From positions 4,092,001 through 4,156,000 of the forward strand of contig NZ_CP147913.1 of NCBI RefSeq assembly GCF_037414475.1: a stretch of 64,000 bases of DNA, given 5' to 3'. Below the pieces are notes generated by a model. It was not told the origin of the DNA, searched no databases, and saw nothing but the letters and a program-made list of their open reading frames with translations. Below are positions 1 through 64,000 of this stretch, in pieces (position 1 is the stretch's first letter; the number at the start of each line of letters is the position of its first letter). A program made the position numbers and the translations under genes. This stretch comes from Myxococcus stipitatus. GTDB lineage: Bacteria; Myxococcota; Myxococcia; Myxococcales; Myxococcaceae.

Positions 1-1
1 T

Positions 2-1015
2 CCCGACGACGATGGTGGCGGCTGGTGCCCGTACAACCACGTCCACTCGCATGGCTACCGCCCGTCGTCGACGTACTACGTCTACACGGACGACGTGTAC
101 TACTACCGAGGCCCTTCGCTGGTCTGGTACTGGGACTTCCACCTGGACCCGCACGGCGCCTCCTGCCACCAGCACGGGCGTCACTCGCACGACTACTACC
201 CGAGTTCGGGCCGCGCGTACCGCTGGGAGCGCAGCCGCGGGTACGTGTTCGACCGGACCCATGGAGCTTCCGCGGGCTACGGCTACTCGCGCCCCGCGTC
301 GCAGCGGCCCTCGCGCCAGTACGTCAACCGCGATGATGACCGTCCGACCAACCGCCCTCCTCCCTCCGGCACCGGCTGGGGAACGCAGCCTCCTCGCGGT
401 GGCTCGCGCTACGACGACAACAACAACGGCGGCGGCTGGAGCGGCGGGGGCAACTCGAACGGGGGATATGGCCGGGGCAACCGGGGAGATCGCGACCGGG
501 ACGACGACGACAACGACGGCAGGGGCAGGCCCGGCCGCGGCTCCGGCAACAACAACGACAGCGGTGGGTGGGGCAACTCCGGTGGAGGCAACTCCAACGG
601 CGGGGGCTACGGACGCGGCCAGCGCGACAACGACAACGACCGGGGCAACAGCAGCGGCGGTGGCTGGGGCAACGGCGGTGGACGGGGCAACAAGGACAAC
701 AGCAGCGGGAACAGCAGCGGCGGCAACAGCAGTGGCGGCGGCTGGGGCAACGGCGGTGGGCGCGGCAGCAGTGGTGGAAACAGCAGCGGCAACAGCGGTG
801 GCAACAGCAGCGGCGGTGGCTGGGGCAGCGGCGGCGGGCGCGGCAACAAGGACAACAGCAGCGGCAACAGCAGTGGCGGCGGCTGGGGCAACGGCGGAGG
901 CCGAGGTGCCAGCGGCAGTTGGGGCAGCGGTGGCGGTTCCCAGAGCTCGGGGGGTGGTCGCTCCTCGGGCTCCAGCTCCAGTTCGCAGAGCAACGACCGG
1001 GGTGGCTGGCGCTAA
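2..1015 (+). CDS. Gly/Asn/Ser-rich low-complexity protein, 5' end outside window
   Basis: The reading frame is open from the first bases of the window, so the N-terminus lies upstream; 337 residues are visible. The first ~100 residues are rich in Tyr, His, Asp and Arg (for example YYVYTDDVYYYRG). The remainder is a low-complexity tail dominated by Gly, Asn, Ser and Arg, with GGGWGNGGGRG returning about every 25-35 residues and spaced by NNDS/NSSG runs. No catalytic domain is visible. Such tails occur in RNA-binding proteins and in surface or matrix proteins; with the N-terminus missing I cannot tell which. It has its own terminator downstream. Function unknown; existence of the gene is secure from codon bias and the frame. 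Confidence 0.75.
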   Translation, partial: PDDDGGGWCPYNHVHSHGYRPSSTYYVYTDDVYYYRGPSLVWYWDFHLDPHGASCHQHGRHSHDYYPSSGRAYRWERSRGYVFDRTHGASAGYGYSRPASQRPSRQYVNRDDDRPTNRPPPSGTGWGTQPPRGGSRYDDNNNGGGWSGGGNSNGGYGRGNRGDRDRDDDDNDGRGRPGRGSGNNNDSGGWGNSGGGNSNGGGYGRGQRDNDNDRGNSSGGGWGNGGGRGNKDNSSGNSSGGNSSGGGWGNGGGRGSSGGNSSGNSGGNSSGGGWGSGGGRGNKDNSSGNSSGGGWGNGGGRGASGSWGSGGGSQSSGGGRSSGSSSSSQSNDRGGWR

Positions 1016-1074
1016 TCCGCGGGCCTCACGTGGCCGCCACACAGCGGGCCAAGCTCTCGAGACACCCGAAGGTT

Positions 1075-1098
1075 CCGCCCCTGAACACACAGGGGCGG
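1075..1098 (+). terminator. Hairpin terminator after the Gly-rich gene
   Basis: A perfect 9-bp stem (CCGCCCCTG / CAGGGGCGG) with a 6-nt loop lies 59 nt past the stop of the Gly-rich gene. There is no long U-tract, as is common in such GC-rich genomes. The rest of 1016-1277 shows nothing else I can name. Confidence 0.55.
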
Positions 1099-1277
1099 CT
1101 GTCCTCCACACTTGATGGATTTGCGACACCGGGCCAGGCCCCTCGCCCCTTCAGGGACGGGAGGACGGTCCGGTGTCGCTGTTTTCGCGCAGACGCAAGG
1201 CTTCAGCCGTCGGACAGGGGACGGTGAGCAGGGCGGTGGATTGCCGCTGACCCAGGGCATGCCGATGTTGCCCGCTC

Positions 1278-2141
1278 ATGAAGCACCGACTCTTGTTGGC
1301 ATCCTGCGTTTTGCTCGGCCTCGCCTCACCGGGCTGTGGCTCCGACTCCGCCCCGGACCCCGGCTTCAGGACCGAGGACTCCGAGCCCGTGGACGTGGAC
1401 AACCTCCAGATTCGCGTCAGCGGGCAGATGCGAGTGCTCCCCGAGGCCTCGCGATGGCTGGCGGCCCAAGGACAGACCGAGCCGTCCCTGAGTGGCCTCA
1501 CCGTCACCATCGAGGAGCCCCTGCGCGTGGCGGTGAATGACCTCGACGCGACCTTCGGCGTGACGGCCCTCGAGGATGACGGCACCTTCGGCGTGGCCGG
1601 CATCCCCGTGCGCGAGGTCAACGTGGGACTCGCCGTCGGCATGAGTGGCCCGGGGCTCGTGCGGACCAACACCGTCATCTACGACAGCGCCTTCACCGGC
1701 TCGCGTCCACGCACGAACCTCATCGAGACTCGCGCCTACGCGCTGCCAGCGTCCTTCCATGACGCGCTCGGCGCGGCCCTCGGCGAAGCACGCCTGCGCG
1801 GCCACACCGAGAACCGGGCGGGGACGCTCCTCGCCGCGGGCTTCGTGCTGGGCCGCGTGGTGGACGAGAACGGGAAGCCAGAAGCCGGCGTGCGCGTGGT
1901 CCCCGACCGGAGCGACCTGGCCGAGCGCATCTACTACCCCTCCCTGGACCTGAGCAGCGTGAACCAGGAGGGAACGTCCGAGGACGGGCTGTTCGTCTAC
2001 GTCCACACCGGGCTCGCCGCGGAGACGTTCCGCGTGAGCGTGGAGGGCGACACCGGCGGCGTGTCTCGCAACGTGGTCATCGGCCCGGGTTGGGGGCTGA
2101 TGCTCACCCTCCACCCGGGCCTCCATCCACCCATCGAGTGA
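1278..2141 (+). CDS. Lipoprotein with carboxypeptidase-regulatory-like fold
   Basis: A 287-residue protein beginning with a lipoprotein signal peptide: basic start, hydrophobic core and lipobox ASPGC with Cys20 as the predicted lipidated residue. Around residues 190-270 it has the pattern GxVxDENGKPxAGVxVVPD...TSEDGLFxYxH, typical of carboxypeptidase-regulatory-like (CarboxypepD_reg/Cna-B-like) beta-sandwich domains. Residues 30-180 are not recognised. It stands alone, convergent with the next gene with only 3 nt between the stops. Likely an outer-membrane or periplasmic lipoprotein; substrate or partner unknown. No Shine-Dalgarno motif is obvious before the ATG, but the signal peptide supports this start. 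Confidence 0.8.
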   Translation: MKHRLLLASCVLLGLASPGCGSDSAPDPGFRTEDSEPVDVDNLQIRVSGQMRVLPEASRWLAAQGQTEPSLSGLTVTIEEPLRVAVNDLDATFGVTALEDDGTFGVAGIPVREVNVGLAVGMSGPGLVRTNTVIYDSAFTGSRPRTNLIETRAYALPASFHDALGAALGEARLRGHTENRAGTLLAAGFVLGRVVDENGKPEAGVRVVPDRSDLAERIYYPSLDLSSVNQEGTSEDGLFVYVHTGLAAETFRVSVEGDTGGVSRNVVIGPGWGLMLTLHPGLHPPIE

Positions 2142-2144
2142 CCC

Positions 2145-3248
2145 CTACCGGCGAGCCACCCAGCGCGGCAGCCAGTCCGGCTCCTTCGCCGTGGTGAGCC
2201 GCGTCTGGCCACTGCCGTCGGCGCGCATGAGGTAGACGTCCGTGTTGCCCTCACGCTCTGACACGAAGGCCAGGTACTTCCCATCCGGACTCCAGGCCGG
2301 CATGTCGTCGCGCCGCTGTCCGTCCGTCAGCGCCACCGGCACACCGCCCTCCACCGGCACACGCCACATCCGCGCGCGGGACTCGGGCTCACGGCTCACG
2401 TACACCAGGGACTTCCCATCCGGGCTGAACGCGGGCTCGCGCTCGTCCCCCGCGAAGGCATCCCCGGACACCGCTCGCAGGTCCGAGCCATCCGGCCGCA
2501 TCAGATACAACCGCTCGCGATTCTCCCGGTCGCTGACGAAGACGAGCCACTTCCCGTCCGGACTCCACATGGGAGCACGGTCCTCGCGATGGAACGCGGT
2601 GAGCCGCCGCTCGTTCGTGCCGTCCGCCTTCGCGACGTAGATTTCAGGGTCGCCCTCGCGGCTGCACACGAAGGCCACTTCCTGACCGTCGGGTGAGATG
2701 GCGGGCTCGAAGCAGCCTTCCTTCACCTGCGTCAGGCGCACCTCCGGCGCTTCCGCGCGCGGCTCCAATCGCACCACGTCGCTGAAGCCCTGCGCATCCG
2801 ACTCCGCCGCCAGCCAGGCACCATCCGGCGACCAGGCCGCGTTCCGGGCCCGGGCCCTGGGCGCATGCAACGGCACCGCGTCCCCACCTGAGAGGGGTTG
2901 GACACGGAGCTGCTGGAACTGCAACCCGTCCACCTCCCGCACGGCCACCACCAGCAACGACTTTCCATCCGGCGACACCGGCCCGGGGTATTCGTCTTCC
3001 GGCCCTTGGGTGATTGGGGTCTCCGTCCCGTCAGGGCTCACCTGCCACACATCCTTCTGTCCCGCCCGCTCCGACAGGAAGACCACCGCGCCCGGAATGG
3101 CGCGCGCCTCCTCCTTCGACAGCGGCCCGGCGCCCGACGCTCCACCACACCGGCCAGAGCATCCGACGCCGAGCACGGCGAGCGCGGCCCAACTCCACCG
3201 CGCTCGCCACGGCCAGGAACGCTGCACCCGTTCGAGGCCTTGCTTCAT
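2145..3248 (-). CDS. TolB-like beta-propeller lipoprotein (PD40 repeats)
   Basis: A 367-residue protein with an N-terminal signal ending in LGVGC (Cys30 lipidated). At least six SPDGK/SPDGA/SPDGQ motifs at ~40-50 residue spacing, each followed by a hydrophobic strand (WLAAES, EVAFVCS, WLVFVSD, YLAFVSE), identify PD40/WD40-like TolB-type propeller blades. It is probably a periplasmic or outer-membrane binding or scaffold protein; it has no peptidase domain, unlike the two S9 peptidases in this window. A GTG at 3251 is an alternative start three nucleotides upstream of this ATG. It lies 4-5 nt past the stop of the amidase gene on the same strand, so the two are probably co-transcribed. Confidence 0.85.
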
Positions 3249-3252
3249 CACG

Positions 3253-4884
3253 TCAGCGCACCCGGATGGCGTCCGCCATGACGACGTAGCCCTCGGTGGC
3301 CCAGCGGCTGAGCTGCACCTTGTTCCAACCCGCGGGGAACGAGTACGTGCCCAGCGTGTTCCACGCGCTGCCGTTGGCCTGCTGGTTCACCGTCACCGTG
3401 CTGTTGCCACCCGAGTGGGTGATGATGAAGGGCGCCCCCGGCGAGCGGTTCGTCCCCGACACCCACCACGCGTCGATGGTCTTCGTGCCCGCCGCGGCCA
3501 GGTAGAAGTTGAACACCACGGGCTCGGAGATGGGCTGCGTGGAGGCGTAGTAGTAGCCGCTGCCGTAGTAGCCCGCGCTGGTGCCCGACGCCCACGACGC
3601 CGGCACGTCCGTGCGCGCCTTGGCCGAGTCGTTGTTCGCGTTGTGGCTGTCCACGACGATGGTGCCCGTGCTGCCGCCGTCGCCGCAGTAGCTCTTGATC
3701 TTGCTGATGTAGCTGCTCCACGGCCAGTTCGGGCCCGGGTCCGTGCGGGACGCCGGCTGCAACCGGCCGTGCGCCACGATGTGGTAGCTGTCGCGGGTGA
3801 TGCCCTGGCCCTTGGAGATGTCGCAGGACAGCTTCGCCGACGCGTCAATCTGGCCCGCGGGGAACGAGGCCTGGCTGGCGTAGCCGCCGTGCTCGATGCC
3901 CACGGAGAAGTGGTTCACCGACGTGCCGTTCAGGCCACATTCCACGTTGCCGTTGAGGCTGCAGCTGTAGGTGGCGCCCACGTGCCAGGCGCGGTCCGAC
4001 TCGCGCACGAGCTGGGAGACCTCGCTGCCGCTCTCGTTGACGACGTAGTGCGCGCTCACGCCCGCCGCGGAGTTGGTCAGCCAGCCCCAGCACCCGGAGT
4101 AGCCACCCTCACACGTGTGGATGACAATCATCGACACGTTCGTGCCCGAGGGGCGCGCGTTGTAGTTGGGCGACGGACGCCAGATGGCCGCCGCGTAGTC
4201 GGGCCCCGCCGCCAGCGCCTGCATCATCGGCTGGGCGAACTTCGCCTCCACGCGCGAGCCCTCCAGCGACACCGCCACCTTGCCGTGCGGCGTGAAGGCA
4301 CCCGCGCCCTCGCGCAGCGCCGCGTACACCTCGTTGTGGATGTAGTTCGCCTGCACATCCAGGTCGGAGATGTCCGACAGCTTCACCACCGACGTGGCCC
4401 ACGCGCCCAGGTCCTTGCGGTCGATGCCCTCTTCCGCGGCGTACTTCGACAAGAGCGCCGCGCCCGCGCGGAGGTTGGCCAGGGGCTCGTCACGCACCGC
4501 CGCCGCGGACACACCCGCCAGCGCCGCGCCTTCCGCTACCTTGTCGCCGCGCAGGGCCATCAGGCCGAACGCCGAGGGACGCCCCTCGAACTCCTCTTCG
4601 CCCTTCACATGCTCGAAGCGCGTCTCCACGAAGGAGATGGCCTTGAGCAGGCTCACCGGAACATCGAACTCACGCGCCGCCTGCACGAACAGCGGGTCCA
4701 ACTCCGCCGGCGTGCGCCGGGCCGCCTCGCCAACCTCGGCCGCCACGTCCTCCGCGGACTGGGTGGGGACCTCCGCCGCGGGAGGGGCCTCGGGGGGCGG
4801 CGTTTCCTGCTGGGGCTGGGGTCCACAAGCGGACAGCACCAGCGCGGCGGCCGTCGCCGCGAACGACTTGCTCAACACATGCAT
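3253..4884 (-). CDS. N-acetylmuramoyl-L-alanine amidase lipoprotein with golvesin-type C-terminal domain
   Basis: A 543-residue lipoprotein (LVLSAC, Cys20). The start at 4884 is set by AAGGAG ten nt upstream and by the signal peptide; the frame stays open a further 65 codons but that extension has no signal. Residues ~65-160 resemble a lysozyme-like/SLT-type helical domain ([17 protein letters not shown]). Residues ~245-390 are an Amidase_2/PGRP zinc amidase: VIHT (His256), VAHGRL (His372) and RTDPGPNW (Asp382) match the three zinc ligands. Residues ~408-543 match the golvesin/Xly CBD-like beta-sandwich ([26 protein letters not shown]). It probably cleaves the stem peptide from muramic acid in the cell wall of itself or of prey. 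Probably co-transcribed with the downstream propeller lipoprotein. Confidence 0.88.
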
Positions 4885-5338
4885 GGGGATGGAGCTCCTT
4901 CGGGGGGTCAAGCAGCTCTTCGTTCCGCACCCGCCATGGGCGCGGTACGCCGCCTGCCCTGAGCACCATGCATGCCAACCATGAATTCCCCGTGTTTCGC
5001 CGCCATCCCCAGGCCGAGGTGGTGCATCCATGCTCCACCTCACTTTCGGGTTCTCAATCCCCGATTCCTGACTCAACACTTCAACCTCTTGGAATCAGGA
5101 CAGGCCCCACACGGAACCACCCCACTCCACCCCTGGAAATGGCCGCGGCTGTCTCAGTGGCGTGTTTCGAGACAGGCAATGCGTAAATTATCGTTACATA
5201 TATTTCCATGACTTTCTTCTTTTCGCGCGGGGCCGGAACCGGGCCTGGAGGGACGGTGCGCGAGGAGGCCGACAGGGGCGGCGCGCGGGCGCAGAGTTCT
5301 GGGACCCGGAGGCCACGTCATCCGCTATGAGAGGGGCC
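4885..5338. other. Intergenic region between amidase and phosphoesterase genes
   Basis: This is 454 bp between divergent genes with no convincing coding frame. It holds a possible sigma-54-type site facing the amidase gene (4962-4978). It also holds an inverted repeat CTGTCTC (5149-5155) / GAGACAG (5169-5175) with a 13-nt spacer, immediately followed by an unusually A+T-rich stretch (about 5177-5225) that probably contains the promoter of the phosphoesterase gene. Confidence 0.5.
4962..4978 (-). promoter_or_regulatory. Possible sigma-54-type promoter of the amidase gene
   Basis: On the minus strand the sequence reads TTGGCATG-CATG-GTGCT. The GG and GC dinucleotides are 12 bp apart as in the -24/-12 consensus (TGGCAC-N5-TTGC); the -24 half is good and the -12 half has G for the first T. 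The expected start site would be near 4952, about 70 nt before the amidase ATG. The match is imperfect and could be chance. Confidence 0.3.
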
Positions 5339-6094
5339 ATGCGGCTCTTTGGAATCGGCGACACGCACCTGCCCTCCACCCGACAGAAGGACATGCAGCG
5401 CTTCGGGTGGATGGACCATCCCCTCCCCCTCCAGCGCGCCTGGGACGAGCGGGTGAGGCCGGAGGACGTGGTCATCGTCGCCGGAGACATCTCCTGGGCC
5501 ACGCGCCCTCACGAGGTGATGGACGACCTGGCGTGGCTGGACGCGCGGCCGGGGCGCAAGGTGCTGGTGCGCGGCAACCACGACTATTGGTGGGGCGACT
5601 CGGCGTCGAAGCTGCGCAAGCTGCTGGAGCCGTTCCGCACGCTGGAGGCCTTCCTGCACAACAGCGCCGCCGTCATGGGGCCGTGGGTCATCGCGGGAAC
5701 ACGGCTGTGGACCGCGCCCGAGGCGCCGCCCATGCCCGGCGGAGAGATGGGCGATGAGCCCATCGACGTGGGCTACGTGGAGCGGGAGACGCGGCGCCTG
5801 GCGACCTCCATCGAGGACGCGAAGAAGAAGGAGGCCGCCAGCCCCACGCCGCTGGTGCGCGTGGCCGCGGTGCACTTCCCCCCGCTGTACGCCAACGAGA
5901 AGGCCACCGCGTTCAGCGCCCCCATCGAGGCCTTCCAGCCCAAGGTCTGCGTGTACGGCCACCTGCACTCCACCGGCATCCCCGCGGGCTTCACCGGGGA
6001 GCGGGCCGGCGTGCGCTACGTGCTGGCGTCATGCGACGCGGCCGGCTTTGCGCCGGTGCTCCTGGATGAGGTGCTGCCCCCGCCTTCACCGTGA
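5339..6094 (+). CDS. Metallophosphoesterase (calcineurin-like)
   Basis: A 251-residue protein with the full set of calcineurin-like phosphoesterase motifs in order: GDTHL near the N-terminus, GDISW (~residue 50), GNHDYWW (~80) and GHLH (~215). These bind a dinuclear metal centre and hydrolyse phosphoesters. The family of short bacterial members without signal peptide is cytosolic; the substrate cannot be inferred. I place the start at the ATG before RLFGIGDTHL because the frame upstream is not protein-like; an ATG 12 nt earlier (5327) is possible. The gene is followed after 52 nt by the DUF2378 gene on the same strand, which has its own GGAGAGGAG ribosome site. Confidence 0.85.
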   Translation: MRLFGIGDTHLPSTRQKDMQRFGWMDHPLPLQRAWDERVRPEDVVIVAGDISWATRPHEVMDDLAWLDARPGRKVLVRGNHDYWWGDSASKLRKLLEPFRTLEAFLHNSAAVMGPWVIAGTRLWTAPEAPPMPGGEMGDEPIDVGYVERETRRLATSIEDAKKKEAASPTPLVRVAAVHFPPLYANEKATAFSAPIEAFQPKVCVYGHLHSTGIPAGFTGERAGVRYVLASCDAAGFAPVLLDEVLPPPSP

Positions 6095-6146
6095 GGCTAA
6101 GCTCCGCGCCGCTTCGTGTCCCAGGGGCCGGAGGAGGAGAGGAGCC

Positions 6147-6728
6147 ATGCCGTCCAACAAGTCCGAGCTGGCCGCGAGACTGGCGGCCACCCAGCCCGGC
6201 GACGCGGTGCGCGGGTTGTTCTTCAAGGCCGTGTTCAGCCTCATCCAGCAGAGGGCGGGGCTGGCCGCGCTGGAGAAGGTGCGCGTGGGCGACCTGGCCA
6301 AGGACTACTCGGACCTGCGCACCTATCCCGTGCGCGAGTTCCTGAACCTGCTCTACGTCGCGGCGGACGCGCTCGAGCAGGAGATGGGGGCGGAGGACGC
6401 CGTGTACCACGCGTGCGGCGAGTCCAACGTCACGCGCTACTCCACCGGACCGGGGATGCTCATCTTCGGCATCATCTCCCGCGGAGACCCGCAGAAGCTC
6501 TTCTCCGGAGCGCAGATGGGCTACAGCGCGGCCGTCACGTACGGCACCCGCGAGTATGTGACGACGGGGCCCAAGTCCGGCACGCTGCGCGTCAGGCGGG
6601 ACATGCTGCCCCCCGCGTACCACGAGGGCATCCTCACCGGCGCGCTCAAGGTCCTGGGACTCAAGGGCACGGCCAAGGCCCATCCGCAGGGCATCGACCG
6701 CGTGGACTACGACATCACCTGGGAGTGA
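6147..6728 (+). CDS. DUF2378 (TIGR02265) family protein
   Basis: A 193-residue cytosolic protein preceded by GGAGGAGAGGAG 4-5 nt from the ATG. The pattern DAVRGLFFKAVF near residue 17, a central TYPVREFLNLLYVAAD helix and the C-terminal ~40 residues after RRDMLPPAYHEGILTGAL agree with the Myxococcales-specific paralogous family DUF2378/TIGR02265, present in many copies per genome and of unknown function. It sits downstream of the metallophosphoesterase and could be co-transcribed. Its TGA abuts the stop of the opposing gene with no intervening base. Confidence 0.75.
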   Translation: MPSNKSELAARLAATQPGDAVRGLFFKAVFSLIQQRAGLAALEKVRVGDLAKDYSDLRTYPVREFLNLLYVAADALEQEMGAEDAVYHACGESNVTRYSTGPGMLIFGIISRGDPQKLFSGAQMGYSAAVTYGTREYVTTGPKSGTLRVRRDMLPPAYHEGILTGALKVLGLKGTAKAHPQGIDRVDYDITWE

Positions 6729-7760
6729 CTACTCCACGCGCTCGTAGGTGACGTCGAGCTCCGCGACGACGCGCTCACCGACGGAGGCCTGGCAGGTGAA
6801 GACGTGGTCGGCGCCCTCGTGCGAGCGGCGCACCGCGCCGAACGTCACCGTCTGGCCGGCGTACGCCAGGCTGTCCGCCTTCAGGCGCACGTCCTTGGCC
6901 AGGACGCGGGCCCACGGCGCACCCTCCAGCTTGCGCAGCAGCGTCGTCGCCACGCGCGTCATGCCGCTGGCCACCACCGCGACGGGCATCACCGGGTGCA
7001 GCGCGAAGTGGCCCTTGCACATGTCCACCGTCACCGGCCCCAGCGAGGCGGTGAGGCTCTCACCGTCCGGGCGCCAGTCGTGCAGCGCGAGCGCCTTCGA
7101 GTACGGGTTCTGCCGCATCCGCGCCCACTCCTCGGGGGTGCGCTGCACGCCGTCGTCGCGGCGGGGCTCGCGGCGCATCTCCACGCGCGCCTCGCCGAAG
7201 AGGCGGGTGAAGGCGGCGGCGGACAGCACGTTGTAGTCCACCTCCAGGCGGAACACCGGGGTGCCGTCCGAGTTGGACAGCAGCGTGCGCGCGGTCGCCG
7301 TGCGCTTGCCCGTGAGGGACGCCTGCGCCAGCCCCCAGAGCAGGTCCGTGGCGCGGCCCGTGGCCTCGCGGTTCAGCCACTCACCGCGCGCGCCGCACGC
7401 CAGGTAGAAGTGCTGGCCGTCCTTGGGCGTCACCAGCGCCGCGGCGCACGAGCCCAGGATGGCCATGTGGCGCCCCGCCTCCGCGATGCCCATGAGGCCC
7501 GCTTCCGCGTCCGGGTCCTGCTGCACCGGGATGCGCGCCACCACCTCGCCCCGCCCCATCACCGTCACGTCCTTCAGCGCGAAGTACGGGTCTCTCACGC
7601 AGATGCGCGGGTACAGCTCCGCGGCCGACAGCACCGTGTGCGGCGCCAGGTTCGACCAGTCGCGCTGCGGCTGCTCCGTCCACGGAGTCACCGCGGGCGA
7701 AACCGAAGACAGACCGGAGGAGAGGAGCGAGGCGGCGGCGTGGGGGGCGACGTCGAGCAT
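6729..7760 (-). CDS. Conserved protein of unknown function, possible hotdog-type fold
   Basis: A 343-residue protein without signal peptide or membrane segments. The start at 7760 gives MLDVAPHAAAS with GAGG upstream; the frame extends 62 codons further without protein-like composition. The C-terminal part contains GHFALHPVMPVAVVASGM and a terminal pattern ADSLAYAGQTVTF...VxVTYERVE, reminiscent of hotdog-fold dehydratases/thioesterases of lipid or polyketide metabolism, and the middle has an AGRHMAILGSCAAAL helix. I do not see a complete catalytic motif, so an enzymatic role is a guess. The upstream region is A+T-rich with repeated elements and likely carries its promoter. Confidence 0.65.
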   Translation of the reverse strand: MLDVAPHAAASLLSSGLSSVSPAVTPWTEQPQRDWSNLAPHTVLSAAELYPRICVRDPYFALKDVTVMGRGEVVARIPVQQDPDAEAGLMGIAEAGRHMAILGSCAAALVTPKDGQHFYLACGARGEWLNREATGRATDLLWGLAQASLTGKRTATARTLLSNSDGTPVFRLEVDYNVLSAAAFTRLFGEARVEMRREPRRDDGVQRTPEEWARMRQNPYSKALALHDWRPDGESLTASLGPVTVDMCKGHFALHPVMPVAVVASGMTRVATTLLRKLEGAPWARVLAKDVRLKADSLAYAGQTVTFGAVRRSHEGADHVFTCQASVGERVVAELDVTYERVE

Positions 7761-7905
7761 GGGGGCTGACCTCAGTTCGGACACGGGGGTTCTGCGCGAC
7801 ACCTGGAAGCACTGTAAACCAGGAGACTTCCGCCAGTACAGAACTTTTTCTGTCTGGTGAAAATATTCTCGCCGCGACGCGTGATTTGTTGCTGGTGGGC
7901 GGTAA

Positions 7906-7929
7906 TTTTCTGTCCAAGCAGGACAAAAA
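7906..7929. promoter_or_regulatory. Imperfect dyad TTTTcTGTCC-N5-GGACAAAAA
   Basis: TGTCC and GGACA pair across a 5-nt spacer and are flanked by T and A runs; one C is unpaired. It lies ~150 bp upstream of the start at 7760 in the A+T-rich part of the intergenic region, so it is a candidate operator or upstream promoter element for that gene. Confidence 0.35.
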
Positions 7930-8074
7930 CACCGTCTCCGTGTCACCTGGAGTGAGCCTTAAACCTCCAGAAACCCACACTCGCCGCACGGCGGCAGGAC
8001 GCCTCACGGGGTAGGTTCCACCCCATTATCGCCCAAGTCATCGCCGTGTTTCCGAAGAGTTACACCGTCACTGG

Positions 8075-8106
8075 GGTGTCAGACGCAGTGCGTCTTTCCG
8101 GACACC
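8075..8106. promoter_or_regulatory. Nested palindrome with AGACGCA-G-TGCGTCT core
   Basis: The core 8081-8095 is a perfect 7-bp inverted repeat around a single G. It is flanked by GGTGTC (8075-8080) and GACACC (8101-8106), which also pair. The one-base centre argues for a protein-binding dyad rather than an RNA hairpin. No start codon is close; the nearest gene on the minus strand starts 315 bp away. Confidence 0.4.
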
Positions 8107-8216
8107 GTAGGGGAAGTGATGGTGCTTCAGGACGATTCCAATCCCGGCGGCTTTTCCACCCGGAAGGACACGGGTGGAGGCGCGGCGGCTCGATTGGAAT
8201 TTCCCGCGCATTTTCC

Positions 8217-8250
8217 CGGCCCCGGCCCTCACGAAGAGGGCCTGGGGCCG
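8217..8250 (-). terminator. Strong hairpin terminator of kup
   Basis: CGGCCCCGGCCCTC (8217-8230) pairs with GAGGGCC-T-GGGGCCG (8236-8250) across a 5-nt loop: 14 pairs with one bulged T. It begins 14 nt past the kup stop codon. No U-tract follows on the minus strand. Confidence 0.65.
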
Positions 8251-8263
8251 AAGAAGGCGGGGA

Positions 8264-10189
8264 TTACAGCTCCACCTGACTGCCCAGCTCCACCACGCGG
8301 TTGGGTGGAATCCGGAAGTAGGCGGTGGCGCTGCGGGCGTTGCGGCTCATCCAGGCGAAGAGGGCCTCGCGCCACACGGCCATGCCGGGGCGCTTGGTGG
8401 GGATGAGGGTTTCGCGGCCCAGGAAGAAGCTGGTGCCCATGAGCTGGAACTGGAGCCCCTTCTCCCGGCAGCGCTTGAGCACGTCCGGGATGCTGGGGTT
8501 CTCCATGAAGCCGTAGGTGGCGACGACGCGGACGAAGCCCTGCTCCAGGGGCTCCACCACCACGCGCTCGGCGGGGGGGACGTGAGGCACGTCCTCCGAG
8601 AGGATGGTCAGCAGCACCACCTGCTCGTGAAGCACCTTGTTGTGCTTCAGGTTGTGCAGGAGCGCCGGGGGCGTGCCCTCCGCGTTGCCGGTCATGAAGA
8701 TGGCGGTGCCCGGCACACGCAGGGGCGGGTGGTCTCCGAAGCTGCCCACCAGCTCCTTCAGGGGGATGCTGGACGCGCGCAGCTTGGCGGCGAGGATGGC
8801 CCGGCCGCGCTTCCACGTGGTCATCAGCGTGAAAATCATCAGGGCCAGCAGCAGCGGGAACCAACCGCCGTCCGCCAGCTTCATCGCGTTGGCGCTGAAC
8901 AGGGCCAGCTCCACCGTGAGGAAGAGGCCCGCCACCGGGATGGCCAGGGCGCGGGAGACGCCCCAGCGCTCGCGCGCCACGATGTAGGCCATGATGGAGG
9001 TGATGACCATCGTCGTCGACACCGCGATGCCGTACGCGGACGCCAGCGCGCTGGAGGAGCGGAAGGTCAGCACCAGCGTGAAGACCCCCACCAGCAGCGC
9101 CCAGTTGATGCCCGGCAGATAAATCTGGCCCATCTCCTCCGCCGAGGTGTGCACCACCTCCATGCGCGGGCTGTAGCCCAGTTGCATGGCCTGGCGGGTC
9201 AGCGAGAAGGCGCCGGAGATGAGGGCCTGCGACGCGATGATACCCGCCACCGCCGACAGCGCCACCAGCGGATAGAGCATCCAGGAAGGGGCCAGCAGGT
9301 AGAACGGATTGCGCGCCGCGCTCGCGTCACGCAGGAGCAGCGCGCCCTGGCCCAGGTAGTTGAGCATCAGCGAGGGCAGCACCACGCCGAACCACGCCCA
9401 CCGGATGGGCTTCCACCCGAAGTGGCCCATGTCCGCGTAGAGCGCCTCGCAGCCCGTCACCACCAGGAACACGCCGCCCAGCACGAGGAAGCCGTGCCAG
9501 CCGTTGTGCACCAGCAGCATCACCCCGTGCACGGGCGACAGCGCGCCCAGCACCGCGGGGTTGTGCACCAGCTCCTTCACGCCCAGCGCCGCCAGGGTGA
9601 AGAACCACACGCACATCACCGGGCCGAAGAGCGAGCCGATGCGCGCGGTCCCGTGGCGCTGCACCAGGAAGAGCACGGTGAGGATGGCCAGGGTGATGGG
9701 GACGACGAAGGGCTCGAACACGGGCGTGGCCACGCTGAGGCCCTCCACCGCGCTGAGCACCGTAATCGCCGGGGTGATGAGGCCGTCGCCATAGAGCAGC
9801 GCGGCGCCGAAGATGCCCAGGGTGATGAGCACCGGCCGGGCGACGGGGGCCGACTGTCCCCGCTGCCGCTGCATGGCCAACGCCATCAACGCCAGGATGC
9901 CGCCCTCGCCCCGGTTGTCCGCCCGCATCACGAAGATGAGGTACTTCACCGAGACGATGATGAGCAGGGTCCAGAAGATGAGCGACAGCACCCCCAGCAC
10001 ATTCTCGGGAGTGGGGGCGATGCCGTGTGGACCGGTGAAACACTCGCGCAACGCGTAGAGGGGGCTCGTCCCGATATCGCCGTAGACGATGCCCAGGGCC
10101 CCTAGGGCCAGGAGCGCCGTGCGTTTGAAGGTGTCCGGGCCTTCCCGAACCGCCTCGCCGCCGGGCGATCCAGTGGTGGTTGATTTCAC
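8264..10189 (-). CDS. kup: Low-affinity potassium transporter Kup
   Basis: A 641-residue KUP/HAK/KT family K+ uptake protein in the inner membrane. The first transmembrane helix carries the family signature GDIGTSPLYALRE, followed by about eleven further hydrophobic segments (LLIIVSVKYLIFVMRADN, GDGLITPAITVLSAVEG, MLNYLGQGALLL, ISTTMVITSIMAYI and others) and a soluble C-terminal domain of ~200 residues. Length fits the family (E. coli 622). The start is the GTG at 10189, preceded by AAAGGGGGGG; the frame is open 70 codons upstream but those do not look coding. Divergent from the histidine kinase gene across 255 bp. Confidence 0.95.
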   Translation of the reverse strand: MKSTTTGSPGGEAVREGPDTFKRTALLALGALGIVYGDIGTSPLYALRECFTGPHGIAPTPENVLGVLSLIFWTLLIIVSVKYLIFVMRADNRGEGGILALMALAMQRQRGQSAPVARPVLITLGIFGAALLYGDGLITPAITVLSAVEGLSVATPVFEPFVVPITLAILTVLFLVQRHGTARIGSLFGPVMCVWFFTLAALGVKELVHNPAVLGALSPVHGVMLLVHNGWHGFLVLGGVFLVVTGCEALYADMGHFGWKPIRWAWFGVVLPSLMLNYLGQGALLLRDASAARNPFYLLAPSWMLYPLVALSAVAGIIASQALISGAFSLTRQAMQLGYSPRMEVVHTSAEEMGQIYLPGINWALLVGVFTLVLTFRSSSALASAYGIAVSTTMVITSIMAYIVARERWGVSRALAIPVAGLFLTVELALFSANAMKLADGGWFPLLLALMIFTLMTTWKRGRAILAAKLRASSIPLKELVGSFGDHPPLRVPGTAIFMTGNAEGTPPALLHNLKHNKVLHEQVVLLTILSEDVPHVPPAERVVVEPLEQGFVRVVATYGFMENPSIPDVLKRCREKGLQFQLMGTSFFLGRETLIPTKRPGMAVWREALFAWMSRNARSATAYFRIPPNRVVELGSQVEL

Positions 10190-10444
10190 GGCCCCCCCTT
10201 TAGCCGAACCCGTGAGCGGAGCAACCCACCCGGCACCCTCTCGCCGTGGATTCCGACGCCCAGGTAGGTATTCATGCGACACCCTCCCCGGCCCGCTCCG
10301 CCGGCCGGTGTGTGACGGAGCGTGCGTCCAGAGCGAACAGTCCCAGAGGGGCGGATGTTGTCCAGCCATGAAGGAGGGCCGCAGGGCCACCGGGGACATG
10401 CGTCATGCTGCCATCCCGTGCTCCCATGCCGGCGCGGGGGCGCA

Positions 10445-13162
10445 ATGACCATGGCAGCATCCCGATACTCAGATGCGCGGCAATTCGGAGCCCACGCTCC
10501 GGAGGTGGAGGAGCGGCTGGCCCTGCTGGCGGAGGCGTCTCGAGTGCTGGCCGACGCCAGCCTGGAGCCTCCGGCCGTCATGGAGCGCCTGTGCGCGCTG
10601 GTGGTGCCGCTGCTGGGTGCTGCATGCACGCTGCGTCTGGTCTCCGATGATGGCCACTGGCTGCGCACCGTGGCCTCGGCCGCCGCTACGCCCGAGGCGC
10701 GGCGGTTGTTCCAGACGCTCAGCCCCCCGGCGCTGCGCGCGGACGAGGGCCCCTCCCACGACGTGCTGCGCACGGGCGAGGCGCTCTGGGTGCCAGAGCT
10801 GGACCCGCAGACGCTGCGCGAGTGGCTTCCCCCTCAACAGCATGGGCTGCTGAAGGACTTCCCCTTCACGCGGATGATGGTGCTGCCGCTGCGCGCGCGT
10901 GGGCGGAGCCTGGGAACACTCACCGTGTGGAAGGACTCGGCGGAGGCCGAGCACACCGTCGACGCGGGCGAGCAGCTCCTGCTCCAGGAGCTGGCGGACC
11001 GCGCGGCCCTGGCGCTGGACGTGGCGCGTGCGTACGCGGCGGAGAAGCAGGCCCGGCAGGCGGCGGAGGTCGCCGCGGGGAGGCTGGCCCGGCTGCAACG
11101 GGTGACGGCGGAGCTGTCGCGGGTGCTGTCGGCCGAGCGCGTGGCGGAGGTCATCGTCGAGCAGGGCGTGGACGCGGTGGGCGCGGCGCGCGGCGTGCTG
11201 TGGGTCGTGGAGGGCGCCCACGCGCGGATGCTGGGGTGCTCCGGCTACGAGGACGCCGAGGCGTTCAAGCACACCTTCGGCATGCTCCCGCTCGACGGCC
11301 CCCACCCCGTGAAGGACGCCATCCGGGAGGCGCGGCCCATCTGGGTGGAATCCTCCCAGGCGATGGCGGACCGCTATCCCGAGTTGGACGAGATGCGCAC
11401 GCATGCGGTGCGCACGCCCTCGCCCGCCTCGGTGTGTCTGCCTTTGCTCGCGGAGGGCCGCGCGCTGGGGGCGTTGCTGTTCGCCTTCACGGAGCCGCGC
11501 GCCTTCGCCCCCGACGAGCGCTCCTTCCTGGAGCTGTTGGCCCACCACGCGGGACAGGCGATGGCGCGGGCGCGGCTGCTCGAGCAGGAGCAGCGCTCGC
11601 GCGCGGAGCTGGCCGAGGCCAACGAGCGGCTGGCCGCCATCATCCAGGCCTCGCCCGCGTCCATCATCCTGGTGGACATCGACGGCACCGTGCGCATGTG
11701 GAACCCGGCTGCGGAGCGCATCTTCGGATGGAAGCCCGAGGAGGTGCTCGGCAAGGCGCTGCCCGTGGTGCCCTTGGACAAGCGGGAGGAGTTCCGCCGC
11801 AACCTGGAGAAGGCCGGGCGGGGTGAATCGCTGGGGGGCGCGGTGATGCGGCGGCAGCGCAAGGACGGCACGCCGCTCCAGGTCGCCCTGTGGACCGCGC
11901 TGGTGCTGCCCTCGCGCGGGGGCCCCGAGCAGGTGCTCAGCATGGCGGTGGACGTCACGGAGCGGCACCGCAGCGAGGCCGCGCAGCACTTCCTCGCCGA
12001 GGCCGGTGGCGTGCTGGCCGCGAGCCTCGAGCAAGAGGAGACGTTGGAGCGCGTGGCCCACCTGGCTGTGCCGTCCTACGCGGAGTCCTGCGGCGTGTTC
12101 CTCACCCACCCGGACGGCGCCGTGCGCTGCGTGGCCTCCGCGCACGAGGACGCCGGGTTGCGCTCACACGACGGCCACCCCGCGCCCGGACTCACCGTCG
12201 TGTCCCGCGTCGCGACCTCCAGCCGCGCGGAGCTGCGCACGGGCATGAGCCTGGACACACCAGAGTGCACGCGTCCCCCCGGTGCCTCCGGCGGTTGTGC
12301 CTGGCTGTGTGTGCCACTCCAGGTGCGAGGCCAGACGCTGGGCGCGCTCACGTTCGCCACGTCGCGGCGCGACTACGACGCCCAGGACCTGTCGCTGGCG
12401 CAGGAGCTGGCGAGGCGCGCGGCGCTGGCCATCGACAATGCGCGCCTCTACCGCGAGGCGAGGCAGGCCATCCGACTGCGCGAGGAGTTCCTCTCCATCG
12501 CCAGCCACGAGCTGAAGACCCCCATCAGCGCACTCCAGTTGCAGGTGCAGAGCTTGATGGCGGGACTGGCCCGCGCGCCCTCGGGCCTGACTCCCGAGCG
12601 GCTCGGCCGCGCGCTGGAGGTCGTGGACCGCCAGGTGAAACGGCAGACACAGCTCATCCACGAGCTGCTCGACGTGTCGCGCATCAGCGCGGGGCGGCTG
12701 GAGCTGAGCCCCGAGCCGTTGGACTTGTCCGCGATGGTGCGCGAAGTCGTGGAGCGCTTCGAGCCGGAGCTGGAGCGCACGGGCACGCGCCTGGAGCTGT
12801 CGTTGGCGCCGGATGCATCGGGGCTGTGGGACAAGCTGAGAATCGACCAGGTGCTGACGAACCTGGTGAGCAACGCGGTGAAGTACGGGCGCGGCAACCC
12901 GGTGCACGTGGCGGTGATGTCGCTCGAGGACTCGGTGCGCGTGGAGGTGCGGGACAGGGGCATCGGCATTGGCGAGCAGCACCTGTCGCGGCTGTTCCAC
13001 CGCTTCGAGCGCGCCGTGTCCGAGCGCAACTATGGCGGCTTCGGCCTGGGCCTGTGGATTTCACGCCAGATTGTCGAGGCGATGGGCGGCCACATCACCG
13101 TGCGCAGCGAGCTGGGCGTGGGCTCCACCTTCACCGTGGAGCTGCCACGCCCTCGCGCTTGA
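10445..13162 (+). CDS. Soluble sensor histidine kinase, GAF-GAF-PAS-GAF-HisKA-HATPase
   Basis: A 905-residue cytosolic kinase. Domains in order: GAF (~20-195), GAF (~215-380), PAS (~388-510, with IIQASPASIILVDIDGTV), GAF (~515-670), dimerisation/phosphoacceptor domain with SHELKTP (His688) and ATPase domain with N box (NLVSNAVKYG, Asn810), DRGIGI, FHRFER and GGFGLGL. There is no receiver domain and no membrane segment, so it senses cytosolic ligands or partners and passes phosphate to an unlinked regulator. The ATG at 10445 and the ATG two codons later are both possible. The DHp segment closely resembles that of the kinase at the right end of the window. The stop is 24 nt from that of the opposing gene. 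Confidence 0.9.
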   Translation: MTMAASRYSDARQFGAHAPEVEERLALLAEASRVLADASLEPPAVMERLCALVVPLLGAACTLRLVSDDGHWLRTVASAAATPEARRLFQTLSPPALRADEGPSHDVLRTGEALWVPELDPQTLREWLPPQQHGLLKDFPFTRMMVLPLRARGRSLGTLTVWKDSAEAEHTVDAGEQLLLQELADRAALALDVARAYAAEKQARQAAEVAAGRLARLQRVTAELSRVLSAERVAEVIVEQGVDAVGAARGVLWVVEGAHARMLGCSGYEDAEAFKHTFGMLPLDGPHPVKDAIREARPIWVESSQAMADRYPELDEMRTHAVRTPSPASVCLPLLAEGRALGALLFAFTEPRAFAPDERSFLELLAHHAGQAMARARLLEQEQRSRAELAEANERLAAIIQASPASIILVDIDGTVRMWNPAAERIFGWKPEEVLGKALPVVPLDKREEFRRNLEKAGRGESLGGAVMRRQRKDGTPLQVALWTALVLPSRGGPEQVLSMAVDVTERHRSEAAQHFLAEAGGVLAASLEQEETLERVAHLAVPSYAESCGVFLTHPDGAVRCVASAHEDAGLRSHDGHPAPGLTVVSRVATSSRAELRTGMSLDTPECTRPPGASGGCAWLCVPLQVRGQTLGALTFATSRRDYDAQDLSLAQELARRAALAIDNARLYREARQAIRLREEFLSIASHELKTPISALQLQVQSLMAGLARAPSGLTPERLGRALEVVDRQVKRQTQLIHELLDVSRISAGRLELSPEPLDLSAMVREVVERFEPELERTGTRLELSLAPDASGLWDKLRIDQVLTNLVSNAVKYGRGNPVHVAVMSLEDSVRVEVRDRGIGIGEQHLSRLFHRFERAVSERNYGGFGLGLWISRQIVEAMGGHITVRSELGVGSTFTVELPRPRA

Positions 13163-13186
13163 AGGCGCCGTCCGGCTCGAGGCCGC

Positions 13187-13720
13187 TCACAGCGCCAGGA
13201 GCAGCAGGGTCGCCTTCTCCTCGGGGCTCGCGGCCAGGAACTCGTCGGGCAGCCACAGCTCCGTCTCGGGCACCAGCGCCGGGTCGCAGCTGCGCTTGCC
13301 CGCATAGGAGCGTCCCGGCTCCCGAGCCTTCAGCCGGTAGGTGCAGTCCCGCACGTAGACCGTCACCTCGTCCGGCGTCATCTTCACGTTCGCGGGCCGC
13401 CCACCGAATCCGCCCTGGGCCTCCAGCGTGTCGCCTTCACGCTTCACCGTCAGATTCACCGGCGCGTTCCCCAGGGCCCCCCTCACCGCGCCGTCCTTGA
13501 ACGTCACGTCCACGACGCCCAACCAGGTCCGCCCTCGCAGCCCATCCCTCAGCCGCGACACCTGGAAGTCCTGCCCCGTCACGTTGTCGGCCGTCATCAC
13601 CAGGTTGTACTGCTGCCGCGCGACCCGCAGGTTGATGGCGTCCTGCTTGGGCTCGGACATCGCGCCCCCCGCGCCCAGCAACACCGCCGCCGTCAGTACA
13701 CCCTTCAGCCAACGCTTCAT
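13187..13720 (-). CDS. Small exported protein of unknown function
   Basis: A 177-residue protein with a signal peptide (MKRWLKG followed by TAAVLLGAGGAMSE) and no lipobox, so probably periplasmic or secreted. The ATG at 13720 has GAGGAGG at ideal distance. The mature part looks beta-rich (VARQQYNLVMTADNV, LGVVDVTFKDGAVRGAL, VNLTVKREGDTLEAQGGF) and contains two cysteines (DCTYRL and RSCDPALV) that could form a disulphide. I do not recognise the family. Monocistronic, convergent with the histidine kinase. Confidence 0.75.
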   Translation of the reverse strand: MKRWLKGVLTAAVLLGAGGAMSEPKQDAINLRVARQQYNLVMTADNVTGQDFQVSRLRDGLRGRTWLGVVDVTFKDGAVRGALGNAPVNLTVKREGDTLEAQGGFGGRPANVKMTPDEVTVYVRDCTYRLKAREPGRSYAGKRSCDPALVPETELWLPDEFLAASPEEKATLLLLAL

Positions 13721-13868
13721 GGGGAAGCCTCCTCGCTCTCTTGGGCCTGGACTCCCATCGCCCACCGTCAATCTGCACACCCACTATCGCGGGGACATCC
13801 ACCGCGCCCCCCGGTGGCGGACAAAAAGCCCGCCCTCGGGGGGGAGTGACACCCGTCCCCGCACGCGC

Positions 13869-15905
13869 CTACTTCGGGCCCGACGCCTCCGCGCCACGCG
13901 GCGCGCCCAGCTGCCGCTCGAAGAACATGAGCGCGGTGAGCTGGGCGAAGTCGCGGTTGGCCTTCTTCTGGAAGCCGTGGCCCTCGTCGGTGGCCAGCAT
14001 GTACCAGACGTTCGGGGAGCGCTTGCTCACGGCCTGGACAATCTGCTCCGCCTCCGACTGCGGCACGCGCGGGTCATTGGCGCCCTGCTGCACGTAGAGC
14101 GCCGCGCGAATCTTGTCCACCGAGCCCAGGGGCGAGATGCGCTCCTGCACCTTGCGCACCTCGGGGATGCGCTCGTCGCCATACTCCGCGCGCCGCAAGT
14201 CGCGGCGGTACGCCTGCGTGTTCTCCAGGAAGCTGGGCAGCGAGGAGATGCCCACCACGTCCACCGCCGCCTTCACGCGCTCGGGATAGAAGGCCACCGA
14301 CGCCAGCGTCATGTAGCCACCGTACGAGCCGCCGTACACACCCACGCGCGAGGCATCCAGCTCCTTGCGCGAGGCGATGAAGTCCAGCGTGGCGCCGATA
14401 TCCGCGAGGCTCTGCTCGCGCTTCACGCCGTCATCCATGGCCCGGTACGCCTTGCCGTACCCATCCGAGCCGCGCACGTTGGGCACCAGCACCGCCATGC
14501 CCAGCTCCGTCGCGGCGAACTGCGCGAAGGTGCTGAACGTGGGCAGGCTCTGCCCCTCGGGACCGCCGTGGAAGATGACCACCACGGGCACCTTCCCGGT
14601 GGCGTTCTTCGGCAGGTACAGGAACGCCGGCACCTGGACGCCATCCGTGGACGGATAGCGAACCAGCGACGGCTCCACGAAGGAGTCCGGGTTGAGACCG
14701 CCCACCTCGGACCGCGTCCACCGCGTGGGCTTGCGCGACTTCAAGTCCACCGTCCACACGTCCATGGGGCTCTTCGCGTCCCCCACGGTGAGGGCCAACA
14801 GGTCCGAGCGCTTCAGGGGGAACGTCATCCCGAACGTCACGCCCTTGGGCAGCGCGTCCAACGGCGTCAGCACCCGCGTGCGCGTGTCCATCAAGGACAC
14901 CTTCGAGAAGCCGTCCTCGTTGAAGGCCACCGCCAGCCGGCGCCCATCCGGCGACAGCGAGATGTCCGTCACGTTCCAGCGCACCGACTTCGTCAGCGAC
15001 TCCGGCGGCGTCGTGGGAGGCGCCTTGTCCGCGTCGAACCGGTACAGCTCCGCGAAGTCGCTGTAGCGGTCCGTCACCACGTACACGCTCTTGCCATCGT
15101 GAGAGAAGAGGGCCGTGGTGAGGCCACCCTTGCCCTGGTTCTGGGGCGTGAGCGGACGGCGCTCACCCGTGGCCACGTCCACCACGTACAGGTCCGAGTC
15201 GTCGACGGACCGGAACTGCGCCACCAGCAGCTTCGAGCCATCCGGGGAGAACTCGATGGCGCCCCACGAACCCTCCGCCTGCGTGACGAGCCGGGCCTTC
15301 TTCGGGTCCGACGTGGGGGCCACGTACACGTCCGTGTCCTTGCCGTTGCGGCCCGTGCCGCCATACGCCAGCCAGCGGCCATCCGGCGACACCCGCAGGC
15401 CCTCATGCCGGCTCTTGCCGTCCGTCAGCAACTCGGACAGGCCCGTGTCGCGGTTCAGGCGGAAGACCTGGAAGAACTCGCCACCACCCTTGTCCTGCAG
15501 GAAGTAGATGATTCGCGCGTTGCCCGGCTGGAAGCGCGCCTGGTTGATGGGCTCCTTCGCGAAGGTGATTTGCGTGCGCGCGCCCATCGGCATCTCCACC
15601 ACGTGGAGCTGATTGGTGTCCGCGAACCGCGTTGCGATGAGCATCTCCTTGCCATCATCCCGCACGTCCGAGAGCGCCGCCGAGCGGGACTCCAGGTACT
15701 GCTCCAGCCTGCGGCGGAATGCCTCCGGCACCGCGGGCACGTTGCTCACCCAGAGGTTGGGCTGGCCCGGGAGCGGCGCGATTCCAGGCACCTGTGACGG
15801 CTTCTCCGGAGCCCGGGACTCGGTCCGAGGGGCCTGCGCCGGAGCGGCCGGCTGGACCTGCCCGGTCAACAAGGACACGACGAGGGGAATCATTCCAGGG
15901 TTCAT
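13869..15905 (-). CDS. S9 family prolyl-oligopeptidase-type serine peptidase
   Basis: A 678-residue peptidase: N-terminal signal-like hydrophobic stretch (IPLVVSLLTG), a propeller of SPDG-containing blades (~residues 80-400) and a C-terminal alpha/beta-hydrolase domain (~425-670). The catalytic triad is visible as Ser527 in GGSYGGYM, Asp611 in GANDPRVP and His643 in DEGHGF; VVIFHGGPEG forms the oxyanion-hole region. Family members release dipeptides or cleave short peptides and are usually exported. I take the start as the ATG at 15905 with GGAG upstream; an ATG 39 nt earlier is in frame. Divergent from the DUF4397 lipoprotein gene. Confidence 0.88.
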   Translation of the reverse strand: MNPGMIPLVVSLLTGQVQPAAPAQAPRTESRAPEKPSQVPGIAPLPGQPNLWVSNVPAVPEAFRRRLEQYLESRSAALSDVRDDGKEMLIATRFADTNQLHVVEMPMGARTQITFAKEPINQARFQPGNARIIYFLQDKGGGEFFQVFRLNRDTGLSELLTDGKSRHEGLRVSPDGRWLAYGGTGRNGKDTDVYVAPTSDPKKARLVTQAEGSWGAIEFSPDGSKLLVAQFRSVDDSDLYVVDVATGERRPLTPQNQGKGGLTTALFSHDGKSVYVVTDRYSDFAELYRFDADKAPPTTPPESLTKSVRWNVTDISLSPDGRRLAVAFNEDGFSKVSLMDTRTRVLTPLDALPKGVTFGMTFPLKRSDLLALTVGDAKSPMDVWTVDLKSRKPTRWTRSEVGGLNPDSFVEPSLVRYPSTDGVQVPAFLYLPKNATGKVPVVVIFHGGPEGQSLPTFSTFAQFAATELGMAVLVPNVRGSDGYGKAYRAMDDGVKREQSLADIGATLDFIASRKELDASRVGVYGGSYGGYMTLASVAFYPERVKAAVDVVGISSLPSFLENTQAYRRDLRRAEYGDERIPEVRKVQERISPLGSVDKIRAALYVQQGANDPRVPQSEAEQIVQAVSKRSPNVWYMLATDEGHGFQKKANRDFAQLTALMFFERQLGAPRGAEASGPK

Positions 15906-16001
15906 GACGCTCCACGGTAGCAGCAGGGCCCCGTCCGGGCGCACGCCGCATCGCGCCGCCCAACAGGGCGCGCGCCCCTTGAAATTCCCAGCGCATCAAC
16001 C

Positions 16002-16019
16002 AGACCCGCGGGGTCTTTT
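16002..16019 (+). terminator. Small hairpin with U-run upstream of the DUF4397 gene
   Basis: AGACCC and GGGTCT pair across GCG and are followed by a run of T (16016-16019). The stem is short and the loop only 3 nt. It lies in the divergent intergenic region 68 nt before the DUF4397 ATG, so it could be a leader attenuator or an operator instead. Confidence 0.3.
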
Positions 16020-16086
16020 CGTAATGCACCGCCACGGCCCCGGCCCCGCCTTGGATGAGCGCGGGCCCCCACCCGAGGAGCGGAAC

Positions 16087-16533
16087 ATGCCGAGCAGCCC
16101 CTGGAAGAATCGCTGTGCCGCCGTGGCGTTCACCGCGCTGTCCTCGCTCATGGGCTGTGGAGATGACGCGCCCTCTCATCCCAACGGCCCACCGTCCCCC
16201 CAGGCGAAGCTGCGCATCAGCCACGCCTCGCCGGATCCACCCGCGGTGGACATCGACAACGACCTGCCCTACCGCCGCGCCTCCGCGCCCGAGGGACTCA
16301 AGCTCCCCGCCCTGCAAACCGTGGTGGGCGTGACGGCCGCAACCTCGGCCAACCGCGCGCCCGTGGCCCGCTTCCAACTCGACACCGCCCCCTTCGTGGG
16401 CCGAGGCGTCTTTGCCGTGGCCGCGGGCGCGCTGTCTCCCAATGTTGGAGAAAACGAGGCCGGCTTCCGGCTGGTGCTGGTGGACACCCGGACTTCGCCT
16501 TGGAGTGCATTAGGTGTCCACCCCATGCCGTAA
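16087..16533 (+). CDS. Lipoprotein with DUF4397 domain
   Basis: A 148-residue lipoprotein (lipobox SLMGC, Cys24) with GAGGAG six nt before the ATG. The segment AKLRISHASPDPPAVDI is the hallmark start of DUF4397 domains, beta-sandwich modules of unknown function found in surface lipoproteins. The domain appears single and complete to FRLVLVDTRTS near the C-terminus. The gene precedes the RCC1 lipoprotein by 104 nt on the same strand; whether they share a transcript is unclear. Confidence 0.82.
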   Translation: MPSSPWKNRCAAVAFTALSSLMGCGDDAPSHPNGPPSPQAKLRISHASPDPPAVDIDNDLPYRRASAPEGLKLPALQTVVGVTAATSANRAPVARFQLDTAPFVGRGVFAVAAGALSPNVGENEAGFRLVLVDTRTSPWSALGVHPMP

Positions 16534-16637
16534 CGTCTTTGCGTCGCATCCGTCCGCGAATTACCAGGCCTTCTGGAGGGTCCCGCGAAGCGGTCTGCTC
16601 GCGAGGCCCGCTGGCTCATGGGTGGGGAGTGGAGTTC

Positions 16638-17867
16638 ATGAGGCATCACATCGGGGCCATCCTCTTGTGCACCGCGCTGACGAGCGCGTGTCTGGACCCC
16701 ATTCAGAGCACTCGGGATACGGGTTCGGAGTGCGGGGAAGCCAACCCCGAATCGTGTCCGGCGCCTCCGCCACGGGGGTTGGCCAAGACGGTGACGGTGG
16801 GAAGGCAACACGCCTGTGCGCTGCTGGAGACGGGGGGCGTGAGGTGTTGGGGTGGCCCGGGGCTGGTGGGGGATGGAACCCGCGCGCTGCGCGCCACGGC
16901 CGTGGACGTGCGCGGATTGAGCCGGGGCGTGTTGATGATTGGCGCCGGCGCCGAGCACACGTGCGCGCTCATGGAAGGGGGCACCGTGCGCTGCTGGGGA
17001 GGCAACTCCCAGTTCCAGCTGGCCATCGGAAACACCGCGTCCGCGCTGGAGCCCATCTCCATTGGCAAGCTGGGCTCCAACGTCATCGGGTTGGCCGTGG
17101 GCGACGAGCACTCCTGTTCGCTCCATACGGGGGGCTCGGTGACGTGCTGGGGGAACAACGACGACCTCCAGTTGGGGGTGGACCCCGAAAACATGCCTCC
17201 CGGCAAGACGCCCACGCCCGTGGTCGTGGCGGGACTTCCCGGTGACATCACCAGCATCGCCGCGGGGGGCAAACACACGTGTGTCGCCACCGTCGAGGGA
17301 CAGGCCTGGTGCTGGGGCGACAACACCTACGGCGCGCTGGGGGATGGCCAGGCGGCGCCGCTGCTCCGCTCTCTTCCCGTCCAGGTGCAGGGCCTGTCCG
17401 GCCCGGTGCGCTCGCTGACGGCGGGCACGAGCCACACCTGTGCCCGGGTGGGAGACGGAGACATCGAGTGCTGGGGTCTCAACGCCTCGGGCGAGCTGGG
17501 CGATGACACCGCGTTGAACCGGGTGGTCCCCGTACGGCCGACGGGGCTGCCGTCGGACATGAGGCAGGTGCGCGCGGGGGGAGGCAGTACGTGTGCGTTG
17601 AGCCTGGACGGACGAGCGCGCTGCTGGGGGGTGAACAACGCGGGGCAACTGGGCGATGGGACCCTGTTGCACCGGCCCGCGCCGGTGAACGTGTCGGACC
17701 TGGGCGGTGAAGTCGTGGACGTGGACACGGGGGCATCGAACACGTGCGCGGTGCTGAGGGACGGGCGCGTGCAGTGCTGGGGCGGCAATGGCTCCGGCCA
17801 GTTGGGGGACGGGACGCAGACGGACCGCAAGGCGCCCGTGGTGGTGCAGGGGCTTGGGGCCCCCTGA
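16638..17867 (+). CDS. RCC1-repeat beta-propeller lipoprotein
   Basis: A 409-residue lipoprotein (LTSAC, Cys18) composed of about seven RCC1-like blades of ~50 residues. Each contains the pattern H-T/S-CAL...G-x-V-x-CWG-x-N-x-x-x-QLGDGT, with the Cys pair in every blade. It is predicted to sit on the membrane facing the periplasm or outside as a seven-bladed propeller, a likely ligand- or protein-binding module. Its stop lies 13 nt before the ECF sigma factor, so it is the first gene of the sigma/anti-sigma/caspase run and may be the external sensing or effector component. A hairpin overlaps its stop codon (17847-17866). Confidence 0.87.
   Translation: MRHHIGAILLCTALTSACLDPIQSTRDTGSECGEANPESCPAPPPRGLAKTVTVGRQHACALLETGGVRCWGGPGLVGDGTRALRATAVDVRGLSRGVLMIGAGAEHTCALMEGGTVRCWGGNSQFQLAIGNTASALEPISIGKLGSNVIGLAVGDEHSCSLHTGGSVTCWGNNDDLQLGVDPENMPPGKTPTPVVVAGLPGDITSIAAGGKHTCVATVEGQAWCWGDNTYGALGDGQAAPLLRSLPVQVQGLSGPVRSLTAGTSHTCARVGDGDIECWGLNASGELGDDTALNRVVPVRPTGLPSDMRQVRAGGGSTCALSLDGRARCWGVNNAGQLGDGTLLHRPAPVNVSDLGGEVVDVDTGASNTCAVLRDGRVQCWGGNGSGQLGDGTQTDRKAPVVVQGLGAP
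17847..17866 (+). promoter_or_regulatory. Hairpin overlapping the RCC1 stop codon, possible attenuator before the sigma gene
   Basis: CAGGGG (17847-17852) pairs with CCCCTG (17861-17866) across 8 nt; the right arm overlaps the TGA of the RCC1 gene and ends 14 nt before the sigma ATG. It could reduce read-through into the sigma gene, but hairpins of this size are common by chance at this GC content. Confidence 0.3.
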
Positions 17868-17880
17868 GAGGGAGGACGGA

Positions 17881-18567
17881 ATGTCGCTGTTGAGGGAGAA
17901 CCCGAAGCTGCTGGAGTCGTTCCGCAGAGGGGAACCGGAGGCGCTCGCGCGGGTGTATCGGGCCTACTCCGCGCATGTCGCGCGCTTCCTGTCGCGCACG
18001 TACGTCACGCATGGACCTGGGGGGCTCGCGCGCGTGGGGCCGTTGGATTTGGAGGCCGCGCATCAGGAGACCTTCGTGCGTGCGTTCCGCGAGCAGGCGC
18101 GGCTGGCCTACGACGGGGTGCGGCCCTTCTCCACGTGGCTGAACGCCGTGGCGAGGCAGGCGGCGGTGGATGTGCTGCGCGCTGCGGGGCGTATCTCCCG
18201 CGAGGCGGTGCCCTTGGATGACACGCCGCTGGCGGAGCGTTTGGCGAGCAACGCTCCGTCTCCCGAGGACCGCGCGTTGGAGGCGGAGACTCGGGAGTTG
18301 GTGACGCGGTTCCTCGCCGGGCTCGACGAGGCAACGCGCAGGTTGGCGGACCTGCGCTTCGTGCAGGGACTTTCCCAGGAGCGTGCGGGACAGGTGCTGG
18401 GACTGTCTCGGCAGGAGTTGAGGACTCGCGAGGCCCGGCTGCGCCGCGCGATGACCGCGTTCCTCGTGGAGGAAGGCTGGCTCACCGCCGAGTCGCCCTC
18501 CGGCGCCCCCTCCGCCGCCGCCACCGCCGCGGTGTTGGCCCTTCTCTTCCCTCACTTCGTGCCCTGA
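17881..18567 (+). CDS. ECF-type RNA polymerase sigma factor with hydrophobic C-terminal tail
   Basis: A 228-residue sigma-70-family factor. Region 2 spans ~residues 18-98 (LARVYRAYSAHVARFLSR ... FSTWLNAVARQAAVDVLR) and region 4 ~140-198 (GLDEATRRLADLRFVQGLSQERAGQVLGLSRQ, then an HTH). GGGAGGACGGA precedes the ATG. Unusually, the last ~20 residues are an Ala/Leu-rich hydrophobic stretch (AAATAAVLALLF) that could bind a membrane or a partner. It lies between the RCC1 lipoprotein (13 nt upstream) and the anti-sigma gene (16 nt downstream), and probably activates its own operon when released. Confidence 0.88.
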   Translation: MSLLRENPKLLESFRRGEPEALARVYRAYSAHVARFLSRTYVTHGPGGLARVGPLDLEAAHQETFVRAFREQARLAYDGVRPFSTWLNAVARQAAVDVLRAAGRISREAVPLDDTPLAERLASNAPSPEDRALEAETRELVTRFLAGLDEATRRLADLRFVQGLSQERAGQVLGLSRQELRTREARLRRAMTAFLVEEGWLTAESPSGAPSAAATAAVLALLFPHFVP

Positions 18568-18583
18568 CTCGAGCAACCTGACC

Positions 18584-19480
18584 ATGGCCTTGTTCTCCTC
18601 ACATGTGGACCGACAGCTCGTCCACCTCGCCAACAACGGCGCCTTGCCGCCACGTCAGTGGAGCCGCGTCCTGCGTCATGCCCGCGGCTGCGCGCGGTGC
18701 GGCGCGCGTTACGAGCGGGTGATGAACCTGCGCCGCGTCTTCGCGCGCGACACCGTCACGGAGCCTTCGGGGGGTGAGCTGGAGTGGCTCGCGACGCATC
18801 GGCTGGCCAGCGTGCTCGACACGGTGGATTGGGAGTCGCGACAGGGGGGCTCCGGGCGTGCGCCAGGAGAGCTGCGCGGTGACGCGGGGATGGGCCGGGC
18901 TCGGCGATGGTGGCTGCAGCGGGTGCTCGAGCGGCGCATCGCCTCGACGAAGGCTCCGGCGCGAGAAGGTCGGTCGTGGAGGTTCTGGGACACGCTTCAC
19001 TTGAGTCCAATGAGTGGTGCCTGGGTCGCGGCGTTGATGGCGGTGGGGGGAATCCTGTGGCAGAGCCTTCCTTCCGAGACCACGGAGTGGGGCGTGCGTG
19101 GACAGGGCCCTGGGGCGGCGGCGATGCGGTTGTTCTGCGTCCCAGACAAGGCGGAGCTTCGCGAGGTTCGTTCAGAAGGGACGTGTCCGGCGGGTGCGGC
19201 GCTGGCGTTCGCCGCGGGGGCGCGTGCGCCGTATACACACGTTGCCGTGACGCTCCGCACGAGCAAGGGCGTGAGCGTGGAGGGCCCCTTTGAGGTGCAG
19301 GCGACCCCTGGGGCGGAGTCGGTGCTGGACCTCACGCCGCGCATGCCGGTCGATGGGGAGGTCGAGCTCACCGCCACGTTCGCGAACAGCGCGGCCGCCG
19401 CGCTCGCCGCCGCGAAGGGGGAAGTCGTGCGCGACGCCGTGCACGTTCATCACCGTGTGCGCGTGGGAGGCACGCGATGA
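18584..19480 (+). CDS. Membrane anti-sigma factor with HxxxCxxC zinc motif
   Basis: A 298-residue protein with His32-x3-Cys36-x2-Cys39 near the N-terminus, the zinc-binding anti-sigma (ZAS) signature. One transmembrane helix is visible at ~143-162 (MSGAWVAALMAVGGILWQ). The C-terminal ~130 residues are beta-rich and would face the periplasm (VAVTLRTSKGVSVEGPFEV, VDGEVELTATFAN). It begins 16 nt after the sigma gene. It most likely holds that sigma factor at the membrane until an envelope signal arrives. Its last 14 codons form the first partial copy of a 101-bp tandem repeat, and its TGA overlaps the ATG of the first small frame in that array. Confidence 0.82.
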   Translation: MALFSSHVDRQLVHLANNGALPPRQWSRVLRHARGCARCGARYERVMNLRRVFARDTVTEPSGGELEWLATHRLASVLDTVDWESRQGGSGRAPGELRGDAGMGRARRWWLQRVLERRIASTKAPAREGRSWRFWDTLHLSPMSGAWVAALMAVGGILWQSLPSETTEWGVRGQGPGAAAMRLFCVPDKAELREVRSEGTCPAGAALAFAAGARAPYTHVAVTLRTSKGVSVEGPFEVQATPGAESVLDLTPRMPVDGEVELTATFANSAAAALAAAKGEVVRDAVHVHHRVRVGGTR

Positions 19481-19581
19481 GACTGGCGAAGGACGGGGCC
19501 CTGTTTCGACTCCGCGCACTGTCGCTCGCGGGTGAGGCCACGCACGGTCATCACCGCGCGCACGTGGGGGGCTCGCGATGA
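19477..19581 (+). CDS. Small frame 1 in the 101-bp repeat (34 aa)
   Basis: The ATG overlaps the TGA of the anti-sigma gene (ATGA). It encodes a 34-residue basic peptide starting MRLAKDGALFRLRALSLAG, like the N-terminus of the caspase-like protein downstream, and ending HHRAHVGGSR, like the C-terminus of the anti-sigma factor. It lacks the hydrophobic core of a full signal peptide. Whether it is translated as a product or merely passes ribosomes on is unknown. Confidence 0.4.
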   Translation: MRLAKDGALFRLRALSLAGEATHGHHRAHVGGSR

Positions 19582-19682
19582 GCCCAGCGAATAACGGAGC
19601 CCTGTTTCGACTCCGCGCACTGTCGCTCGCGGGTGAGGCCGTGCACGTTCATCACCGCGCGCACGTGGGGGGCTCGCGATGA
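19578..19682 (+). CDS. Small frame 2 in the 101-bp repeat (34 aa)
   Basis: Same layout as the preceding frame, whose TGA overlaps this ATG. The start differs most from the other copies (MSPANNGALFRLRALSLAG) and it ends HVHHRAHVGGSR. Confidence 0.4.
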   Translation: MSPANNGALFRLRALSLAGEAVHVHHRAHVGGSR

Positions 19683-19783
19683 GACCGGCGAAGGACGGGG
19701 CCCTGTTTCGACTCCGCGCACTGTCGCTCGCAGGTGAGGCCGTGCACGTTCATCACCGCGCGCACGTGGGGGGCTCGCGATGA
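19679..19783 (+). CDS. Small frame 3 in the 101-bp repeat (34 aa)
   Basis: Third copy, starting MRPAKDGALFRLRALSLAG and ending HVHHRAHVGGSR. Its TGA overlaps the ATG of the caspase-like gene. Its first six residues are identical to those of the caspase protein, so this unit is the closest relative of the parental junction. Confidence 0.4.
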   Translation: MRPAKDGALFRLRALSLAGEAVHVHHRAHVGGSR

Positions 19784-21519
19784 GACCGGCGAAGGACGGG
19801 GCTCTGTTTCGACTCTGCGCCCTGTGGCTCGCATGTGTCGCAACGGGGAGCGTTGCCCAACCAGCAGACGTGCCTTCGTCGGGGCGAATTCCTGTACGGC
19901 GTGCGCTGGTCGTCGCATTCAATGGCAGCGACGTTCCCGGCATGCCGCCCTTGCGCTACGCCGATGACGATGGTGTGCGCTGGGCGGAGACCCTCCGCCG
20001 ACTGGGCGTGGACGTGGTCCTGCTCACCGTGCCCGACGCGGACACCGCGAAGGTCGAACGCAGCCAGTTGACCGACGTGCGCGCCCCCACGCTCGCTGCG
20101 CTCGACGAGACCGTGACGCTGTTGGCCCGGCGCAACTCGGCGGACCGCGCCATGGGGCTCACCGTCGACTTCCTCTTCATCTACGTGGGCCACGGCCGCA
20201 CTGGTGAATCATCGCGCGCCTATCTCACCCTCGCCGACGGACGGCTGGACCAGGAAGGCCTCTACTCGCGCGTGGTGGAGCGGCTCGACGCGGACTACGT
20301 CCACCTCCTGGTCGATGCCTGTCACGCCGCGGGCGTCGTGGGCAGCCGAGGCGGAGACCCGCAGGTGCTCACCCGGCTGCGTCGCGCGCTGGAACAGGAA
20401 CAACTCGCCGGCCATCCCCGCGTGGGTGCCATCTTCGCGGAGAGCAACGAAGGGGAGACTCACGAGTGGTCCCGCATCCGCGCGGGGGTCTTCAGTCACG
20501 CGGCACGCTCGGCCCTGATGGGAGGCGCGGACGTCAACCATGACGGGCTCGTGGAATACAGCGAACTCGACGCCTTCGTCGCCGCGGCGATTCGTGGCGT
20601 CAAGTCGCCTCAAGCCCGGCTCGCGGTGCGGACCTTCCCTCCAGCCCTCAGCCCCTCGCGGCCCCTCATCGGCCCCGCCCCCCAAGGACCACGGCTCAAC
20701 CTGCCCCCGGCACCAGGCGGCGCTCGCATCTCCGTGGAAGATGCCTCGGGCGTACGTCTCGCGGATGCCCATCAAGCCGCGGGCGAGACACTCATCCTCG
20801 CGCTGCCCGAGCGCGAGGTGTACTGGCTGAGCACCCCCCTGGGCGAAGCACGTGTCCGACGCGCCGACCTGGATGATGATTCCCTCCCGCGCTTCACGCC
20901 CCCGGAAGTCGCCCGTCGCGGCGCGGCCGAAGAGAGCCTGCTCCAAGGACTCTTCGCCCTGCCCTTCGGGCGCGACTTCTACGAGGGCTATGTCACCTCC
21001 TCCGGAATCGCCGCCGTGGACTTCGCCGGGCCCGCGCTCTCCGGCGAGCCCTTGGGTGTTCCCCACACGCTGGGCCTGGAAGTGGGCCTCACACTCTCCA
21101 CCGCGCCCCTGGGTGGAGACGGCATCGCCAGGGGACTCGCCCTGTCGTGGAGGATGCCCGGCCCCGGACTCCTTCGCTGGGGCGCTCGCCTCAGCTACGC
21201 CATGGCCCCCGATGCATGGGAGGGCAACGCCTCACTCCAACGTGTGTCCGTGCTGGCCACGGGCGGACTGCACGGACGAGGCACGCTGTCCTCCTTCGCC
21301 GAACTGGGCGCGGGGTGGTTGATGCTGGTGGTGGACAGGCCCGAGAGCCGACAAGGTGACTCCGCGGGACTCACGGCCCGAGCCACCGCGGGGCTGCGTT
21401 GGAGGACCGGAGACTTCGCACTGCGCGGCGCCCTGGGCGTGGACCTGGATTCGGTCCGCGTGGACGGCCAGCGCCGCGCGCGCCTGCTCCCCGGCGTAGA
21501 GATAGGACTGGAGCGCTGA
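19780..21519 (+). CDS. Exported caspase-like (C14) protease with EF-hand and beta-barrel-like C-terminus
   Basis: A 579-residue protein. Residues 1-27 form a signal peptide (LCALWLACVATGSVAQ). Residues ~38-275 are a caspase/metacaspase-type p20 fold: catalytic His138 in YVGHG and Cys181 in VDACHAAG. Inside or at the end of this domain DVNHDGLVEYSE (251-262) is a perfect EF-hand calcium loop, suggesting calcium control. Residues ~425-579 alternate polar and hydrophobic residues in strand-length blocks (LGLEVGLTLST, LRWGARLSYAM, LSSFAELGAGWLML, LTARATAGLRWR, FALRGALGVDL), resembling a small outer-membrane barrel, although the C-terminus lacks a final aromatic residue. Last gene of the sigma/anti-sigma run, translated through ATGA overlaps. 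Confidence 0.82.
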   Translation: MRPAKDGALFRLCALWLACVATGSVAQPADVPSSGRIPVRRALVVAFNGSDVPGMPPLRYADDDGVRWAETLRRLGVDVVLLTVPDADTAKVERSQLTDVRAPTLAALDETVTLLARRNSADRAMGLTVDFLFIYVGHGRTGESSRAYLTLADGRLDQEGLYSRVVERLDADYVHLLVDACHAAGVVGSRGGDPQVLTRLRRALEQEQLAGHPRVGAIFAESNEGETHEWSRIRAGVFSHAARSALMGGADVNHDGLVEYSELDAFVAAAIRGVKSPQARLAVRTFPPALSPSRPLIGPAPQGPRLNLPPAPGGARISVEDASGVRLADAHQAAGETLILALPEREVYWLSTPLGEARVRRADLDDDSLPRFTPPEVARRGAAEESLLQGLFALPFGRDFYEGYVTSSGIAAVDFAGPALSGEPLGVPHTLGLEVGLTLSTAPLGGDGIARGLALSWRMPGPGLLRWGARLSYAMAPDAWEGNASLQRVSVLATGGLHGRGTLSSFAELGAGWLMLVVDRPESRQGDSAGLTARATAGLRWRTGDFALRGALGVDLDSVRVDGQRRARLLPGVEIGLER

Positions 21520-21578
21520 GCGATACCGCCACCGTGTCCACACCGTGCGCAGTGCACTGTGAACAGCGTTGACACCTC

Positions 21579-21595
21579 GGGCCGCACCTCGGCCC
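21579..21595 (+). terminator. Short hairpin after the caspase gene
   Basis: GGGCCG and CGGCCC pair across a 5-nt loop, 60 nt past the caspase stop and 30 nt before the sigma-54 promoter. Stem only 6 bp, no U-tract. Confidence 0.35.
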
Positions 21596-21624
21596 AAGCC
21601 CCTGGAATCAGGCCCACACGAGCA

Positions 21625-21640
21625 TGGCAAGCCCCTTGCG
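21625..21640 (+). promoter_or_regulatory. Sigma-54 promoter of the desaturase gene
   Basis: TGGCAAG-CCCC-TTGCG matches the -24/-12 consensus TGGCACG-N4-TTGCW at all but two positions, with GG (21626-21627) and GC (21638-21639) exactly 12 bp apart. Transcription would start near 21650, leaving a short leader that contains AAGGGG and AGG before the ATG at 21667. An enhancer-binding activator would be required; I see no obvious activator gene nearby. Confidence 0.65.
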
Positions 21641-21666
21641 TTGGACCGGCTCGAAAGGGGCAGGTC

Positions 21667-22755
21667 ATGGACGCGAGCGGCACACGGTGGGGCGAGGCGC
21701 GGTGGGACGCGTGCAAGGTGTCGCGGTGGAGCGTGCTCCACCTGGGCGCCGTGGTGGGCAGCGTGCTGTACTTCTCGTGGAGCGCGGTGGCCGTGTTCGT
21801 CGGACTCCTGGTGGTGACGCTGGGCCTCGGTGTGTCGGTGGGCATCCATCGCGGAGTCATCCACAGGGCCTTCCGCGCATCGCGCGGAGTGGAGCGAGTG
21901 CTCGGGTTCGTGGGCACGCTAGCGGGACTCGGTGGCGTCATCGGCATGAGCCGGATGCACCAACTGCGCGACTTCCACCAGAACCAGCCGGAGTCCGAGT
22001 GCCCCGAGTACTTCGGTTATCGCAAAGGCTTCACGCGCGCGATGAGCCACGCGCTCTTCCGCGCCTGGCACGTGCGTGACGAGGGCCGTTACCCGCCCGT
22101 GGTTCGTGACATCGTCGAAGATTCGTTCTTTCAAACGCTGGAGCGCGCGGGGCTGTGGCTCCAGGTGCCGTTGGCACTCGTGCTGTACGCGGTGGGCGGT
22201 CCTTCGTGGGTGGCCTGGGGCATCTTCGTGCGGCTGGCACTCACGCAGGACGGCTTCTGGTTCGTCCACTACGTGAGCCACGTCGAGGGAGCGCAGCCCT
22301 ACGAACTGCCCGGCTGCGCGGAGCAAGGCCGCAACGCGGGATGGCTCGCCCTCGTGAGCATGGGTGAGTCGTGGCACAACAACCACCACGCCTATCCCGG
22401 CTCCGCGCGGATGGGGTTCGGATGGAAGCAGCCGGACCCGGGCTGGTGGATGGTGCGAGGACTCGCGGCGCTGGGCCTCGTGACGGAAGTGAAGACACCC
22501 CTGAACCTGTCGCCGCGCCTGGGGACTCGCACACCAGACAACCACCCATGCCGGGCAGCGCAGCGGAGGCCCTTGCGCAAAAACGGTGAGCAGGGGGTTT
22601 CACCCGCGAAGGGAAGCAGGGTGCAGACCTGCCCATCCCGCACAATCCTCGAGAGGGGATGGAGGCATTCTCGATGCGTCGTTCGCGCGTACTTCTGGCC
22701 GTCACCCTTCTATCGCTGGGCGCGTGTGGCGAAGAAGCCCCGGAAGGGTCCGTGA
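21667..22755 (+). CDS. Fatty acid desaturase-type membrane di-iron enzyme
   Basis: A 362-residue membrane protein with the three histidine clusters of acyl-lipid/acyl-CoA desaturases: HRGVIHR (~residue 62), HQLRDFHQN (~98) and ESWHNNHHAYP (~237), plus hydrophobic segments at ~23-58, ~75-92, ~165-195. It introduces a double bond into membrane acyl chains. The conserved region ends near residue 280 (KTPLNLSPRL); the remaining ~80 residues are Arg/Pro-rich, not family-like, and overlap the next gene by 82 nt. This tail may be the product of a lost stop codon. A sigma-54 promoter lies immediately upstream. Confidence 0.83.
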   Translation: MDASGTRWGEARWDACKVSRWSVLHLGAVVGSVLYFSWSAVAVFVGLLVVTLGLGVSVGIHRGVIHRAFRASRGVERVLGFVGTLAGLGGVIGMSRMHQLRDFHQNQPESECPEYFGYRKGFTRAMSHALFRAWHVRDEGRYPPVVRDIVEDSFFQTLERAGLWLQVPLALVLYAVGGPSWVAWGIFVRLALTQDGFWFVHYVSHVEGAQPYELPGCAEQGRNAGWLALVSMGESWHNNHHAYPGSARMGFGWKQPDPGWWMVRGLAALGLVTEVKTPLNLSPRLGTRTPDNHPCRAAQRRPLRKNGEQGVSPAKGSRVQTCPSRTILERGWRHSRCVVRAYFWPSPFYRWARVAKKPRKGP

Positions 22756-23237
22756 ACTACCGGGGCAACGTCACGGGCACCTACCCGTCCTCCGGGACGA
22801 TTCGCACCACCGTCTACGGAGCGCCCCGCACGACTCCCATCTCCTCCGCGTTCATCTACATCTCGGAGTACGCCAGCGACATCAAGGCCCTGAGAATCAA
22901 GATCTTTCCGCTGTTCTGCCCCGAGGAAATCGAGGCGGCGATGACGGGCGCGCGTGAATTCAAGGTCGTCCGCGGGATGTGCTGGCTCCCTCCCCCGCGT
23001 CCGGACTGCCACTACCTGGTCGAACTGAATGCGGGGAGTGGCACCACGAGCGCAAGCCGGCTCGCGCTCACGCTCAAAGGCAACCTCACCGTGACGTGTG
23101 GCACCCAGTCCACGACCGATCCCGTCACCATCGACTTCGTCGGCACACACGACAGTGACTCGCTCCCGGACACCTCTCCCGAGGCGATGTCGACGCAAGC
23201 GAATCTGTCCACCCTCCCCCACGTGTCGGGCGACTGA
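22674..23237 (+). CDS. Lipoprotein of unknown function (paralogue A)
   Basis: A 187-residue lipoprotein, MRRSRVLLAV...LGAC with Cys18. I chose this ATG over one 15 nt upstream because GGAGG lies 8 nt before it, the same arrangement as in the paralogue at 23389. The start of the mature protein (NVTGTYPSSGTIRTTVYG) parallels NVTGSYASTGTLRAVVLG in that paralogue, and both share spaced cysteines and a beta-rich ending (GNLTVTC...VTIDFVGT). No known domain is recognised. Its start lies inside the run-on tail of the desaturase gene. Confidence 0.75.
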   Translation: MRRSRVLLAVTLLSLGACGEEAPEGSVNYRGNVTGTYPSSGTIRTTVYGAPRTTPISSAFIYISEYASDIKALRIKIFPLFCPEEIEAAMTGAREFKVVRGMCWLPPPRPDCHYLVELNAGSGTTSASRLALTLKGNLTVTCGTQSTTDPVTIDFVGTHDSDSLPDTSPEAMSTQANLSTLPHVSGD

Positions 23238-23241
23238 CGCG

Positions 23242-23257
23242 GCTTCGCCCTCGAAGC
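23242..23257 (+). terminator. Hairpin directly after lipoprotein A
   Basis: GCTTCG pairs with CGAAGC across a CCCT tetraloop, 4 nt past the stop. Short, no U-tract. Confidence 0.4.
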
Positions 23258-23388
23258 AGGTGCTCGCTTCGGCCTCAGGTCAAAACCGGACCCCACCCCT
23301 GGGGCGGAGCCCATGATGAATTGCGCCCTCCGCGCTCCACCGGAATACTCCCGAGCCTGGCTCCCGGTGGAGCGTGGAGGAATCTCGC

Positions 23389-23904
23389 ATGGCACGCCTG
23401 CGCGTGGTGATGGCGGCACTGCTCTTGGGGCTCGCGGGTTGTGGTGGTGACTCGGATGGCGACGACGGTGGCGGAGGCGGAAAACCACCGCCCCCGCCCG
23501 ACCTCCGTCCCAACGTCACGGGCTCCTATGCGAGCACCGGCACCCTGCGCGCCGTCGTCCTCGGACAGACCCAGTCGACGGACGTCCAGGACACCGTCCA
23601 CATCAAGGCGACCGAGAGCTCCCAGAGCGGCTTGAGCATCAGCTCGGAGACGCTGCGCTGCGAACGAAACCTCCCCGCCACCATGACGGGAGAGACCACG
23701 TTCTCCGTGGGTCAGGGCGCCTGCGAGATTGCCCACGTGCAGGACGGCAAGGACTGCCTCATCAAGCTCACCGTCACCTCGGGACAGGGCAGCCGGGAAG
23801 CCCAGGCGGCCCTGCGCCTCTCGCTCCAGGGGGACTTCTCCACGACCTGCTTCCCGCTCCCCATCTCGGGCCAGTTCACCCTGGACCTCACGGGCACGCG
23901 CTAG
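23389..23904 (+). CDS. Lipoprotein of unknown function (paralogue B)
   Basis: A 171-residue lipoprotein (LGLAGC, Cys18) followed by an Asp/Gly/Pro linker (GGDSDGDDGGGGGKPPPP) and a beta-rich domain of ~130 residues. GGAGG stands 8 nt before the ATG. It shares the mature N-terminal motif, cysteine spacing and C-terminal pattern (GDFSTTC...FTLDLTGT) with the lipoprotein 152 nt upstream, so the two arose by tandem duplication and have diverged considerably. It probably folds as a disulphide-bonded beta-sandwich in the envelope. Function not recognised. Convergent with the hydrolase gene, 8 nt between stops. Confidence 0.78.
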   Translation: MARLRVVMAALLLGLAGCGGDSDGDDGGGGGKPPPPPDLRPNVTGSYASTGTLRAVVLGQTQSTDVQDTVHIKATESSQSGLSISSETLRCERNLPATMTGETTFSVGQGACEIAHVQDGKDCLIKLTVTSGQGSREAQAALRLSLQGDFSTTCFPLPISGQFTLDLTGTR

Positions 23905-23912
23905 CACCCCGC

Positions 23913-24869
23913 TCAGCGGTTGTGCACCAGCCGCAGCGGCGCGCGCACGTCGGCGACGGGTGACGGAGCCACCCTCGCCAGCGGCTCCACCCGCGCCACC
24001 TCCGCCACGCGCGGCGCCTCCGTGAGGAACGCCACCGCCTGCGACACCACGTGCGACGCGTACAGGATGCGGTTGTGCCCCAGCCCTTCCGTGAGCGTCA
24101 GCCGCGCGCCGGGCCACGCGTGGGCCACCGCCTCGCCGTCCACCACGGACACCTCCGCGTCCTCCACGTCGTGGAACACCTGCAACGGCACGTGCCCCAG
24201 TGACGGCACGAAGAGCGGCAGCGCCAGGTCCGAAAGCTTCATGCGGAACTTCTGCTCGATGCGCTGCTCCATCCGCATCCACACCTCATCCGAGAACCCC
24301 AACGTCCGCGCGAAGGCCTGGATGCCATGCCGAGGGTCCGCCGGCGGCGACACGAACACCGCGCGCTCCACCCGCAGCCCATCCCGCATCGCCACCGCCG
24401 TCGCCGCCGCGCCCAGCGAGTGCGCCACCACCGCGCTCACCCCACCCACCGCCTCCGCCACGTCCGCCACCACCTCCGCCATCTCCGGCAACGAGCTGGT
24501 GCGCCCCGTGGACTTCCCATGCCCCGGAGCGTCGTACGTCACGACCGAGTACCCCGCCGACACCAGCGGCTCCACGAAGGCCGTGAGCTGCCCGCCGTAT
24601 CCGCTCCACCCATGCACCAACAACACCCGAGGTCCCTCGCCCCAACTCCACGACGCCACCTCCTCGCCGCCCAGCCGCAGCCGCTTCGGCCGCCCTCGCG
24701 CCAACACCCCCTCCGACGTCTTCGAACGGCGCGGACGCATCGGCGTGCGGAACAGCCCATCCGCCCACGCCGCCGTCAGCCCCGGCGCCACCCGCCCCGC
24801 GCTCATCGCCATCGTGCGCAGGCCCCACAGCGCCAGTTTCGCCCGAACGTTCGTGCTATTTTCAGCCAT
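23913..24869 (-). CDS. Alpha/beta hydrolase
   Basis: A 318-residue cytosolic alpha/beta-hydrolase. VLLVHGWSGYGGQ provides the oxyanion region, Ser in AHSLGA (~residue 148) is the nucleophile, Asp in FHDVEDAEVS the acid and His in GLGHNRIL the base. GGGAGG precedes the ATG by 8-9 nt. The gene lies 40 nt downstream of a TetR regulator on the same strand, an arrangement common for hydrolases whose substrate or product is sensed by the regulator; the substrate cannot be inferred (ester, lactone or lipid-like). Confidence 0.87.
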   Translation of the reverse strand: MAENSTNVRAKLALWGLRTMAMSAGRVAPGLTAAWADGLFRTPMRPRRSKTSEGVLARGRPKRLRLGGEEVASWSWGEGPRVLLVHGWSGYGGQLTAFVEPLVSAGYSVVTYDAPGHGKSTGRTSSLPEMAEVVADVAEAVGGVSAVVAHSLGAAATAVAMRDGLRVERAVFVSPPADPRHGIQAFARTLGFSDEVWMRMEQRIEQKFRMKLSDLALPLFVPSLGHVPLQVFHDVEDAEVSVVDGEAVAHAWPGARLTLTEGLGHNRILYASHVVSQAVAFLTEAPRVAEVARVEPLARVAPSPVADVRAPLRLVHNR

Positions 24870-24909
24870 GAAGAGGTCCTCCCAGGAGAGACACAGGCCA
24901 ACAAGAAGC

Positions 24910-25512
24910 TCAGCGGTCCGAGGGGCGGCGGGCGGCGCGCAGCAGGGCCTCGAAGGCCCTGCGGGTCCGCTGCTCCGCGTGCGCGTCCTTCATCAGTCGC
25001 GCTGAATGGTGGAAGCCCAGGAACATGGCGTACTCGTCATGGGCGAACTGGTCCACGTCCAGCCCGTCGTGGAAGTGCCGTTCGGCGATGGCGATGCGCG
25101 CGGCCTGGGCCAGGCAGTCCAGCAAGTCCCGCTGCGTCTGCACCAGCCTGTCGCGCGCGGGCCCGGGCACGTCATCCAGCTCCGTGGCCGCCGCCACGAA
25201 GATGCAGCCGCCCTCCGGAACCATCTCCTTCTCCCACGTCAGCCACCCCTCGAAGAGCGCCCGCACCCGGGGCTCGCCTCGAGGCTGCATGAGCGCGGGG
25301 CGGATGACCCGCTCCGTGAACAGCGCCGTCGCCGCGTTCAGGATTTCCACCTGCAGCGAGGTCTTGGAACGAAAGTGCGCGAACAGGCCGCTCTTGGAGA
25401 GCTGGAGCTCATCCGCCAGCCCGCCAATGCTCAACCCCTGAAGCCCCACCCGGCTGGCGAGCTGAATGGCCCGCTCCAGAATCGCCTGATGGGTGAGCTC
25501 TCCCTTGCGCAT
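24910..25512 (-). CDS. TetR family transcriptional regulator
   Basis: A 200-residue repressor: helix-turn-helix at ~residues 10-56 (AILERAIQLASRVGLQGLSIGGLADELQLSKSGLFAHF, here in two parts) and a C-terminal ligand domain. It precedes the alpha/beta-hydrolase gene and probably represses both genes as an autoregulated unit. The start is an ATG; the region upstream (25513-25568) is short and A/T-runs there (TTTTTT at about 25535) may belong to the promoter. Confidence 0.88.
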   Translation of the reverse strand: MRKGELTHQAILERAIQLASRVGLQGLSIGGLADELQLSKSGLFAHFRSKTSLQVEILNAATALFTERVIRPALMQPRGEPRVRALFEGWLTWEKEMVPEGGCIFVAAATELDDVPGPARDRLVQTQRDLLDCLAQAARIAIAERHFHDGLDVDQFAHDEYAMFLGFHHSARLMKDAHAEQRTRRAFEALLRAARRPSDR

Positions 25513-25568
25513 GGGCGTTTTCTAAACGCCCGTGCTTTTTTCCGCAAGCCGACCTGGCGAAAGGGGGC

Positions 25569-26009
25569 TCAGCCCTCGGTGTTGCGAAGAAAATCAGCCA
25601 CATGGGCGAAGCGCTCGTCCACGAAGCGGCGCAGGGCCCCGGTGACACCCCGGGCATCCAGGGCCCGCCCCATGGCGCGCAGCCAGGCGTCACGCATGGC
25701 CACGTCCACCGGCACGTGCCCGTGCCGCATCCGCAGGCGCGGGTGGCCATACCGGGCGGAGTAGTGCTGCGGGCCTCCCAGCCAGCCGATGAGGAACAGG
25801 CCGAAGCGCTCGCGCGTGCCCTGGTTCACCCGGCCCTGCTCATCCAACTCGTGCAGCTTCGCGAGCGCGGGCTCGTGCGCGTCCATCGCGTCGTAGAAGG
25901 CGCCCGCCAGCGCCATCACCGCGTCGTCACCGCCGATGCGGTGATACGGCGTGTCGTCCAGCGTGGGGACCCAATCATCCGAGGGGGGGAACTTGAGCTC
26001 TACGGGCAT
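25569..26009 (-). CDS. Truncated haemoglobin, group II
   Basis: A 146-residue globin. The pattern YHRIGGDDAVMALAGAFYDAM, WLGGPQHYSARYGHP and the proximal haem ligand His96 in RLRMRHGHV are typical of group II (trHbO/YjbI-like) globins, which bind O2 or NO and are usually cytosolic. AAGGAAG precedes the ATG at 26009; the open frame upstream of it is not globin-like. Not obviously in an operon with its neighbours. Confidence 0.88.
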   Translation of the reverse strand: MPVELKFPPSDDWVPTLDDTPYHRIGGDDAVMALAGAFYDAMDAHEPALAKLHELDEQGRVNQGTRERFGLFLIGWLGGPQHYSARYGHPRLRMRHGHVPVDVAMRDAWLRAMGRALDARGVTGALRRFVDERFAHVADFLRNTEG

Positions 26010-26161
26010 GGCTTCCTTCAACGTCCAGCGGGCGCGTGAACTTCCTCTCCCGCCCGGGGACTCGCCCCGGGGCGCCGCTCCGGGAGGCAGGAGGGCGGCA
26101 GGTTGGCAGGCAGTCCAGAGGTTGCCCACCAGAGAATCACTTCGCGCGGCCGGCCCCGGCC

Positions 26162-27046
26162 TCAATCCACCCAGCGCTTGGGCCTGCGCTTGAGGGTGTT
26201 GACGCCCAGCGTGTCGCAGAACGGTTCGAACACACTCCGAGGCACACCCTTCCACGCCACGTCCTCCAGCGTCCGGGTGCCGGGCAGCGGCGCATCCGTC
26301 ACCAGCGTGGCGAGCCGGCGATACAGGAGCGCGTCCTCGCGGTGCGCGCGCAGCGTCGCGGCGAGCTTGTCCGCGCCACGGGGACGCACCGACCAGGAGG
26401 AAGCGTCCTCGGGAATCGCCTCCAGCTTTCCATACGCGGACAGGAGCGACGACGCCCCCTTCTCCCCGAAGCCCGGCAGGCCGGGGATGCCGTCCGCGTC
26501 ATCCCCCATCAACGCCAGCAGGTCCGGGATGCTCGCGGGGGCCACGCCCAGCTTCGCGCGCACGGCGTCTTCGTCCAGCACCTTCTCCTGACGCCGGTCC
26601 ACCTGCACCACGCGCTGGCCTCGCACGCACTGGCCCAGGTCCTTGTCCGGCGTGAGCAGCCGCACCTGCTCCACCTCACCGGCCCACTTCGCCGCCGCGG
26701 TGCAGAGCGCGTCGTCCGCCTCGTGCTCCTTCATCGACCACACCCGCACGCCCAACGCCGCGACGGCCTTCTCCACCAGGTCGAACTGCGCGCGCAGCTC
26801 CGGCGGCACGCCTTCATCGCTCTTGTAGCCGTCGAACAGCGCGTTGCGGAACGAGCGGATGGGGTTGTCGAACGCCACCGCCACGTGGGTCACGGCCTCC
26901 TCGGCGTCGTGCAGCAACATGAGCAGCGAGGACATCACCCCCACCGTCGCCTTCACGTCCTGCCCTTCCGGCGAAGTGTGGCCCGGCCGGGGCGAGAAGT
27001 GGGCGCGGTACAGCTCGTAGGTGCCATCCACCAGGTGCAGGCGCAT
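26162..27046 (-). CDS. 5'-3' exonuclease / flap-endonuclease-like protein
   Basis: A 294-residue protein resembling the 5'-nuclease domain of DNA polymerase I without the polymerase. Acidic metal-binding motifs are present: VDGTYELYRAHF at the start, AFDNPIRSFR, EHEADDALCTAAAKW, TPDKDLGQCV and the helix-hairpin-helix region MGDDADGIPGLPGFGEKGASSLL. It cleaves 5' flaps or RNA-DNA junctions in replication and repair. A GTG two codons upstream (27052) is equally possible as start. Stands alone on the minus strand. Confidence 0.88.
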   Translation of the reverse strand: MRLHLVDGTYELYRAHFSPRPGHTSPEGQDVKATVGVMSSLLMLLHDAEEAVTHVAVAFDNPIRSFRNALFDGYKSDEGVPPELRAQFDLVEKAVAALGVRVWSMKEHEADDALCTAAAKWAGEVEQVRLLTPDKDLGQCVRGQRVVQVDRRQEKVLDEDAVRAKLGVAPASIPDLLALMGDDADGIPGLPGFGEKGASSLLSAYGKLEAIPEDASSWSVRPRGADKLAATLRAHREDALLYRRLATLVTDAPLPGTRTLEDVAWKGVPRSVFEPFCDTLGVNTLKRRPKRWVD

Positions 27047-27113
27047 GCCCACGTCCTACCCTTCCCCGCGGCTCGCGGCCAGCGCCGCCTGCCCCGTCAC
27101 GGGGTGCACCATC

Positions 27114-27135
27114 CGCAAGGAGTGCCTGCCTTGCG
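27114..27135. promoter_or_regulatory. Inverted repeat CGCAAGG-N8-CCTTGCG
   Basis: A perfect 7-bp dyad with an 8-nt spacer lies between the exonuclease gene (minus strand) and the DUF4398 lipoprotein gene (plus strand), about 68 bp from the former start and 128 bp from the latter. Candidate operator or leader hairpin. Confidence 0.3.
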
Positions 27136-27262
27136 TGAATGGCTGCCTGGCTCCTCTCCAGTCGGCTTGTGCCCGTGAGGATTGCCGGGCTGTCGGCCCG
27201 AACACACTTCTGGACCTGGGACGCGACACCCGCGCTCCCTGGACTCCGGCTGGAGGTAGACC

Positions 27263-27622
27263 GTGCGCCCAAAGCTGCTTGCCGCGATGCTGTGCGTCCC
27301 CCTGTTCGGGTGCGCCAGTCAAAGCGTGAACCCCACCAAGAACTCCCGACGGACAGAGGCCGTCGCCTCCATGCGCGCCGCGGAGAGCGCGGGCGCTGCG
27401 AGCGTGCCCCAGGCCGCGCGCCATCTGGAATTCGCACGACAGCAAGTCGCCAACGGTGACCACCTGCTGTCGGAGAAGGACCCCGAACGCGCGGACCTGA
27501 GCTACCTGCAGGCCGACGCGGACGCGGACCTCGCGCAGGCACTCGCCCGCGCGGTGCCCCTGGAGCAACAGGCCCAACAGACCACCCAACAGCTCGAGTC
27601 GATGCGGCAGAGCCCGCGGTGA
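27263..27622 (+). CDS. DUF4398 lipoprotein
   Basis: A 119-residue lipoprotein (LFGC, Cys17) starting at GTG with GGAGG six nt upstream. The mature part is a helical hairpin of the DUF4398 type (SMRAAESAGAASVPQAARHLEFARQQVA ... here in two helices rich in Ala/Gln). These proteins sit with OmpA-like proteins in the outer membrane. The next gene, an OmpA-family protein with the same kind of helical N-terminus, starts 24 nt downstream, so the pair is an operon. Confidence 0.83.
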   Translation: MRPKLLAAMLCVPLFGCASQSVNPTKNSRRTEAVASMRAAESAGAASVPQAARHLEFARQQVANGDHLLSEKDPERADLSYLQADADADLAQALARAVPLEQQAQQTTQQLESMRQSPR

Positions 27623-27646
27623 GCCCCATCCCCAGAGGAGACAGTC

Positions 27647-28789
27647 ATGGTGCGAAGCAAGCGTGGATGGAAAGCCCTCGCCGGAGCCACGGCGCTCCTG
27701 GCCGCGGGGAGCGCGAGTGCCGGTCCCCCCAAGGAGCTCGAGGAGGCGCGCGCGGCCTATGAACAGCTGGCCTCCAGTCCCCAGGGACGCGAGCGCCCGC
27801 GTGAGGTGCAGGAGGCGAGGGCCGCGCTGAAGACGGCCGAGACGTCCTACAAACACGACAAGAACTCCACACAGACCCGTGTGTTGTCCTATGTGGCCTT
27901 GCGGCGAATCGAGACCGCGGGCGCGTGGGGCAACGCGAGCCTCGCCGCGCGCCAGCAGTCCGAGGCCCAGGCGGCGATGCAGCAGGCCCATGCGCAGCAG
28001 ATGGAAGGCCAGCGCCGTCAGCAGCTCGACGCGGAGGCGCAGCGGCTGGCGCAGCAGAACGAGGAGATTCAACGTCAGGCCGAACGGCGTCAGGCAGAGG
28101 AGCAGGCGCGCAGCATCGCGGAGCAGCAGAGCGCCCAGCTCGAATCCGAACGGCAAGCCCGCGAGGAGGCCGAGCAGAAGGCGGCCGCGGCCCTGGCGGA
28201 GCTGGACCGGGCCAACAAGGACCTGAAGGTCCGCGAGGAGGCACGAGGCACCGTGTTGTCCCTGTCGGGCAGCGTCCTCTTCGCCTCGGGCTCGTCGAAC
28301 CTCCTGCCCTCCGCGCGCAACCGCCTGTCGGACGTGGCGGACGTGCTGAAGCAGGGCGACAAGCCCTTGCTCATCGAGGGCCACACCGACTCGACCGGCT
28401 CTGACGAGCTCAACGAGCGGCTGTCCTATCAACGCGCCGAACGCGTGAAGGACTTCCTCGTCACGCGGGGCGTTCCCGCCGAGCGCATCGACGTGCGCGG
28501 CCTGGGCTCGTACCAGCCGGTGGCCAACAACAACACGGCCGAGGGACGCGCCAACAACCGCCGCGTGGAGATCATCGTCGAGCGCGGGGGCCAGCGCGCC
28601 GTCGGTGGCAGTGGCCAGCAGGAGTCGAATCAGGGCAACCAGCAGCAGCAGTCACCCGGCTCGAACCCGGGCCAGCAGCAGTCACCCGGCTCGAACCCGG
28701 GCCAGCAGCAGTCGCCCGGCTCGAACCCGGGTGGACATCACGGGACGCATGACTCGGATCTTGGCTCCGGCCAGGACGTGCAGCAGTAA
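27647..28789 (+). CDS. OmpA-family peptidoglycan-anchored protein with C-terminal decapeptide repeats
   Basis: A 380-residue exported protein: signal peptide 1-25 (AGSASAG), DUF4398-like helical part and long Gln/Glu/Ala coiled coil (~30-200), OmpA C-terminal domain (~205-313; SVLFASGSSNLL, EGHTDSTGSDELNERLSYQRA, RGLGSYQP, NNRRVEI) that binds diaminopimelate in peptidoglycan, and a 65-residue Gln/Ser/Pro/Gly tail. The tail contains QQQSPGSNPG three times in tandem. It probably tethers the outer membrane or an envelope complex to the wall together with the DUF4398 lipoprotein encoded upstream. Confidence 0.9.
   Translation: MVRSKRGWKALAGATALLAAGSASAGPPKELEEARAAYEQLASSPQGRERPREVQEARAALKTAETSYKHDKNSTQTRVLSYVALRRIETAGAWGNASLAARQQSEAQAAMQQAHAQQMEGQRRQQLDAEAQRLAQQNEEIQRQAERRQAEEQARSIAEQQSAQLESERQAREEAEQKAAAALAELDRANKDLKVREEARGTVLSLSGSVLFASGSSNLLPSARNRLSDVADVLKQGDKPLLIEGHTDSTGSDELNERLSYQRAERVKDFLVTRGVPAERIDVRGLGSYQPVANNNTAEGRANNRRVEIIVERGGQRAVGGSGQQESNQGNQQQQSPGSNPGQQQSPGSNPGQQQSPGSNPGGHHGTHDSDLGSGQDVQQ
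28643..28732 (+). repeat. 30-bp tandem repeat (x3) in the OmpA gene
   Basis: Three in-frame copies of a 30-bp unit (28643-28672, 28673-28702, 28703-28732) encode QQQSPGSNPG. The copies differ only at one or two wobble bases, which points to recent or ongoing copy-number change by slippage. Confidence 0.95.
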
Positions 28790-28919
28790 CCGGTGACGTC
28801 CGGCCGGACAGGGACTTCCATGGCAGCGTGCTCCGGACCTTCTCGCGGCCTCATCGCCAGAGGGTTCGGAGCACGACGGAGGTCCTGGGACGCGGTAACC
28901 TCCGGGCCCCGCTCCCGCC

Positions 28920-29510
28920 ATGGACTCCAACCCTCCCATCGTCCTGCTCACCACGGAACGGCTGCGCATCACCCAGATGCAACCCGATGACGCAGCCCGC
29001 GTGGTGGCCTACTACGAAGACAACCGGGACCACCTGGACCCTGTCTCGCCCGCGCGCCCCGCCCACTTCCACACCACGACGTACTGGCGCACGCGGCTGG
29101 CACAGGACCTGGAGGACTCGCGCAGGGACCTCGCCCTGCGGCTGGTGATGCTCCCCCGTTCGGAGCCGCCCTCCTCCGCGCCCGTCATCGGCAACGTCAC
29201 CCTCACCCACATCCGCCGAGGTCCCTTGCAGGCCGCGGACCTGGGGTACGGCCTGGACTACCGCCATGAAGGCCACGGCCTGATGACGGAGGCCCTGCGC
29301 GCCGTCTGCGCGCACGCCTTCTCCACCATGGGCCTGCATCGAATCCAGGCGAACCACCTCCCGGAGAACCTCCGCAGCGCCGCGGTGCTGCGCCGGCTGG
29401 GCTTCACCGTGGAGGGATATGCCCGCGACTTCCTCAGCATCAACGGCCGATGGAGGGACCACGTGTTGACGTCCCTCACCGCGCCCCAGCAAGACGGGCC
29501 CGCCCGGTAG
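28920..29510 (+). CDS. GNAT acetyltransferase, RimJ/RimL-like
   Basis: A 196-residue N-acetyltransferase of the ribosomal-protein-alanine type: LLTTERLRITQMQPDDA at the start, an acetyl-CoA-binding core around LGYGLDYRHEGHGLMTEALRAV (Q/R-x-x-G-x-G/A variant), and HRIQANHLPENLRSAAVLRRLGF then EGYARDFLSINGRW, the usual ending of RimJ-like enzymes. Substrate may be a protein N-terminus or a small amine. Single gene; SMR transporter follows after 116 nt. Confidence 0.85.
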   Translation: MDSNPPIVLLTTERLRITQMQPDDAARVVAYYEDNRDHLDPVSPARPAHFHTTTYWRTRLAQDLEDSRRDLALRLVMLPRSEPPSSAPVIGNVTLTHIRRGPLQAADLGYGLDYRHEGHGLMTEALRAVCAHAFSTMGLHRIQANHLPENLRSAAVLRRLGFTVEGYARDFLSINGRWRDHVLTSLTAPQQDGPAR

Positions 29511-29626
29511 CGCCCCCTCGCGAGTCCTCCCTTGTCTGTCAATGGAGCACCGCGTGTCCGCCAGGAGAAAGAGTCCCTGGCGGATGCGGCGGCCGGCGCC
29601 TACAGATGCGACGAGGAGGTGGAATC

Positions 29627-29953
29627 GTGGCGTATCTGTTCCTGCTGGCCGCCATCGCCAGCGAGGTGGTGGGGACCAGCCTGTTGAAGACCACGGAGGG
29701 CTTCACGCGGCCGTGGCCCACCGTGGGCTGCCTCACCGCGTACGGCGTGGCCTTCGCGCTGCTGTCGCAGGCCGTGAAGCAGGTGCCCGTAGGTGTGGCC
29801 TACGCGATGTGGTCCGGGCTGGGGACCGCCGCCATCGTCACGATTGGCGTCGTCTTCTTCAGTGAGACGCTGAGCCCCACCAAGGTCGTGGGACTGGGGC
29901 TCATCATCGGCGGCGTCGTCCTGCTCAACCTGGGCGGCGGCGGGGGCCACTGA
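29627..29953 (+). CDS. Small multidrug resistance (SMR) transporter
   Basis: A 108-residue protein with four transmembrane helices, the usual length of EmrE/SugE/QacE proteins. The essential membrane glutamate is Glu13 in AAIASEVVGTSLLK; TEGFTRPWPT, YAMWSGLGTAAI and the final helix GLGLIIGGVVLLNLGG follow the family. It exchanges protons for lipophilic cations or guanidinium. GTG start at 29627 with GAGGAGGT six nt upstream. Convergent with the S9 peptidase gene, 9 nt between stops. Confidence 0.92.
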   Translation: MAYLFLLAAIASEVVGTSLLKTTEGFTRPWPTVGCLTAYGVAFALLSQAVKQVPVGVAYAMWSGLGTAAIVTIGVVFFSETLSPTKVVGLGLIIGGVVLLNLGGGGGH

Positions 29954-29962
29954 GCCCCACGC

Positions 29963-32074
29963 TCAACGCGGCGCCGCGGCCCTGGCGCTCCCGTTGGGGC
30001 TGGCGGGCAGGTGCGTATCCAGCCACTCCACCGTGCGCCGCATCCGGTCGACGATGTGCTCCAGCTTGCTGAGGTTGTGGCCCTCGTCCGCGTAGACCAC
30101 CAGCTGCGTCTTCACGCCCAGCTCCTTCAGGGCATGGTGGAACTCGAGGCTCTGGGTCACCGGGACTTCGACGTCCCTCTCACCGTGCAGCACCAGCGTG
30201 GGCGTCCGCGCCAGCTTCACGTAGTTGATGGGAGAGCTGCGCGTGTACACCTCCGGCTCGTCGTACACCGACGCGCCGAAGTACGGCCGCATCCACGTGT
30301 CGATGCGGTTGGTGCCGTAGTAGCTCTGCCAGTTGGAGATGCCCGCGCCCGCCACCGCCGCGCGGAAGCGCTGCGTCTGCGTCACCGCCCACATCGACAT
30401 GAAGCCGCCGTAGCTCCACCCCATCACCCCCAGCCGATAGGGGTCCACCGGCGTCTTCGCCAGCACCGCGTCCACGCCCGCGACGATGTCGCGCAGGTCT
30501 CCGAAGCCGAAGTCGCGCCGGTTGGCCTGCACGAAGTCCTCGCCCTGGCCGAAGCTGCCCCGGTAGTTGGGCAGGAAGACGTAGTAGCCGCGCGCGGTGA
30601 ACAGCACCACGTCCGGCTTGAAGCCCGGCACCGCGCCCGCCGCCGGCCCTCCGTGAATCATCGTCACCATGGGCGCGCGCGCGGGCCCGGAGGGCGCCAG
30701 CGCCGGAGCGGGGGCCACCAGCCACCCCTGCATCTCCATGCCGTCGCCCTTCCACGTCACCTCGCGCGTCTCACCCACCAGCGCGCGGAAGTCATCCTCG
30801 CGGCGAGTGACCTGCGCCCATCCCCCCACCGGCCCCACCCACACGTTGGGCGCCCGCGAATAGGACTCGCGCACCACCGCGCTCGTCTTGCCGTCCCGCG
30901 ACAGCGACAGCCCCACCGGGCCTCCCGCGCTGATGCGCTCCTGCCCCTTCCACAACTGCGTCAGCTCGCCCTTCACCGGGTCCACCGAGAACACCGCCGC
31001 CTCGCCGCCCCGCTGCGCGCCGAACACCAGCTTGCGCGGCGCCACCCAGTCCAGCGACGTCGCCGTCGCCTTCATCCCCGCCGTGAGGTTGCGCGCCTTG
31101 CCGCCCTCCAGCGGCACCACCATCACATCGCCTCCGTTGGAGCCCTGGTCGCTCATCAACCCCTCGATGACGGCGACGTGCTTCCCATCCAGGCTCCACA
31201 CCGGCTCGGCCAGCTGCCACTTGGGCGCGTACAGCACGCGGGCCCGAGCGTTGGCCGCCAGCTCCTGCACATGCAGCTTCGCCACCCACCAGTTCGCGTC
31301 CCCCGGCGCCGGCGCCGCGATGAACGCGAGCCGCGTCCCCTCCGGACTCCAGGCGTATTCGTAGACGTAGAGCGACTCGGGAGAGACCACGCGGTGCGAG
31401 CCGTCCGCCACGGACACCAGCGCCACGCGCCGCACGGGGCTCGACTCACGCACCACGCCTGTCTCGCGCGCGGCGGGCGCCAGCGGCCCCTTGGCCTCCG
31501 AGGCCCCCGCGCCCTGCATCACCAACACCGCCAGCGACGCGCCATCCGGCGACCACTGGGGCGAGGCCAGCGGCCCCTCGAAGGACGTCAGCCTCCGGGC
31601 CGCGCCTCCCTCGAAGTCCGCGACATACACCTGCTGCTGTCCGGCCTGGACCGCATCGGAGAGGAAGGCCAGGTGCCTGCCATCGCGGCTCCAGGCGAGC
31701 GAGTCCTCGTCACAGGCGCGCGACTCGGGACAGGTTCCCAGACGCACCGCCTTGGGCGCGTCGCCGTCCGGCTCCACCACGTAGATGAAGCTGCCTCCCG
31801 ACAGGTTCGGCTCCACCCACGCCACCCGCTTGCCGTCCGGAGACATCGCCACCTGGCGGAAGCGCGACGCACGCGCCACCGCGCCCAGGATGGCCTCCAC
31901 CGCGGGCCGCGCCACCTTCGAGGCCCCGGTCTTCGCCGTCATGCCGCCGCGCAAGAGCTCCGCGCCCGCCGCGAAGTCCACCAAGGGCATGGCCCCCGAG
32001 GACTCACCCACCTGCGCGAAGGCGGGAGTCACCCACCCCAGCACCACGGCCAGACCGACGATTCTCGACACCAT
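29963..32074 (-). CDS. S9 family serine peptidase (acylaminoacyl/dipeptidyl-peptidase type)
   Basis: A 703-residue exported peptidase: signal peptide (IVGLAVVLGWVTPAFAQ), a propeller with SPDGKRVAWVEP-type blades (~residues 90-420) and an alpha/beta-hydrolase domain (~450-690) with catalytic Ser in GWSYGGFMSMW, Asp in HGERDVEVPV and His in DEGHNLSKLEH; TMIHGGPAAG is the oxyanion region. It is a second member of the family beside the gene at 13869-15905 but belongs to a different subgroup. The exact start is unsure: ATGs at 32074 and 32119 and a GTG at 32086 are in frame. Role in peptide degradation, perhaps of prey protein. Confidence 0.87.
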   Translation of the reverse strand: MVSRIVGLAVVLGWVTPAFAQVGESSGAMPLVDFAAGAELLRGGMTAKTGASKVARPAVEAILGAVARASRFRQVAMSPDGKRVAWVEPNLSGGSFIYVVEPDGDAPKAVRLGTCPESRACDEDSLAWSRDGRHLAFLSDAVQAGQQQVYVADFEGGAARRLTSFEGPLASPQWSPDGASLAVLVMQGAGASEAKGPLAPAARETGVVRESSPVRRVALVSVADGSHRVVSPESLYVYEYAWSPEGTRLAFIAAPAPGDANWWVAKLHVQELAANARARVLYAPKWQLAEPVWSLDGKHVAVIEGLMSDQGSNGGDVMVVPLEGGKARNLTAGMKATATSLDWVAPRKLVFGAQRGGEAAVFSVDPVKGELTQLWKGQERISAGGPVGLSLSRDGKTSAVVRESYSRAPNVWVGPVGGWAQVTRREDDFRALVGETREVTWKGDGMEMQGWLVAPAPALAPSGPARAPMVTMIHGGPAAGAVPGFKPDVVLFTARGYYVFLPNYRGSFGQGEDFVQANRRDFGFGDLRDIVAGVDAVLAKTPVDPYRLGVMGWSYGGFMSMWAVTQTQRFRAAVAGAGISNWQSYYGTNRIDTWMRPYFGASVYDEPEVYTRSSPINYVKLARTPTLVLHGERDVEVPVTQSLEFHHALKELGVKTQLVVYADEGHNLSKLEHIVDRMRRTVEWLDTHLPASPNGSARAAAPR

Positions 32075-32266
32075 CCGAATCAACACGTCCCCCCACGAGT
32101 CAGGAAGAGGCCACCACACTACATGAGCAAGACGCCCCCGCGCCTACCCACTTGTGACAGTCACTTCGTTGGACCTCGGAGAATGTGCGAGGAATACAGC
32201 CTCCATCTCCAGACAGAGTCCCAACTTCGTGGCAAGGCCACGCGCATCCGGTGAAGACTGCCGCCC

Positions 32267-32827
32267 ATGGCACGAACCGAGCGGGAGAAGATGCTGGCGG
32301 GTGAGCTGTACAACGCCATGGACGCGGAGCTCGTCGAGGGGAGGGCCCGCGCGCGCAGGCTCGTGCGCCTCTACAACGACACCCTCGTCGAGGACGCGGC
32401 CGCGCGGCAGCAATTGCTGGGGCAGCTCATCGGAAAGCTGGGCACGGGCGTCTACATCGAGCCGCCGTTCCACTGCGACTACGGCACCTTCATCTCCCTG
32501 GGCCACCGCGTCTACATGAACTTCCAATGCGTCATCCTGGATTGCACCCATGTGACGATTGGCGATGACGTGTCCTTCGGGCCCAACGTCCACGTGTACG
32601 CGGCCACACATCCCTTGGACGCGGACGAGCGCATCAAGGGCCCGGAGCTGGCCAGGCCCGTCACCATCGGCGCGAAGACGTGGGTGGGCGGCGGCTCCAT
32701 CATCGTGCCGGGCGTCACCATCGGCGAGGGCGTCACCATCGGCGCGGGCAGCGTGGTGACCAAGGACATCCCGCCGTATGTCCTCGCGGCGGGAAATCCC
32801 TGTCGAGTCATCCGCTCACTGCGCTGA
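32267..32827 (+). CDS. maa: Maltose/galactoside O-acetyltransferase-like hexapeptide enzyme
   Basis: A 186-residue acetyltransferase: helical Maa-type N-terminus (REKMLAGELYNAMDAELVEGR is split over residues 5-25), then a left-handed beta-helix of hexapeptide repeats (VTIGDDVSFGPNVHVYAATHPLD, VTIGAKTWVGGGSIIVPGVTIG, read in hexads). The catalytic His is in ATHPLD. It acetylates sugars or nodulation-factor-like glycans with acetyl-CoA; the real substrate here is not evident. Convergent with the DUF1338 gene. Confidence 0.88.
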   Translation: MARTEREKMLAGELYNAMDAELVEGRARARRLVRLYNDTLVEDAAARQQLLGQLIGKLGTGVYIEPPFHCDYGTFISLGHRVYMNFQCVILDCTHVTIGDDVSFGPNVHVYAATHPLDADERIKGPELARPVTIGAKTWVGGGSIIVPGVTIGEGVTIGAGSVVTKDIPPYVLAAGNPCRVIRSLR

Positions 32828-32839
32828 ACGGAAGGCCGC

Positions 32840-33589
32840 TCAACGCTTCGTCATGTCGAACAGCGCGCGCGCCTGCGGCCCCAGGAAGCCGTCGAAGTCC
32901 GGCGCGCGCTGCGCGATTTCAAAGTACGCGTAGGGCCACGGCCGGCGGCCGCCCTCGCGCAGCGTCACCGACAGCGGCGCCGCCTGCGTGGCGGTCTGCC
33001 GCAACTTCGTGCCCATGGCCCCCTCGATGTCGGCCTTCATGGGCACTCCCGCATCACGCATGCGCTTCTGCCATGCCTCCACGTCATCCACCGAGCCGGT
33101 GAAGTGGTTCACCTTGCGGCCGAACGCCAGGAGCCACGCGCCGTACTGCGACTCCTTCTCCAGCTCCAACAGCGCGGCCTCCGACGGCGGCGGCGGCGGA
33201 CAGAACCACGCGGCCAACGCATCCACATCCTCGGGCGGCGGCGGGTCCTCCGGCAGCGCGGCGAGCAGCTCGCGCGCACGCGGCGACAGCTCCTCCGACT
33301 TCAGCTCGGAGATGAAGACCCGCGGCAGCCCCGCGGGATGCGACAGGTAGATGGCGGAGAGGTGCGCGTCCGGGAACGTGTACGCGCCCGCGGGCTTCCA
33401 GCCCAGGCGCTCGAAGGGACGCGAGAACAGCGCGATGCCGCCTCCGGGCCGAGCCAGCGAACGCAGCGCGACATGGTCATTGCGGAAGCTGCCTCCGGAG
33501 AGCTCCACGAAGGTGCGCGCATACGGCACCTCCGCGGCGTAGCGCTCCCAGAGCAGGTCCAAGAGCCGGGTGGCTTGTGCGGTCGTCAT
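32840..33589 (-). CDS. DUF1338 family, 2-oxoadipate dioxygenase/decarboxylase-like
   Basis: A 249-residue protein with the three metal-binding positions of the DUF1338/HglS (YdcJ) family: His39 in FRNDHVALRSL, His162 in GRKVNHFTG and Glu224 in YFEIAQR. HglS-type enzymes convert 2-oxoadipate to 2-hydroxyglutarate in lysine breakdown through an Fe(II) centre in a vicinal-oxygen-chelate-like fold. This is the short version of the family, lacking the extra C-terminal part of HglS. The start at 33589 gives MTTAQATRLLDLLW; the frame runs open 85 codons further upstream without family sequence. No lysine-catabolic neighbour is present, so the pathway is inferred from the family only. Confidence 0.8.
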   Translation of the reverse strand: MTTAQATRLLDLLWERYAAEVPYARTFVELSGGSFRNDHVALRSLARPGGGIALFSRPFERLGWKPAGAYTFPDAHLSAIYLSHPAGLPRVFISELKSEELSPRARELLAALPEDPPPPEDVDALAAWFCPPPPPSEAALLELEKESQYGAWLLAFGRKVNHFTGSVDDVEAWQKRMRDAGVPMKADIEGAMGTKLRQTATQAAPLSVTLREGGRRPWPYAYFEIAQRAPDFDGFLGPQARALFDMTKR

Positions 33590-34039
33590 GGCCGCGCACT
33601 CTAGTCCCGCCCGAAAAAGTGCGGCGGCGCGCGGCCCCGAGCCCTTGGAGGGGTCTTCGTTCGGAGACGCGCGCCGCTCGCTTAGAGACTCGCCTTGGAG
33701 TTTCGAGTCTCTGTGTCCTTGGTATGCATTGACTTCCGTTCCGGCCCACGCCGCGCCACCCCGAAGTCGTGCGGCCAAATAGGGTGTGCCGTTGGAAAAC
33801 GCCAGCGCGACGCAAGCCTGACCATCAAAGACGCATTGCGCCACCCTGTAGCCGGACTAATTGACAGAATTGTGAACATAAAGTTTCGCCAATGCTGTGC
33901 GGCGACACCTCAATGACGCTTGCCCGCACCGGCTGGACGCCTGCCCCTCCCCAATTCCTGCTCTCGAATTCTCGCGGCGCGAAAGGCGCGCTTCATCAAC
34001 CCACGAGAATAACTCCCGGGCCCCGGGGGGCCGCAGGCC
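33590..34039. other. 450-bp non-coding region, partly A+T-rich
   Basis: I see no gene here. The stretch around 33830-33970 has visibly lower GC than its surroundings and includes TTGACA (33861-33866), but no convincing -10 box follows at 16-18 bp. A 9-bp dyad lies at 33684-33712. It probably holds the promoter of the DUF1338 gene. Confidence 0.5.
33684..33712. promoter_or_regulatory. Inverted repeat AGAGACTCG-N11-CGAGTCTCT
   Basis: A perfect 9-bp dyad with an 11-nt spacer, centred ~109 bp upstream of the DUF1338 start. It may bind a dimeric regulator or form a hairpin in a longer leader. Confidence 0.4.
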
Positions 34040-34564
34040 TCAGTGGAGATGCTCGGGGAGCATGGGCAGGCCGTGGAAGAAGCGGCGGCCGCTCTCGAAG
34101 CGGCGGTGGAAGCAGACGCGGTCCTCCAGGTAGAGCCGGGCCATGTCCTCCTCGCCGTAGGCGCTGAAGAAGGCGGCGCGGGCCTCGTCACAGGCGGCTT
34201 CGTACTCGGCGCAGAGGGCCTCCCAGTCCTCGGGGGCCGACTCCTCGTCATCGCTCCAGTCGCCGTCCTGCATGCCGTACTCGCGCTCCATCAGGTCCAA
34301 CTCGAGGGCGAGGCGTTGGACGCGGGGCATCTCCGTGAGCGCCTCATCCGCCATGGTGGTGAGGATGTGGGCCACCAGGAAGAAGCCCGCGTCGGGGGGG
34401 ACCACGCCCTCCTCTCGCGCGGCGCGGAAGGCCACCAGGAGCTGCGCGTCCATCGCGTCATCGCCAAGCTCCAGCAGCCGGGTGGCGAGCCCACGCCACC
34501 GGTCCTCCGTCTCTCGTGCCTCCTGGAGGGCCTGGGACAGTTCGGGGTCTCGCGTCTTCTTCAT
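34040..34564 (-). CDS. Acidic helical protein of unknown function
   Basis: A 174-residue soluble protein, start fixed by CAGGAG seven nt before the ATG (MKKTRDPELSQALQEAR). It is mostly helical and very acidic in the middle (DWSDDEESAPEDWEALCAEYE, residues ~120-140 in part). No signal peptide, membrane segment or recognised domain. It stands alone between two non-coding stretches. Codon bias is normal for the window. Confidence 0.65.
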   Translation of the reverse strand: MKKTRDPELSQALQEARETEDRWRGLATRLLELGDDAMDAQLLVAFRAAREEGVVPPDAGFFLVAHILTTMADEALTEMPRVQRLALELDLMEREYGMQDGDWSDDEESAPEDWEALCAEYEAACDEARAAFFSAYGEEDMARLYLEDRVCFHRRFESGRRFFHGLPMLPEHLH

Positions 34565-34945
34565 CTCGTGCTCCTGTCGGGAATGCCCTGAAGCTCTCAT
34601 CCGGGTCTGACGTGTGCGGCGGCGTCACCACGGACGGAGGCCGTCGCGGTTGCTTCAATCGGGCGATGAGTGATGAACGGGGTGGGCGTGGGATGTCCGT
34701 CAGTGGACGCGCGGTGGGTCCCCAGAGCCATGTGGCCTGGTGCTGTTGGACATCCCCGCGGCGCGCGGCGTTCCCCAGCGAAAGATGCGCTGGCGTGGGA
34801 ACGCTCGCGTCACTCGCGAGGCGTGGGAGGGGAGGGGCCCTCTGGAATGAAGCGCGACATGCCAGGGAAACACGAACGGGCCACGCAGCCATTGCGCGGC
34901 CCGCTGTGTTGTCGAGGCAGCTGAGAGCGGCGGTGCGCCGCCAGC
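34565..34945. other. 381-bp non-coding region
   Basis: Apart from the terminator hairpin of the collagen-like gene at its right end (34921-34949) and presumably the promoter of the acidic protein, I see nothing in it. Confidence 0.5.
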
Positions 34946-34949
34946 TCAG
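34921..34949 (-). terminator. Hairpin overlapping the stop codon of the collagen-like gene
   Basis: GCGGCG pairs with CGCCGC across GTG, and the flanks CTGAG / CTCAG pair outside a small bulge. The TGA of the collagen-like gene (34946-34948) lies within the outer arm. Confidence 0.5.
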
Positions 34950-36451
34950 AGGAAGAGGTTCTCTGGCGTGGGCGTCACCGTCTGCAGCTTGAGGCCCGGC
35001 GCGCCGCTGGTGGCCGCCGCGCTCGCCGTGCCACCCGAGCCGCCGTTGCCTCCCGAGGCCCCACCCCCACCTCCCGGGACCATCGCGCTGCTCGAGCCCG
35101 TGGGGTTCGCGGACATTCCTCCCAGGCCTCCGTTCACATCGAGCGTGCCCGCCACGGAGGGCGCGATGGTGGAGATGAGATGGATGATGCCGCCCCCCCC
35201 TCCTCCGCCTCCACCCTTGCCCGCGCCGTTCAAGTTGTCACCCCGCCCGCCCGCGCCTCCCCGTGTGAGGATCTTGCCCGTCACCACCACGGTGTTCTTG
35301 CCCAGCAGGACGACGACGCCCCCCGCGCCGCCACCCCCGCCCGGGGTATCCATGCGCGTCTGTCCGGGGGCACCCGGGGCGAGAATCTGCCCGGAGCTTT
35401 CGATGCGCAGGTTGCCTTGCGCGAGGATGACCAGCGAGCCACCGCCCTCGCTCCCCGTCATGCCATCCGACAGCGCCCCCGAGCCTCCCCCCTTGGTGCC
35501 AGGCCGGAAGAGATGCGCGGCCTGAAGAGGCCCCAGGGCCTTTCCGCCGTTTGGAGCGGACGCGGCGGACAGCGCCACACCCGCCTCGGCGGAGCCCGCG
35601 CCGCTGGCCGCGCCGCCGAGGTCGACCTCGATATCTCCCGTGATGGTGACGTTGCCCGTGGCGCGGATGACCAGACCGCTCGGGATTCGCAGCCGGCCAT
35701 TGATGGTCACATCCGTGAACTGGAGATGATGCAGTCCCCCGAGTCCATCGAACCCCGCCACCGTGGTGAGGTCGCGAGTCGTGCCCACCGGAACGTTGAA
35801 CGCCCCGCTCGCGCCATTGCCATACATCCCCAACGCGCCCGGATCCCCCTGCGGACCTCGAGGTCCCGTGGCGCCCGTGGCGCCCGTGGCTCCAGGTGTC
35901 CCGGGGGTCCCCTGCGCGCCCGGGATGCCTTGTGTCCCCTGTGGGCCCTGCGTCCCTTGTGGCCCCTGGGCGCCCGAGCACACGAACCGCGTCAGCGAGG
36001 AATTGAGCTCGCCCGAATCCAGTGTGTTGTTGCCATTGGCATCCTGTCCGAACTCGAGCCGCACTCCCCCCGTGGCGCAGTTCGCGCCAACAGGCTCGAC
36101 GCTCGTCGCCACCACGGTGTTACGGCCCGCCACACCTTGGGCGCCCACGGGCCCCTGTGCTCCCGCCGGGCCCTGGGCCCCCGCGGGTCCCTGTGCGCCC
36201 GCGGGCCCCTGAGTGCCCGCCGGACCTTGAGTCCCTTCGGGCCCTGGAGCTCCCGTGTCGCCCTTGGGGCCGGCCTCACCGCGAGGCCCCTGCTCGCCCG
36301 AAGCGCCCGCGGGCCCTTGAGGGCCCTGAGGACCTTGAGCCGAATCCGAACCCTTGTCACAGGCCGACAGCATCAACAGCGCGGCCATCGGCAACACGCC
36401 CAACCCTCGCCGCCAGGCCCATGCCGGGCGCCCGTTCATGTATGTCGTCAT
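34946..36451 (-). CDS. Collagen-like repeat lipoprotein
   Basis: A 501-residue lipoprotein (LMLSAC, Cys31), start at 36451 with GAGGAG eight nt upstream. Residues ~40-109 and ~160-207 are uninterrupted Gly-X-Y triplets (GPQGPAGAQGPAG type), which form collagen-like triple helices. Between them is a ~50-residue module NTVVATSVEPVGANCATGGV...RFVCSG with two Cys, matching the DUF7151-type insert seen next to collagen repeats in myxobacteria. Residues ~210-500 are a Gly-rich region with beta-helix-like strands (NVTITGDIEVDLGG, NLRIESSGQILAPG). Probably a surface stalk or adhesin. Divergent from a tail-collar gene. Confidence 0.88.
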   Translation of the reverse strand: MTTYMNGRPAWAWRRGLGVLPMAALLMLSACDKGSDSAQGPQGPQGPAGASGEQGPRGEAGPKGDTGAPGPEGTQGPAGTQGPAGAQGPAGAQGPAGAQGPVGAQGVAGRNTVVATSVEPVGANCATGGVRLEFGQDANGNNTLDSGELNSSLTRFVCSGAQGPQGTQGPQGTQGIPGAQGTPGTPGATGATGATGPRGPQGDPGALGMYGNGASGAFNVPVGTTRDLTTVAGFDGLGGLHHLQFTDVTINGRLRIPSGLVIRATGNVTITGDIEVDLGGAASGAGSAEAGVALSAASAPNGGKALGPLQAAHLFRPGTKGGGSGALSDGMTGSEGGGSLVILAQGNLRIESSGQILAPGAPGQTRMDTPGGGGGAGGVVVLLGKNTVVVTGKILTRGGAGGRGDNLNGAGKGGGGGGGGGIIHLISTIAPSVAGTLDVNGGLGGMSANPTGSSSAMVPGGGGGASGGNGGSGGTASAAATSGAPGLKLQTVTPTPENLFL

Positions 36452-36788
36452 CGCGGTTCTCCTCATTCTTGAGTTCGGACCTCGGAACTCGAGCGACCCG
36501 CTAGAGCAAGGGATGCGCCAGGAGGGGTTCACACGTCCGGGAACCCCACCTCGTGGGGCGGGCGCGATGAAAACGCGAGCCACCGCGCCTCCAACAGCGA
36601 CGGCGTGCGTTCGACCAGAACGCACCATGCGTCAGCCTCCGACGCATGACGCGTTGAGGCGCGCCCCGCCTCCGCACCTGGACACAGGGGAAGACACGCC
36701 TGTCACGAGCGCTGGCCGAAGCTTTGCTCAGGCCAGACATCACGCGCTGCGACTCGCGTGAATCACACAGACTTGGAAAGGCGTGCTC
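36452..36788. other. Divergent intergenic region between collagen-like and tail-collar genes
   Basis: 337 bp without a gene. It carries two adjacent perfect dyads (36605-36647) and must contain the promoters of both genes. No recognisable -35/-10 pair was found by eye. Confidence 0.55.
36605..36647. promoter_or_regulatory. Twin operator-like dyads
   Basis: First dyad: GTGCGTTC (36605-36612), 5-nt spacer, GAACGCAC (36618-36625). Second dyad: ATGCGTC (36627-36633), 7-nt spacer, GACGCAT (36641-36647). Both are perfect, both use a TGCGT half-site, and their centres are 22 bp apart, two helical turns, so two dimers could bind side by side on one face. They sit 154 bp from the collagen-like start and ~142 bp from the tail-collar start. 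Confidence 0.6.
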
Positions 36789-37310
36789 GTGGATCAGTTC
36801 ATCGGTGAGATCAGGATTTTCGCGGGAAACTTCGCACCTCGCGGTTGGGCATTGTGTGAGGGGCAGTTGCTCCCCATCGCGCAGAACACCGCGCTCTTCT
36901 CCATTCTCGGCACGACCTATGGAGGCAACGGGCAGACAACGTTCGCCCTGCCGGACCTGCGCGGCCGCTATCCCATGCAGTCGGGCCAGGGGCCGGGGCT
37001 GTCGCCTCGTGTCCTGGGTGAGCAGGCTGGCGTGGAGACGGTGACGCTCATCCAGACGCAGATGCCCGCGCACAATCACTCGCTCAACGTCAGTGCGCTC
37101 GACGGCGACACGGAGACGCCGTCGGGGACGCTGCTCGCGGCGGACAGCTCCGCCACCACCACCAACTACCGGGCCGGGCCCATCGACGCGACGATGAACG
37201 CGATGGCCATCGGTGTCTCGGGGGGGACCCAGCCTCACGAGAACATGTGCCCGTTCCTGGTGCTGAACTTCATGATTGCGTTGGAGGGTGTCTTCCCCGC
37301 GCGCGGCTGA
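36789..37310 (+). CDS. Tail-collar (MdpB-like) protein
   Basis: A 173-residue protein starting at GTG with AAAGG seven nt upstream (VDQFIGEIRIFAGNFAPRGW). The sequence through LLPIAQNTALFSILGTTYGGNGQTTFALPDLRGR is the phage tail-collar domain found in microcystin-dependent protein MdpB and relatives, and the end (NMCPFLVLNFMIAL) is also typical. Such proteins occur outside phages in secretion-like or surface clusters. No other phage structural gene is present, so it is not a prophage remnant. Divergent from the collagen-like lipoprotein, which may be functionally linked. Confidence 0.87.
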   Translation: MDQFIGEIRIFAGNFAPRGWALCEGQLLPIAQNTALFSILGTTYGGNGQTTFALPDLRGRYPMQSGQGPGLSPRVLGEQAGVETVTLIQTQMPAHNHSLNVSALDGDTETPSGTLLAADSSATTTNYRAGPIDATMNAMAIGVSGGTQPHENMCPFLVLNFMIALEGVFPARG

Positions 37311-37318
37311 GCGCGGGG
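37295..37318 (+). terminator. Hairpin overlapping the tail-collar stop codon
   Basis: CCCCGCGC pairs with GCGCGGGG across an 8-nt loop that contains the TGA (37308-37310). Confidence 0.5.
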
Positions 37319-37331
37319 CGTGTCTCGGCGT

Positions 37332-37351
37332 GGACACTCGCGCGAGTGTCC
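37332..37351. promoter_or_regulatory. Perfect 20-bp palindrome upstream of the permease gene
   Basis: GGACACTCGCGCGAGTGTCC is fully self-complementary with no spacer, typical of a dimeric repressor or activator site rather than an RNA hairpin. It lies 123 bp upstream of the AI-2E-type permease start. Confidence 0.5.
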
Positions 37352-37473
37352 CCGGACCTGGGATGGAAGGGACCCGACATTCGCCGGGGCATCGAGGCGG
37401 GGAGACTCCCTTCCGGCCGAAGGACTGCATACCCCACGCGGCGAGGCGTGCGTCGACCGGGCGTGGGGGAAGC

Positions 37474-38571
37474 GTGGAGGACCAGTGTGGTGCGGGACAG
37501 CGCTCCCAGGTGACACCCAAGACGGTGTTCACCGTGTGCTTCGCGGTGCTGGCGGTCATGGCGCTCGTGGTGCTGGTGGTGCGCACGCGCGTCGCGCTCA
37601 CGCTGACGGGGCTCGCCGCGCTGCTGGCCCTGGCGCTGGAGCACGGGGTGGCGCTGCTGGAGCGCAAGAAGGTCCCTCGCGCGTTGGCCATCGCGTTGAT
37701 GCTCGCCGGGGCGCTGGCCGTGCTGGCGACGCTGGCGTTGCTCGTCATTCCCGCGGCGGCGGCGCAGGTGGATGCGCTGATGGTGCAGTGGCCCCATCTC
37801 TGGCAGGAGGTGCGTGAGTCGCGCCTCAGCCGGGTCCTGGTTCAGCGGCTCCACAACCTGGGCTGGATGCAGCAGTTCGACCTGGCGACACCGGAGCTGG
37901 CCCGGGGCACGCTGCCAACGCTCGTGGTGCATGCCATCGGCAGCGTGGTGGGGGCCCTGGGTGGCGCCCTGAGCGTCTTCTTCCTCGTGGTGTTCATGCT
38001 GGTGTTCGGCCGGGGCCTGCTGCGGCGAGTCCTGGAGCTGCCCCGGCCCGAGCACCGGGAGCGCTACGTGCGCGTGTTGCGCAACGTGTACCAGGCCACG
38101 GGGGGCTATCTCATCGGGCTCACGCTCATCTGCACGTTCAACGCGCTCTTGACGTCCACGGTGCTGGCGGTGCTCGGCGTGCCGTACTTCCTGCCGCTGG
38201 GCATCCTCAGCGGCTTCTCCAGCATGGTGCCCTACGCGGGCCCCGTGGTGGCCGGGGGCATCATCACCCTCCTGACGTGGGCGACGGGGGGCATGTGGAC
38301 GGCGCTCGGCGTGCTGGCCTACTTCGTGTTGTACGGGCAGCTCGAGGGCAATGTGCTGGCGCCGCTCGTGTTCCGGCGCACGGTGCACGTCAACCCGCTG
38401 CTCGTCCTGCTGGCGGTGCTGTTCTGCGCGGAGCTGGCGGGCATCGTCGGCGCGGTGGTGGCGGTGCCCGTCGCGGCCTCGGTGCAAATCATCATCCGGG
38501 AGGTGCTCCTGTTCCGGCAGGAGCGCCAGGGCCCGAGGGCCTCCGCCCCGCCGACCACGACAGGGACCTGA
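37474..38571 (+). CDS. AI-2E family transporter (PerM/YdiK-like permease)
   Basis: A 365-residue inner-membrane protein with about eight helices: two at the N-terminus (VFTVCFAVLAVMALVVLVV, LTGLAALLALALEHG), a soluble stretch (~75-155) and a C-terminal core with GGYLIGLTLICTFNALLTS, GILSGFSSMVPYAGPVVAGG and the LYGQLEGNVLAPLVFRR signature of the AI-2E/PerM family. Members export varied small solutes; AI-2 transport is shown for only a few. Start chosen at GTG 37474 with GGGGGAAG upstream; GTG 37510 is an alternative. Convergent with bioA. Confidence 0.88.
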   Translation: MEDQCGAGQRSQVTPKTVFTVCFAVLAVMALVVLVVRTRVALTLTGLAALLALALEHGVALLERKKVPRALAIALMLAGALAVLATLALLVIPAAAAQVDALMVQWPHLWQEVRESRLSRVLVQRLHNLGWMQQFDLATPELARGTLPTLVVHAIGSVVGALGGALSVFFLVVFMLVFGRGLLRRVLELPRPEHRERYVRVLRNVYQATGGYLIGLTLICTFNALLTSTVLAVLGVPYFLPLGILSGFSSMVPYAGPVVAGGIITLLTWATGGMWTALGVLAYFVLYGQLEGNVLAPLVFRRTVHVNPLLVLLAVLFCAELAGIVGAVVAVPVAASVQIIIREVLLFRQERQGPRASAPPTTTGT

Positions 38572-38586
38572 GGCACCACGACCGGG

Positions 38587-39918
38587 TCAGCTCGCGGCGA
38601 CCTCGCGCAGGGAGGCCTCCACCCCCGACAGCAGCTCATCGAGCGCCGCGTCCGGGATGTTGAGCGCGGGCGCGATGTAGACGGTGTCCCCGAGCGGGCG
38701 CAGGTAGAGCCCGCGCCGCTTCGCGGCCTCGTACACGCGCCAGCCGCCGCTCGCGAGGTAACCCCCACCGCCCAGGTCCACCGCGCCCACCATGCCCACG
38801 GCGCGCGGACGCACCAGGCCGGGGATGGAGGAGGCCATGTGCTCGAAGGCGGCCTTCACGCGCGGGGCCTTGCGCGCCACCTGTCCCAGGACATCCTCGT
38901 CGCGGTACACGGCGAGCACCTCGCGCGCGACGGCCGCGCCCAGCGGATTGCCGCAGTACGAGTGCCCGTAATACAGCGCGCGCGAAGACGCCCCAAGGAA
39001 GCCCGAGAAGATGCGCTCCGAGGCGAGCGTCGCCGCGAAGGGCATCAAGCCCCCCGAGAGGGCCTTGGCCAGACAGAGCACGTCGGGAACCACTCCCGCC
39101 AGGTCCACGGCGAAGCGCGCGCCGGTACGGCCCAGGCCCGTGAAAACCTCGTCGGCGATGAGGAATGTATCCACCGCGCGGGTGGCCTCGCGCACCGCGC
39201 GCAGGAAGTCCGGCGAGTACATCTGCATGCCCGACGCGCCCTGAATCACGGGCTCCACGATGACGCCGGCAATCTCGTCCGGATGCGCGCGGAGCGCGGC
39301 CTGCACCTGGCTGAAGGCGCGCTCCCAGCCACCCTCCTCCGCGGGCGACGGCACATGCACGACGTCGAACAGGAGCGGGCCGAACACCTCGCGGAACAGC
39401 GGCACGCCGCCCACGCTGGTGGAGCCGATGGTCTCTCCATGGAACGCGCCCGACAGCGTGATGAAGCGCGTGCGGCGCGGATGACCATTCTGCGCCCAGT
39501 ACTGGGCCACCATCTTGATGGCCACCTCGACCGCCGTGCTGCCGTTGTCGGAGTAGAAGACGCGGTTCAGCCGCTCACCCGAGGGGAGCTCCGGACGGTC
39601 CGAGCCAGGCGCAATCGCGGCCAGCTCCGCGGCGAGCGCGGCGGCGGGCTCGTGGGTGATGCCGGCGAGCGAGACATGCGGCAGCCTTCCCGCCTGCTCG
39701 GTGAGCGCGCGCAGCAGCCGGGGGTGGCGGTGCCCCAGGGTGGAGACCCACCAGGAGCCGTTCGCATCGAGGTAGCGCTGGCCATCCGCGTCGAACAGGT
39801 AGGACCCCTCGGCGCGGTCGATGACCAGGGGGTTCGTCCCCGCGATGTAGGCCTCCATGGCGGTGTACGGATGCCAGACGTGCGCCTTGTCCCGCTTGAC
39901 GATGTCGGCCCGCTCCAT
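38587..39918 (-). CDS. bioA: Adenosylmethionine-8-amino-7-oxononanoate aminotransferase
   Basis: A 443-residue class-III PLP aminotransferase. KRDKAHVWHPYTAM near the start and DGSWWVSTLGHRHP-like NGSWWVSTLGHRHP are characteristic of BioA; the PLP lysine is Lys285 in CLAKALSGG, with DEVFTGLGRTG upstream. It converts 8-amino-7-oxononanoate to 7,8-diaminononanoate in biotin synthesis using S-adenosylmethionine. bioB, bioF and bioD are not adjacent. Divergent from the desaturase gene across ~220 bp. Confidence 0.93.
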   Translation of the reverse strand: MERADIVKRDKAHVWHPYTAMEAYIAGTNPLVIDRAEGSYLFDADGQRYLDANGSWWVSTLGHRHPRLLRALTEQAGRLPHVSLAGITHEPAAALAAELAAIAPGSDRPELPSGERLNRVFYSDNGSTAVEVAIKMVAQYWAQNGHPRRTRFITLSGAFHGETIGSTSVGGVPLFREVFGPLLFDVVHVPSPAEEGGWERAFSQVQAALRAHPDEIAGVIVEPVIQGASGMQMYSPDFLRAVREATRAVDTFLIADEVFTGLGRTGARFAVDLAGVVPDVLCLAKALSGGLMPFAATLASERIFSGFLGASSRALYYGHSYCGNPLGAAVAREVLAVYRDEDVLGQVARKAPRVKAAFEHMASSIPGLVRPRAVGMVGAVDLGGGGYLASGGWRVYEAAKRRGLYLRPLGDTVYIAPALNIPDAALDELLSGVEASLREVAAS

Positions 39919-40000
39919 GTGGGTGCTCCTGTCTCGATGCGTGTGGGGTGCGGGGGCTTGGTACCGGAAATCGGGCCCGTGGCGGCGCGCGTCATGCGAG

Positions 40001-40013
40001 GACGCAGCGCGTC
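40001..40013. promoter_or_regulatory. Dyad GACGC-AGC-GCGTC between bioA and desaturase genes
   Basis: A 5-bp perfect dyad with a 3-nt spacer, 83 bp upstream of bioA and 127 bp upstream of the desaturase. It resembles the AGACGCA-G-TGCGTCT palindrome at 8081-8095. Short enough to be chance. Confidence 0.25.
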
Positions 40014-40139
40014 TGGCTGATAGGGGCCTGTAGCCAGGGCCCGTTTCCCCGCCTGGAGGCCCCTTCTTTCGGCCGCGGCTGACGAAGCCATGACATGGCC
40101 GGTGTTACCCGGACTCCACTACCGAACCGGGAACCCGCC

Positions 40140-40934
40140 ATGGCCGTCCTCGCCTTCTTCGTGTCGCACTGGCTGCTCTGCGTCTTCTTCCAGAGCTTTT
40201 TCCAGCACCGGTACTCCGCGCACCGCATGTACACCATGGGTCCGCGCACGGAGCGGGTGATGCACCTGCTCACCTACCTGGTGCAGGGCTCGTCGTACCT
40301 GTCGCCCAAGGCCTACGCCATCCTGCACCGCGAGCACCATGCCTTCTCGGACACGGAGAAGGACCCGCACTCGCCGCACTTCTTCACGGACGTGTTCCGG
40401 ATGATGCTGCACACGAAGAAGCGCTACGACGACTACACGAACGGCAAGGGTCAGCCGGAGGCCCGGTTCCTGGGCGGTTACCCCGAGTGGCCGCTGGTGG
40501 ATGACACGCTGCGGACCTCGTGGGTGGCGACGCTCTTCTGGGTGGCGGCGTACTCGTCGTTCTACATCGCGTTCGCCACGTCGCCCTGGCAGTTCCTGCT
40601 CCTGCCCATCCACTTCCTGATGGGGCCGGTGCACGGGGCCATCGTGAACTGGTGCGGCCACAAGTACGGCTACCGGAACTTCGAGAGCAGCGACAAGTCG
40701 CGCAACACGCTGCCGGTCGAGGTCCTGTGCATGGGTGAGCTGTTCCAGAACAACCACCACAAGTACGGCAGCAGCCCGAACTTCGCCGCGCGCAAGTTCG
40801 AGGTGGACCCCACGTGGCAGGTGATGCGCGTGCTGGCGAAGCTGGGCGTCATCCGCATCGCCACGCCGCAGCGGGCCGTGTGGCCCGAGCCGCGCGAGGC
40901 CGCGCGTGAGGCTGGCGCCGCCCGCGCCGCCTGA
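40140..40934 (+). CDS. Delta-9-type fatty acid desaturase
   Basis: A 264-residue membrane di-iron desaturase with the three His boxes: HRYSAHR (~residue 24), LHREHHAF (~64) and FQNNHHKYGSS (~205), and hydrophobic segments at ~2-20, ~137-160. The PKAYAILHREHHAFSDTEKDPHSP segment is like acyl-CoA/acyl-lipid Delta-9 desaturases. It is a different subgroup from the desaturase at 21667. Starts at ATG 40140; an ATG at 40095 adds 15 residues and cannot be excluded. A strong hairpin follows. Confidence 0.87.
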   Translation: MAVLAFFVSHWLLCVFFQSFFQHRYSAHRMYTMGPRTERVMHLLTYLVQGSSYLSPKAYAILHREHHAFSDTEKDPHSPHFFTDVFRMMLHTKKRYDDYTNGKGQPEARFLGGYPEWPLVDDTLRTSWVATLFWVAAYSSFYIAFATSPWQFLLLPIHFLMGPVHGAIVNWCGHKYGYRNFESSDKSRNTLPVEVLCMGELFQNNHHKYGSSPNFAARKFEVDPTWQVMRVLAKLGVIRIATPQRAVWPEPREAAREAGAARAA

Positions 40935-40948
40935 GGCGGTTGAAGGAC

Positions 40949-40984
40949 TCCCAGGGGAGAGGGCCCGACGGTCCGCCCCTGGGA
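40949..40984 (+). terminator. Hairpin terminator after the desaturase gene
   Basis: TCCCAGGGG (40949-40957) pairs perfectly with CCCCTGGGA (40976-40984) across 18 nt that itself contains GGGCCC. It begins 15 nt past the stop. Confidence 0.6.
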
Positions 40985-41095
40985 TGAAGGCAGGTGACGG
41001 GCCGCCCGGGGTCCGTCTCCTCGCCTTCTCCTCCCAGGGGCCTGGAGTGGGCCCCAGCGGCGCGGAGGCGAGGGGCGCGTTAGAACAGCCCTCCC

Positions 41096-42271
41096 GTGCC
41101 CACCGACACCCCGCTCCGCCTTCGCATCCTCGACGCAGTGACGGACGTCCCGGCCGCTGACTGGGACTCGCTGACCGGACCGGATGCACCGCCCTTCATC
41201 CGGCACGCCTGGCTGGCGGCGATGGAGGAGAGCGGCAGCGCCACCGAGGAGACCGGGTGGGCGCCGCACCACCTGACGCTGTGGCGAGGCCCCCGGCTGG
41301 TGGCCGCCGCGCCCGCGTACCGCAAGTTCCACAGCATGGGCGAATACATCTACGACTTCGGCTGGGCGGATGCCGCCGCCCGCGCAGGCGTGGAGTACTA
41401 CCCGAAGCTCATCGTCGGCGGACCGCTGTCCCCCGCCACCGTGCCGCGCTTGCTCATCGCGGAGGGCGAGGACGTGCCCACGCTGCGCAAGGCGCTGCTG
41501 TCCGCGGCGGTGCGGAGCGCGCAGGAGTCCGGCTGCTCCTCCGTGCACTTCCTCTACCCGACGGACGACGAGGCGGACTTCCTGGAGGAGCAAGGGCTGG
41601 CGCGGCGGGTGACGCTCCAGTTCCATTGGAAGAACCCGGGGTACGGCGGCTACGACGACTATCTCTCGCGCTTCGACTCCAAGCGCCGCAACCAGCTCAA
41701 GCGCGAGCGCGCGGCGGCGGCCACGCAGGGCATCGAGCTGCGCACGGTACGAAGCGCGGAGCTGACACCGGCCCACGCGAAGCGCGCGTATGAGTTCTAC
41801 ACGGCCACGTGTGAGCGGCACGCCTGGGGCCAGGTGCAGCTCACGCCCGGGTTCTTCTCCCGCGTGTTCAAGGCCATGCCGGACACGGTGGAGATGGTGG
41901 AGGCGGTGCGCGAGGGCCGGGTCATCGCGGGCGCCTTCAACCTCGCGACGAAGGAGCGGCTGTATGGCCGCTACTGGGGCAGCGTCGAGGAGCACCCATT
42001 CCTGCACTTCCATGTCTGCCTTTATCACTCGGTCGACGACTGCATCCGCGCGGGCCGCAAGGTGTTCGAGCCGGGTGCGGGCGGCGAACACAAAGTCTCC
42101 CGAGGCTTCGAGCCCACGGCGGTGCACAGCGCCCACGTGATTTTCGACCCGCGGCTGGACAGCGCGGTGCGAGACCACGTGCGCCGCGAGCGGATGCGCC
42201 TCAACATGGCCGTGGAAGAAGCCGAACGGATTTGTGGCCTCAAGCCCTGGCCGCTCCCGCCGCGAACCTGA
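41096..42271 (+). CDS. GNAT/FemAB-like protein of the peptidogalycan (DUF482) family
   Basis: A 391-residue cytosolic protein starting at GTG. Hallmarks of the family are visible: WLAAMEESGSATEETGWAPHHL, YKxHSxGEYxxDxxW as AYRKFHSMGEYIYDFGWADAA, YYPKLIVGGPLSPATVPRLL, FDSKRRNQLKRER and GRYWGSVEEHPFLHFHVCLYHS, KVFEPGAGGEHKVSRGF. Members contain a doubled GNAT fold like FemX/FemAB aminoacyl transferases; biochemical role is not established. It stands alone after the desaturase terminator. Confidence 0.85.
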   Translation: MPTDTPLRLRILDAVTDVPAADWDSLTGPDAPPFIRHAWLAAMEESGSATEETGWAPHHLTLWRGPRLVAAAPAYRKFHSMGEYIYDFGWADAAARAGVEYYPKLIVGGPLSPATVPRLLIAEGEDVPTLRKALLSAAVRSAQESGCSSVHFLYPTDDEADFLEEQGLARRVTLQFHWKNPGYGGYDDYLSRFDSKRRNQLKRERAAAATQGIELRTVRSAELTPAHAKRAYEFYTATCERHAWGQVQLTPGFFSRVFKAMPDTVEMVEAVREGRVIAGAFNLATKERLYGRYWGSVEEHPFLHFHVCLYHSVDDCIRAGRKVFEPGAGGEHKVSRGFEPTAVHSAHVIFDPRLDSAVRDHVRRERMRLNMAVEEAERICGLKPWPLPPRT

Positions 42272-42391
42272 CGAATTCCCTCCTGGGCGTCTGTGATTGA
42301 ACCAGCCCTGGAGAGGGTTCGTCCCGCGCCCGGACTGTTTCGTCACATCCCTGCTCCCGCGCCCGAAGGGCGGCGGTACTCAGGTGTGGCC

Positions 42392-42409
42392 TGTGCTCGG
42401 ACGAGCACA
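42392..42409. promoter_or_regulatory. 18-bp palindrome upstream of the discoidin/SBBP lipoprotein gene
   Basis: TGTGCTCG-GA-CGAGCACA is a perfect 8-bp dyad around two bases, 51 bp before the ATG at 42461. Position and symmetry suggest an operator. Confidence 0.45.
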
Positions 42410-42460
42410 TCCAGGAGGGCTCCATGCATTTCGCATCTGGAGCCCACGGGGGCTGACACC

Positions 42461-44317
42461 ATGAGCAGATTGAAGTCCATGAAGCGAGGCATCCTGACCG
42501 GAGCGTTGGCCTTGGCCTTCCTCGGGGGCTGCCAGGGGGAAGAGTCGTCCACGGACGTCTCCGGGAACGAGCCGGGCGCCCAGACCCAGGCGCTGACCTG
42601 TACGAATCTCGTGCCGGTGATGACATCCGCGACCACGCCGTCGGGCACCGTCACGAGCTCCGGGCAGTTCGGTTCCACCTACCCCGCGTGGAAGGCCTTC
42701 GACGACACCTACTCGTTCTGGCTCTCGCCCCAGGGCCAGTCTCCGGTGTGGCTCGCCTACGAGCTCCCGAGTGGGCCGAAGGTCGTCCAGCGTTACGCCG
42801 TCACCTACGCGAATGGCTCGCTCACGACACGCGCCCCGAGGAACTGGACGCTGGACGGCTGGAATGGCTCGACCTGGGTGACGGTCGACACGCGCACCAA
42901 CCAGACGGGGTGGACCGCCAACCAGGCCCAGCGTCGAGAGTTCGAGGTCATGACACCCGGGGCGTACTCGAAGTACCGGCTGAACGTCATGGACGACAAC
43001 GACCCGGACGCGGGCATCGTGGTCATCTCCATCGCGCGGCTCGAGTTGCTCGACTGCGGTCAGCCCTACCCCGTCGTGCAGGCGCTCTGGACGAGGACGT
43101 CCGGGGCACCGGGTGGCTTCAGCCGGGTGCATGACGTCGCCGGGGACTCCACGGGGCGCAACTACGTCACGGGAGTGACCACCGTCGGATTGGAAGGCCA
43201 GCCGACGTCCGGCTCGATGGATTCGTTCCTCACCGCGCGCGACGCGAACGGGGTCCTTCTCTGGTCCCGGCAGATTACCTCGCCGAACACGGATGTCTGG
43301 GCCTATGGCATCGCGCGGAGCCAGGTCTCCGGGAGCCTCTTCGTCGGAGGCCTCGTCAAGGGTTCGTTGCACACCAACCCCTCGGCGGGGCTCCTGGACG
43401 CCTTCCTTACGAAGTACTCCAGCGCGGGCGTGCGGCAGTGGACGCGACAGTTTGGCGCGCCCGGTGCCACGGTCCAAGGTTTCGGCGTCGCGGTGGACGC
43501 GTCGGACAACACCTTCCTGGTGGGCAGCACGGACCGCGGAATGGATGGAGAGGCGCGCATCGGCAGGTACGACGCCTTCGTCGCCAAGTACAACGCCACG
43601 GGCACCCGGTTGTGGTCCCGGACGCTTGGCTATCCAGGACAGGAGACGGCCGCGATGCGAGTTGCCTGTGACAACGCCGGCAATGTCTATGTCTCTGGCG
43701 ACACGAATGGCAACCTGGACGGCCACGCCCTGACCGGCGACAAGGACATCTTCATCACCAAGTACGACACCCATGGCGAGAAGCAGTGGACTCGACTGGC
43801 CGGGGCACCGGGGGTACAGGCGGAGGCCTCCGGCGCCACGACCGACCCCTCGGGGAACGTCTACGTGACGGGCCACAGCCTCGGCGGAATCGACGGCGTG
43901 CCGACCCTCGACATGGAGCCGGACATCTTCGCGGCCCGCTTCTCCCCCGAGGGCGTGAAGCAGTGGGTCTGGGAGCTCGACACGGTCGCCCGCTCCTGGG
44001 GCACGGGCATCCAGGCCACGGACACGGCGGTGTATGTGAGCGGGAACGCGATGGCCGACGTGATGAATCCGTCCGCCCCCAGCGAAGGCGTGGCCCACAA
44101 CTTCGTGGCGAAGCTGAGCCCGACGGGCACCCAGCAGTGGGTGGTGCAGCAGGGTACGGCGACGCGCGGTACCGCGAAGGCGTCCGTCCGCAGCAACGGC
44201 CTCACCGTCGACTCGAGCGGCAATCTCTACCTGGGTGGCTTCGTCGATGGCGACTTCGATGGGAACACGCTCAAGGGCGCTCCCGACACCTGCGTGACGA
44301 AGCTGCCGGCACCGTAG
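42461..44317 (+). CDS. Lipoprotein with discoidin (F5/8 type C) domain and SBBP beta-propeller
   Basis: A 618-residue lipoprotein (LGGC, Cys24). Residues ~55-200 look like an F5/8C/discoidin carbohydrate-binding beta-sandwich (YPAWKAFDDTYSFWLS, QRYAVTYANGS, PRNWTLDGWNGSTWVTVDTR, YSKYRLNVMDDND). Residues ~210-618 contain about seven SBBP/beta-propeller blades with the pattern D-x-x-GN-x-YVTG...D-x-F-x-x-K-Y-x-x-G-x-x-x-W-x-R-x-x-G. It is probably displayed at the cell surface and binds sugar. A palindrome upstream suggests control. The end of the gene has a 13-bp hairpin terminator. Confidence 0.85.
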   Translation: MSRLKSMKRGILTGALALAFLGGCQGEESSTDVSGNEPGAQTQALTCTNLVPVMTSATTPSGTVTSSGQFGSTYPAWKAFDDTYSFWLSPQGQSPVWLAYELPSGPKVVQRYAVTYANGSLTTRAPRNWTLDGWNGSTWVTVDTRTNQTGWTANQAQRREFEVMTPGAYSKYRLNVMDDNDPDAGIVVISIARLELLDCGQPYPVVQALWTRTSGAPGGFSRVHDVAGDSTGRNYVTGVTTVGLEGQPTSGSMDSFLTARDANGVLLWSRQITSPNTDVWAYGIARSQVSGSLFVGGLVKGSLHTNPSAGLLDAFLTKYSSAGVRQWTRQFGAPGATVQGFGVAVDASDNTFLVGSTDRGMDGEARIGRYDAFVAKYNATGTRLWSRTLGYPGQETAAMRVACDNAGNVYVSGDTNGNLDGHALTGDKDIFITKYDTHGEKQWTRLAGAPGVQAEASGATTDPSGNVYVTGHSLGGIDGVPTLDMEPDIFAARFSPEGVKQWVWELDTVARSWGTGIQATDTAVYVSGNAMADVMNPSAPSEGVAHNFVAKLSPTGTQQWVVQQGTATRGTAKASVRSNGLTVDSSGNLYLGGFVDGDFDGNTLKGAPDTCVTKLPAP

Positions 44318-44330
44318 TCCGCTGAAACCC

Positions 44331-44366
44331 GGCGCGGCATGTCCCGCATCCCAGACATGCCGCGCC
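44331..44366. terminator. Bidirectional hairpin terminator between convergent genes
   Basis: GGCGCGGCATGTC (44331-44343) pairs perfectly with GACATGCCGCGCC (44354-44366) across 10 nt. It is 13 nt from one stop and 14 nt from the other, so it can serve both genes. Confidence 0.75.
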
Positions 44367-44380
44367 TCGGGCCTGATGGC

Positions 44381-45442
44381 TCAGCGCACCGGGTGCACCG
44401 TCCAGCGCTTCCCATCCTCGCTCGAGGCCAGCACGTGGCTTCCCGCCAACCACAGCCGGTCCTCTCCCGCGACCAGCCGGCCCACGTCGGGCACGTTCGT
44501 CGCCACGGACGGCACGGTGGGAACAGCACACCGTTCAAAGCCAGAGGCATCCACGCGGTAGACACCCTCCGGGTCCGCCACGTAGACGTCTGTGCCCCAC
44601 TGCTCGGCGGAGTGGATGCGCCCCACGCGCGCGACGACACGGCACCCCTCCGCATTCCCCAGGATGACATCGCCCCGCGTCGTCCCCGCGACCACCTCTC
44701 CCGAGGGGAAGCACCGCACGAACGACACCTCGCCACTCACGTAGGAGTGGACCTCGCGCCAGCCTCCCTCCGCATGCATCCAGAGGCGTTGGCCTCCCGC
44801 GTAGAGCACTCGCGTTCCATCCGGCCGCAAGCAACCGTCCAGCGCGAGCACCCGCCCCGGCACCTGCCCCAAGGACCGCTCCCAGCGCATGCTCCCTTCC
44901 GCGCGCACGAAGAGCCCTGTCTCCGCGGACGAGTCGAGCTCGAAGCCCCGGCTCCCCGCCATCACGACGTCCTCACCGCTGAAACAGACGCGCGGCTCCA
45001 CGAGACCCGCTGGTGCGCCCTCGTACTTCAGCGCTGACCACGCCCCATCAACCGCCGAACGGAGGGCCACGAACCAGGCCGAGCCGCCATACGAGACGAG
45101 CGCCCCGTAACCCCTCACCCCCAAACGGGTCAGCGCGTCGATGGTCCCCGACTCCGCCACTTCCTCCAGACGCCACACGCCCTCCGAGCGCACCGCGACA
45201 TGCTGGAATGCCTCCACCCGGAACGTGACGTCGTCCGCGTCGACGTCGGAGTCGAGCAAGGCCCCATAGACCTCTGCGTCCAGGGGCTCGTTCCAGTCCC
45301 GCACCGGGCCCGGCCCACCTCCGTGGTCATCGTCGGGATGGGGATGGCTGACGACCAACACCATCTCCCGCTCATCGCGGATGCAGCCGCCCGACACGAC
45401 TCCTCGAAACGCGTGCTCCACGCACCCCTCCATGCTCGGCAC
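44381..45442 (-). CDS. Beta-propeller-like protein of unknown function
   Basis: A 353-residue protein without a clear signal peptide, starting at GTG 45442 with GGGGAGG five nt upstream; an ATG three codons in is an alternative. Strand-rich segments of ~40 residues (GVWRLEEVAESGTIDALTRLG, AWFVALRSAVDGAWSALKY, RLWMHAEGGWREVHSYVSG, GVYRVDASGFERCAV, RLWLAGSHVLASSEDGKRW) recall photosystem-stability-factor/BNR-type propellers. Near the start, SHPHPDDDHGGGPGP is His/Asp-rich and could bind metal. No enzyme motif recognised. Divergent from the GT87-like gene across 92 bp. Confidence 0.65.
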   Translation of the reverse strand: MPSMEGCVEHAFRGVVSGGCIRDEREMVLVVSHPHPDDDHGGGPGPVRDWNEPLDAEVYGALLDSDVDADDVTFRVEAFQHVAVRSEGVWRLEEVAESGTIDALTRLGVRGYGALVSYGGSAWFVALRSAVDGAWSALKYEGAPAGLVEPRVCFSGEDVVMAGSRGFELDSSAETGLFVRAEGSMRWERSLGQVPGRVLALDGCLRPDGTRVLYAGGQRLWMHAEGGWREVHSYVSGEVSFVRCFPSGEVVAGTTRGDVILGNAEGCRVVARVGRIHSAEQWGTDVYVADPEGVYRVDASGFERCAVPTVPSVATNVPDVGRLVAGEDRLWLAGSHVLASSEDGKRWTVHPVR

Positions 45443-45534
45443 CTGGGCCTCCCCGCCTACTCCACGGGAGCGAAACGGGCCAGCGCACCCGCAAGGGGCT
45501 CGGCGCGTCTTGAAGTAGGGCTATAAGGCGCGAA

Positions 45535-46920
45535 ATGGAAGCCTCCCCGCGCTCCCTCGCACACGACACCATCGACCCCTGGCGGCTTCCCGTCTTCTGT
45601 CTCGCGGCGGCCGTGGTGCTGGCCCTCACGCTTCAGCTCACCAACGGCAACCTGCGGGACGACTCCCTGCGAGGCCTGACGCTGTGTCTGGGATTGTGCC
45701 TGTTCGCCGTCGCCGGCCCGGGCTTCGCGCGGCCCTGGACCTGGGGTGAGTCGGCGCTCGCGCTGGGCATGGGCCTGGGGCTGCTGCTCCAGCTCCAGGA
45801 GCTCTTCACCGACTACCCGTCGTCCGCGCTGCGGCTCCAGGGGCCGTGGCCCTTCGCCGTCTTCCATGAGCGGCTGGCGGCGGCGGCCCTCATCTCCGGC
45901 GCGCTGCTCGCGGGACCGGATTGGCTGCGCAAGTACGGCGTGCCCGTCCTCATCGGCGTGTACCTGCTGCTCGGCCTGTGGATTCTCAAGCACGCCCCCG
46001 CCCCACACATCGACGTCCTCGTCTTCCAGGTCCAGGGCGCGGACGAGCTGCTGAGCGGACGCAATCCGTTCGCGATGACGTTCCCCAACATCTACGGCCA
46101 TACCCGCTGGTACGGCGAAGGACTGGCCGAGGACGGGCGGCTGCTGTTCGGCTTCCCCTACCCTCCGTTGAGCCTCGTGTTCTCCACGCTCGCGCGCGTG
46201 CTCACCTCGGACCCGCGCTCCGCGCAGCTTGTGGCCACGGCGCTCGCGGCGGCGCTGATGGCGGCGACTCGCGGCGGACGGCTGGGCGCAGGGGCCGCGG
46301 CGCTCTACCTGCTCACACCTCGAGGCTTCTTCGTCCTCGAGCAGTCCTGGACGGAGCCCTTCCTGGTGCTGCTCTTGTCGGCGACGGTCTTCTGCGCCGT
46401 GCGTTTCCCTCGCGCGCTGCCGTACGTCTTCGGGCTCACGCTCGCCATCAAGCAGTACTCGGTGTTCCTGGTGCCCCTGGTGGTGCTGCTGCTCCCCGAG
46501 CCGCGCCGTCAGCTCTGGGGCTTCCTGTGGCGCGCGGGCGCCACGGCGTTGGCGGTGAGCCTCCCGTTCGCCCTGCCCGACCCGAAGGCGTTCTTCCACA
46601 GCGTGGTGGCGCTCCACATCCACCAGCCCTTCCGCACCGAATCCCTGAGCTACCTGGCCGCCTGGGTCGCGCGTGGCAACGCGCCGCCGCCCATGTGGAT
46701 TCCCTTCGTCGCGGTGGCCGGAGCGCTGGGCCTGAGCCTCTGGCGCGCGCCCCGCTCCCCCGCGGGCTTCGCCGCCGCCGCCGCACTCACCTACGCCACC
46801 TTCTTCGCTTTCAACAAACAGGCCTTCTGCAACTACTACTACTTCGTCGTGGCCACCCTGTGCCTCGCGGTGGCCGCCTCGCGCCTGCCCACCCCAGACG
46901 GCACGCCCCGCACCGCGTGA
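45535..46920 (+). CDS. Polytopic membrane glycosyltransferase, GT87/DUF2029-like
   Basis: A 461-residue inner-membrane protein with about ten to twelve hydrophobic helices. A loop after helix ~5 (APHIDVLVFQVQGADELLSGRNPF) contains the acidic residues and PF pattern typical of GT-C polyprenyl-phosphate-sugar-dependent mannosyltransferases (GT87/DUF2029), and FGFPYPPLSLVF and TLAIKQYSVFLVPLVVLLL are further features of the family. It probably adds a sugar to a lipid-linked glycan or lipoglycan on the periplasmic side. Single gene. Confidence 0.8.
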   Translation: MEASPRSLAHDTIDPWRLPVFCLAAAVVLALTLQLTNGNLRDDSLRGLTLCLGLCLFAVAGPGFARPWTWGESALALGMGLGLLLQLQELFTDYPSSALRLQGPWPFAVFHERLAAAALISGALLAGPDWLRKYGVPVLIGVYLLLGLWILKHAPAPHIDVLVFQVQGADELLSGRNPFAMTFPNIYGHTRWYGEGLAEDGRLLFGFPYPPLSLVFSTLARVLTSDPRSAQLVATALAAALMAATRGGRLGAGAAALYLLTPRGFFVLEQSWTEPFLVLLLSATVFCAVRFPRALPYVFGLTLAIKQYSVFLVPLVVLLLPEPRRQLWGFLWRAGATALAVSLPFALPDPKAFFHSVVALHIHQPFRTESLSYLAAWVARGNAPPPMWIPFVAVAGALGLSLWRAPRSPAGFAAAAALTYATFFAFNKQAFCNYYYFVVATLCLAVAASRLPTPDGTPRTA

Positions 46921-46992
46921 AACGGAGAATGACACGTCGAAACACATGAATCACCGCTGCAGATAGAACACCGCATCAGGAGAGGCGGTCCG

Positions 46993-48213
46993 ATGACGGG
47001 AATCGTCGAACAGTGGGACAGGTGGTGCGAGCAACAGACGCGCGCGAGCTTCACCGCGCACCAGGGGAGCGAGTCCCTCACGCGAGAGCAACTCGAACGT
47101 CACGAGGCCGCCTTCTGGCGCAGAGGGTTCGAGCTTCGAGGAGGCTTGCGCGAGCTGCTCGAGGCGCGCGGCGTCGTCTGGGCCTCGCCCTACGAGTGCT
47201 CCGATGGGAGCCGCGTCCCGGGCTTGCGCCTGCCGACCGACGTGCGCCTGCTCGACGACCATGACTGGCACCTGGAGCTGGCCGAACGGAACGGATGCTC
47301 CAACGCCGCGCACTGGCTGCTGCTCACCACGGACCACGGCGACGTGGATTCGGCCTGGGCCCTGGACCACCGCTTCGGCGGCGAGAGCATCGGCCACTAC
47401 CAGCAGGACCTCTCCGGCCCCCAGGCCACGGACCCCGCCACCCCGCTGCCCTGCACGGCCCCGGACTTCCGTGCCTGGTTCACCCAACGGCTGGAGGCCA
47501 TCGGCGCACAGCGGCGACGGCTGGGCCGCGACGACCTCGCCGCGTGGACGGATGACCTGGAGGCCGCTCCGCGCCGGGACGAGGCCGCGCTCCAGGCGGA
47601 GCACGCGACCCTGCTCGCCCTGGCGGAGGCCCGCGTGGCGCGAGGCGCCCTGACCTGGAGCGCCCTCGACCCCGACTGGCGGCGCATCACGAGCGGCACC
47701 CGTGACGAGGCCCTGCTCCACCGCGTCCTCGAGGGCGTGCGCAAAGACAGACAGCGGGGCCGCCCCGACCTGCGCTTCGACGTGATTGCGCGGGGAACGG
47801 ACTGGCCCTGGGACTACCCAGGCCCCGCCCAGCTCGCGGCCCGCCTCGACGAGCCCTCGCGGCGAAAGGTGATGGGCCGAGCCCTCGAACGTGCGAGGGG
47901 CGGACAGGCGCTCCAGGCCGCCATCGACTCCCTCCTCTCGGGCCACCCCGGCTCCCAGGACATGCGGCGCACGGCCTCCGCCGAGGGGTGGAGCGAACGG
48001 GCCATCGACTTCTCGACCCCCACGGGCCGTGGGCGGCTGCTCGCGCGCGCGGCGGCGCTGGCCCTGGCCGAGCCGTCCGAGAGCAACGTGGAGCGCGTGC
48101 TGACGCTCTGCGCGAACGTGGGCGCTGGGGTGCCCGGGGCCTGGAGCCTGCTGGACGCCTGGGACCACCTGGACGCGGTCCTGACGGGGCGGGCCCTGCC
48201 CGGCACGCCCTGA
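46993..48213 (+). CDS. Conserved protein of unknown function
   Basis: A 406-residue soluble protein with GGAGAGGCGG a few nt before the ATG. Trp/Arg/Ala-rich and mostly helical (LERHEAAFWRRGFELRGGLRELL; DEAALQAEHATLLALAEARVARGAL). No signal peptide, membrane segment or familiar motif was found. Normal codon bias shows it is a real gene. A short hairpin follows 46 nt after the stop. Confidence 0.65.
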   Translation: MTGIVEQWDRWCEQQTRASFTAHQGSESLTREQLERHEAAFWRRGFELRGGLRELLEARGVVWASPYECSDGSRVPGLRLPTDVRLLDDHDWHLELAERNGCSNAAHWLLLTTDHGDVDSAWALDHRFGGESIGHYQQDLSGPQATDPATPLPCTAPDFRAWFTQRLEAIGAQRRRLGRDDLAAWTDDLEAAPRRDEAALQAEHATLLALAEARVARGALTWSALDPDWRRITSGTRDEALLHRVLEGVRKDRQRGRPDLRFDVIARGTDWPWDYPGPAQLAARLDEPSRRKVMGRALERARGGQALQAAIDSLLSGHPGSQDMRRTASAEGWSERAIDFSTPTGRGRLLARAAALALAEPSESNVERVLTLCANVGAGVPGAWSLLDAWDHLDAVLTGRALPGTP

Positions 48214-48259
48214 CCCACCCCTCCCTAAATCCCGCTTTCCACGAGGCTCCGAACCGGCC

Positions 48260-48276
48260 CAGGGGGCAGGCCCCTG
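48260..48276 (+). terminator. Hairpin after the unknown gene
   Basis: CAGGGG and CCCCTG pair across GCAGG, followed by TTCC. Stem of 6 bp only. Confidence 0.4.
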
Positions 48277-48354
48277 TTCCCCACCCGTAGGAGGCCTGGG
48301 AAGCCCGCTCAGGGAAGTTGAGAAACCGGGGTGAGCCTCTAGAGTAGAACCGTC

Positions 48355-49044
48355 ATGAAAGCCCCGGAGACGAACGAAGACTTCATCCAGTGGTACGAGG
48401 ACTGCTGGGCGGACCGCGATGAAGTCGAGTACCCCAAGATGTTCGGCGCCATCGACGAAGGCGTCTTCACGCTCGACCAGACCGACGCCATCCAGGCGTG
48501 GATGGAGAGTGACATCGCGCAAGTAGAAGGCGACCCGGACCCCAACTGGGGTCCCATGGGCGTGCGCGTGGCCCCGCCGAGCGCGGACTATCCCTACTGG
48601 ACCTACGTCACCAGTGGATTGTCCAACCCCTTCACCATCGCCCCCGGAGAGGAGTTCCCCGACGACGCCCCCAGCGGCATCGGCTACGAGATGGTCATCC
48701 ACACGCCGGAAGAGGCCAAGTGGCCCGTGTTCCGGCTGCTGGACATGATGGCCTACAACCTCGTGTGCATGCGCGCCTTCGCGATGAACCACCGCTACCC
48801 GGTGGAAGGCACGCTCGACGGCGGAGACTCCAAGCTCAGCGGCTTCGTCTTCGTGCGAGACCCGTCCCGCCCCGACCACTTCAGCCTGCCCAGCGGCAAG
48901 GTGCAGCTGCTCACCCTGGTCGGTGTCACGAAGAACGAGATGGCCTTCGCGCGCTCCAACGGCATGGACAAGCTGATGGAGAAGCTGGTCGCCGCGGGCT
49001 CCGGTTACATCACCCGGCCGGACCGCGAGGAAGTGAAGCTGTAG
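48355..49044 (+). CDS. Suppressor-of-fused (SUFU) domain protein
   Basis: A 229-residue cytosolic protein. The core YWTYVTSGLSNPF followed by GIGYEMVIHTPEEAKWPVFRLLDMMAYN (in two parts, ~residues 80-145) and DPSRPDHFSLPSGKVQLLTLVGVTKNEM matches the SUFU domain, known in animals as a Hedgehog pathway inhibitor and widespread in bacteria, often as an immunity or binding protein for toxins. No toxin gene is adjacent. Its TAG directly abuts the stop of the hybrid kinase on the other strand. Confidence 0.75.
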   Translation: MKAPETNEDFIQWYEDCWADRDEVEYPKMFGAIDEGVFTLDQTDAIQAWMESDIAQVEGDPDPNWGPMGVRVAPPSADYPYWTYVTSGLSNPFTIAPGEEFPDDAPSGIGYEMVIHTPEEAKWPVFRLLDMMAYNLVCMRAFAMNHRYPVEGTLDGGDSKLSGFVFVRDPSRPDHFSLPSGKVQLLTLVGVTKNEMAFARSNGMDKLMEKLVAAGSGYITRPDREEVKL

Positions 49045-51072
49045 TCACCCTCTTCGCGCCACGCGCGCCAGCGGCTCCACGGCCCTGGCGCGCGGAGGTG
49101 CGCCCTCCACCAGCGCCCGCAGCATCCCCGGGTCGAACGGCTTCTCGATGCGCGGCAGGGGCACCGACTGGAGGAAGGCCCGCGCCCGCTCCGTGAACGC
49201 GCCGCCCGTCATGAAGACGAAGCGCGACAAGAGCTCCGGTCCCCGCGCCGACAGCTCCGCGTGCAGGTCCATCCCCGTCACGTCCGCCATCATCAGGTCG
49301 CAGAAGACGCGGTCGAAGTCGGCATCCTGCTCCAGCAACGCCAACGCCTCACGGCCGCTGTGCGTCACCACCACCTCGTGGTGCCGCCCCAACAGCCGGC
49401 GCAGCAACGAGGCGAGCTGCGGCTCGTCATCCACCACCAGCACCCGCTTGCGCGCGGGGACATCCACCGACGCGCCCTTCGACACCGCGTCCGGCAGCGC
49501 CTTCGTCACGGGCAGCCGCACGCGGAACGTGGTCCCCGCGGCTGGCGTGCTCGTCACCGACAGCTCCCCGCGCATGCTGCGCACCATGCCCAGGCTGGTG
49601 GACAGCCCCAGCCCGCTGCCCTCGCCCACGCCCCGGGTGGTGAAGAACGGCTCGAACGCGCGATCAGCCACCTCGGGCGTCATGCCGTGGCCCGTGTCGG
49701 CCACCTCCACCACCACCCACTCTCCCTCCATGCGCGTGGAGAGCGTGACGCGGTGCCGGTTGAAGTCGCCCTCCGGAATCGCCTGCGCCGCGTTGACGAG
49801 CAGGTGCAGGAACACCTGCCCCAGCCGCGCCTCGTGCGCCATCACCGTGGGCACCTGCGCGTAACACCGCACCACCTCCGCCCGGTAGCGCAGGTGCGGC
49901 ATCGCCATGGCCAACCCGAACTCCAGCGCCGCGTGGACATCCACCGGTGACAGGTGCGGCTCGTCCGCGCGGGCGAACATCTGCAAGTCCCTGACGATGA
50001 CGCGGATGCGCTCGGCGCCCTCGCGGGCCTCCCGCAGCGCATCCAGCGCCTCGGTCAACGGACACGGCTGCCCCTCCTTCACGTGGAGCAACTGCTCGAG
50101 CTGCTCCAGCGCGAACTGGAGGTTGCCGCTCACATACGAGAGCGGGTTGTTGATTTCGTGGCCCACGCCCTCGGCGAGCTGCCCCGCCATGGCCAGCTTC
50201 TCCGACTGCACCAGGCGCTCGCGCGCGGCCACCAGCTCCTCGGTGCGCTCGCGCACCAGGGCCTCGGCCTCCAGTCGCCCGGAGTGCTCACGCGTGAGGA
50301 GCGCGTCCCGCTCCGCCTCCGCGCGCTTCTTGCCGGTGATGTCCCGCGAGAAGACGGAGACGTTCTGCCCGGAGCACCACGCATGCACCTCATGCCAGCG
50401 CTCGGGGGAGGTGCGCACCTCGAAGATGGTGGAGGAGCCCTCGGCGGCGACGCGGCGCAATTCCCGCTCGAACAGCGTGCCGACCAGCTCCGGACACGCC
50501 TGCCACAACACGCGGCGGAAGACCTGCTCCTGCGTGCGGCCGGTGATTTCCGCCGCCTGCCGGTTGACGTAGGTGATTCGCCACTCGGCATCCACCGTGA
50601 AGAACGCCTCGGGGGTGCTCTCCAGCACGTCGCGCACCCAGTCCAGGGTGTCGCGTAACCCCTCTTCCACCCGCAGGGCGCTGGTGACGTCGCGCACCCG
50701 CAACAGCACCCCGTCCCGCAAGGGCACCGCGGTGCCGAGCAACCACGCGTCGCCCTCCGGGAAGTTGTCCGCCGCGGGGCGGCCCGTCTCCACCACCTGC
50801 CGCAGCACCTCCAGCCGCCCCCCCAGGCCCGCGTCGGGCGAGAGGTCCTTGAGCCGGCGACCACGCAGTGTGTCAGCGCCCTGGCCCAGGGCCCGGGTGG
50901 CCGCGGGGTTGGCCCACAACCACTCGAAGTCGGAGATGGCGCCGGACGCATCTCTCACGGCACGCAGCACCATGCACCCTTCCGAGTCATGGCGCTCCGC
51001 TTCGTCCAGCGCTTCCAGCAGTGCGTCCGCGCTCGTGGCTGGGACTGCCTGTCTCGTGTCCGTCGCCGACAT
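49045..51072 (-). CDS. Hybrid histidine kinase, PAS-PAS-HisKA-HATPase-receiver
   Basis: A 675-residue cytosolic kinase starting MSATDTRQ. PAS domains at ~30-135 and ~148-250, a coiled linker, DHp domain with GVGHEINNPLS (His305), ATPase domain (LLVNAAQAI, ADTGHGM, GEGSGLGL), and a C-terminal receiver (~541-660) with DDE acid pocket and phosphoacceptor Asp592 in FCDLMMADVTG. The receiver may be a phosphate sink or relay. The frame is open 413 codons further upstream, but there it only runs opposite the epimerase gene. Divergent from that gene across 246 bp, convergent at zero distance with the SUFU gene. Confidence 0.9.
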   Translation of the reverse strand: MSATDTRQAVPATSADALLEALDEAERHDSEGCMVLRAVRDASGAISDFEWLWANPAATRALGQGADTLRGRRLKDLSPDAGLGGRLEVLRQVVETGRPAADNFPEGDAWLLGTAVPLRDGVLLRVRDVTSALRVEEGLRDTLDWVRDVLESTPEAFFTVDAEWRITYVNRQAAEITGRTQEQVFRRVLWQACPELVGTLFERELRRVAAEGSSTIFEVRTSPERWHEVHAWCSGQNVSVFSRDITGKKRAEAERDALLTREHSGRLEAEALVRERTEELVAARERLVQSEKLAMAGQLAEGVGHEINNPLSYVSGNLQFALEQLEQLLHVKEGQPCPLTEALDALREAREGAERIRVIVRDLQMFARADEPHLSPVDVHAALEFGLAMAMPHLRYRAEVVRCYAQVPTVMAHEARLGQVFLHLLVNAAQAIPEGDFNRHRVTLSTRMEGEWVVVEVADTGHGMTPEVADRAFEPFFTTRGVGEGSGLGLSTSLGMVRSMRGELSVTSTPAAGTTFRVRLPVTKALPDAVSKGASVDVPARKRVLVVDDEPQLASLLRRLLGRHHEVVVTHSGREALALLEQDADFDRVFCDLMMADVTGMDLHAELSARGPELLSRFVFMTGGAFTERARAFLQSVPLPRIEKPFDPGMLRALVEGAPPRARAVEPLARVARRG

Positions 51073-51318
51073 GCCCCGCCCGCCCCGGGCACCCGCGTGA
51101 CCCGGAGGCAAAATCTCCGGAACCCCTCTAAAGGGCCTCAATTCAAGAAAACGTCCGAAGGGCCCGCATGTCGCCATGAAAGGGCGGCAGGCACAAGCCG
51201 AGGATGCGAGGCACACATCCGACTCCCTGACACCTCGGAGCACCGGGTTGAATACGATGAACCTACCTCTCGCGTGTCCCCCTCTTTCCTGGGAGCGGAC
51301 CAGGATGTGCATCCCGAC

Positions 51319-52395
51319 ATGACGCCCACGCTCATCACCGCCGTCACCTTCGAGCCCCTGGACCTGCCGTTGACGGAGCCGTTCGCCATCGCCACGGGGG
51401 CGCAGCACGTCGCGCAGAACGTCCTCGTTCGCCTGACGTTGGCGGACGGCACGGTGGGCCTGGGTGAAGCGGCTCCCTTCCCCGCGGTGAGTGGAGAGAC
51501 CCAGGCCAGCACGCGGGCGGCACTGGAGACGGTGCGGGCGGGGCTGTTGGGCAAGGACGTCCGGGCCTGGCGCCCGCTGTCGGAGGAGTTGGGGGATGGG
51601 CTGGCGCTGGCGCCGGCGGGACGGGCGGGCGTGGAGATGGCGGTGCTGGACGCGCTGGCGCGGCATCACCGCGTGCCGCTGTACGTGCTGCTGGGGGGCG
51701 CGGGGACGACGCTGGACATCGACATGACGGTGACGGCGGGGGACGTGGTCCACGCGGCGGAGTCCGCGCGGTCCATCCTGAAGCGGGGCATCACCACGTT
51801 GAAGGTGAAGGTCGGGGCCTTGCCGCCGGACGAGGACGCGGCGCGGATGGTGGCGATTCACGAGGTGGCGCCCCATGCGCGGCTGTTCGCGGACGCGAAT
51901 GGGGGTTACGACGTGGCGGAGGCGCTGGCGTTCCTGAAGGAGCTGGAGCGGGCGGAGGTGCCCCTGGCGCTCCTGGAGCAGCCGGTGCCCGCGTCGGACT
52001 TCGCCGGCATGGCGGAGGTGGCCCATCGCTCGCGCGTGCGCGTGTGCGCGGATGAGTCCGCGCGCTCGGCCAAGGACGTGCTGCGGCTCATCCGCGAGGG
52101 CGCCGCGCATGGCATCAACATCAAGACGATGAAGTGCGGCGTGGTGGAGGCGCTGACGATGTGGAGCCTGGCGCGCGCGGCGGGGCTGGAGCTGATGGTG
52201 GGCGGAATGGTGGAGAGCGTGCTCGCGATGAGCGCGTCCGCGCATCTGGCGGCGGGGCTCGGCGGCTTCACGTACGCGGACCTGGACACGCCGCTGTTCA
52301 TCGCGCGGCATCCCTTCCAGGGAGGACTTCGCTACGAGGGCTCACGGCTGTCGCTCGACGCGGAGCAGCCCGGCCACGGTGTCACGCTCGCATGA
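51319..52395 (+). CDS. Enolase-superfamily dipeptide epimerase (L-Ala-D/L-Glu epimerase-like)
   Basis: A 358-residue enzyme of the mandelate-racemase/muconate-cycloisomerase group. Catalytic lysines are in TLKVKVG (KxK), metal ligands Asp in FADANGGYD, Glu in LLEQPVP and Asp in CADESARS, and the second base Lys in NIKTMKCGVVE. The DES-like motif and NIKTMK fit AEE-type dipeptide epimerases, which recycle murein peptides. Start at ATG 51319; earlier in-frame GTG 51307 is possible. No murein-recycling neighbour except possibly the M15 peptidase nearby. Confidence 0.88.
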   Translation: MTPTLITAVTFEPLDLPLTEPFAIATGAQHVAQNVLVRLTLADGTVGLGEAAPFPAVSGETQASTRAALETVRAGLLGKDVRAWRPLSEELGDGLALAPAGRAGVEMAVLDALARHHRVPLYVLLGGAGTTLDIDMTVTAGDVVHAAESARSILKRGITTLKVKVGALPPDEDAARMVAIHEVAPHARLFADANGGYDVAEALAFLKELERAEVPLALLEQPVPASDFAGMAEVAHRSRVRVCADESARSAKDVLRLIREGAAHGINIKTMKCGVVEALTMWSLARAAGLELMVGGMVESVLAMSASAHLAAGLGGFTYADLDTPLFIARHPFQGGLRYEGSRLSLDAEQPGHGVTLA

Positions 52396-52436
52396 TGGGG
52401 CGGAAGTGGCCAGAACGCTCGCGCTAGGATGGGCGC

Positions 52437-52805
52437 ATGAACGTGGCCGTCTGTGTGGGATGCGGCGAGACGAAGGAGGGCCCCTTCGAGCCCTGTGACG
52501 GATGCGGGCTGGACCCGGCTCGCGCTGGGACGGACCGGATGCTCCAGGCACGCAGCGCGTGGCTGTCCACGCGGTTCTTCTCCGGGGAGATGCTGGCCGA
52601 GTTCGGACGGAAGATTCGCGAGGGCGAGTCCGTGGGCTACGACACCCGGATGCTGGCGCAGCTCGTGGAGGAGCTGAAGACGCAGAAGCTCCCCACGATT
52701 TCACGCGCCGCGCCGGGCTGCTCCATCCTGACCTGGAGCCTGTTGGGGATGATGCTCACGCTCGGCGCGGTGGGGGCGTTGCTCTACCTCCGCTGGCTCG
52801 GCTGA
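52437..52805 (+). CDS. Small zinc-ribbon membrane protein
   Basis: A 122-residue protein with an N-terminal zinc ribbon (CVGCGETK...CDGCG: two CxxC pairs 12 residues apart) and one C-terminal transmembrane helix (SILTWSLLGMMLTLGAVGALLYLRWLG, in parts ~96-121). The soluble part would face the cytosol. It begins 41 nt after the epimerase stop on the same strand and could share its transcript. No function known. Confidence 0.75.
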   Translation: MNVAVCVGCGETKEGPFEPCDGCGLDPARAGTDRMLQARSAWLSTRFFSGEMLAEFGRKIREGESVGYDTRMLAQLVEELKTQKLPTISRAAPGCSILTWSLLGMMLTLGAVGALLYLRWLG

Positions 52806-52826
52806 GCGGGCATCATCCCCCGCGAC

Positions 52827-53681
52827 TCACTGCGAGATGTGGAGGTGCGGACCGCTCCACTCCGCCTGGCCCCTGGGGCGTGTCCGCTCGTCGCGAACGT
52901 TGTAGCCCCGGGCCCGGGCATCCGCGATGAACGCGTCGATGCGCGCCGCCGGGACACCCCGCGTCCGCACGTCGATGGCGCGCCCCTGGTAGTGCAGCGA
53001 GCCGACGTTGTGCCGTCCGCCGATGGTCGACGTCACATGGAGGCCGTGCTGCTCGGCGAGCCGGGACATGGCCTGGTACGGCCGGCCGCCCGTCGTGGTG
53101 GTCGCGGGCGTGGTGGTGGTCGGCTTCTTCGCCGCCGTGAAGCTCGACAGGCCGTTGAGGGCCGCGAAGGTCTTGTTGCCCACGACGCCGTCGGCCTTGA
53201 GCCCATGCGCGCGCTGGAAGTCGCGCACGGCGCGCTGCGTCGCGGGGCCGAACTTCCCGTCCGCAGTGCCGGGGTCGAAGCCCGCGGAGCGCAGCCGGTC
53301 CTGCAGGCCCTTCACGGTGTTGTTCGTCGCGCCCTTGCGCTGCGTGCCGCTGGTGTAGCCCAGCACGCTCTCGCGGTCGGCGGCGCGGGCCGCGGCCATG
53401 GAGCCGGGCCGGGAGAAGGAGCTGTCGGCGGAGTAACCCTTCACGCTCGCCCGGTCCGCCGCGCGGCCCTGGGCCATGGAGCCCGTCGACTTCGTCGACT
53501 TCGAGGTGCGGCTGTCCGCGGAGTAACCGCTCACGCTCGCCCGGTCCGCCGCGCGTCCAGCCGCCATGCTCCCCTTGCTGGTGCTGCTGCGCGACGCACT
53601 CGAGGGACTGCTGCGCGACGAGGAGCTGCTGCGCGAGGAGCTCGAGGAGCCCCGGGATGAACCAGCGCCACCGACACCCAT
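52827..53681 (-). CDS. M15-type peptidase with peptidoglycan-binding domain and three novel repeats
   Basis: A 284-residue protein. Residues 1-35 are Ser/Gly-rich without a signal peptide; three copies of GSMAxxRAADRxSVxGYS lie at 37-56, 67-86 and 93-111. Residues ~112-177 are a peptidoglycan-binding type-1 domain (LQDRLRSAGFDPGTADGKFGPATQRAV is split over ~126-152), followed by a Thr/Pro linker and an M15/Hedgehog-like zinc peptidase (~198-284) with His230 and Asp237 in LHYQGRAIDVR and His279-x-His281 in GPHLH. It would cut peptide cross-links in peptidoglycan. The lack of a Sec signal suggests another export route. AAGGGAG sets the start at 53681. Confidence 0.85.
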   Translation of the reverse strand: MGVGGAGSSRGSSSSSRSSSSSRSSPSSASRSSTSKGSMAAGRAADRASVSGYSADSRTSKSTKSTGSMAQGRAADRASVKGYSADSSFSRPGSMAAARAADRESVLGYTSGTQRKGATNNTVKGLQDRLRSAGFDPGTADGKFGPATQRAVRDFQRAHGLKADGVVGNKTFAALNGLSSFTAAKKPTTTTPATTTTGGRPYQAMSRLAEQHGLHVTSTIGGRHNVGSLHYQGRAIDVRTRGVPAARIDAFIADARARGYNVRDERTRPRGQAEWSGPHLHISQ

Positions 53682-53777
53682 GACGTACTCCCTTGGAGGA
53701 GGGGGAATGTGCGGCAGGCAGGTCATCCCCGATTTAATTACATTGTCGGACACGCAGTGAAGAAGTTGTCTGGCTCC

Positions 53778-53790
53778 CTGAAATATTCAG
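53778..53790. promoter_or_regulatory. Dyad CTGAA-ATA-TTCAG
   Basis: A 5-bp perfect dyad with a 3-nt centre in a locally A+T-rich intergenic region, 97 bp upstream of the M15 start and 70 bp past the S41 stop. The nearby sequence 53730-53760 (TTTAATTACATTG) is also A+T-rich and probably promoter. Confidence 0.3.
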
Positions 53791-53860
53791 CAACCCTCGG
53801 TCCTCGAGCCTCCCGACGTGACACGTATGTTTCAGGGGTCGTCTCATCCGGGGCCCTGGG

Positions 53861-55126
53861 TCACCGCGGAGAGACAGCGCCCGCGGCCACGTCGAGCGCC
53901 TGTTCAAGCTGAGGGTCCTTGCCCGCCGCGTAGGCCAGGGACTCGGGGACCTCCACGTCCACGGAGACACCTTGGCCCTCGATGCGGGTGCCATCCACCT
54001 CCACATCCTCCACGGCGAGGTAGAGCAGGTCGCCCGAGGCTAGGCGCAACGGGCTGCCCGCGAGCACGGCCCCCGCGGTGCGCTGCCCCACCAGCATGGC
54101 CAGTCCGTGCTTCTTCATGGAGAAGGCCACCAGCTCCTTGCCGCTGCGGGAGTTGCCGTTGACGAGCAGCACCACGGGCTTGCGCCAGGTCGCGGACCAG
54201 TCGTTGCGGTGCCCGTCCCGGCGGATGCCGGTGAAGACGGGGACGGTGCGGTTGAAGAGGTTGAGGAAGGTGGGGTTGCAGCCGCCCCACCCATCGCGGA
54301 AGTCGATGACCAGGGCGTCGGCGGGAGCGAGGTCTCCATCGAGTGCCTCCTGGAGCTTCGCTTGATGTTCGGGGCCCGCACACGAATAGAGCTGTTGGTA
54401 GGCGACGCGGCGGCCCTTCCGCTCGACGACGCGGGTGCTGGCGTGCTGCGCGTCGAGCCACTCGGTCTTCGGATTCACGAGCCGTGGGGTGACGGTGAGC
54501 GTGAGCGGCGCCGAGCCCTGGGTCCGCTCGAGGGTGATTCGCGTGGGCTTGCCCGCGCGAGAGGACCACGGAGTCAGCGGTGAGAAGGGCTTGCCCTCGA
54601 CGGTGACGATGCGGTCGCCGCGAAGCAGTCCCGCCTTGGCCGCGGGGCTGTTGGCGAAGACGTGGCGGACGAAGAAGCCCTCGGGTGTCTCGGCGATGTC
54701 GGCGCCGATGCTGGCGAACTCGACCTGGGAGAGCTTGAGGTAGCGCTGGAAGATGGCGGAGAGCGCGGCGTGGCCTTCACTTCCGCGCGGGTAGAAGGCG
54801 GTGTGCGAGGCCTTCAGCTCCGCGAGCGCGGCGGTGGTGCGCCGGGCGAAGTCCTCCGCGCTGGTGGCCGCGGCGCCGTAGCCCTGGTGTTTCGCGGCCC
54901 ATGCCTCGGCGCGCTTCGCATCGAAGAAGCGCTCGCGCACGAAGGCGACGACCTCATCCCCGGACTTCGTGAAAGGACTCGGTGGTGAAGCAGCCCAGGT
55001 CACCTGGGTGGACAACACCGCGACGATGAGCACGCCCTGAAGCCACCATCGTCCGTGTCGCAGGGCCTTCGTCGTATTCGCGTGAAGGTCGGCCACCGTG
55101 TCTCCCGTGTCGTCGAGTCGAAACAT
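53861..55126 (-). CDS. S41-family serine peptidase with PDZ domain
   Basis: A 421-residue exported protein: signal anchor (~28-45, LQGVLIVAVLSTQVTWAA), N-terminal helical part, PDZ domain (~125-215; NSPAAKAGLLRGDRIVTVEGK) and S41 core (~235-400). The nucleophile block NGNSRSGKELVAF (Ser326/Ser328 region) and LVGQRTAGAVLAG are present. The lysine of the CtpA/Tsp subgroup (GxKTxGKG) is replaced by Gln-Arg-Thr, so it fits the tricorn-core/S41B-like group instead. Start at ATG 55126 with GGAG seven nt upstream. Divergent from the LuxR-type gene. Confidence 0.83.
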   Translation of the reverse strand: MFRLDDTGDTVADLHANTTKALRHGRWWLQGVLIVAVLSTQVTWAASPPSPFTKSGDEVVAFVRERFFDAKRAEAWAAKHQGYGAAATSAEDFARRTTAALAELKASHTAFYPRGSEGHAALSAIFQRYLKLSQVEFASIGADIAETPEGFFVRHVFANSPAAKAGLLRGDRIVTVEGKPFSPLTPWSSRAGKPTRITLERTQGSAPLTLTVTPRLVNPKTEWLDAQHASTRVVERKGRRVAYQQLYSCAGPEHQAKLQEALDGDLAPADALVIDFRDGWGGCNPTFLNLFNRTVPVFTGIRRDGHRNDWSATWRKPVVLLVNGNSRSGKELVAFSMKKHGLAMLVGQRTAGAVLAGSPLRLASGDLLYLAVEDVEVDGTRIEGQGVSVDVEVPESLAYAAGKDPQLEQALDVAAGAVSPR

Positions 55127-55156
55127 CCTGACACTCCAGGGCGTCGAAGACATCGC

Positions 55157-55172
55157 GGCCGGGGACCCGGCC
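55157..55172. promoter_or_regulatory. 16-bp palindrome in the S41/LuxR divergent region
   Basis: GGCCGGG-GA-CCCGGCC is a perfect 7-bp dyad around two bases, 30 bp upstream of the S41 start and ~87 bp upstream of the LuxR-type start. It could be an operator shared by both genes; a GC-only palindrome is less telling in this genome. Confidence 0.35.
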
Positions 55173-55258
55173 TGGGGCGGCCTCGAAGCCAGGCGGCCCG
55201 CGCGCTCAAGATGCTCCCGCGAGCGAACGAAACAGACGCCGGTTAGGAAAGAGCTTCC

Positions 55259-55900
55259 GTGTTGGATGCATCCCTCTCACCGCTTCGCCTCGTGCTGGTC
55301 GCGGAAGACCCGCTGGCGAGAGGTGCGCTCTCACGGGTGCTGAGTGACCAGGGAAGCGAGCTGCTCGTGTTGGCCTCCGGCACCCAAGCCGAGCTGGAGT
55401 CGGCGAGAGGCGAGGCGCCCGATGTGGTGCTCTGGGATACGGGAATGCGGTTACCGGAGACCGAGGGGCGCGCGGAGACACCGGACCTGGGCGCTCCCGT
55501 CCTCGCGTTGGTGGCGGACGAAGCGGCGGGAGAGCTCGCGTTGACGGCGGGGGCACGCGGACTGTTGTTCCGCGACGCAAGCCCTGGTGCCCTCCTGGCG
55601 GCCTTGTACGCGGTGGCGCGAGGGCTCACGGTGTTCGACTCCGGCCTCGCCGACGTGCGCGCCGCGCCGAGGAGCTCGACCGCCCCGCCGAGCCAGGGCC
55701 CCGACACGCTCACGCCGCGCGAGCGCGAGGTGCTGGCCCTGCTGGCGGAGGGACTGTCGAACAAGGCCATCGCGGACCGGCTCGCCATCAGCGAACACAC
55801 CGCGAAGTTCCACGTGAACGCGGTGCTCGCCAAGCTGGGCGTCCAGCGCCGCACGGAGGCCGTCGTGCGCGCGGCGCGCATGGGACTCGTCACCCTGTAG
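55259..55900 (+). CDS. NarL/LuxR-type response regulator with atypical receiver
   Basis: A 213-residue regulator starting at GTG with AGGAAAGAG upstream. The receiver (~10-125) keeps the acidic pair Glu16-Asp17 and an aspartate at the phosphorylation site (VLWDTG, Asp60), but the conserved lysine after strand 5 is Arg105 (GLLFRDASPGAL). The C-terminal LuxR helix-turn-helix (~148-205) is complete (LTPREREVLALLAEGLSNKAIA, then EHTAKFHVNAVLAKLG). No cognate kinase is adjacent. It lies 30 nt before the MoxR operon on the same strand and may be co-transcribed with it. Confidence 0.85.
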   Translation: MLDASLSPLRLVLVAEDPLARGALSRVLSDQGSELLVLASGTQAELESARGEAPDVVLWDTGMRLPETEGRAETPDLGAPVLALVADEAAGELALTAGARGLLFRDASPGALLAALYAVARGLTVFDSGLADVRAAPRSSTAPPSQGPDTLTPREREVLALLAEGLSNKAIADRLAISEHTAKFHVNAVLAKLGVQRRTEAVVRAARMGLVTL

Positions 55901-55930
55901 CTCCACGCCATTTGCTAGGCTCCGCGGCAC

Positions 55931-57466
55931 ATGGCCAATCAGGACTGGGTGTCACGCCTGCTCACCGGGCGAGCGTCGGTGGACAAGGGACTCAATGTCC
56001 ACCTCTCCGAGCGTGACGGTGGCAGCCTCCACGACAAGATGCGGCAGGCGTACTGGTGGATCACCAACAACGCCGTCATCTGCCCCTACTACGACATCGA
56101 GTTCGGGGGCTCCGCCGCGCTCAAGAGTTCCGCCGGGGATGAGCTCCACCTGCCCGAGGACATGAGCTACAGCTCCTTCGTCCTCATCCCCCTGCTCACG
56201 CTCTTCACCTGCCGCCGCGCGCTGCTCATCGGTGGCCCTGGCCGGGGCAAGACGACTTCCGCCATCCTCATGGCCCTCTTGTCCGGCATGTCCCGCGAGG
56301 ACATCCACCGCTCCATCCAACGCGGCCACCCGCAGCTCTCCATCGCGGACCTGCTCGGCGCGCCGCTCCCCTCCGACATGCTCAAGGCGGAGGACCTCTC
56401 CGCCGTCAAGGTGAGCTGGCGCAAGTGGATCACCCAACGCGTCAAAATCATCGACGAGTACAACCGCATCCCCACCAAGACGCAGTCCGCCCTCCTCTCC
56501 CTCATGGCCGAGGGCTACGCGGAGATGATGGACCAGTACGTCTACGCGGGCCGCTCCTCGTGGTTCCTCACCGCGAATGACGACCAGGGCGGCGGCACCT
56601 TCCAGGTCATCGAGGCCCTCAAGGACCGGCTCGACGTCGTCGTGCGCGCGGTCCCCTTCAACTCGAACTTCATCGACACGCTCCTCCAGCGCATCGAGGC
56701 CGACAAGTCCCCCGAGGAGCTGCTCCCCAAGGACATCATCTTCACCCCCGGGGAGTTGGAGCGCGCCTATGCCTCCATCCTCGAAGTCGAAGTCCCACGC
56801 GACGTGCTGGAGCGCGTGGCCTTCTTCCTGGGCCAGCTCGACTTCTGCCGCATGGCCTCGCCCCGCTTCGAGTTCAAGCACAAGGACACGCTCAAGCTCG
56901 CGGGACAGACGGTGGCCGCCGTGTGCAACGAGCAGTGCCCGCTCGACAAGAAGGTGCACCTCTGCACGCAGACGGAGAACGGCGTCAGCGTGCGCGCCTA
57001 CCAGACCATCCTCCACTACGCGAAGGCGCTCGCCTTCTTCCGCGGCCACCACACCGTGGAGCTGGAGGACTTCCGTCAAATCGCCCCGTGGGTGCTGCAC
57101 GAGAAGCTGGTCCCCAACATCCGCAGCGCCTTCTTCGAGGCCAAGGGCCACAAGGTCCTCCTCCAGGACCGCGTCGCCTGGATTCGCCACATGTTCGACA
57201 TGGCCATGGAGCACCACGAGCGCCACCAGCCCATCCGCCGCAAGGTGTCCGTGCTGCGCGAGGAATTGGACAAGGGCCTGTCCGGCATCGACCTGCGCAC
57301 CACCGAGAAGCGCCTCACCGCCGTCACCGCGCTGATGAACGAGCTGCTCACCAAGCAGGAGCTCTCCGGCCCTGTCTACGAGGACCTCATCCACCTCAAG
57401 TCCATGTACAGCCGCTACCGCAACTACGCGACGTGGCTGAAGGACAACCCGGGAGGCCGGCCGTGA
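55931..57466 (+). CDS. MoxR-type AAA+ ATPase
   Basis: A 511-residue AAA+ protein of the MoxR branch: Walker A GGPGRGKT (101-108), Walker B KIIDEYNRIP (Asp175-Glu176), sensor-1 region FLTANDDQGGGTF and sensor-2/lid helices behind. MoxR ATPases remodel partner proteins and work with vWA-domain proteins, one of which is encoded two genes downstream. The C-terminal ~150 residues (HMFDMAMEHHERHQPIRRKV, LREELDKGLSGIDL) are helical and may bind that partner. Its stop overlaps the next start as GTGA, so it leads a translationally coupled operon. Confidence 0.88.
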   Translation: MANQDWVSRLLTGRASVDKGLNVHLSERDGGSLHDKMRQAYWWITNNAVICPYYDIEFGGSAALKSSAGDELHLPEDMSYSSFVLIPLLTLFTCRRALLIGGPGRGKTTSAILMALLSGMSREDIHRSIQRGHPQLSIADLLGAPLPSDMLKAEDLSAVKVSWRKWITQRVKIIDEYNRIPTKTQSALLSLMAEGYAEMMDQYVYAGRSSWFLTANDDQGGGTFQVIEALKDRLDVVVRAVPFNSNFIDTLLQRIEADKSPEELLPKDIIFTPGELERAYASILEVEVPRDVLERVAFFLGQLDFCRMASPRFEFKHKDTLKLAGQTVAAVCNEQCPLDKKVHLCTQTENGVSVRAYQTILHYAKALAFFRGHHTVELEDFRQIAPWVLHEKLVPNIRSAFFEAKGHKVLLQDRVAWIRHMFDMAMEHHERHQPIRRKVSVLREELDKGLSGIDLRTTEKRLTAVTALMNELLTKQELSGPVYEDLIHLKSMYSRYRNYATWLKDNPGGRP

Positions 57467-58293
57467 GCGCCTCCTTCGCGGACGAGCTGGAGGCCCAGGC
57501 CCGGGGCCGCTACGTGCGCTGGGACGCGGAGCTGTGGCGCGAGTTGCTCCAGGGCCCCGCCCAGCGCCTCGGTGAAGCGCTGTCCCGGTCCGGCACCTCC
57601 GACGCGCTCGCCGCCGAGCTGATGCGCGCCTACCTGCGCCTGGGCTCGGAGGCCATCGGCCTGGGCTACCTCTACCCGGCCACCGCGGGCCGGCAGAACT
57701 TCTTCACCCTCGCGTGGTCGGACCTGGTGCCCCGCCTGCTCGCGAGTGTCCCGGAGCCCGCCCGCGCCAACGTGCTCGCGCAGCTCTGGAACGTGGGTGA
57801 GAACCTCGAGTCCGCGCCGCCCTGGGTGCAGCGCATCTTCCATCGCGTGAGCCAACGGCTCGACTCGCTCGAGGGCATCGAGGAGCGCCTGCGCGACACG
57901 GCCACCCTCGCCCTGGAGCCGCCCTCCGCGAAGCTGGGGGACCGCGCCCAGCCCTTCCTCGTGGACATGTCCCGCGAGGACAGCCGCTTCCTCCCAGGTC
58001 CCCTGCACTTCCTCGCGCCCACGGTGCTGTGCGTGCACGACCGGCACCGTCACGCCGTCGCGGGACGCGAGGCCTCCACGCAGGGCCTGCTCCTGGGAGA
58101 GACGCCGATTCCCCTCGGCGCCATGGGCTGCCGCGAGACGCCCGAAGTCACGCACGCGAAGTCGCCGCACCTGACTTCTGTCGCGAAGACCGACCCTCGC
58201 GTGGACGCCTGGTTCGCCACCGTGGCCAATGAGTGGCGCGCCGCCGGCACGCTGGACACCTCGCGCTTCGTCCTGGTGCTCGCGCCCGCATGA
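57463..58293 (+). CDS. Unknown protein of the MoxR-vWA operon
   Basis: A 276-residue soluble protein starting at GTG (GTGA overlap with the MoxR stop) with GGAGG six nt upstream. N-terminal half helical (DELEAQARGRYVRWDAELWRELL, VPRLLASVPEPARANVLAQLWNVGENL), C-terminal half with more strands (FLAPTVLCVHDRHRHAVAGRE, TSRFVLVLAPA). No known domain recognised. Its invariant place between the MoxR ATPase and the metallopeptidase-vWA protein suggests an adaptor or substrate of that machine. Confidence 0.75.
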   Translation: MSASFADELEAQARGRYVRWDAELWRELLQGPAQRLGEALSRSGTSDALAAELMRAYLRLGSEAIGLGYLYPATAGRQNFFTLAWSDLVPRLLASVPEPARANVLAQLWNVGENLESAPPWVQRIFHRVSQRLDSLEGIEERLRDTATLALEPPSAKLGDRAQPFLVDMSREDSRFLPGPLHFLAPTVLCVHDRHRHAVAGREASTQGLLLGETPIPLGAMGCRETPEVTHAKSPHLTSVAKTDPRVDAWFATVANEWRAAGTLDTSRFVLVLAPA

Positions 58294-59951
58294 GCACGTC
58301 GCGCTTCACACCGGAGCTCATCGCGAGGTGCTGGCGGGACGCGCTGGCGCTGTGGGACGTGCAGGTCCGCTTGAGCCCGCCCGAACCGCATGTCCCCTTC
58401 CGCCCGGCAGAGGACCACGCGAACGAGCCGCTCGCGTACATCGACCTGGTGAAGCGGCAGGTGTTCGTCCACTTCGACATGCTCGAGTCCATGGGCGCCG
58501 CGGACAGCCTCATGGCGGTGCTGGCCCACGAAATCGGCCACCATGCCCGCTTCCCGCACACGCTGGGCTGGGACGCGGAGCTGCGTGTCATGGAGCAGCG
58601 ACTGCTGCCCGGCATGAAGCAATCGCTGACGAATCTCTTCTATGACCTCCAGGTCAATGAAGTGGTGGGACGCACCCACGCGACGGACCTGTGTCAGGTG
58701 TACCAGGGCTTCCAGCGCGCCCGCGGCCATGGCGATGTGTCTTCGCTGTTCTTCTTCTACCTGGCCATCTACGAGGAGCTGTGGGGCCGTGAGCCCGGGA
58801 CGCTGGTGCCCGCCTCGGCGATGGCGCCGATGGAGGAGCGCTTCCCGGGCCTGCGCGTGGAGGCGCGCGTGTTCGCGCAGACCTTCTACGCCCTGCCCCA
58901 TCCTCGCCTCCAGTTCGTCTACTTCTGCGCCACCTTCATCCGCTACCTCCCAAGCGCCGACGAGGTGGCAGGGTCCATGCCCCTCACGGGCGACGTGCCC
59001 TTGCCGGACGTGGATGACTGGGACTCCGCGCTCCAGAGTGGAGGTCGCTGGGAGGACGCGCTGGACGAGGCCCGCGAGCGCGGCTGGCTGAGCGCGGAGC
59101 ACTCGGCGAAGGCCCCCGACGCGCTGGACCACATCGACCGCGTCACCCGGAGCCTGCCCGGCACGTCCGATGGAAAGCTGCGCCGCGCGCTGGTGTCGCG
59201 GCACTACCGGCGCGAGGTCGACAAGTACCTGTTGAAGCTCCCCTCCGCGCCGTCGAAGCCCGAGCCGTACCTGCGCACCACGCCCGAGGCCTGGGAGTAT
59301 GGCGATGACCCGTCCTCCATCGACTGGACGCTGACGGTGCTCTCCCAGGGACACCTGGCCGCGGTGGCTCCGCTGCGGCGCGAGCTGGAAGCGGACGTGC
59401 CCCCGGCCTCCGAGCCCGGCGTGCCCGAGCTGGAAATCTACCTGGACACCAGCGGCTCCATGCCGAACCCCGAGGTGAAGCTCAACGCGATGACGCTGGC
59501 CGCGCAGGTGCTGTCCGCGTCCGCGCTGCGCAAGCAGGCGAAGGTGCGCGGCGTCATCTACTCGTACGACTCGCCGCTCGTCTCCCCCTGGATGTACGAC
59601 GAGGAGCGGGCCCGCGACTTCTTCCTGCACTACATCGGCGGAGGGACGTGGCTCCCCGTCGACGTGCTTCGTCGGTCCGCCCGGGAGAAGCCCGACGTGC
59701 TGCGCGTCATCATCTCCGACAGCGACTTCCTGTCGAACGTGACCGCGGGCGACAACATGGACACGCTGGTGGAGGCGGTGAGGGGCTCTCGCATGCTCGT
59801 CGCGCTGCTCTCGCTCGCGGATGAGTTTCAAGCGCGGCGGACGCTGGCACCGGTGATGCGGGAGCGCGGCTTCCGCCTGGTCGTGGTGAAATCGTTGTCG
59901 GACTTCGGCCCCGCCGCCGCGGCCTTGTCCCAGGCATTGCTGGAGAAGTGA
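58290..59951 (+). CDS. Putative zinc metallopeptidase fused to a vWA-like domain (DUF2201-type)
   Basis: A 553-residue protein whose ATG overlaps the preceding stop (ATGA). The N-terminal domain contains LAHEIGHHARF, an HExxH zinc motif (His80, Glu81, His84), as in the DUF2201 putative metallopeptidase family. The C-terminal domain begins around residue 380 with LEIYLDTSGSM (Asp386-x-Ser-x-Ser390), the metal-ion-dependent adhesion site of von Willebrand A domains, and ends in a Rossmann-like pattern (VLRVIISDSDF, SRMLVALLSLADE, FRLVVVKSLSD). It is the expected partner of the MoxR ATPase. The combination implies ATP-driven control of a protease or chelatase-like activity. Confidence 0.87.
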   Translation: MSTSRFTPELIARCWRDALALWDVQVRLSPPEPHVPFRPAEDHANEPLAYIDLVKRQVFVHFDMLESMGAADSLMAVLAHEIGHHARFPHTLGWDAELRVMEQRLLPGMKQSLTNLFYDLQVNEVVGRTHATDLCQVYQGFQRARGHGDVSSLFFFYLAIYEELWGREPGTLVPASAMAPMEERFPGLRVEARVFAQTFYALPHPRLQFVYFCATFIRYLPSADEVAGSMPLTGDVPLPDVDDWDSALQSGGRWEDALDEARERGWLSAEHSAKAPDALDHIDRVTRSLPGTSDGKLRRALVSRHYRREVDKYLLKLPSAPSKPEPYLRTTPEAWEYGDDPSSIDWTLTVLSQGHLAAVAPLRRELEADVPPASEPGVPELEIYLDTSGSMPNPEVKLNAMTLAAQVLSASALRKQAKVRGVIYSYDSPLVSPWMYDEERARDFFLHYIGGGTWLPVDVLRRSAREKPDVLRVIISDSDFLSNVTAGDNMDTLVEAVRGSRMLVALLSLADEFQARRTLAPVMRERGFRLVVVKSLSDFGPAAAALSQALLEK

Positions 59952-60517
59952 TGGCTTTCGACATCAAGGACATCCAGAAGCAGCTCTCCGCCGTCCCCCT
60001 CGTGTCGCCGTATCCGCACGACCTGTCGGTGGCCATCATCTGCGACACCTTCCGCCTGGCGGGCCTGCGCCCTCCTTCGCGCGCGGACTGGGCCAGCATC
60101 GAGCACACCTCGAAGGCCGCCGCGCTCTGGAAGGAGCAGGTGGGGATGCTCGCGCACGTGCTGACGTCGTCGTCCCTGGGCGAGGAGACGGCCCGCGCGC
60201 TGCGCGAGGACGCCGACCCCCAGGTGATGCTGCGGGTGTTCTTCACGCGGGTGGAGCCGCTGACGGCGGAGATGGTGCGCTCCAATGCCTTCCGTCAGGA
60301 GGAGTTCCTGCGCAAGTGGGTGCACGCGGTGCGTGGCCAGGTGAAGGATGAATCCGCGCGGGACTCCGACGCGCGGCTGAAGCAGCTCGACTACCGCACC
60401 GCCCTCAAGGAGATGGAGCGGGCCGAGGAGGCTCGGAAGAAGGAGGCTGACAAGCGCCTCAAGGAGCTCCAGGAAGCGGAGAAGCGCGCCGCCGACGCGC
60501 GAGGATGGCGCGAGTGA
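59951..60517 (+). CDS. Unknown protein with charged C-terminal coiled coil
   Basis: A 188-residue protein starting at ATG 59951, one base of which belongs to the preceding TGA (TGATG). Residues 1-135 are helical with no familiar motif (VAIICDTFRLAGLRPPSRADW); residues ~140-188 are an uninterrupted Lys/Glu/Arg/Ala helix (ALKEMERAEEARKKEADKR) that should form a coiled coil. It overlaps the next gene by 13 nt. Probably a structural or adaptor part of the MoxR-vWA system. Confidence 0.75.
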   Translation: MAFDIKDIQKQLSAVPLVSPYPHDLSVAIICDTFRLAGLRPPSRADWASIEHTSKAAALWKEQVGMLAHVLTSSSLGEETARALREDADPQVMLRVFFTRVEPLTAEMVRSNAFRQEEFLRKWVHAVRGQVKDESARDSDARLKQLDYRTALKEMERAEEARKKEADKRLKELQEAEKRAADARGWRE

Positions 60518-61851
60518 TTCACGGCCTCCCGCCGGAGGCTCGCGTGGCCCCCCGCGCGAACATCCGCCGGGACACGGATACCCAGCGCCGCCACATCCCC
60601 TGGGCCGAGTCCATCGCCCACGCGCTGGCCCACTTCACCTCCCTCAAGGACGAGGTCCAGGCCCGCGCCGAGCTCGAATCCCAGCTCGGGCCCTTGCGCG
60701 TAGCGCTGCTCGCCTCGCCCTACTACACGCAGCGCCTGCGCGAGGCCGGGTTGCACCCCGGAGACCTGCGGACGCTCGAGGACCTGCGGCACTTCCCCGC
60801 GCTGGAGCGCAGTGTCCTCGCCCGGCACTGGGACCAGGTCCCCACGCCGCTGTCCCCCGAAGACGAAGGTGTGGTGGTGAGGAGCTCCGGCTCCACGGGG
60901 GAGCCGGTGAAGGTGGTGCGCGACAGGCTCGACTGCCTGCACATGTGGGCCGTGCTGCGCTTCTGGCTGGAGCGCGCGGGCGCCTCGCTCCCACCGCGTC
61001 CGCGCGTGGTGCTGCTGGACGCGCTGCCCGGAGGCCTGGAGTACTCGGTGCGCCTGCCCATCCTCCACGGCGGGGCGCTGCACCGCATCTCCGTGCTGCG
61101 TGACGACGCGCGAGAGCGCCTCTGCCGCGTGCGCCCGGCCGTCCTCTTCTCGGACCCGGAGGGACTGCGCTGGCTCTCGGAGCAGCGTGACCTCCCGCAT
61201 CCCGCGCTGATTCTCACCTCGGCGCAGCACCTGCCTCACGACACGCGACAGGCCCTCGCGCACGCGCTGCCCGCTCCGCTCCTCAACTACTACGCGACGA
61301 CGGAGACGGGCCCGCTCGCGTGGGAGTGCCTCCAGTCTCCCGGCCGCTTCCATGTCCTCGCGCCCGACGTGTGGCTGGAGCCGGACACGGACGAGGTGGT
61401 GGTGACGCGCCTGCGCCCCAGCGTCCTCCCCCTGCTCCGCTACCTGCCGGGCGACGCGGGCAGGACATGCAGGGAGGTGTGCACCTGCGGTTTCCACGGA
61501 TGGACGTTGGGACAATTCGGAGGCCGGGGCGCATGTCTCTACAGGCTCCCCTCCGGGCGCGCCGTGGATGCCTGGGCCCTGGCCTGGGTCTTCAAACACC
61601 ATGCGCTGCGAGCCTTCCGGCTCACCCAGGTGGAACCCTCCTGCTTCGAGCTGGAGCTGGCCGGCGCAGTGGACTCGGACGTGGCCCCGCTGTGTGAGCG
61701 CCTCCAGTCCGCGCTGCGCAACCTGGGCTGGAGTCAGCCGCCTCGGCTCCTCGTGCGCTTTGTGAGCGCGCAGTCGCTGACCACCGGGAGCAAGCCCCTC
61801 CCCTTCCGCAATCATGTTGCCATACCAACACCTCCCCTCCCGCACCGGTGA
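60505..61851 (+). CDS. Adenylate-forming ligase, phenylacetate-CoA-ligase/CapK-like
   Basis: A 448-residue ANL-superfamily enzyme of the PaaK/CapK branch: P-loop VVRSSGSTGEPVKV (124-136), NYYATTETGPLAWE (261-274) and a Cys-rich lead into the hinge (TCREVCTCGFHG...GGRG), where PaaK-like proteins have CxCGR. It would activate a carboxylic acid as an acyl-AMP and may pass it to a thiol or amine. Its start lies 13 nt inside the preceding gene, tying it to the MoxR-vWA operon. Length matches the family (~430-450). A ligase in a MoxR operon is unusual. Confidence 0.82.
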   Translation: MARVIHGLPPEARVAPRANIRRDTDTQRRHIPWAESIAHALAHFTSLKDEVQARAELESQLGPLRVALLASPYYTQRLREAGLHPGDLRTLEDLRHFPALERSVLARHWDQVPTPLSPEDEGVVVRSSGSTGEPVKVVRDRLDCLHMWAVLRFWLERAGASLPPRPRVVLLDALPGGLEYSVRLPILHGGALHRISVLRDDARERLCRVRPAVLFSDPEGLRWLSEQRDLPHPALILTSAQHLPHDTRQALAHALPAPLLNYYATTETGPLAWECLQSPGRFHVLAPDVWLEPDTDEVVVTRLRPSVLPLLRYLPGDAGRTCREVCTCGFHGWTLGQFGGRGACLYRLPSGRAVDAWALAWVFKHHALRAFRLTQVEPSCFELELAGAVDSDVAPLCERLQSALRNLGWSQPPRLLVRFVSAQSLTTGSKPLPFRNHVAIPTPPLPHR

Positions 61852-61860
61852 GGAGGGGTG
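61829..61860 (+). terminator. Hairpin overlapping the ligase stop codon
   Basis: CACC-CCTCC-type arm (61830-61840, with a 2-nt bulge) pairs with GGAGGGGTG (61852-61860); the TGA (61849-61851) is in the loop. It ends the five-gene operon. Confidence 0.45.
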
Positions 61861-62262
61861 ACGCACACGCGTCACGCCAAGACCACCCGCCTGAAAGTCT
61901 TCATCATCAGCGTCAGGCATGGCTGGGTCTTCCAGGCCCCGTCCTCCGAGGAAGCGGTAACCACGCAACAAGTGGAAGCGAAAAGACACACGTCCTCCCT
62001 CGGAGCGTATTCCTTCAATCACTTTCATGCGGGAATGGCGCGGCCAGGCCTTGAGTAGGACCATCATGCGGCTGCCGCGATGTCCTCCTGGGCAACTCGA
62101 CTCGGATGGTCGCGGCGCCATCTCGCCGTGAGGAGGCTGCTCGCCTTGCCCACGCCCATTCCTCATCTAGAACCCTCGCACCCGTCGGGGGCGTCGCACT
62201 CCTTGGCATCAGCCTCGCTCGAGCCACGCCCCGCGCCGGACGCGCGGAGGTTCTGGCGCTGG
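61852..62262. other. 411-bp region before the last kinase gene
   Basis: No gene recognised. The kinase frame is open back to 62059, but the triplets before 62263 have weak third-position G/C bias and no Shine-Dalgarno site, so I treat them as leader. The promoter of the kinase should be here; none is evident by eye. Confidence 0.45.
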
Positions 62263-64000
62263 ATGAAGAAGTCGTGGCCCGGCCGCTATGGCGTCGCGCT
62301 GGCCTTCTACGGCATCGCGATGCTGCTCCAGATGGAGCTGCGTCCGCTCATGTCCACCAGCCCGTTCCTCTTCTTCTACGGCGCGGTGATGGTGGCGGGT
62401 TGGTGGGGAGGCTGGGGCCCCGCGCTGCTCGTCACGGGCCTGTCCCTGATGTCGGTGGACCACCAGTTCCTGCCGCCGCGGCTGACGCTCCAGATGCGGT
62501 CCGCGGACGTGCTCTCGCTGGGCATCTTCGCCCTGCTCTCCATCTTCATCACCAAGCTGAACGTGACCCTCAACCGGGCGCTGGAGGAGCGGGCCACGCT
62601 CCTGGAGCGCGAGCACCAGGCCCGCGCCGCGTCCGAGGCCGCGAGGTCTCGCCTGCACACCATCTTCATGCAGGCCCCCGCCCAGATTTTCTTCCTGAGG
62701 GGCGCCGCCCACGCCTTCGACTTCTCCAACGCGCGCAACAGCACGCTCTTGAAGAACCGCGACCTGCTGGGCCAGCCCTTCGAGGGCGGCGTGGTGAAGG
62801 TGGCGGACCAGGATGCGCGCGACGTGCTGGACCGCGTCTACTCCAGCGGCGAGCCCTTCGTGGGCACCGCCGTGCCGCTGCGCTTCCTCCAAGCGGACGG
62901 CATGGAGAAGGAGACCTTCCACAACCTCGTGTACCAGCCGACCCGCGACGCACAGGGGCAGGTGGACGGCGTCGCGGGCTTCGGCTTCGACGTGACGGAC
63001 CTGGTGCATGCGCGTCAGCGCGCGGAGGCACTGGCCACGGAGCTGCGGCAGGCCGAGTTCCGCACCCGCGTGCTCGCCGAGGTGAGCACGGTGCTCGCGT
63101 CCTCGCTCGACTACGAGATGACGATGCGCAACCTCGCCAAGCTGGTGGTGCCGGCGCTGGCGGACTGGTGCTTCGTGGACCTGGCGCAACCCGACGGCAA
63201 CTTCCGGCGGCTGGAGGTCGCCCACGCCCGGCCCGAGGACGCGCCCACCGCGGCGGAGGTGCTCAACTTCCAGCTCATGCCGGAGGGCAACCCGCGCCAC
63301 CCGCCCACCGCGGCGCTGCTGCGCGGAGAGGCCATCCTCCTGGAGGAGATGACGCCCGCGCACATCAAGCGCAGCGCCCACAACGAGAACCACGCGCGGG
63401 TGATGCTGGCCACCGGGCTGCGCTCCTTCATCGCCGTGCCGCTGGTGGTGCGCGGCCACACGCTGGGCGTCTTCAGCTTCTTCACGTCCTTCTCCAACCG
63501 CCGCTACACACAGGCGGACCTCGCCTTCGGGCTGGAGCTGGCCTACCGCGCCGCGCTCTCCATGGAGAACGCGCGGCTGTACCGCGAGGCGCAGGAGGCC
63601 ATCCGCCTGCGCGACGAGTTCCTGTCCATCGCCAGCCACGAGCTGAAGACGCCGCTCACGCCGCTGAGCCTCAAGCTCCAGGCGCTCGCGCGGGAGCTGG
63701 AGCGGCATCCGGACACCATCCCCTACTCGGTGGTGAAGGGCTATGTGGACACGGGCGCGCGGCAGGTGAAGAAGCTGGCGGAGCTGGTGGGGGACCTGCT
63801 CGACGTGTCGCGCATCGCCGCGGGCCGGCTCGCGTTGGAGCTGGAGGACGTGGACCTGGGCGCGCTCATCCGCGAGGTGGCGGCGCGCTACGAACCCCAC
63901 GCGGCCCGGGCGGGCTCCACGCTCCAGGTGGAAGGAGGCGAGGGGGGCCTGGTCGGACGGTGGGACCGGCTCCGGTTGGAGCAGGTGGTGACGAACCTCA
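62263..64000 (+). CDS. Membrane histidine kinase, DUF4118-PAS-GAF-HisKA-HATPase, 3' end outside window
   Basis: 579 residues are visible; the frame is open to the last base. An N-terminal hydrophobic block with about four helices (~5-95; RYGVALAFYGIAMLLQMEL, FLFFYGAVMVAGWWGGWGP, SVDHQFLPP) matches the DUF4118 membrane domain of KdpD-like kinases. Then a coiled linker, PAS (~125-255), GAF (~268-440) and the DHp domain with SHELKTPL (His459) follow; the ATPase domain is cut after its first strand (LEQVVTNL). The start is uncertain: ATG 62263 has GGAGG 12 nt upstream; GTG 62128 and ATG 62080 are in frame. Closest in-window relative is the kinase at 10445. Confidence 0.85.
   Translation, partial: MKKSWPGRYGVALAFYGIAMLLQMELRPLMSTSPFLFFYGAVMVAGWWGGWGPALLVTGLSLMSVDHQFLPPRLTLQMRSADVLSLGIFALLSIFITKLNVTLNRALEERATLLEREHQARAASEAARSRLHTIFMQAPAQIFFLRGAAHAFDFSNARNSTLLKNRDLLGQPFEGGVVKVADQDARDVLDRVYSSGEPFVGTAVPLRFLQADGMEKETFHNLVYQPTRDAQGQVDGVAGFGFDVTDLVHARQRAEALATELRQAEFRTRVLAEVSTVLASSLDYEMTMRNLAKLVVPALADWCFVDLAQPDGNFRRLEVAHARPEDAPTAAEVLNFQLMPEGNPRHPPTAALLRGEAILLEEMTPAHIKRSAHNENHARVMLATGLRSFIAVPLVVRGHTLGVFSFFTSFSNRRYTQADLAFGLELAYRAALSMENARLYREAQEAIRLRDEFLSIASHELKTPLTPLSLKLQALARELERHPDTIPYSVVKGYVDTGARQVKKLAELVGDLLDVSRIAAGRLALELEDVDLGALIREVAARYEPHAARAGSTLQVEGGEGGLVGRWDRLRLEQVVTNL

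Follow-up and report, generated by a model that had tools for sequence, protein, structure and literature searches.

Short tandem units that lie between the genes of an operon, each with a small open reading frame (ORF), are familiar from the mycobacterial MIRUs, of which the original report is said to be that of Supply et al. in 1997. MIRUs insert at start codons, the MIRU ORF is coupled at −4 nt, expression is probably little affected, and the maintained coupling is regarded as the reason why the insertion is tolerated (PMC12548453, a 2025 review). In senX3-regX3, depending on the strain, there are three 77-bp units, or two units of 77 bp and one of 53 bp (PMC4213456). Coupling at overlapping stop and start codons is strong, and the importance of the Shine–Dalgarno (SD) sequence varies (PMC6728339, PMC10666635); reinitiation efficiency differs greatly from one gene pair to another and with their SD (PMC6728339), and in experiments on other organisms a gap of ~20 nt nearly abolishes coupling (PMC10666635).

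In the 64,000-nt stretch of Myxococcus stipitatus DNA analysed here (the window), three co-directional genes on the plus strand encode an ECF sigma factor (17881–18567, first in the unit), an anti-sigma-like membrane protein (18584–19480) and a caspase-like protein of 579 aa (19780–21519), and a tandem array separates the last two. TRF placed this array at 19436–19832 on the plus strand, with a period of 101 bp, 3.9 copies, 90% matches, 0% indels and a score of 661. Each unit contains the 3′-end of the anti-sigma gene, an SD sequence, the tetramer ATGA and the 5′-end of the caspase gene, the last anti-sigma codons being the source of the SD sequence. The ORF list gives three plus-strand mini-frames of 34 codons, i.e. 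mini-frame 1 (19477–19581, with an ATGA overlap at both ends), mini-frame 2 (19578–19682) and mini-frame 3 (19679–19783), and ATGA is found at all junctions from the anti-sigma stop through the three mini-frames to the caspase start. The SD-like sequence TGGGAGGC (19464–19471, plus strand) lies 5 nt upstream of the mini-frame 1 ATG with an anti-SD duplex energy of −10.2 kcal/mol, and TGGGGGGC precedes mini-frame 2 (19565–19572), mini-frame 3 (19666–19673) and the caspase gene (19767–19774), on the same strand and with −9.3 kcal/mol in each case. Compared with a background mean of −4.0 and a 5th percentile of −9.3, the four chain starts thus range from −9.3 to −10.2 kcal/mol. The features reported by a first-pass annotation of this DNA were therefore recovered: a tandem array of three ATGA-chained 34-codon frames, mini-peptides made up of the caspase N-terminus and the anti-sigma C-terminus, and a coupling architecture kept through the array; its proposal that the array arose by tandem duplication of the junction is supported. 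The halves of the unit match the ends of the flanking genes. A second chain of 34-codon frames, linked by GTGA, is also present within 19531–19737 (e.g. 19633–19737); it has a weak SD or none and stops short of the caspase start, and thus seems to be incidental to the 101-bp period.

By description, the likeness to MIRUs is close: short tandem units stand between operon genes, the small ORF overlaps both neighbours by 4 nt, the senX3-regX3 units (77 and 53 bp) and the window unit (101 bp) all equal 2 mod 3, and unit make-up varies, between strains in MIRUs and between species here. Because MIRUs already show such small coupled ORFs, the earlier statement that no case of this kind had been described was wrong in kind, and a search of open-licence papers for a myxobacterial case of such an array found none. 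However, MIRUs are interspersed at many loci and apparently mobile, while the present array occupies one locus and its other matches in the genome or genus are weak and short; its unit consists of the caspase 5′-end and the anti-sigma 3′-end and hence is not independent of its flanks; and several lineages appear to have acquired their units independently. The array is set apart from the MIRU precedent in being flank-derived, single-locus and recurrent. With ordinary ATGA coupling (PMC6728339, PMC10666635) it shares the 4-nt overlap, an SD inside the upstream gene and a strong short-distance dependence, but there one junction serves each gene pair, whereas here as many as four follow one another, separated by short frames that are not conserved. 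In bicistronic design, too, a short upstream cistron supplies ribosomes to the following gene, but that leader is single and engineered (PMC5995908), whereas the present frames are natural, tandem and internal to an operon.

The sigma factor gene was assigned by TIGR02937 (E = 4e-21) and PF07638/PF04542. Its neighbour encodes an Hx3Cx2C zinc motif, a hydrophobic stretch and a C-terminal domain, and has no curated family match in Pfam or NCBIfam. The motif is present in 11/11 orthologues, with the gene beside an ECF sigma gene; the label anti-sigma-like (ZAS-type) is based on this motif and on gene order, and sigma binding is putative. The gap between the sigma and anti-sigma genes of the window is ~16 nt (18565–18584) and the anti-sigma SD is weak (−2.2 kcal/mol), unlike many operons of a paralogous copy (copy A, see below), in which the sigma stop also falls within an ATGA-type overlap. 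The caspase-like protein matches PF00656 marginally (21.6 bits against a cut-off of 21.4), its His138 and Cys181 are invariant in 20 sequences, and a PDB sequence search returned nothing useful. The AlphaFold model, of moderate overall confidence (mean pLDDT 70.7), contains an N-terminal signal-like helix (7–23), a caspase domain, an EF-hand-like segment and a C-terminal eight-strand beta-barrel (432–578, pLDDT about 84–95); Foldseek matched it to caspases/MALT1 and the barrel to NspA/OmpX/OmpA. The catalytic His/Cys pair and the caspase fold of a C14 caspase-like peptidase are both present, with activity predicted, and the protein is probably an outer-membrane-anchored, predicted caspase-like enzyme.

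Relatives of the caspase-like gene were searched for in 96 genomes of the family, and the named relatives matched in the contig scan were M. llanfair..., M. qinghaiensis, M. eversor and Pyxidicoccus fallax. Ten further species carry orthologues at 75–85% identity (copy B; 11 with the window), and a paralogue at about 50% identity (copy A) is present in many more genomes. An unbroken NTGA chain runs from the anti-sigma stop to the caspase start at 11/11 copy B junctions, six of which have interposed frames: three 34-codon frames in the window genome (G000), one 34-codon frame at 101-nt spacing in G061, one of 17 codons in G062, one of 53 codons in G056, two successive frames of 153 and 36 codons in G065, within a 107-bp tandem array that includes one decayed unit at 108-nt spacing, and one 144-codon frame in G058, containing an internal repeat of 222 bp (a length divisible by three). 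The other five (G059, G070, G072, G079 and G057, the last with its copy B gene divided by a contig end) have a plain NTGA overlap and no mini-frame. The G058 case could be read differently, because its insert is also open, and has a more coding-like GC pattern, in the caspase frame; this 431-nt insert (L007, minus strand) has no stop in that frame, which stays open for ~205 codons upstream of the ATG. At copy A, a plain 4-nt overlap was found by script in 51/53 loci, or 52/53 with L014 read by eye, and the only paralogous junction lacking an overlap is L047, a further caspase copy of G072, where the anti-sigma gene ends in TAG ~22 nt before the caspase ATG.

Comparison of copy number among relatives, as the first-pass annotation had proposed, gave 3, 1, 0 and 0 in the clade of the window, i.e. 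a difference between species, each represented by one genome. Tuning of protease output by copy number and random, phase-variable change of that number, both raised by this annotation, are hypothetical. The same annotation had allowed that the repeat might be absent from relatives and an assembly artefact. An artefact is unlikely, as the window genome is assembled as a single contig of 10.31 Mb, its units are not identical (5–9/102 nt differ between mini-frames), relatives carry inserts of their own, and a mini-frame that looks orthologous, again at 101-nt spacing, is present in G061, likewise a single contig.

The protein tree grouped the copy B sequences as (G000,(G061,(G070,G072))), (G059,G058), (G079,G057) and (G062,(G065,G056)). 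The mini-frames of the window and G061 are equal in length and both read FRLR where both caspases have FRLC, which suggests a single origin before the split; the mini-frame would then have been lost in G070/G072 and subsequently amplified to three copies in the lineage of the window. The inserts of G058 and those of the G062/G065/G056 group each seem to have originated independently, which brings the number of origins to at least three; this count was taken from the tree by inspection rather than by formal reconstruction. The second half of the G061 mini-frame shares only about 60% identity (31/51) with the anti-sigma sequence.

What is conserved at these junctions is frames, overlaps and SD sites, and the mini-peptides are not conserved. 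Between window mini-frame 1 and the G061 mini-frame there are 2 synonymous and 24 non-synonymous codon changes, compared with 13 synonymous and 9 non-synonymous changes in the caspase N-terminus of the same two genomes. This pattern fits selection on ribosome passage rather than on the product. The mini-peptides, into which the initial portion of the signal-like helix of the caspase is copied, might have a function of their own, as export decoys or protease regulators for instance, but with 24/26 changed codons non-synonymous, and with sequences and lengths differing in other species, we regard such a function as very improbable.

To what extent could chance account for the chain? Simulated tandem duplications spanning 19 real direct junctions kept the strict chain in 52% of cases when duplications were random, and in 99% for periods equal to 2 mod 3. 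The first-pass annotation held that a period of exactly 101 bp preserves the overlap at every unit; this period does give an intact chain, but the ATGA overlap survives any duplication of the junction whatever the period. The period instead governs whether a mini-frame runs as far as the following overlap and stops there, an outcome to which other routes also lead. Given 52% retention by chance, ‘exactly 101’ is weak evidence when taken alone and one array proves little; much of the pattern is expected from GC-rich DNA with TGA as the usual stop. Within the inserts, NTGA tetramers that serve as chain starts pair better with the anti-SD than those that do not (Mann–Whitney p = 2.4e-4, with repeat copies not fully independent), and the diverged G061 junction retains its SD (−7.4 kcal/mol). 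When decay of the inserts was simulated under neutrality, joint retention across the six genomes with interposed frames came to about 0.02 at lenient rates and about 4e-4 at moderate rates; these are rough products of per-genome values under assumed divergence and indel rates, for genomes that share history.

Based on these data, we favour, with a probability of about 0.6, an explanation in which tandem duplications of the coupled junction are tolerated because the coupling comes along with them, and ribosomes pass the array by termination–reinitiation. Local tandem duplication of the segment spanning the anti-sigma stop/caspase start overlap would have produced the array, each unit bringing an SD, an ATGA overlap and a frame open to the next ATGA. 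Since every unit carries these three elements, the array would be transparent to translational coupling: a ribosome finishing the anti-sigma gene would restart at the ATG that overlaps its stop, translate 34 codons, stop and restart again, and after three mini-frames would begin the caspase gene. A frameless insert of the sizes seen here (50–565 nt; ~300 nt in the window) would be expected to uncouple the genes, because a gap of ~20 nt almost abolishes coupling, and frames that close at the next ATGA would avoid this. Variants breaking the path would probably be purged by selection, leaving the peptides free to drift. A stop/start overlap and a nearby SD are found at each window junction, dependence on upstream translation being putative. 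We infer both that ribosomes use this path and that it owes its preservation to selection rather than to chance.

The strong SD of its own at the caspase start means that the caspase gene could initiate independently, and the open coupled frames might then be passive debris, mostly the default of junction duplication in GC-rich DNA. The 52% preservation by chance agrees with this, but intact chains at 11/11 copy B junctions, a direct overlap kept in 52/53 paralogues, the SD kept at the diverged G061 junction (−7.4 kcal/mol) and the low joint retention in the neutral simulation speak against it, and we consider it rather unlikely. Repeated SD–ATG sites could instead act as tandem leader cistrons that load ribosomes, hold a structured caspase start open and raise caspase translation, in the manner of a naturally occurring bicistronic design. 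The four near-identical SD–ATG sites would suit this, as would the SDs of mini-frame 3 and the caspase gene at the 23rd–24th percentile of accessibility (local folding of untranslated RNA); however, low values were predicted along the whole operon (median 0.0004), hence the accessibility of these SDs is not distinctive, and such a role seems quite unlikely. An origin from a MIRU-like mobile repeat inserted at the stop/start overlap would account for the similar layout, the small ORF coupled at −4 nt and the period of 2 mod 3, but the halves of the unit match the anti-sigma and caspase ends at the same locus and elsewhere in the genome and genus only weak, short matches exist. A mobile element is thus disfavoured for a flank-derived, single-locus unit, and we hold it to be extremely improbable.

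A rheostat would be a functional extension of the coupled-junction explanation and compatible with it: if ribosomes are lost at each termination–reinitiation step, the number of mini-frames would set the caspase:anti-sigma ratio and changes of copy number could be adaptive. Close relatives do differ in copy number (3, 1, 0, 0), arrays are restricted to copy B, and reinitiation efficiency varies widely by gene pair and SD (PMC6728339); but a strong SD at every start could hold output constant, and neutral duplication and loss predicts copy-number differences equally well, so that we regard the rheostat as unlikely. Its evolvable form for copy B, in which both number and length of the mini-frames set the amount of outer-membrane caspase-like protein per anti-sigma and recombination between units resets this dial, is a doubtful and tentative proposal.

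Under the coupled-junction explanation, the space between the two genes has repeatedly taken up extra DNA while their coupling persisted, and local duplication, without any mobile element, apparently sufficed for this. Moreover, relatives with 0, 1, 2 and 3 interposed frames form a natural series, which makes a direct test of serial termination–reinitiation possible. As duplication of a junction retains coupling about half the time in GC-rich genomes with TGA as the usual stop, the pattern may be common and overlooked.

Other repeats occur in the window. A 30-bp repeat in three copies (28643–28731, 98% matches) lies near the end of an apparent OmpA-like (peptidoglycan-binding) protein, probably in-frame in its low-complexity tail. 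Overlapping 18-, 27- and 36-bp repeats with a GGN-CCN rhythm at 35865–36232 possibly belong to a collagen-like Gly-X-Y protein on the minus strand, and a 78-bp repeat in three copies at 644–880 would be Gly/Asn/Ser-rich if translated.

Follow-up and report, generated by a model that had tools for sequence, protein, structure and literature searches.

We describe a gene module made up of a MoxR ATPase, the protein U276, an HExxH/vWA protein and the protein U188, to which further enzymes are modularly added. The module occurs in bacteria and in a few archaea. It is undescribed, and no description of its gene set was found in open-licence PMC full text. Among its relatives, a PaaK-like ligase and a Glu as the last residue of U188 tend to occur together, a covariation that is suggestive, not proven, at the level of sequence. 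Our favored but tentative reading is a carrier-protein machine in which the U188 tail would be charged by the ligase and serviced by MoxR and the HExxH/vWA protein.

Operon architecture and protein families

The window is a 64,000-nucleotide stretch of the Myxococcus stipitatus genome. Its forward strand carries genes for a MoxR-type AAA+ ATPase (P0001, 511 aa, 55931..57466), U276 (276 aa, GTG start, 57463..58293), an HExxH metallopeptidase-like domain fused to vWA (P0003, 553 aa, 58290..59951), U188 (P0004, 188 aa, 59951..60517) and a PaaK-like adenylate-forming (ANL) ligase (P0005, 448 aa, 60505..61851). Successive genes overlap by 4 nt (GTGA), 4 nt (ATGA), 1 nt (TGATG) and 13 nt, as the preliminary description of this DNA had stated, and the last overlap is possibly 4 nt. 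The ligase may start at the GTG at 60514, because the tblastn alignments of several close orthologs (L051-L054, L057) begin at residue 4. The five overlapping genes are confirmed as real, and their conserved order argues for this more strongly than the overlaps do: all five occur together, in the same order and strand, in 49/49 Myxococcaceae type-A loci, a set in which some genomes, reached via two collections, are counted twice.

Upstream on the same strand, 30 nt before the MoxR start, ends the gene for a LuxR/NarL-type response regulator (P0006, 55259..55900) with GerE and response-regulator matches. Its cluster is present in 23 of the 41 sources compared, and it may have a regulatory tie to the operon. 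Downstream lies a gene (62263..64000, forward strand, continuing beyond the window end) that we named a sensor histidine kinase from its sequence inspected by eye and that presumably acts as one. It was seen as an open reading frame in locus L071, and cluster c1 adjoins the operon in most Myxococcaceae loci.

P0001 matches the Pfam models AAA_3 (3.5e-07) and AAA_lid_2 (1.3e-10), both above their cut-offs, which identifies it as a MoxR AAA+ ATPase. Its relatives at 80 loci in many phyla (the best 80 of 438) are 47-95% identical to it, and the motifs GPGRGKT and DEYNRIPTKTQSALLSL are invariant. U276 is predicted with high confidence (AF2 pLDDT 94.9) to consist of a helical N-terminal domain (1-153) and a beta domain (159-276). 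The preliminary description had called for profile searches of the 276-aa and 188-aa proteins; these found no family above threshold for either. Fold searches with U276 gave weak WD40-blade-like matches (Z <= 8.1) and no trustworthy match, an absence that does not make the fold new. Two designed proteins among the PDB sequences match U276 at about 4e-07 across a 41-residue stretch, with one further match at 0.03; we take these as helical-repeat similarity. U276 looks adaptor-like.

In P0003, the zinc-site motif HEIGHH (residues 80-85, 58527..58544) has invariant H80, E81, G83, H84 and H85, and HExGHH is present in all 58 family members that hold this segment, which also gives a weak M48 profile match. 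The MIDAS motif DTSGSM (residues 386-391, 59445..59462) has invariant D386, S388, S390 and M391. Pfam calls no vWA domain in the window protein; we recognized the domain through the invariant MIDAS residues and through VWA_2 matches in 3/18 relatives. The protein stops shortly after this domain and contains no further Pfam domains. The label "DUF2201-type" in the preliminary description holds for the architecture, since DUF2201_N/DUF2201 proteins likewise carry an HExxH domain N-terminal to a MIDAS-bearing vWA, but not for the Pfam models: PF13203 and PF09967 do not match the window protein at E 1, one of 18 relatives reaches 0.042 to PF13203, and in a profile comparison with the P0003 family the vWA part alone aligns, at a probability of 31%. 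In the one true DUF2201 locus examined (L254), an AAA-like frame was seen by eye upstream.

P0005 matches AMP-binding in Pfam (1.2e-07, above cut-off) and keeps motifs that we take to be A3, A5, A7, A8 and the A10 lysine, which places it among PaaK-like ANL enzymes. K430 (codon 61792..61794), the candidate catalytic lysine of A10, is nearly invariant. The relatives of P0005 in the PDB are phenylacetate-CoA ligases, and its likeness to these and to NCBIfam DVU_1553 is one of sequence family; it differs from them in having the fixed partner U188, and its DVU_1553 score, 67 bits, falls below the cut-off of 300. The MoxR, HExxH-vWA and adenylate-ligase identities proposed from the sequence at first sight are borne out by AAA_3/AAA_lid_2, by HExGHH with MIDAS and by AMP-binding, respectively.

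Distribution of the module

The full five-gene set is also found in Planctomycetota, Acidobacteriota, Proteobacteria and Asgard-labelled contigs, and relatives of the module occur in myxobacteria, planctomycetes and large sulfur bacteria (Thiomargarita, Parabeggiatoa). Genes outside the window were called with a codon-usage caller and stop-to-stop frames and assigned with custom HMMs. The contig scan took the best 80 of 438 relatives, which over-represents close relatives, and some tallies include the centre genome, itself picked for having the system. The preliminary description had proposed an undescribed system that includes the ligase and both unknown proteins, to be given up if these were absent from most loci. 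The 49/49 Myxococcaceae loci uphold the proposal. Among the 53 non-Myxococcaceae loci with 3.5 kb on either side of the vWA gene, U188 (40/53) upholds it as well, and U276 (33/53 by profile) and the ligase (22/53, absent from the counted span in 31/53) do so less. At several U276-negative loci, an unrecognized gene of 296-394 aa occupies the U276 slot.

A ligase or radical-SAM gene is present in 36 of the 53 loci, where the radical-SAM HMMs are broad and any radical SAM gene was counted. Radical SAM, AsnB and MGT genes recur beside the ligase type in different phyla; AsnB lies near 4 and MGT near 3 of the 53 loci, the MGT counts being upper limits that include a separate neighbor (L071_08 type) through profile drift. 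The protein c21 has no match in PDB sequences, Pfam or NCBIfam, and a PLP label considered for it was unsupported.

The C-terminal residue of U188

U188 is predicted to be all-helical (AF2 pLDDT 94.3), with a long helix (148-187) that extends to the final residues. It has invariant D32, R115, E117, E118, R121 and E134, a single Cys, and ends in GWRE, the Glu codon lying at 60512..60514. The structural search found no convincing match (no PDB match with Foldseek E < 2; best VIA Z 3.1), and PDB sequences gave none; as for U276, absence from fold searches does not make the fold new.

The terminal Glu is kept in 31/32 U188 proteins whose fetched stretch also contains a family ligase, whereas it occurs in 3/22 without one, in a set that leaves out Myxococcaceae repeats and duplicates. 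The sole exception with a ligase is a second paralog at L107, where the ligase-adjacent copy has RRE as its terminus. The three Glu-ending proteins that have no ligase nearby (L033, L128, L215) come from genomes with a ligase elsewhere (368, 288 and 367 bits). Ligase-less U188 proteins mostly have Gly-Lys-Trp/Phe/Val termini and are paired with radical-SAM enzymes; five such genomes gave no ligase match at 1e-10, and two more gave weak matches only (57 and 43 bits). The U188 at L219 ends in REW, yet its genome has a 404-bit ligase elsewhere. In the L135 genome there is likewise a ligase, which has a Glu-ending U188 of its own. At four loci looked at later (L233, L237, L238, L242), the ligase-adjacent U188 is Glu-terminal in all four, while the second copies of L237 and L238 end in GPL/GAL and the other locus of the L233 genome ends in PPK. 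A further 4/4 ligase-linked U188 proteins, from genomes searched after the idea arose, also end in Glu. L216 has two U188-ligase pairs, both with a terminal Glu, and at L127 a gene missed by the profile in the U188 slot ends in YGE.

As a control, we compared the last residues of the other operon proteins at the same loci. U188 ends in Glu in 29/29, whereas the last residue is unconserved in MoxR, U276, vWA and ligase; because these vary, general conservation of C-termini by chance is rejected. Gene overlap as the cause of the terminal Glu is ruled out by codon and stop variety: both GAA and GAG and all three stops are in use, and in 15/82 Glu-ending U188 genes no start triplet spans the stop. 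On the vWA tree, Glu was lost only 3 times, and each time the locus has lost its ligase as well; a paired test gives p 0.25, significance being unreachable with 3 events. This tree test is the fair one, as identity clustering to remove relatedness merged nearly everything and left no power.

A candidate carrier mechanism and its alternatives

U188 is best read, by analogy, as a carrier that would be LysW/Pup-like in logic, not in family, with a ligase that may activate or recognize its C-terminal Glu. From the observed gene set, order, spread across phyla, ligase motifs, HExGHH and MIDAS motifs and Glu pattern, we infer the following steps. U188 would be a folded helical carrier with the C-terminal tail as its working end. 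The PaaK-like ligase, using ATP, would adenylate the alpha or gamma carboxylate of the last Glu and then couple this Glu to a partner with an amine group, which is probably a small molecule. Radical SAM, asparagine-synthase-like and MGT glycosyltransferase enzymes encoded nearby would alter the load. U276 would link MoxR to the HExxH-vWA protein, and the resulting AAA+ machine would present the loaded tail, remodel it or release it; the HExxH site is the candidate hydrolase. The preliminary description had suggested a possible ATPase-controlled activation of an acid or tagging of a protein, which comes close to this; its interpretation as a whole is partly supported.

A precedent is LysW/ArgW, which carry substrates on the gamma-carboxyl of the C-terminal Glu, as passages of PMC10433800 describe. 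On the carrier reading, U188 would resemble them in working through its C-terminal Glu and in having an ATP-using ligase of its own, as LysX/ArgX are for LysW/ArgW. In the same passages LysW has a C-terminal EDWGE and Zn-binding Cys, whereas U188 is helical, 188 aa long, ends in GWRE and has one Cys. The ligases also differ in fold. LysX is an ATP-grasp enzyme; the enzyme beside U188 is ANL, and we know of no ANL enzyme that acts on a protein C-terminus. New chemistry in bacteria and Asgard-labelled archaeal contigs is a possibility that we regard with some doubt: an ANL-fold ligase would adenylate a folded carrier's Glu, MoxR-vWA would service it, and the tail residues would encode which enzymes work on the carrier, either the ANL ligase or radical SAM together with c21. 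PEARL/pearlin clusters, in the parts of PMC9303977 that describe them, similarly have a carrier peptide worked at its C-terminus, a radical-SAM enzyme and a metalloprotease, but use aminoacyl-tRNA and phosphorylation; no PEARL gene was recognized at the loci here.

MoxR-vWA pairs are widespread, mostly without a defined substrate. The present gene set points to a candidate substrate (U188), a candidate reaction (adenylation of the C-terminal Glu) and a residue to mutate. If the carrier reading is true, another ligase fold would join the few known ways of charging protein tails, and U188 with an adjacent PaaK-like gene would mark, for genome mining, metabolites built on such carriers by myxobacteria, planctomycetes and Asgard archaea.

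The Glu of U188 could instead be a docking tag for the ligase or the MIDAS metal, with the ligase making a CoA or AMP ester of a small acid and MoxR-vWA serving as a chaperone that helps the ligase or the radical-SAM enzyme to assemble. We consider this unlikely, though well short of far-fetched. The phenylacetate-CoA ligases among the PDB relatives of P0005 and the invariant MIDAS residues fit it, and the main text of Kaur et al. 2020 (PMC7159879) summarizes MoxR-vWA pairs as peptide-capturing chaperones. Ligase-less loci, however, keep MIDAS but mostly not Glu, and because MIDAS is found there too, MIDAS docking alone fails to explain the Glu pattern; ligase docking would explain it.

Protein tagging, with U188 as a Pup-like protein whose Glu the ligase would join to target lysines and with MoxR and the HExxH protein unfolding or untagging the products, is improbable. 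The Pup pathway has an AAA+ partner; the operon has one too, together with a U188 that ends in Glu, a ligase of its own and a hydrolase candidate. In passages of PMC5358908, the C-terminus of Pup is Gln/Glu, and a ligase of the glutamine-synthetase family attaches Pup via the gamma-carboxylate of that glutamate. The ligase here is ANL and falls outside that family, U188 is predicted to be well folded, and radical SAM, AsnB and MGT beside the ligase type suit a small-molecule load better.

A stress or conflict system, as floated in the preliminary description, here of the MoxR-vWA ternary type of Kaur et al. 2020, would fit the MoxR-vWA core and the host organisms, which are of the kind stressed in the main text of PMC7159879, but it is highly improbable: PADLOC gave no match at E < 0.001 (best E 0.0089, chance-like), viral contigs yielded nothing useful, plasmid and phage searches found no vWA relative, effector-like variable domains are absent, gene content is fixed in all 49 Myxococcaceae loci, the locus stays in place through the genus, and a defense role was rejected for lack of support in these searches.

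What the module has in common with the ternary systems in that main text (VMAP, iSTAND, FtsH, beta-propeller; PMC7159879) is a MoxR AAA+ gene next to a vWA gene, accompanied by another partner. It differs in the N-terminal HExxH fusion of the vWA protein, the ANL ligase, U188 and the lack of effector domains, and the searched main text makes no mention of such a ligase. The VMAP type has the strict order VMAP-MoxR-vWA; in the operon, the gene upstream encodes a response regulator and U276 sits between MoxR and vWA. The P-loop of P0001 is GGPGRGKT, unlike the GxxxTAKS often seen in the MoxR of FtsH and beta-propeller types, and some FtsH-type systems include radical-SAM genes (PMC7159879, main text).

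Gene content of the operon and its relatives

Gene positions bear out the preliminary description of five overlapping genes at 55931-61851. In the 10.3-Mb genome of the window, a response-regulator gene lies 5' of the operon, ending 30 nt before MoxR, and a sensor kinase gene lies 3' of it. The first gene encodes MoxR, plainly an AAA+ protein. In the third protein (vWA), an N-terminal HEIGHH segment with a weak M48 match is followed by a C-terminal vWA domain identified from its invariant MIDAS residues. The fifth gene encodes an AMP-binding enzyme of PaaK-like type. Among 38 such ligases aligned, some truncated, nearly all retain the nucleotide-binding, Glu, Gly-Asp, Arg and C-terminal Lys motifs, and the relatives with solved structures are phenylacetate-CoA ligases. 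From these features, we predict that the ligase should adenylate an acid.

For the second and fourth proteins, U276 (276 aa) and U188 (188 aa), searches of Pfam, NCBIfam and PADLOC gave no family match at threshold. U188 is predicted to be helical (pLDDT 94.3), with a long helix at its C-terminal end; Foldseek found no structural relative with E under 2, and VIA-align gave Z of at most 3.1. U276 is predicted to contain a helical domain and a beta domain (pLDDT 94.9), and the latter matches WD40 blades with Z up to 8.1, a range where the tool warns of chance.

Using gene-neighbourhood comparison, we found a core of MoxR-U276-vWA-U188 with varying added genes. Type A adds the ligase, which in L031 and the Planctomycetota loci L094 and L095 is separated from the core by x206, a protein of 206-208 aa. 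Type A often occurs with radical SAM, asparagine-synthase-like and MGT glycosyltransferase genes (Myxococcaceae, L094, L095, L101, L136). The window's genome has all three, about 1.9 kb beyond the window end (operon locus L071, 4904-8321; G000:C1 about 4157904-4161321), with a further, unassigned gene neighbouring them at 8563-9375. Since Planctomycetota and Acidobacteria loci of the ligase type (L094, L095, L136) have relatives of these genes alongside, the three look like parts of one pathway.

Type B lacks the ligase and has an x206 homologue together with a radical SAM gene and a protein termed c21, as in Myxococcus second copies (L034-L037, L039), Parabeggiatoa, Thiomargarita and Singulisphaera. 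Six large Myxococcus-group genomes (L034-L039) hold a second, ligase-less copy with an x206 homologue; radical SAM and c21 both appear in five of these stretches, L038 being the exception. Where found, c21 (L034 5756-6658 and relatives; 300 aa) sits with the type-B set, and at the thresholds applied it matches nothing in Pfam, NCBIfam or the PDB sequences. Type C has a radical SAM gene inserted between vWA and U188 (L144, L147, L148, L213, L214). Type D, possibly a sister system, has the order WD40-MoxR-vWA with radical SAM close by, and lacks U188 (L040-L042, L109, L113); L040 and L041 also hold what we take to be a Memo-like gene. Because a full WD40 gene precedes MoxR in type D, the WD40-blade likeness of U276 merits a second look, no more.

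All five genes occur in 49/49 Myxococcaceae type-A loci, some genomes being counted twice. In 53 loci outside this set for which 3.5 kb was available either side of vWA, we counted MoxR in 51, U188 in 40, U276 in 33, the ligase in 22, radical SAM in 27 and either of the last two in 36.

Covariation of the U188 tail with the ligase

The pattern first noted was a last residue of Glu on U188 in ligase-bearing loci and a Gly-Lys-Trp/Phe/Val end in type B; further loci were added afterwards, some being contigs already in the set. Leaving out Myxococcaceae repeats and five duplicates (L110, L112, L200, L201, L206), U188 ends in Glu in 31 of 32 cases with a ligase in the stretch versus 3 of 22 without (Fisher p 1.5e-10, relatedness ignored). 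All 49 Myxococcaceae loci end GWRE. The sole exception among the 32 is a second U188-like gene in L107, not adjacent to the ligase. L237, L238 and L107 each pair one ligase with two U188-like genes, of which the adjacent one ends RRE and the other GPL, GAL or LGP, as if forming a heteromer or left as a spent copy.

The three genomes with Glu-ending U188 and no nearby ligase carry a ligase of the family at another site (G013, 368 bits; G1036, 367; G1324, 288). In seven type-B-like genomes (G202, G1327, G1328, G1330, G1331, G200, G1329), a ligase search at 1e-10 gave no match in five, the remaining two showing weak ones of 57 and 43 bits. The genome of L135 does carry a ligase, adjoining its own U188 ending TRE (L233), and G1332, G1333 and G1249 have separate ligase loci, each with an adjacent Glu-ending U188. 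L219 counts against the rule, since its U188 ends REW although a ligase lies elsewhere in the genome, with no U188 within that ligase's 1.5-kb flanks. This SREW end extends the usual SRE by a single Trp codon ahead of the stop. In two Polyangium genomes with U188 ending GKG, ligase matches reach 217 and 214 bits, their family being uncertain. L127 has, at the position of U188, a gene that was missed by the profile and ends YGE. In the last six loci, collected afterwards, 4/4 ligase-linked U188 end in Glu; the two without ligase end GKW and RRV, the former locus probably being the L115 contig again.

Across 29 ligase-bearing loci, taking the Glu-ending copy for L107, U188 ends in Glu in 29/29, while the last residues of MoxR, U276, vWA and the ligase are mixed; position -2 of U188 is Arg in 24/30. 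Overlap with the next gene was ruled out as forcing the terminal Glu, because Glu-ending genes use either Glu codon and any of the three stops, and 15 of 82 lack a start triplet spanning the stop. In a tree built from the vWA proteins of 51 loci, 6 changes are needed to account for the ligase label and 3 for the Glu label; independent pairs differing in Glu run in the expected direction in 3/3 (p 0.25), and with three pairs this covariation cannot reach significance. The stronger fact is that Glu is constant as last residue throughout the ligase-linked tree, Asgard contigs included, although U188 diverges to 15-25% identity.

Possible roles of the tail

L216 contains two U188-ligase pairs with a Glu end in both. 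Such paired duplication, an unchanging final residue next to a dedicated acid-activating ligase and the switching of the tail with the enzyme set point to the U188 tail as a substrate or recognition site for the added enzymes. That U188 is a carrier is our leading, still tentative, reading. LysW/ArgW (PMC10433800) and Pup (PMC5358908) are known carriers with a functional C-terminal Glu, and in pearlin carriers a radical SAM enzyme and a metalloprotease act at the C-terminus (PMC9303977); U188 belongs to none of these. A docking tail, with the ligase acting on a free acid, is somewhat less probable. Protein tagging via U188 is unlikely, and a conflict system more unlikely still. We found no published description of the gene set in the open-licence literature searched; Kaur et al. 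2020 (PMC7159879) treats other MoxR-vWA systems.

Distribution across taxa

A vWA relative is present in 55 of 195 genomes in a search of the window's phylum. Using a MoxR alignment against genome contigs, we took the best 80 of 438 relatives, which include Myxococcus, Corallococcus, Polyangium, Planctomycetota, Acidobacteria, Opitutaceae, Peristeroidobacter and Thiomargarita, as well as MAG contigs labelled Lokiarchaeota, Sigynarchaeota and Helarchaeota. Outside the window's phylum, occurrence is sporadic in the groups searched. Counting the centre genome itself, matches were found in 20/392 genomes of G195's phylum (15 of them with E of 1e-163 or lower), 5/288 for G196 (2 strong), 7/297 for G198, 3/329 for G199 (at 1e-20) and 6/287 for the class that includes G200 (at 1e-20). 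The phylum to which the Helarchaeota contig belongs gave a vWA match in 67/148 genomes, only one of them full-length; the others form a divergent family. Many Asgard-group genomes hold a divergent MoxR and HExxH-vWA-like pair, and in the seven loci inspected (L220-L226) neither U188 nor a ligase lies close to it. A Myxococcus-like copy (MoxR identity 88%) is also present in L083, from a record titled Comamonas sp. KCTC 72670, a name that is probably wrong.
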